NCBI GenBank assembly: GCA_007118195.1
Contig: SKSA01000356.1
Coordinates: 1-12,466, forward strand
Length of the DNA: 12,466 nucleotides
Origin: Anaerobacillus sp.
GTDB lineage: Bacteria; Bacillota; Bacilli; Bacillales; Anaerobacillaceae
Direction: 5' to 3'
Shown: positions 1-12,466 of the stretch, one piece after another
Numbering within the stretch: the stretch's first letter is position 1
Layout: every line of letters begins with the position of its first letter
Translations under genes and position numbers: made by a program
Notes under the pieces: model-generated
Told to the model about the DNA's origin: nothing
Database searches by the model: none
What the model saw: only the letters and a program-made list of their open reading frames with translations

Positions 1-30
1 ATAGACAAAAAGGCTTTGAAGTATGTCTAT
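1..30. repeat. Inverted repeat at the left edge
   Basis: Perfect 7-bp arms, ATAGACA at 1-7 and TGTCTAT at 24-30, enclose a 16-nt loop. It may be part of a larger element cut off by the window edge. No function can be assigned. Confidence 0.3.
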
Positions 31-40
31 ATGTAGGTGT

Positions 41-66
41 GAAACGGTGTCTGACACTTGTTTTGG
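41..66. repeat. REP-like palindrome downstream of the His-rich gene
   Basis: GTGTCTGACAC (47-57) is a perfect odd palindrome, flanked by AAAC on the left and GTTT on the right, so a longer imperfect hairpin is possible. It lies just beyond the stop of the minus-strand His-rich gene. There is no clear T-tract, so a terminator role is uncertain. Short GTGTC/GACAC palindromes of this kind are common intergenic elements in Bacillaceae, which I recall from general knowledge and have not checked. Confidence 0.35.
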
Positions 67-80
67 CCCACCCTCTTATT

Positions 81-422
81 TTACTTAACAGTCACTAATT
101 CTACTGGTCCGTGATCATCACAATGGTCACCATGGACATGGTGAAGTCGCCCATTCACTAAATAATCGAAATGATCTCCATGAGGGACAATTTCGTGGCC
201 ACAATCTTTGTCGTGGGTACATCCACAATTCATTGGTTTACATTCGTCAGGGTTTATTTCTGTAACTTCTATTTTACATTCATCCCAATGGTCATCGTGT
301 TCATGGTGTAAGTGTCCATTATGAATATAATCAATATGATCGTTATGCCTTATTTTTGTATGACCACAAGCAATACTATGCTTATGAGGATGGTTTTCAT
401 GAGTATGATGTTTATTTTCCAT
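81..422 (-). CDS. His/Cys-rich metal-binding protein with duplicated motif
   Basis: A 113-residue cytosolic protein with no signal peptide or membrane segment. It has 24 His and 7 Cys by my count, starting with a His-rich N-terminus (residues 5-15). The body is a tandem duplication: residues 19-49 and 74-104 share the pattern CGHxxxxHxDHxDYxxNGxLHHxHxDHxD. A linker with C61, C66 and C68 joins the copies. The composition points to binding of zinc or another transition metal as a buffer, store or chaperone; this is inferred, as I know no characterised homologue. The ATG start has GGGAGG nine nucleotides upstream. It is divergent from the DUF1540 gene, with a palindrome (450-466) between its ribosome binding site and the likely promoter. 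A manganese-type substrate-binding protein lies 1 kb away, supporting a metal-homeostasis role. Confidence 0.8.
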   Translation of the reverse strand: MENKHHTHENHPHKHSIACGHTKIRHNDHIDYIHNGHLHHEHDDHWDECKIEVTEINPDECKPMNCGCTHDKDCGHEIVPHGDHFDYLVNGRLHHVHGDHCDDHGPVELVTVK

Positions 423-449
423 TATAACATTCCTCCCTTTTTTTCAGTG

Positions 450-466
450 TTTCCTTACTAAGGAAA
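450..466. promoter_or_regulatory. Operator-like palindrome upstream of the His-rich gene
   Basis: TTTCCTT-ACT-AAGGAAA is a perfect inverted repeat with 7-bp arms and a 3-nt spacer, 28 bp upstream of the start of the minus-strand His-rich gene. The half site TTTCCTT/AAGGAAA resembles the MntR box half site (and the site at 1101-1116), but the centre is one base longer. A weaker copy, TTTTCTTAAAAGGAAA, lies at 523-538. Between them, CAACTGA is repeated twice in tandem (471-484). A metalloregulator operator is inferred. Confidence 0.4.
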
Positions 467-556
467 ATTACAACTGACAACTGAAGGGTAATAATTAAAA
501 TACTTAGTAAAAGGTACTAAAATTTTCTTAAAAGGAAATCATTAATGAGTGATATT

Positions 557-587
557 AGTATTTAAACACGAAAAAACGTCCATCCTA
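557..587 (+). promoter_or_regulatory. Possible forespore-type (sigma F/G) promoter of the DUF1540 gene
   Basis: AGTATT (557-562) and CATCCTA (581-587) are separated by 18 bp and resemble the sigma-G pattern TGMATA / CATWMTA with one mismatch in each element. The predicted start falls only a few bases before the ribosome binding site at 599-606. The overlapping CCTATATAGG palindrome could instead supply a sigma-A -10. Weak call. Confidence 0.25.
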
Positions 588-613
588 TATAGGGAAATGG
601 AGGTGAAGTGATA

Positions 614-769
614 ATGGCACAAGATGTATTATGTGAAGTAAGCAACTGTACGTATTGGGCAAAGGGCAATAAGTGTGCTGCAGAAGAAATTTATGTAGTT
701 AGCAATAAGGGTAAAGAAGCTTCTAATCAAGAAGAAACGGATTGCAAAACATTTGAACCTGGAATGTAA
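614..769 (+). CDS. Small Cys-containing DUF1540-type protein
   Basis: A 51-residue ORF with GGAGGTGA eight bases before the ATG. It has four Cys: C7, C12, C21 and C43, in the arrangement LCEVSNCTYW...NKCAA...TDCKTFEP. That matches my memory of the DUF1540 family, short proteins of Bacilli and Clostridia with conserved Cys that probably bind a metal. Their biochemical role is unknown. The usual motif begins with a V-x-C-E-V-x-NC-xYW-like stretch and ends with DCxTF, both visible here. DUF1540 domains often occur twice in one protein; here there is one. It is monocistronic, with a strong terminator right after it. Sporulation expression is possible from the upstream sequence but unproven. Confidence 0.8.
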   Translation: MAQDVLCEVSNCTYWAKGNKCAAEEIYVVSNKGKEASNQEETDCKTFEPGM

Positions 770-777
770 TAGTCGTT

Positions 778-817
778 GAAATGGGTAGTTATAGCTATCC
801 ATTTCTTATTTTTTTAT
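778..817 (+). terminator. Rho-independent terminator of the DUF1540 gene
   Basis: GAAATGGGTAG (778-788) pairs with CTATCCATTTC (795-805) through an 11-bp stem with one G-U pair and a 6-nt loop, followed by a T-rich run (806-817). Confidence 0.85.
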
Positions 818-820
818 TAT

Positions 821-835
821 TGATAACAATTCTCA
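821..835. promoter_or_regulatory. Fur-like box
   Basis: TGATAACAATTCTCA matches the 7-1-7 Fur-family pattern TGATAATnATTATCA at 12 of 14 positions. It lies in a long AT-rich intergenic region, about 330 bp before the nearest plus-strand ORF, so its target is unclear. A chance match in AT-rich DNA cannot be excluded. Confidence 0.35.
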
Positions 836-935
836 ATTATATACATTTTTTTAAAAACTATTTTATTTATTTTGTTTTATGAACGATTACCACCTTTCTT
901 ACATATTCTGAAATTGTGTTAATTCATGTAAATAA

Positions 936-950
936 TTATAATTTTTATAA
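936..950. promoter_or_regulatory. PerR/Fur-family-like box
   Basis: TTATAATTTTTATAA matches the PerR pattern TTATAATnATTATAA at 13 of 14 positions. The local AT content is very high, which lowers the weight of the match. The 770-1149 interval otherwise contains the terminator at 778-817, the Fur-like box at 821-835 and the MntR-like box at 1101-1116, with no convincing gene. Confidence 0.25.
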
Positions 951-1100
951 ATTTATAGACAATTAGCTAATCCTTATTTTATAATGAGATCAAGTTTTGC
1001 GTTAGGGCAACATATTTAAGTTAGGTGAAGAAAATGGCTATAAAGCAATTGTGCTATTAGAACTGAAGTTTTTATGGGTCTAAAAAATTTTAAGCTGAAA

Positions 1101-1116
1101 GTTTCCTTAGGGAAAC
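1101..1116. promoter_or_regulatory. MntR-like operator
   Basis: GTTTCCTTAGGGAAAC has perfect 6-bp arms around TTAG. It agrees with my recollection of the B. subtilis MntR boxes: the right half AGGGAAAC equals the mntA operator half, and 13 of 16 positions match the mntH operator. It sits 20 bp before the ribosome binding site of the 29-residue ORF and 250 bp before the manganese-type substrate-binding protein gene. Mn(II)-dependent repression of both is the natural inference. Confidence 0.55.
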
Positions 1117-1149
1117 AAAATTAACTTTGGACAACAAGGAGGGGTTAAA

Positions 1150-1239
1150 ATGAGACTATTTAGTCGCATTTCACCAACGTTATCTGTTTATTTTGTTTTA
1201 ATCATTTTTCTCATGTTAACGTCTTTCTTTGTCGTTTAA
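1150..1239 (+). CDS. Small single-pass membrane peptide
   Basis: A 29-residue ORF preceded by the very strong ribosome binding site AAGGAGGGG (1136-1144, 5-nt spacing to ATG). The N-terminus is basic (MRLFSR) and the rest, from about residue 10 to 29, is one hydrophobic segment (LSVYFVLIIFLMLTSFFVV), so it would be a single-pass membrane peptide. It follows the MntR-like box and precedes the manganese-type lipoprotein gene with no terminator between them, so co-transcription is possible. I do not recognise a family. Alternatives are a regulatory leader peptide, or the remnant N-terminus of a larger sensor or chemoreceptor whose 5' end looks like this. Confidence 0.5.
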   Translation: MRLFSRISPTLSVYFVLIIFLMLTSFFVV

Positions 1240-1310
1240 GAAAGTTTATTTGTCTAAATAATTAAAGTGTAAGAACAACTAAGGTTTATGTTTTAGACTA
1301 TATAAACAAA

Positions 1311-1341
1311 TTAGATTTATCTAATGGTTAAAAATTACAAT
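1311..1341 (+). promoter_or_regulatory. Palindrome and possible -10 upstream of the Mn-binding lipoprotein gene
   Basis: TTAGAT-TT-ATCTAA (1311-1324) is a perfect inverted repeat, followed by TACAAT (1336-1341), a good -10, 26 bp before the ATG. No good -35 is visible at the right distance, so the palindrome may be an operator or activator site covering that region. The regulator is unknown. Confidence 0.35.
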
Positions 1342-1367
1342 ACTTGTTTTTATAAGGAGAGGAAGAA

Positions 1368-2279
1368 ATGTTTAAAAAGAACTTAAGATCAGTCATCTTT
1401 GCTAGTGTAATTGCGGTAAGCTTGTTATTAGCTGGGTGTAGTTCAGAAGAAGCTACAACACCAGAAGACAATGAAGGGTTAGCGATTACAACGAGTTTTT
1501 CAGTGTTAGGGGATATTATTAATCAAATTACGGGTGACCGTGGTCAAGTAGATTACATTGTACCAGTTGGAGAAGAACCTCATGAGTATGAGCCAACGCC
1601 AGGGGACTTTGCTAAAATTAGTGATGCTGATGTTTTTTATGTCAATGGACTTGATTTAGAAGAATGGTTAGAAAATGTCATTAGTAATGTTTCAGATACA
1701 GAGATTATTACTTTATCTGATGGAGTTGTAGGAATTCCTTTAGTTGGCGATGATGAAGATGATCCTCACGCATGGTTAAGTCCGAAAAATGTGATCATTT
1801 ATGTTGAAAACTTAGTAGCAGACTTGGTCGAAAGAGATCCAGAAGGTGAAGAAATTTATCGTGCAAATGCTGATGCTTATATCGATGAATTAAAAGAGCT
1901 TGATGAGTGGATTACTGAACAGATCACTCAAATTCCAGAAGAAAATCGTATGATTATCGTAAGCGAAAATGCCTTTAAATATTTCGGTCAAGATTACGGT
2001 TTTGAAACCGATGGGATTTGGGATATTAACTCTTTAGATGAAGGAACACCTCAACAATATGCTCGCTTAATTGATATCGTAAATGAACGTAGTGTACCGG
2101 CATTATTTGTAGAATCAACGATTGATCAACGTTATATGAAAACGATCTCTAATGAAACTGGCGTTGCAATTGCTGGTGAAGTATACACAGATGCAGTTGG
2201 TGCACAAGGTACCGATGCAAAAACGTATATCGGTATGATGAGAGAAAACGTGAAAGTTTTTGTGGAAGGCTTAAAATAA
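1368..2279 (+). CDS. Manganese-type ABC transporter substrate-binding lipoprotein
   Basis: A 303-residue cluster A-I (ZnuA/TroA/PsaA) substrate-binding protein. A signal peptide ends in the lipobox LAGC, with the lipidated Cys at 24, so it is a membrane-anchored lipoprotein on the outer face. The four metal ligands are visible: H72 (EPHEYEP), H134 (DDPHAWLSP), E200 (VSENAFKYF) and D275 (VYTDAVG). Glu at the third position is typical of Mn(II) binders such as PsaA and MntA; zinc binders have His there. The His-rich loop of ZnuA is absent, with an acidic GDDEDD loop before H134 instead. The C-terminal half is strongly PsaA-like (GIWDIN, EGTPQQ, FVESTIDQRYMKTIS). AAGGAGAGG precedes the ATG. No permease or ATPase gene is adjacent, so it must use components encoded elsewhere or be an orphan. 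Mn specificity is a family inference. Confidence 0.9.
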   Translation: MFKKNLRSVIFASVIAVSLLLAGCSSEEATTPEDNEGLAITTSFSVLGDIINQITGDRGQVDYIVPVGEEPHEYEPTPGDFAKISDADVFYVNGLDLEEWLENVISNVSDTEIITLSDGVVGIPLVGDDEDDPHAWLSPKNVIIYVENLVADLVERDPEGEEIYRANADAYIDELKELDEWITEQITQIPEENRMIIVSENAFKYFGQDYGFETDGIWDINSLDEGTPQQYARLIDIVNERSVPALFVESTIDQRYMKTISNETGVAIAGEVYTDAVGAQGTDAKTYIGMMRENVKVFVEGLK

Positions 2280-2302
2280 GCTTTCTTATATATTTAAGTG
2301 TT

Positions 2303-2342
2303 AAACAAAAAAATTAGGGCATGAGCTCTAATTTTTTTGTTT
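2303..2342. terminator. Rho-independent terminator after the lipoprotein gene
   Basis: An 18-bp stem, AAACAAAAAAATTAGGGC (2303-2320) with GCTCTAATTTTTTTGTTT (2325-2342), contains one G-U pair and an ATGA loop. The A- and T-rich arms allow termination in both directions. Confidence 0.85.
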
Positions 2343-2407
2343 GTAAAGAGTTGGAAAGTTGGTTAGTTGGTCAGTTAGAAAGGATAAACTGGCATTAACC
2401 TATTAGG

Positions 2408-2571
2408 TGATGACGGTGCATCGTCATTATCTTTATGTATGAAAAATGTCCGGACGAGTTTTCGAGAGAGCCTCTAAAGCTCGATAGAGATTTACAGCGA
2501 AGCGAGAGAACTCGTCCGGTATTGACATCTTAGATGGTGAGGGGGTGCCGTCATGGCCGTTTGTCTGAAAA
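2408..2571. repeat. Palindromic repeat unit, copy A, with linker hairpins
   Basis: The unit starts with a small linker hairpin (TGACGG-TGCA-TCGTCA, 2411-2426) and the box TTATGTATGAAAA (2433-2445). A large hairpin follows, with outer stem CCGGACGAGTT (2450-2460) and AACTCGTCCGG (2509-2519). Inside it lie AGCCTCTAAA (2469-2478) and TTTACAGCGAAGCGA (2491-2505). A second linker hairpin (2537-2552, TGAGGG-GGTG-CCGTCA) and the box TTTGTCTGAAAA (2560-2571) start a further truncated copy. The same modules recur at 3153-3373 and 3362-3441. No ORF or transposase is inside, so this is a MITE- or REP-like intergenic element. Confidence 0.75.
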
Positions 2572-2601
2572 TTGACAATAAGAAATCGCTTATTTTATAA
2601 T
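2572..2601 (+). promoter_or_regulatory. Consensus sigma-A promoter of the MarR-family gene
   Basis: TTGACA (2572-2577) and TATAAT (2596-2601) are perfect consensus hexamers with an 18-bp spacer, predicting a start near 2608. The -35 directly abuts the end of the repeat box TTTGTCTGAAAA. The TTG of the -35 is in frame with the MarR ORF and could be mistaken for its start codon. Confidence 0.85.
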
Positions 2602-2619
2602 TATCTTGAATTTAAGATA
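2602..2619. promoter_or_regulatory. MhqR-box-like operator
   Basis: TATCTTGAATTTAAGATA is a palindrome with 8 of 9 pairs. It fits the B. subtilis MhqR operator as I remember it (TATCTcgaAtTCgAGATA) at most positions. It covers the predicted transcription start of the downstream MarR-family gene, so repression of its own promoter is expected. Confidence 0.6.
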
Positions 2620-2646
2620 TTAAATGACAAAGGTATGATAAAGAAT

Positions 2647-3093
2647 ATGAATAAAAATGAAATTGATAATCTATCGTTAAAGCTATTTATTGTTTTGTCG
2701 CGTGCTACTAGGGCAATAACGGATAAGGTAGAGGCTGATATTCGAAATTATGGTCTCAATCCTACGGAATTTGCTGTCTTAGAACTTTTATATCATAAAG
2801 GAGAACAGCCCATTCAACAAATTGGAAAAAAAGTACTTCTTTCTAGTGGAAGTATTACTTATGTGGTCGATAAATTAGAAAAAAAGCAGTTGTTATTAAG
2901 GGAATCGTGCCCGAAAGACCGCCGGGTGACATACGCTACGATTACTGAAAAAGGTACTACATTAATGGACACTATTTTTCCTGAGCATAAAGCTGCAATT
3001 GAACATATTTTTGAAGGATTAAGTAACGAAGAAAAAAAACAAGCCATTGCGTTCCTTAAAAAATTAGGGCTTCATGCTCAATCTCTTCTCTAA
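2647..3093 (+). CDS. MarR-family regulator, MhqR/YusO-like
   Basis: A 148-residue winged-helix repressor, the normal length for MarR proteins. The dimerisation helix is at about 8-33. The wHTH contains LNPTEFAVLELLYHKGEQPIQQIG (37-60), the recognition helix SSGSITYVVDKLEKK (66-80) and a wing with DRR (91-93). The PIQQIG...VLLSSGSITYVVDKLE pattern is that of MhqR and YusO, which respond to quinones and related electrophiles. C88 (ESCPKDRR) is the only Cys. I place the start at ATG 2647. The in-frame TTG at 2572 is the promoter -35, and ATG 2635 is too close to the AAAGG at 2629-2633; the spacing to 2647 is rather long (13 nt), so the start is uncertain. No MhqR-type target gene (glyoxalase/dioxygenase, azoreductase) is adjacent; the operator suggests autoregulation. 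The gene is flanked by repeat units. Confidence 0.85.
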   Translation: MNKNEIDNLSLKLFIVLSRATRAITDKVEADIRNYGLNPTEFAVLELLYHKGEQPIQQIGKKVLLSSGSITYVVDKLEKKQLLLRESCPKDRRVTYATITEKGTTLMDTIFPEHKAAIEHIFEGLSNEEKKQAIAFLKKLGLHAQSLL

Positions 3094-3124
3094 TCATAGT
3101 TAACAAAACAGGAACTAAATTATT

Positions 3125-3360
3125 AAGTAGGGCTGACTTTGAATCAGGCTTATTTGTATGAAAAAAGAACGAGTGATTTCCTGAACGAGCCTCTAAAATT
3201 CGCTAGAAGTGCTCCTGCGGTTACTCGTCGCAAAGCTGCACGATGAATTTACTAGGAAGTGTCCCATGATGTGACCCGCGGTCAGCATCTTTACAGCGAA
3301 GCGAAAGAAAGCCGACCGACATTTTTTCATAATAGATGGTGACGGAATGCCGCCATGAGG
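3125..3360. repeat. Palindromic repeat unit, copy B, MITE-like
   Basis: Perfect 10-bp terminal inverted repeats TATGAAAAAA (3157-3166) and TTTTTTCATA (3322-3331) bound a 175-bp element. It contains AGCCTCTAAA (3188-3197) in a stem-loop and TTTACAGCGAAGCGA (3290-3304), as in copy A. About 80 bp of extra sequence sits between them, including an imperfect direct repeat (3197-3215 against 3246-3265) and the palindrome TGACC-CGC-GGTCA (3272-3284). Linker hairpins lie before it (around 3133-3151, decayed) and after it (TGACGG-AATG-CCGCCA, 3340-3355). Confidence 0.7.
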
Positions 3361-3361
3361 G

Positions 3362-3441
3362 TTTGTATGAAAATAAAATGACGGTCGACTTTTCCGAACA
3401 AGCCTCTAAAGTCGGACGTGAAAAAATAAAGTAAAGTGAAA
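3362..3441. repeat. Palindromic repeat unit, copy C, truncated
   Basis: Begins with TTTGTATGAAAA (3362-3373). It continues with a stem of CGACTTT (3386-3392) and AAAGTCG (3408-3414) enclosing AGCCTC. The right half is reduced to a degenerate stretch (about 3421-3441). The left arm of copy C resembles the reverse complement of the right arm of copy B (ACGGTCGACTTT against TCGGTCGGCTTT), showing that full elements have long inverted termini. No gene is seen in 3094-3560. Confidence 0.65.
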
Positions 3442-3560
3442 GTTTTATTATAAATATTGTAACAACAGCTTAAAAAAATGTTAGAATTAACTTGAGTCAG
3501 AGAACTGAATATTAAAAATAATCTGTTGTTTAACAAGTTTTAGAGAGGTGGATTGTAACT

Positions 3561-3944
3561 GTGCTACAAGTAATTATCCATAAGGTATTAACGAATGATC
3601 GGCAAAGAAACGGAAGATTAGCAGAAGAGGTTCGCCAAGTTGTTATCGATGTTTTAGAACTGGATGAGAGTTTTGGGAAGGTAATTATTTACGAAGCACC
3701 TATGTACGATCGTAGTAATTATGAAAATGGTGATTTGAATTTTGTTTTTGTGGAAATTATGATGTTTGCCGGAAGAACTGAAGAAACCAAAACATTGCTT
3801 GTACAACAGGTTATAGAAAAAATTGAAAAAATTGAAGGTGTCGTAAAAGAAGAGATTAATTGTGCTATTCATGAAATTAATCATGAAAATTATTATGTCG
3901 GAAAAGAAATAGCTACTAATAAGCCTACTTTAAAAAGCCTATAG
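3561..3944 (+). CDS. Tautomerase-superfamily protein lacking Pro-1
   Basis: A 127-residue soluble protein with the outline of two beta-alpha-beta modules, as in MIF-like or double-length 4-oxalocrotonate tautomerase proteins. Module one is about residues 2-60 and module two about 61-116. The second ends in GRTEETKTLLVQQVIEKI (71-88) and IHEINHENYYVGKE (103-116), which parallels the GRT-xEtK...vvihEvp-xNwgigG pattern of tautomerases. The catalytic Pro that follows the initiator Met is absent: the protein begins MLQVII. Either it has another activity, or it is a non-catalytic member. The GTG start follows GAGAGGTGG (3543-3551) at good spacing; no in-frame start giving Met-Pro is visible. It is convergent with the following minus-strand gene. 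Family call is moderate. Confidence 0.55.
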   Translation: MLQVIIHKVLTNDRQRNGRLAEEVRQVVIDVLELDESFGKVIIYEAPMYDRSNYENGDLNFVFVEIMMFAGRTEETKTLLVQQVIEKIEKIEGVVKEEINCAIHEINHENYYVGKEIATNKPTLKSL

Positions 3945-4008
3945 CTTACATGTCATCTACACGAAACATCGACGAGCAGCTTCTCTCAACCCGATATGTG
4001 AATGTTAA

Positions 4009-4067
4009 CCGACTTACTTCACTGCGCTGTTAAACAAACGTAATAAAGCTTTCTTCAAGCATGTCGG
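4009..4067 (-). repeat. Possible decayed copy of the palindromic repeat, inverted
   Basis: CCGAC (4009-4013) and GTCGG (4063-4067) bracket a segment whose reverse complement contains TTTAACAGCGCAGTGAAGTA. That resembles the repeat module TTTACAGCGAAGCGAAAGAA. It lies right after the tautomerase-like gene. Similarity is partial, so the call is weak. Confidence 0.3.
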
Positions 4068-4086
4068 GCGAAGACATTCATTATTC

Positions 4087-4116
4087 AAAAAAAGCCACGA
4101 AACGTGGCTTTTTTTT
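4087..4116. terminator. Bidirectional terminator between convergent genes
   Basis: AAAAAAAGCCACG (4087-4099) pairs with CGTGGCTTTTTTT (4103-4115) through an AAA loop, giving A- and T-tracts on both sides. It serves the tautomerase-like gene on the plus strand and the small minus-strand gene, whose TAA stop overlaps the T-tract. Confidence 0.9.
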
Positions 4117-4423
4117 ATAGCTTAGTTTTTAAATTTTCTAAACGTTCCACAGCTTTATTAAAATCAATTTCTAGTTCGGTTAATAGTTGTAATGAAGGGT
4201 TTTGGCTAGCTTGTTTTTTTAAAAAATAAAACACTGTCGGTTTTTTATTTTTTATAATCGTCATAATTTCTGCGGAAGGCAATGAATGCTTAGCATTTCT
4301 AATCCGCAAAAACCCCCTTAAAAAATTAGCAAAGCTTGCTAAAGAACTTTTTTCATCGGGTGAAGTTTCGATAAGTTGTTCAAATTTAATAAGTGCTGCC
4401 TTCAAATCGCTATCTTTACTCAT
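4115..4423 (-). CDS. Hypothetical helical protein controlled by a c-di-GMP riboswitch
   Basis: A 102-residue protein I do not recognise. It has no signal peptide or membrane segment. The pattern of charged and hydrophobic residues (LKAALIKFEQLIE, IMTIIKNKK, LLTELEIDFNKAVERLENLKTKL) suggests a small all-helical soluble protein with a possible C-terminal coiled coil (about residues 78-102). I chose the second Met: AAGGGG (4432-4437) lies eight bases before ATG 4423 but only two before the upstream ATG at 4429. Its leader holds a GEMM-type riboswitch (4494-4590), so its level is likely set by cyclic di-GMP, which usually controls motility, adhesion, biofilm or sporulation in Gram-positives. It is the only gene of the transcript, ending at the bidirectional terminator. 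A role in such a lifestyle switch is inference. Confidence 0.75.
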   Translation of the reverse strand: MSKDSDLKAALIKFEQLIETSPDEKSSLASFANFLRGFLRIRNAKHSLPSAEIMTIIKNKKPTVFYFLKKQASQNPSLQLLTELEIDFNKAVERLENLKTKL

Positions 4424-4468
4424 ATGCATTACCCCTTAGATCGTTTTCTGATAAAAGATTAGAAATCT

Positions 4469-4478
4469 GTATAGATAA
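4469..4478 (-). promoter_or_regulatory. Possible anti-P1 segment of the riboswitch expression platform
   Basis: On the RNA, UUAUCUAUAC here is perfectly complementary (10 of 10) to GUAUAGAUAA, the 5' strand of the aptamer P1 (4577-4586). It could compete with P1 formation and so transmit ligand binding. A 5-bp hairpin followed by UUUU (around 4453-4468) lies just downstream. The mechanism, termination or translation, is not resolved. Confidence 0.45.
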
Positions 4479-4493
4479 GCTAGAGTGTAACTC

Positions 4494-4590
4494 GTATTTG
4501 GTAGCTGGCTGACATAGACCTTAATAGATCGTTAGTCCCTATAGCTTTGCGACCTTATTTTTCAATAAGTATGCCTTTATCTATACTTAT
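4494..4590 (-). ncRNA. Cyclic di-GMP-I (GEMM) riboswitch
   Basis: Reading the minus strand, the conserved GEMM-I features appear in order. First comes AUAAAGGCA, the J1/2 ligand region. Next is a 6-bp stem CUUAUU/AAUAAG capped by a GAAA tetraloop (4560-4563). GUCGCAAAGCUAUAGGG follows (the invariant CGCAAAGC is at 4544-4551). The second hairpin carries a CUAAC / UAUG tetraloop receptor (4531-4535 and 4513-4516). The aptamer closes with UCAGCCAGCUACC. This matches the architecture of Rfam RF01051 aptamers, in which the GAAA loop docks into the receptor. The P1 helix is weak. A -10 (TATAAT) just upstream starts transcription at the 5' end of the aptamer. The related 2',3'/3',3'-cGAMP variant of GEMM cannot be fully excluded by eye, but c-di-GMP is usual for Bacilli. 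Confidence 0.9.
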
Positions 4591-4594
4591 TGCC

Positions 4595-4600
4595 ATTATA
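4595..4600 (-). promoter_or_regulatory. -10 element of the riboswitch transcript
   Basis: TATAAT on the minus strand, followed by GGCAAT, predicts a start around 4588, immediately before the aptamer. The matching -35 is poor (TTACTT at 17-bp spacing). No terminator is clear after the upstream 860-residue gene, so some read-through into the riboswitch is possible. Confidence 0.55.
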
Positions 4601-4704
4601 AGTGACTTATACACAGAAAGTAAATAAGATATATGATTTAATAAGGCTTACATAAAAGCTAGGTATTTGGTCTGGGTGTCATCCTTGCGCATATTCTGTG
4701 TATT

Positions 4705-7287
4705 TTATAAATATTCTTGTCTCACTTTAGCAATCGCCTCTTCTTTTGAAGAGATATCTTGATTTAAATAAGCGCATTCAATGTCTAATATTATTTTTGA
4801 ATAAAGAGGTCCAGGCTTTAAATTTAAAGTTAATAAATCATTGCCATCAATTAGTTTCGGCATTTCGCACCGTTTTTGTAAGTAAGCTTTTAATATTTCA
4901 ACTAAGCCGAATGGCAATGGTTTTAAAACGGCATAACTAATAATGGCCTCACTTCTGTAATTTTTAAGGAAACGATGAATGTTACCTAATGTGGGATTTT
5001 TAAGGAAATTTTGGTCGTCAAACAGTAACTCAACAATTTCCTCAATAATTTTTAAGCTATCATTATTCAAGGCGAAATCTTTAACAATCTTGACCCCGTT
5101 TTCACTTTGTGAAAAAAGAATCGCTAAATAACAAATCCAGGTTTCACTATTTTGTATTTGTTGTTGTAGTGGTTCAACTTCATCAACTAGTGACTTAAAT
5201 AGTCTCAATTTTTGTTCATCAAAAGAGTTAGTACCAACTAAGAAACGGATGACTCCGATCTCGTGAAGTCGTACAAGAGCTTCTACAGGATGATCTTCTT
5301 TAAGTAAAATATTTAATTCATGAGCAATTCTTGGTTTTGATGTTGATATTATTTTGTCAGCAGAGATCATCGCTAACTCTAACGTTTGTTGATCCATGTT
5401 AAAGCCAAAGCGCTGTTCAAAGCGAACGGCTCGTAAAATTCTTGTTGGGTCTTCAACGAAACTAAGGTTATATAAAATTTTGATTTTGTTATGCTCGATG
5501 TCATTATAGCCATGAAAATAATCAATAAGATTACCAAAATGATCGTTATTGATTTTGATAGCCATTGCGTTAATCGTAAAATCACGGCGGAACAAATCTT
5601 CTTTTAAACTTGACATTTCTACTGTTGGTAGTGCTGCTGGATAGTCATAATACTCTGTTCGTGCTGATGTAATATCAATTTTTAAACGAGAGGGATGTTT
5701 CCAAGTCGCTGTTCCAAATTTTTCATGACATCGTACCGTTCCTCCTAAATGTTCAGCTAAGAGATTAGCAAAAGTGATTCCATTTCCTTCAACAACGATA
5801 TCTATATCTTGATTCGTTCGCCCGATAACTAAGTCGCGTACTATACCACCAATGACATATGCTGAATAGTTGACTTGATCGGCAAGTTTCCCAATTTCTT
5901 TTAAAAGCTGTAAAACTTCAAAAGAAAGGAATTTGTTCATTCGGTCGATCAAGCTGATTTCCAATGGCTTTTCTAGACGATTTTTACCTCCTGTTCGAAG
6001 CTGTTCACCGTGGAGAGCTTCAATGACATTTGTTCTAGATATTATCCCAATGATTTGATCGTTATCGATAACGGGCAGTCGTCCGACGTTTTCTTCAATC
6101 ATTAAGTGTTGCACTTCTTCTAGTGAAATCGTTGAATCGATGGTAATAGGGTTTGTACTCATATATCCCTTTACTGGTGCATGACCTAGGCCATGGTGGT
6201 TAGCTTTATCGACATCTCTTCTAGAGATAATACCAACTAGTTTTTCGTCTTCCAATACAGGAAATCCGGTATGTCCATATCTCAGCATCATCTTGCCAGC
6301 ATCCTCGATCGATGTTTTCGTAGAAACTACTTTAACTGGACTCGACATTATATCTTTAGCAACTAGTGCGGGTTTAACGGTTTGAGAAATAAACTTTTTT
6401 ACGATATTTAAAATGTCATGAAAATCTCCGCTTTTAACCATGGCTGATGCTGCCTTTTGGTGACCACCACCACCAAGCTTTTTAATAAGTGGTAAAATAT
6501 CGATGCGCTCTGATGACGATCTCCCAACAATAAAAATTCGCTTTCCCATTTCAACGACGAAAATTAAAGCATCCGTTCCCGTCATTTCTAACGCTTTTCT
6601 TGAAAGAAATGCTAACCCACCAGTGTATTCGTTTTGTTGATGAGAAGCAATTAAAATGTCGACTCCATTAATATAATGTTCTTCACTTTGTTGTAGTAAG
6701 CATTGAAGTAAATACTGCTCCTTTTCTTGTAATGGAGTTTCGGAAAACTTAGAAATGAGTTGTAAGTTAGCTCCATTTTCAATTAAAAAACTTCCTATAA
6801 TTAAATCTCTCGCTGTCGTATTTAAATATGTAAAAGAACCTGTATCTGTATAGAGTCCAAGGGCAAAAATGGTTGCTTCAAAGGAGGAGATAGAAATATT
6901 TCTCGCTTCGATTTCTTCTAAAATGAGTGTAACCGTTGCACCAACTTTTTCGATCGTGGTATAGTTGGCTACAACATTATGCTCGTTTACTTCGTGATGA
7001 TCATAAACAATAAACTCCACCGTTTCTTTTTTTATATATTTTGCAATGTCACCAATACGTTGTAATGAAGCAATATCCACCATAATGACGGTACTAACAG
7101 CTTGCCAATCAATTTGGTTAGGATGGTATAAATTTAGTGAATCACGATAGATTGCTAAAAAACGTTCAACAGCTTTTCCTTGTTTTGTTGGTAATATTAA
7201 CTTAGCTTGTGGGTATAATTTTTTTGCTGCGACCATCGAAGCAAGTCCATCAAAGTCTAAATTGACATGGGAAATAATTACTTGCAA
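4705..7287 (-). CDS. DHH phosphoesterase-CBS-CBS-tRNA nucleotidyltransferase fusion
   Basis: A fusion protein of 860 residues, about twice a normal CCA-adding enzyme. Residues 1-300 are a DHH/DHHA1 phosphoesterase module with HVNLDFDG (7-14), YDHH (95-98) and GGGGHQKAA (272-280), all metal or substrate motifs of NrnA-like proteins. Two CBS domains follow (about 308-360 and 373-427). The class II nucleotidyltransferase core begins near 470: VIGGIVRD (478-485), catalytic DID (494-496), RRDFTINAMA (567-576) and EDPTRILRAVRFEQRFGF (612-629), plus a helical C-terminus. It adds A, C or both to tRNA 3' ends. In some bacteria this fused form is one half of a split CC-adding/A-adding pair; which residues this copy adds is not decided here. 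The CBS pair may sense an adenine nucleotide. Start is TTG, with GGGGG nine bases upstream. No motif is broken. Confidence 0.93.
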   Translation of the reverse strand: MQVIISHVNLDFDGLASMVAAKKLYPQAKLILPTKQGKAVERFLAIYRDSLNLYHPNQIDWQAVSTVIMVDIASLQRIGDIAKYIKKETVEFIVYDHHEVNEHNVVANYTTIEKVGATVTLILEEIEARNISISSFEATIFALGLYTDTGSFTYLNTTARDLIIGSFLIENGANLQLISKFSETPLQEKEQYLLQCLLQQSEEHYINGVDILIASHQQNEYTGGLAFLSRKALEMTGTDALIFVVEMGKRIFIVGRSSSERIDILPLIKKLGGGGHQKAASAMVKSGDFHDILNIVKKFISQTVKPALVAKDIMSSPVKVVSTKTSIEDAGKMMLRYGHTGFPVLEDEKLVGIISRRDVDKANHHGLGHAPVKGYMSTNPITIDSTISLEEVQHLMIEENVGRLPVIDNDQIIGIISRTNVIEALHGEQLRTGGKNRLEKPLEISLIDRMNKFLSFEVLQLLKEIGKLADQVNYSAYVIGGIVRDLVIGRTNQDIDIVVEGNGITFANLLAEHLGGTVRCHEKFGTATWKHPSRLKIDITSARTEYYDYPAALPTVEMSSLKEDLFRRDFTINAMAIKINNDHFGNLIDYFHGYNDIEHNKIKILYNLSFVEDPTRILRAVRFEQRFGFNMDQQTLELAMISADKIISTSKPRIAHELNILLKEDHPVEALVRLHEIGVIRFLVGTNSFDEQKLRLFKSLVDEVEPLQQQIQNSETWICYLAILFSQSENGVKIVKDFALNNDSLKIIEEIVELLFDDQNFLKNPTLGNIHRFLKNYRSEAIISYAVLKPLPFGLVEILKAYLQKRCEMPKLIDGNDLLTLNLKPGPLYSKIILDIECAYLNQDISSKEEAIAKVRQEYL

Positions 7288-7420
7288 AAGGTTAACCCCC
7301 TATTCTGACAAATCTCTTTTAAAGATAAGTGTATCAAAATGTTGTAAATAATTGTAGTTAAACAAAGAGGTTTTGTAATATATTGTAAAATTTATTACTC
7401 TTTCATGACAAAACTATCCA

Positions 7421-7464
7421 TGTGACATTGGTCACCGAAAGATTAGATGAAGTTTATGTATGAT
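7421..7464 (+). promoter_or_regulatory. FNR-type box and -10 of the cupin gene
   Basis: TGTGA-CATTGG-TCACC (7421-7436) fits the Fnr/Crp-family site TGTGA-N6-TCACA with one mismatch. A good -10, TATGAT (7459-7464), places the transcript start near 7471, which puts the centre of the box at about -42. That is the class II activator position, and there is no -35 hexamer to replace it. Activation at low oxygen is the inference. Confidence 0.6.
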
Positions 7465-7538
7465 GGAGTTAAGTTAATGAAGTTCTCAAAATCCTAAACG
7501 ACGATAGCACGAATTAATTAGAAGGAGGTTGATGAAAA

Positions 7539-7847
7539 ATGGAAATCATAAATTATGCTAGTTCGTATGAAATCCCTGTAGCGAAAAAAATGTTACTTCA
7601 ATTTGACACTGGAATGGTGATGAATTTGCAGCTTAAAAAAGGCGAAAAAATTCCTCGTCATTTAGCACCATGTGAGGCGATTATCGTTGTTACAGAAGGT
7701 GAAGTGATTTTCCGTAGTGGGAACGATGAAAAAGTTTTAAAACAAGGTATTTTAGCAAAATTGGAAGTTGAAGATGATCACGAATTTGAAGCTGTTGAAA
7801 ACTCAAGTATCGTCGTTGTTAAAGTGAATGGGAAATTGAATTGCTAA
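7539..7847 (+). CDS. Small single-domain cupin protein
   Basis: A 102-residue protein with the cupin beta-barrel signature: LQLKKGEKIPRHLAPCEAIIVVTEGEV (30-56) corresponds to motif 1, and LEVEDDHEFEAVENSSIVVVKV (75-96) to motif 2. Of the usual metal ligands it keeps H41, E46 and H81, but the second His of the HxH pair is replaced (HLAPCE), so metal binding may be weak or altered. Two Cys are present (C45 and C102). No enzymatic role can be assigned. Small cupins of this type often accompany anaerobic or nitrogen-oxide metabolism, and the upstream FNR-type box agrees with that. AGGAGG (7523-7528) lies ten bases before the ATG. It is divergent from the tRNA nucleotidyltransferase gene and convergent with pssA. 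Confidence 0.75.
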   Translation: MEIINYASSYEIPVAKKMLLQFDTGMVMNLQLKKGEKIPRHLAPCEAIIVVTEGEVIFRSGNDEKVLKQGILAKLEVEDDHEFEAVENSSIVVVKVNGKLNC

Positions 7848-7933
7848 AATTTTACGAAACCATGCGCACAAGAGAAGCTTAAGGTTGAGAATAGACATCA
7901 TTCCATTGTTTATAGATCCCTATCCTTTAAAAG

Positions 7934-7975
7934 AAAAAGTGTAAAAACTTCTGATAGGAAGTTTTTACACTTTTT
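7934..7975. terminator. Bidirectional terminator between cupin gene and pssA
   Basis: A perfect 18-bp stem (7934-7951 with 7958-7975) and a TGATAG loop have A- and T-runs at the outer ends. The last codons and the stop of pssA (7965-7967) lie inside the right arm, so the minus-strand gene ends within its own terminator. Confidence 0.92.
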
Positions 7976-8504
7976 TAACTTTAAATGTGCTAATCATGAG
8001 AATAGCTAAAATAATTATGATAAACATAAATGCTGGATCAGGAATAACATCAACAAATAAAAAACTAATTGTAAGAATACATCCGCCAGCAGTAATCGGT
8101 AAGCCGACGAAATACCCTTGATGGTCTGAAACATTAAATCTTGCTAAACGAACAGCTCCACATGCAATGAAAATAATCGTAAATATAGCACCAGGTGTTC
8201 CGAATTCAGTTAAAATTGCAGAGTATAACAATAGAGATGGTGCTACTCCGAAGGAAATAAGATCACATAAGGAATCGAGTTGTTTTCCTAAGTCAGATGT
8301 TATATTGAGTCTTCTAGCGACGATCCCGTCAAAACGATCAAAAACGGCAGCCAAACAGATAAATAACAAACTTGTGTAAAGCTCACCTTGAAGAACAAAT
8401 ATGATGGCGAAAGCGCCTAAACTTAAATTTACGATCGTTAATAAGTTGGCTGCTTGGCTTCTAAATTTTTTAATTGTTTGGTCTAGATGTTGTAGGATAA
8501 ACAC
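7965..8504 (-). CDS. pssA: CDP-diacylglycerol-serine O-phosphatidyltransferase
   Basis: Makes phosphatidylserine from CDP-diacylglycerol and serine in the membrane, the first step to phosphatidylethanolamine. The CDP-alcohol phosphotransferase signature DG(x2)AR(x8)G(x3)D(x3)D is complete: D59-G60, A63-R64, G73, D77 and D81. The remainder is hydrophobic, with about five or six membrane segments. Length, 179 residues, is close to the 177 of B. subtilis PssA. Start choice: AAGGAG (8513-8518) is eight bases before GTG 8504, but only two before ATG 8510, and it overlaps the further GTG at 8511-8513; I prefer 8504. Its partner psd is next door but divergent. A perfect inverted repeat lies just upstream of the ribosome binding site. 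Confidence 0.9.
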   Translation of the reverse strand: MFILQHLDQTIKKFRSQAANLLTIVNLSLGAFAIIFVLQGELYTSLLFICLAAVFDRFDGIVARRLNITSDLGKQLDSLCDLISFGVAPSLLLYSAILTEFGTPGAIFTIIFIACGAVRLARFNVSDHQGYFVGLPITAGGCILTISFLFVDVIPDPAFMFIIIILAILMISTFKVKKV

Positions 8505-8524
8505 ATTCATCACTCCTTGTGATA

Positions 8525-8547
8525 AACTAACGTTATTATCGTTAGTT
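8525..8547. promoter_or_regulatory. Inverted repeat in the pssA leader
   Basis: AACTAACG (8525-8532) and CGTTAGTT (8540-8547) form perfect 8-bp arms around a 7-nt AT loop. It lies immediately upstream of the pssA ribosome binding site and downstream of a likely -10 (TATAAT on the minus strand, 8577-8582). It may be an operator or an mRNA stem affecting translation; no T-tract follows, so it is not a terminator. Confidence 0.5.
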
Positions 8548-8648
8548 CCTTTACAATATATAAAGGGTTATTTTTATTATAAATTGAGTTAACAATTATT
8601 GATATACTTTTTTGTAAATAATTTAACTTATTAAAAGATAAAAGTAGC

Positions 8649-8676
8649 TTCAATGGGAAGTGTAACATCCTACAAT
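8649..8676 (+). promoter_or_regulatory. Possible promoter of psd
   Basis: TTCAAT (8649-8654) and TACAAT (8671-8676) with a 16-bp spacer make a moderate sigma-A match, 35 bp before the GTG start. Confidence 0.35.
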
Positions 8677-8710
8677 TTTTATAAAAAAATGATTATTCTG
8701 GAGGAAAAAA

Positions 8711-9490
8711 GTGAAAAAGAAAATTTATCAATCGTTTGTAGAATTATCTGGAAACCGTTTTAATTCATATTTGTTAAAAGCTTTCACGAAATCGAAAATA
8801 AGTAAAATTTTAAATAAATCTTTTGTGAAAGTTTATAACATTGATGAAAAAGAAATGGAAAAGCCTCTGCACGAATACAAAAGCTTACAGGAGTTATTTA
8901 TAAGAAACTTGAAAGATGAAGCAAGACCTATTGATCAGGGGCCTAATAGTGTCGTAAGTCCCGTAGATGGCATTCTTGCCAATGTAGGTGAAATTACTGA
9001 TAAATGTACATTCCATGTCAAAAACCAAGATTATAGCTTAAGCGAGATGCTTGGCAATAAAAAAAGAGCTGAAAAATATAAAAATGGTACTTATATCATT
9101 TTATACTTAAGCCCTAGCCATTATCACCGAATTCATACCCCAGTTTCAGGAACTGTTGTAGGAAAGTGGGCATTAGGAAATAAATCATATCCGGTGAATG
9201 AATTAGGTCTCAAGCTAGGTAAACGCCCTTTATCAAAAAATTTCCGATTTATCACCGAAGTTCGTTTACATAATGAAAAGCATTATGCATTAGTGAAAGT
9301 TGGAGCAATGAATGTCAATAGCATTCACCCTACTTTTAAAGGCGATGAAGTAGAAAAAGGCAAAGAAATGGGTTATTTCTCTTTTGGTTCGACGGTTGTC
9401 CTTCTATTTGAAAATAACACAATCACCTTGGTTGATTCCATAAAGACACCAATGGATGTAAAAGTAGGGATGAAAATTGGTTCTTTTTAA
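8711..9490 (+). CDS. psd: Phosphatidylserine decarboxylase proenzyme
   Basis: Converts phosphatidylserine to phosphatidylethanolamine. The protein is made as a proenzyme that cuts itself; the motif FGST (225-228) gives the alpha chain a pyruvoyl group from S227. The other catalytic residues are D86 (SPVDG) and H142 (HYHRIHTP). At 259 residues it matches the short Bacillus form. It lacks an obvious N-terminal membrane helix. The GTG start follows GGAGG (8700-8704). It is divergent from pssA, which makes its substrate; in B. subtilis the two are in one operon, so this arrangement differs. No clear terminator follows. Confidence 0.95.
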   Translation: MKKKIYQSFVELSGNRFNSYLLKAFTKSKISKILNKSFVKVYNIDEKEMEKPLHEYKSLQELFIRNLKDEARPIDQGPNSVVSPVDGILANVGEITDKCTFHVKNQDYSLSEMLGNKKRAEKYKNGTYIILYLSPSHYHRIHTPVSGTVVGKWALGNKSYPVNELGLKLGKRPLSKNFRFITEVRLHNEKHYALVKVGAMNVNSIHPTFKGDEVEKGKEMGYFSFGSTVVLLFENNTITLVDSIKTPMDVKVGMKIGSF

Positions 9491-9545
9491 GTTGAATTCA
9501 TGGAAATTGTCCGAATTTTACATTTAAATGATGGCGACTTACTTG

Positions 9546-9575
9546 TTGTCATGAAGGTTTAGTTAGTCGTATAAA
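9546..9575 (+). promoter_or_regulatory. Likely sigma-A promoter of the CdaR-type regulator gene
   Basis: TTGTCA (9546-9551) and TATAAA (9570-9575) are separated by 18 bp, each with one mismatch to consensus. The start would be near 9582, close to the ribosome binding site. Confidence 0.45.
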
Positions 9576-9597
9576 AAGGTTTTGGGGTGGTGAAATT

Positions 9598-10731
9598 TTG
9601 AAATTACTATCAGGATTAGCACAAAGGATTGTCAATGAGGTTACTGACATTTTAGATGAAGAAGTGATTGTCGTTAATCATAACGGAATAATCATTGCTG
9701 CAAACGACGTAAATCGTGTTGGCAATTTTCATGAAGGAGCACAAATTGCCGTAAAAAGAAAAGAAAAGTTCGTCATCACCAAAGAAAATGTCTTTAACCT
9801 TAAAGGTGTTAAAGCAGGAATTAACTTGCCAATCATTTTTCATAATAAAGCGATTGGTGTCATCGGCATTACCGGTGAGCCGAAAGATGTGGAGCAGTTT
9901 GGTGAACTGATTCAAAGAATGACGGAGTTAATTATACAACAAGCTCATTTTCACGAAAAAGTTGAATCAAAATACCGTGGTTTAGAAACATTTGTTTATG
10001 AATGGCTCCATTTAAAACAAATCGATGATGATTTTAGGGAACGTGGAGAAATATTAGGCATTTCTATGGATATGCCACGCTGCTGTGTGTTAATAGAATT
10101 TTCTCACAATAAACAAGCGAATGATGAAAATGAACTTTTAGAACGAGAAACTTTTGAAGTATTGAGAGAGTTTTTTCAAAACGAGCCTCAGGATGTGATC
10201 GTCCAATGGGGGAATGGCAGATTTGTACTGTTAAAATCTATTCGTAATTCAAATGTTGAAGAAAGTGTCGTTAATGCGATTAAATCTGCGCAAGCCTTCA
10301 TTAAAGATAATTACGGGATTGCTTTTTGTGCAGGAATTGGGACAATCGTAGATGAATCAGCAAAACTTCATTTGTCTTACCATCACGCCAAAAAAGCGCT
10401 TCGAGTTTCGGAGGAAACCAATCCTTTAATTTGTTATGATGATTTAACTTTAGATGTTGTTTTAGCTGAGTTAAATGATGAAACTCGTAAAGAAGTAGTT
10501 GAAAAAGTTTTAGGAAATTTAATTCAAGAAGATGATCTTCTTGAAACGTTAGAGATGTATTTGCATAGCGACCTCTCGATAAAGGAGACTTCAAAACTTC
10601 TTCATATTCACATTAATACTCTTCATTATCGCTTGAAAAGGATTTCGGAATTAACCGGATATTCATTAAAAAAGACCGGGAATTTGGTTACATTTTACAT
10701 TGCTCTCTCATTCTGGAATGAAATTAGATGA
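9598..10731 (+). CDS. CdaR/sugar-diacid-type transcription activator, likely for glcDF
   Basis: A 377-residue regulator. Residues 1-135 look like the putative sugar diacid recognition domain: LSGLAQRIVNEVTDIL, VNHNGIIIAAND and IGVIGITGEP are typical. A GGDEF-like degenerate middle (about 140-290) follows, then a PucR-type HTH at the C-terminus (about 325-349, LSIKETSKLLHIHINTLHYRL). The family includes CdaR, and the gene order with glcD-glcF equals B. subtilis ysfB-ysfC-ysfD, so the effector is probably glycolate or a related small hydroxyacid (inferred). The TTG start has GGGGTGGTGA (9584-9593) before it and gives the full domain. A terminator separates it from glcD, so glcD has its own promoter. 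Confidence 0.85.
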   Translation: MKLLSGLAQRIVNEVTDILDEEVIVVNHNGIIIAANDVNRVGNFHEGAQIAVKRKEKFVITKENVFNLKGVKAGINLPIIFHNKAIGVIGITGEPKDVEQFGELIQRMTELIIQQAHFHEKVESKYRGLETFVYEWLHLKQIDDDFRERGEILGISMDMPRCCVLIEFSHNKQANDENELLERETFEVLREFFQNEPQDVIVQWGNGRFVLLKSIRNSNVEESVVNAIKSAQAFIKDNYGIAFCAGIGTIVDESAKLHLSYHHAKKALRVSEETNPLICYDDLTLDVVLAELNDETRKEVVEKVLGNLIQEDDLLETLEMYLHSDLSIKETSKLLHIHINTLHYRLKRISELTGYSLKKTGNLVTFYIALSFWNEIR

Positions 10732-10752
10732 AAATACAAAAAAAAATAGTGG

Positions 10753-10803
10753 AACGCTTCTATCTTTGTTTTTTAATACATAGATGGAAGCGTTTTATTT
10801 TTC
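10753..10803 (+). terminator. Rho-independent terminator after the regulator gene
   Basis: A 16-nt stem (10753-10768 with 10779-10794) with one G-U pair and one mismatch has a T-rich loop and is followed by TTATTTTTC. An A-tract before the stem could also serve the other strand. Confidence 0.85.
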
Positions 10804-10887
10804 TATAATTAGAGTACAAATAAATAATCAATGATAAAAATAATAGCAAAAGCCTGTTATAAATATCGATAATAAGGGGAGGATTAT

Positions 10888-12300
10888 ATGATTAGTCAAG
10901 AAGCTAAAAAGAAGTTGCAAGCCATTGTGGGGGAAGAGAATTATCTTGATTCAAAACAAAGTTTAGTTGCATATTCTTATGATGCAACACCCAATTACCA
11001 AGCCCTACCAGATGCCGTGATGAAACCTCGAAATACACAAGATGTGTCTGAGATCGTAAAAGTTTGTAATGAGTACAAGATACCAATTGTTCCTAGGGGA
11101 AATGCAACAAATTTATGTGCTGGGACATGCCCGTTAGAAGGCGGTATTGTGCTTATTTTTACTCATATGAATAAAATTTTAGAAATCGATGAAGAAAACT
11201 TAACAGTAACTGTTCAACCAGGACTAATTACATTAGACATGATTAATGCTGTTGAGGCAAAAGGATTATTTTACCCGCCAGATCCGAGTTCTATGAAAAT
11301 CTCAACAATGGGTGGAAATATTAATGAGTGTTCAGGTGGCCTACGCGGGTTGAAATATGGTGTTACACGTGATTACGTTATCGCTTTAGAAACGGTATTA
11401 CCGAATGGAAACATTATTCGTACCGGTGGAAAGCTTGCAAAAGATGTAGCCGGATATGATTTTACGAGATTAATGGTAGGCTCTGAAGGAACGCTAGGGG
11501 TTATTACAGAAGCAACTTTAAAGCTTATTCCAATTCCTGAAACAAAGAAAACAATGTTAGCTCTTTATGATAATCTTGAAGCTGCTGGTCGAACAGTATC
11601 AAAGATCATTGCCAATAAGATTATTCCAGCAACGTTAGAGTTTTTAGATCAACCAACGATCAAAGTTGTTGAAGACTTTGCTAAAATAGGTCTACCTACA
11701 GAAGTAGGAGCGGTTTTATTAATTGAACAAGACGGTCCCGAAGAAGTAGTAGAAAGAGATATTGCTAGTATTGCTAAAATTTGTGAAGAAGAAAAAGCGA
11801 TATCTGTCCAAGTAGCACAAACACCTGAGGAAGGTGCAGCTCTAACAACAGCTAGACGTTCAGCGTTGTCAGCTCTTGCAAGAATGAAGCCAACAACGAT
11901 TTTAGAAGATGCAACAGTGCCACGTTCAAAAGTTGCGGAAATGGTTCGTGAAATCGAAGTTATTGCCAAACGTAATAATGTTGAAATTTGTACGTTTGGA
12001 CATGCTGGAGACGGAAATTTACACCCAACATGTATGACCGATGTTCGTGATAAAGACGAAATGCATCGTGTTGAAGTTGCGTTTGAAGAAATTTTTGAAA
12101 AAGCGATTCAATTAGGTGGAACAATTACAGGCGAGCACGGAGTCGGGGTAATGAAATCACCATATTTAGCTTGGAAACTTGGTGAAGAGGGCGTCGAAGC
12201 TATGAAAACGTTAAAAATGGCGTTTGATCCTAATAATATTATGAATCCTGGAAAAATGTTTGCAAAAGAATCACGTAAACGGGTGGTGGTTAATCGATGA
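10888..12300 (+). CDS. glcD: Glycolate oxidase FAD-binding subunit
   Basis: A 470-residue FAD-linked oxidase of the VAO/PCMH type. The FAD domain is at about 40-215, with [11 protein letters not shown] (69-79), PPDPSS (130-135), [10 protein letters not shown] (142-151) and [17 protein letters not shown] (197-213). The C-terminal substrate domain has [10 protein letters not shown] (371-380) and TGEHGVG (414-420). It oxidises glycolate, or a similar 2-hydroxyacid, to glyoxylate, passing electrons to the iron-sulfur subunit GlcF. The GTNLCAG-type loop matches the B. subtilis YsfC type. Here the residue after GN is Ala rather than the usual Gly. AAGGGGAGG precedes the ATG. The stop overlaps the glcF start (ATGA). 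D-lactate dehydrogenases of the same family are the main alternative; the neighbours favour glycolate. Confidence 0.93.
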
Positions 12301-12466
12301 GTCAAACAACGGAAAAAAGACAACAAGAATTAGCCATCGATATGAAAAAAGGAATGGATTATGATGAGCTAGTTAACTGCATGAGATGTGGCTTCTGTTT
12401 ACCAGCGTGCCCTACTTATAGAGAAACTGGTGGGAATGAAGCGGCTTCTCCTCGTGGAAGAATTGC
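12297..12466 (+). CDS. glcF: Glycolate oxidase iron-sulfur subunit, N-terminal part
   Basis: Only the first 56 codons are in the window. A 4Fe-4S motif CxxCxxCxxxCP is complete: C28, C31, C34 and C38-P39, followed by TYRETG and SPRGR, typical of GlcF/LutA-type ferredoxin subunits. The ATG overlaps the glcD stop by four bases, and the GGTGG inside the end of glcD can act as ribosome binding site, so the two are translationally coupled. Confidence 0.93.

Follow-up and report, generated by a model that had tools for sequence, protein, structure and literature searches.

A c-di-GMP-I riboswitch aptamer recurs upstream of an unnamed family of small six-helix proteins in Anaerobacillus and related bacteria

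The window, by which we mean the whole 12,466-nucleotide stretch of DNA analysed here, is an entire contig (SKSA01000356.1) of a draft Anaerobacillus sp. genome that is 62% complete and held in 393 contigs. Its minus strand carries a c-di-GMP-I riboswitch aptamer and, behind it, the gene of a small protein, with promoter-like and terminator-like sequences on either side (Table 1). An alternative in-frame ATG at 4429 would give a protein of 104 aa; the Shine-Dalgarno-like stretch is separated by 8 nt from the ATG at 4423 and by only 2 nt from that at 4429, which makes the 102-aa product the likelier one. No ORF of 60 aa or more occurs between the stop codon of this gene and a tautomerase-like gene on the other strand, which suggests a transcript with a single gene, in agreement with the preliminary description of this DNA, which had named the 102-residue gene as the only one downstream of the aptamer. 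The hairpin behind the stop codon was not flagged by the terminator pattern scan; it is overlapped by the only other Rfam match found up to an E value of 1, a sub-threshold one to STnc40 at 4153-4088 (26.7 bits, gathering score 45).

Table 1. Features of the riboswitch-gene unit in the window
Feature	Position	Strand	Basis or remark
Promoter-like TTTACT-18-TATAAT	4624-4595	minus	10/12 matches, just 5' of the aptamer
c-di-GMP-I (GEMM-I) riboswitch aptamer, complete	4585-4497	minus	RF01051, Infernal
73-nt spacer, presumed expression platform	4496-4424	minus	read from the sequence
Shine-Dalgarno-like AAGGGG in the spacer	4437-4432	minus	read from the sequence
Gene of 102-aa six-helix protein, unnamed family	4423-4115	minus	ORF list and model
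Terminator-like hairpin, stem GCCACG/CGTGGC then seven T	4108-4087	minus	read from the sequence, right behind the stop codon

Elsewhere in the window, a histidine-rich ORF of 113 aa without a family match (81-422, minus) and the gene of a ZnuA-family metal-binding protein (1368-2279, plus) lie near a MarR-family gene (2572-3093). An 860-aa protein of the DHH-CBS-polyA-polymerase type is encoded at 4705-7287 (minus); its best NCBIfam match, the A-adding tRNA nucleotidyltransferase, scores 600.7 bits, far under the cut-off of 1440.

The preliminary description had recognized a near-complete GEMM-I aptamer and had named Infernal with RF01051 as the check. The search returned 78.7 bits (E = 1.7e-14), far over the gathering score of 35 bits, and the match covers model positions 1-87 of 87 without being cut off; the aptamer is real, and "near-complete" has to give way to complete. 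The conserved core is present, with the GG of GGC, the GAAA loop and the GCAAA stretch, all of them columns that are invariant or nearly invariant among 42 aligned aptamers of the family described below. Promoter-like sites in the region 5' of the aptamer number 5, close to the 3.6 found in shuffles, so the site in Table 1 is weak by itself; over the family, 30 of 39 leaders have a -10-like hexamer no more than 32 nt from the aptamer, compared with 19.9 in shuffles.

The inability of the preliminary description to assign the protein to a family is borne out by the curated libraries, since the window's protein stays below every Pfam and NCBIfam cut-off. No PDB sequence matches it up to an E value of 10, and the family profile finds nothing better than E = 1 there. 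Across 79 family members, any one Pfam family matches at most six and any one NCBIfam family at most two. Individual matches include ARM_TT21_5th (19.4 bits with the window's protein, below its cut-off of 27.8), TPR_6 (two of the 79 members, best E = 3.9e-5), NCBIfam ArnR (one member, E = 0.0062), phrog_6593 from PHROGs, which is of unknown function (4/79 and 3/66 members, best E = 2.6e-5), and four PADLOC families, each in a single member (best E = 4.4e-4). By eye, residues 52-70 may resemble a helix-turn-helix motif; no helix-turn-helix family is among the 25 families listed of the 42 in Pfam that match the 79 members. In 5.8 billion clustered sequences, a single query retrieved nine proteins, the window's own included, and a 17-row alignment retrieved 24; where their sources give names, these are "hypothetical" or "uncharacterized" and once "tetratricopeptide repeat protein". 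The nearest named relative, at 77%, comes from Anaerobacillus arseniciselenatis. An AlphaFold2 model built from 79 sequences (mean pLDDT 90.5, pTM 0.82) predicts six helices at residues 3-20, 25-38, 50-60, 62-72, 76-82 and 88-101, and the model of a distant member (L055, pLDDT 89.7) has six helices at matching places. A structural comparison of the models gave no convincing PDB match. Literature on the family or on its link to the riboswitch was absent from the matches listed, and nothing was found on BKP35_04260 or AWH56_011070.

Within the order, the family occurs in 52 of 397 genomes and 22 of 135 genera, and 69 copies from these genomes entered the count. At the level of the class it was found in 55 of 398 genomes and 24 of 146 genera, and a phylum-wide draw of 299 genomes gave two matches, namely the window's own and a doubtful fragment (L109, E = 7e-4) that was dropped. 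The family thus looks confined to the class, which is Bacilli going by the named relatives. Also dropped were a spurious match with three internal stops (L013, E = 0.004), L027, which is the same copy as L012, and L080, L081, L082 and L084 as repeats of copies already counted; L018 and L019 are repeats of L010 and L011. Outside the order there were 53 match places, 25 of which were examined as loci. A separate collection of named genomes contributed seven loci (L111-L117); L111, L112, L113, L115 and L116 were already counted, and only L114 (Sediminibacillus albus) and L117 (Brevibacillus fulvus) are new.

The window's genome holds five other c-di-GMP-I sites. By eye, Flp/Tad-like pilus gene sets lie 3' of the aptamer at two of them (L002, 1501-3092; L004, 1501-2924) and a chemoreceptor-like gene at another (L006). 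At L005 (1288-1912) an aptamer on the minus strand (1501-1590) is followed by a 53-aa ORF, and a 66-aa ORF lying upstream resembles Spo0E by eye; at L001 the aptamer precedes the contig end. Additional c-di-GMP-I aptamers occur within about 3 kb of family copies (L055, 537-621; L056, 2357-2444; L062, 1487-1573; L079, 1645-1731; L087, 3203-3290), so that sites of this class can cluster.

Whether homologues keep the riboswitch had been named beforehand as a test of the proposal that this protein is an unrecognized output under c-di-GMP control. In Rfam searches of the loci, 40 of the 69 copies, the window's included, are preceded on their own strand by a c-di-GMP-I or c-di-GMP-I-GGC aptamer, so that, apart from the window's, 39 of 68 copies in the order retain the riboswitch. 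The aptamer lies 30-109 nt before the start codon in 39 of the 40 linked copies; the exception, L034, has it 439 nt upstream with an 88-aa ORF between. The remaining mechanically listed ORFs at these loci with a length of 100 aa or more served as a control; of these 212, one has an aptamer within 110 nt. Linked copies occur in 14 of 22 genera and in 7 of 14 families. Twelve genomes carry several copies, with an aptamer on all copies in seven, on some in three and on none in two; one genome holds three copies. The recurrent linkage supports the proposed output protein as far as control by the riboswitch is concerned; a role of the protein in motility, adhesion, biofilm formation or sporulation is putative. 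RF01051 is present somewhere in all 52 family-holding genomes and in at least 351 of the 397 genomes of the order, the latter figure being a lower bound because few candidates were scored per genome; little is drawn from this co-occurrence, since species are not independent.

Outside the order, 7 of the 25 examined copies have an upstream aptamer (L083, L087-L091 and L101), two have a weak one (L085, 22.8 bits; L086, 34.3 bits) and 16 have none. In the collection of named genomes an aptamer precedes the copies at L112-L116 and is lacking at L111 (A. arseniciselenatis) and L117 (B. fulvus).

How the leaders may switch was addressed over the family. Helices were tested in 35 of 39 leaders, the four with spacers shorter than 40 nt being left out. 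As non-independent samples, these leaders gave a mean z of -1.60 against shuffles for a helix of the aptamer 3' strand with the spacer and a mean z of -1.10 for a helix masking the Shine-Dalgarno site, with 20 of 35 below -1 in both cases. A crude two-state calculation on all 39 leaders, likewise not independent of one another, showed that a free 3' strand raises Shine-Dalgarno access by more than 0.1 in 14 and lowers it in two; 23 leaders showed no clear change. Since both helices exceed shuffles and 14 leaders stand against two, a translational OFF switch is favoured over the family, and the relatives' leaders look like translational switches, OFF more often than ON. In L088-L091 (f58) a Shine-Dalgarno-like stretch lies almost directly 3' of the aptamer, and L101, from an f68 genome (1840-2025), has a terminator-like hairpin between aptamer and family gene, unlike the other leaders.

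The window's own leader gives no clear direction. A pattern scan found no terminator in it, the whole leader folds no better than its shuffled versions (z = -0.50), the two switching helices are no stronger than chance (p = 0.41 and 0.22), and in the two-state calculation Shine-Dalgarno access shows no clear change (0.32 vs 0.39). The 5' flank of the aptamer can pair with CUUAUCUAUA in the spacer, both here and at L009 (p = 0.032 and 0.026, plain shuffles); the two sequences are nearly identical and the pairing therefore counts as one observation. It could fit either direction, and together with the two leaders that point to ON it is what speaks for the opposite arrangement, in which c-di-GMP would open the Shine-Dalgarno site and the protein would be made in the sessile state. 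Against such an ON switch stand the 14 of 39 leaders that point to OFF and the helix competing for the aptamer 3' strand, which beats chance over the 35 leaders; we regard ON as doubtful for this unit and OFF as the probable direction over the family.

The neighbours of the family gene were examined as a clue to function. In genus g88, five of eight copies have the gene of a 189-195-aa protein 2-10 nt behind their stop codon, at L055 (neighbour at 2108-2677), L065, L066, L076 and L079, and each of the four neighbour proteins scanned has several helix-turn-helix matches. The aptamer of these pairs is intact at L055, L066 and L079 and decayed at L065 and L076, the last of which also has a stop inside the family match. 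Neighbour clusters of at least three loci are confined to a single genus, except for a loose cluster of signalling proteins (six loci, four genera). A motif scan found GGDEF, EAL or HD-GYP motifs in 4 of 323 neighbours, which is not counted as enrichment. In f68 genomes a polyketide-synthase-like gene lies upstream of the family gene (11 of 26 loci examined, 25 class loci and one plasmid) and an aminopeptidase-like gene behind it (12 of the 26), both by eye; this neighbourhood says nothing clear on the role. We tentatively favour a role for the protein as a protein-binding adaptor in the decision between motile and sessile life, and a partner among transcription regulators is considered because the g88 gene pair suggests one.

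Three copies lie on DNA that is, or looks, mobile. A prophage copy (L118, 1842-2303, in IMGVR_UViG_2929886851_000002) has its own c-di-GMP-I aptamer, which scores 87.5 bits with the family model; it is surrounded by terminase, portal, polymerase, helicase, exonuclease, integrase and repressor-like genes and lies on the strand opposite the flanking replication genes. At L122 (9681-10447) a family copy without an aptamer follows a macro-domain-like gene at a distance of 29 nt in a region with transposase-, topoisomerase- and coupling-protein-like genes (by eye), and a distant copy (L110, CP139434.1 153308-153613), at a locus where no c-di-GMP-I aptamer was found, sits on a 414-kb plasmid of Brevibacillus halotolerans. 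These three copies would fit a family that is mainly mobile-element cargo, such as a prophage accessory protein acting on the host or rival phages, whose riboswitch only times its expression. Four queries found no match in 50,697 phage records, three scans of IMG/VR yielded a single virus record, three copies of the genus (L007, L008 and L009) share the same chromosomal neighbours, and the PADLOC matches are single and weak and fall in single members, all of which speaks against this reading; we regard it as unlikely.

An intact aptamer is absent from 29 of the 69 copies, and some groups lack it altogether (g46, 0/11; f35, 0/5; f39, 0/3). In A. arseniciselenatis no aptamer is left; the start codon follows the stop codon of the upstream gene by 17 nt, and the ribosome-binding stretch is retained despite the loss. 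Decayed aptamers also occur in genera that have intact ones, at L064 and L065, which score 18.9 and 19.0 bits against the family model (E about 0.08), and, read by eye, at L076. A tree of 87 copies, of which 48 have and 39 lack an intact aptamer, requires 15 label changes compared with 28.8 under shuffling, where none of 500 replicates came out as low; the tree was built from 106 columns and is poorly resolved, with 31 of 84 inner branches well supported. We read the link between aptamer and gene as old and lost several times, the alternative being repeated gain. In the window's organism the riboswitch might likewise be a relic in decay that no longer influences the gene, as the lost or decayed aptamers before the relatives L008, L064 and L065 (the latter two at or under 19 bits against the family model) and L076 (by eye) would allow, but an aptamer that scores 78.7 bits and has its core intact makes this improbable.

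The GG of GGC is invariant in all 42 aligned family aptamers. Its first G presumably corresponds to G20 of Vc2, the position that sets selectivity, in which case c-di-GMP fits as the ligand better than cGAMP. A G20A change is named in connection with cGAMP binding (PMC6274999), and cGAMP-sensing variants of the class are described (PMC6274999, PMC9262584); with the GG invariant in 42 of 42, 3',3'-cGAMP is a very improbable ligand.

It is proposed that a promoter just 5' of the aptamer would start a short mRNA whose leader is the c-di-GMP-I riboswitch and whose only gene is that of the 102-aa protein. Binding of c-di-GMP would refold the leader and alter how readily ribosomes reach the Shine-Dalgarno site, and the amount of protein made would thereby be set by the c-di-GMP level of the cell; in the likelier direction over the family, OFF, it would be made when c-di-GMP is low. 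The six-helix protein would then most likely act by binding a partner protein, which may be a transcription regulator, and would be one of the outputs of the motile/sessile decision. The aptamer, the family and their recurrent linkage are results of the computation; binding of c-di-GMP by the leader and translational control are what we infer from them. We put the probability that a working c-di-GMP riboswitch controls a conserved, undescribed output protein at roughly three in four. A wider reading, in which this is an undescribed family of c-di-GMP output proteins, small six-helix adaptors with up to three riboswitch-controlled copies per genome that link the c-di-GMP level to a transcription regulator and can travel with their riboswitch on a prophage, is possible and speculative. 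In Gram-positive bacteria, many c-di-GMP outputs have, to our knowledge, yet to be identified. A family whose genes so frequently follow this riboswitch across many genera, and that has no name in the curated libraries used, is a well-defined and testable candidate; if the proposal is true, it would add a prophage carrying a c-di-GMP-responsive accessory gene.

The riboswitch class, its use as both ON and OFF switch and its occurrence in prophages are already known (PMC9262584, PMC3649979). In Clostridioides difficile, Cd1 is described as an OFF switch of flagellar genes that acts by transcription termination (PMC9262584). The family resembles Cd1 in aptamer class, 5' leader position and likely OFF direction; unlike Cd1, most of its leaders look translational and the gene belongs to an unnamed family. 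Bacillus thuringiensis has the c-di-GMP-I riboswitches Bc1, Bc2 and Bc3-5 (PMC11218506, PMC4933901, PMC4759541), which, like the window's, stand before single genes in a Bacillus relative. Bc2 precedes a collagen adhesion protein, whereas the window's riboswitch has the gene of a small helical protein behind it; the long platform of Bc1 contains terminators, whereas the pattern scan found none in the window's leader. In Bacillus methanolicus, two of four c-di-GMP riboswitches precede genes of unknown function (BMMGA3_15625 and BMMGA3_15380), as in the window, and one precedes sinI (PMC4342826); should either unknown gene belong to the family, part of the link between family and riboswitch would already stand, unnamed, in the table of that paper. 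C. difficile prophages carry a c-di-GMP-I riboswitch in the lysis module of PhiCD119-like phages (PMC3649979). The prophage copy L118 is similar in carrying a riboswitch of this class and differs from the lysis module in that its riboswitch precedes a family member among DNA-replication genes, on the opposite strand.
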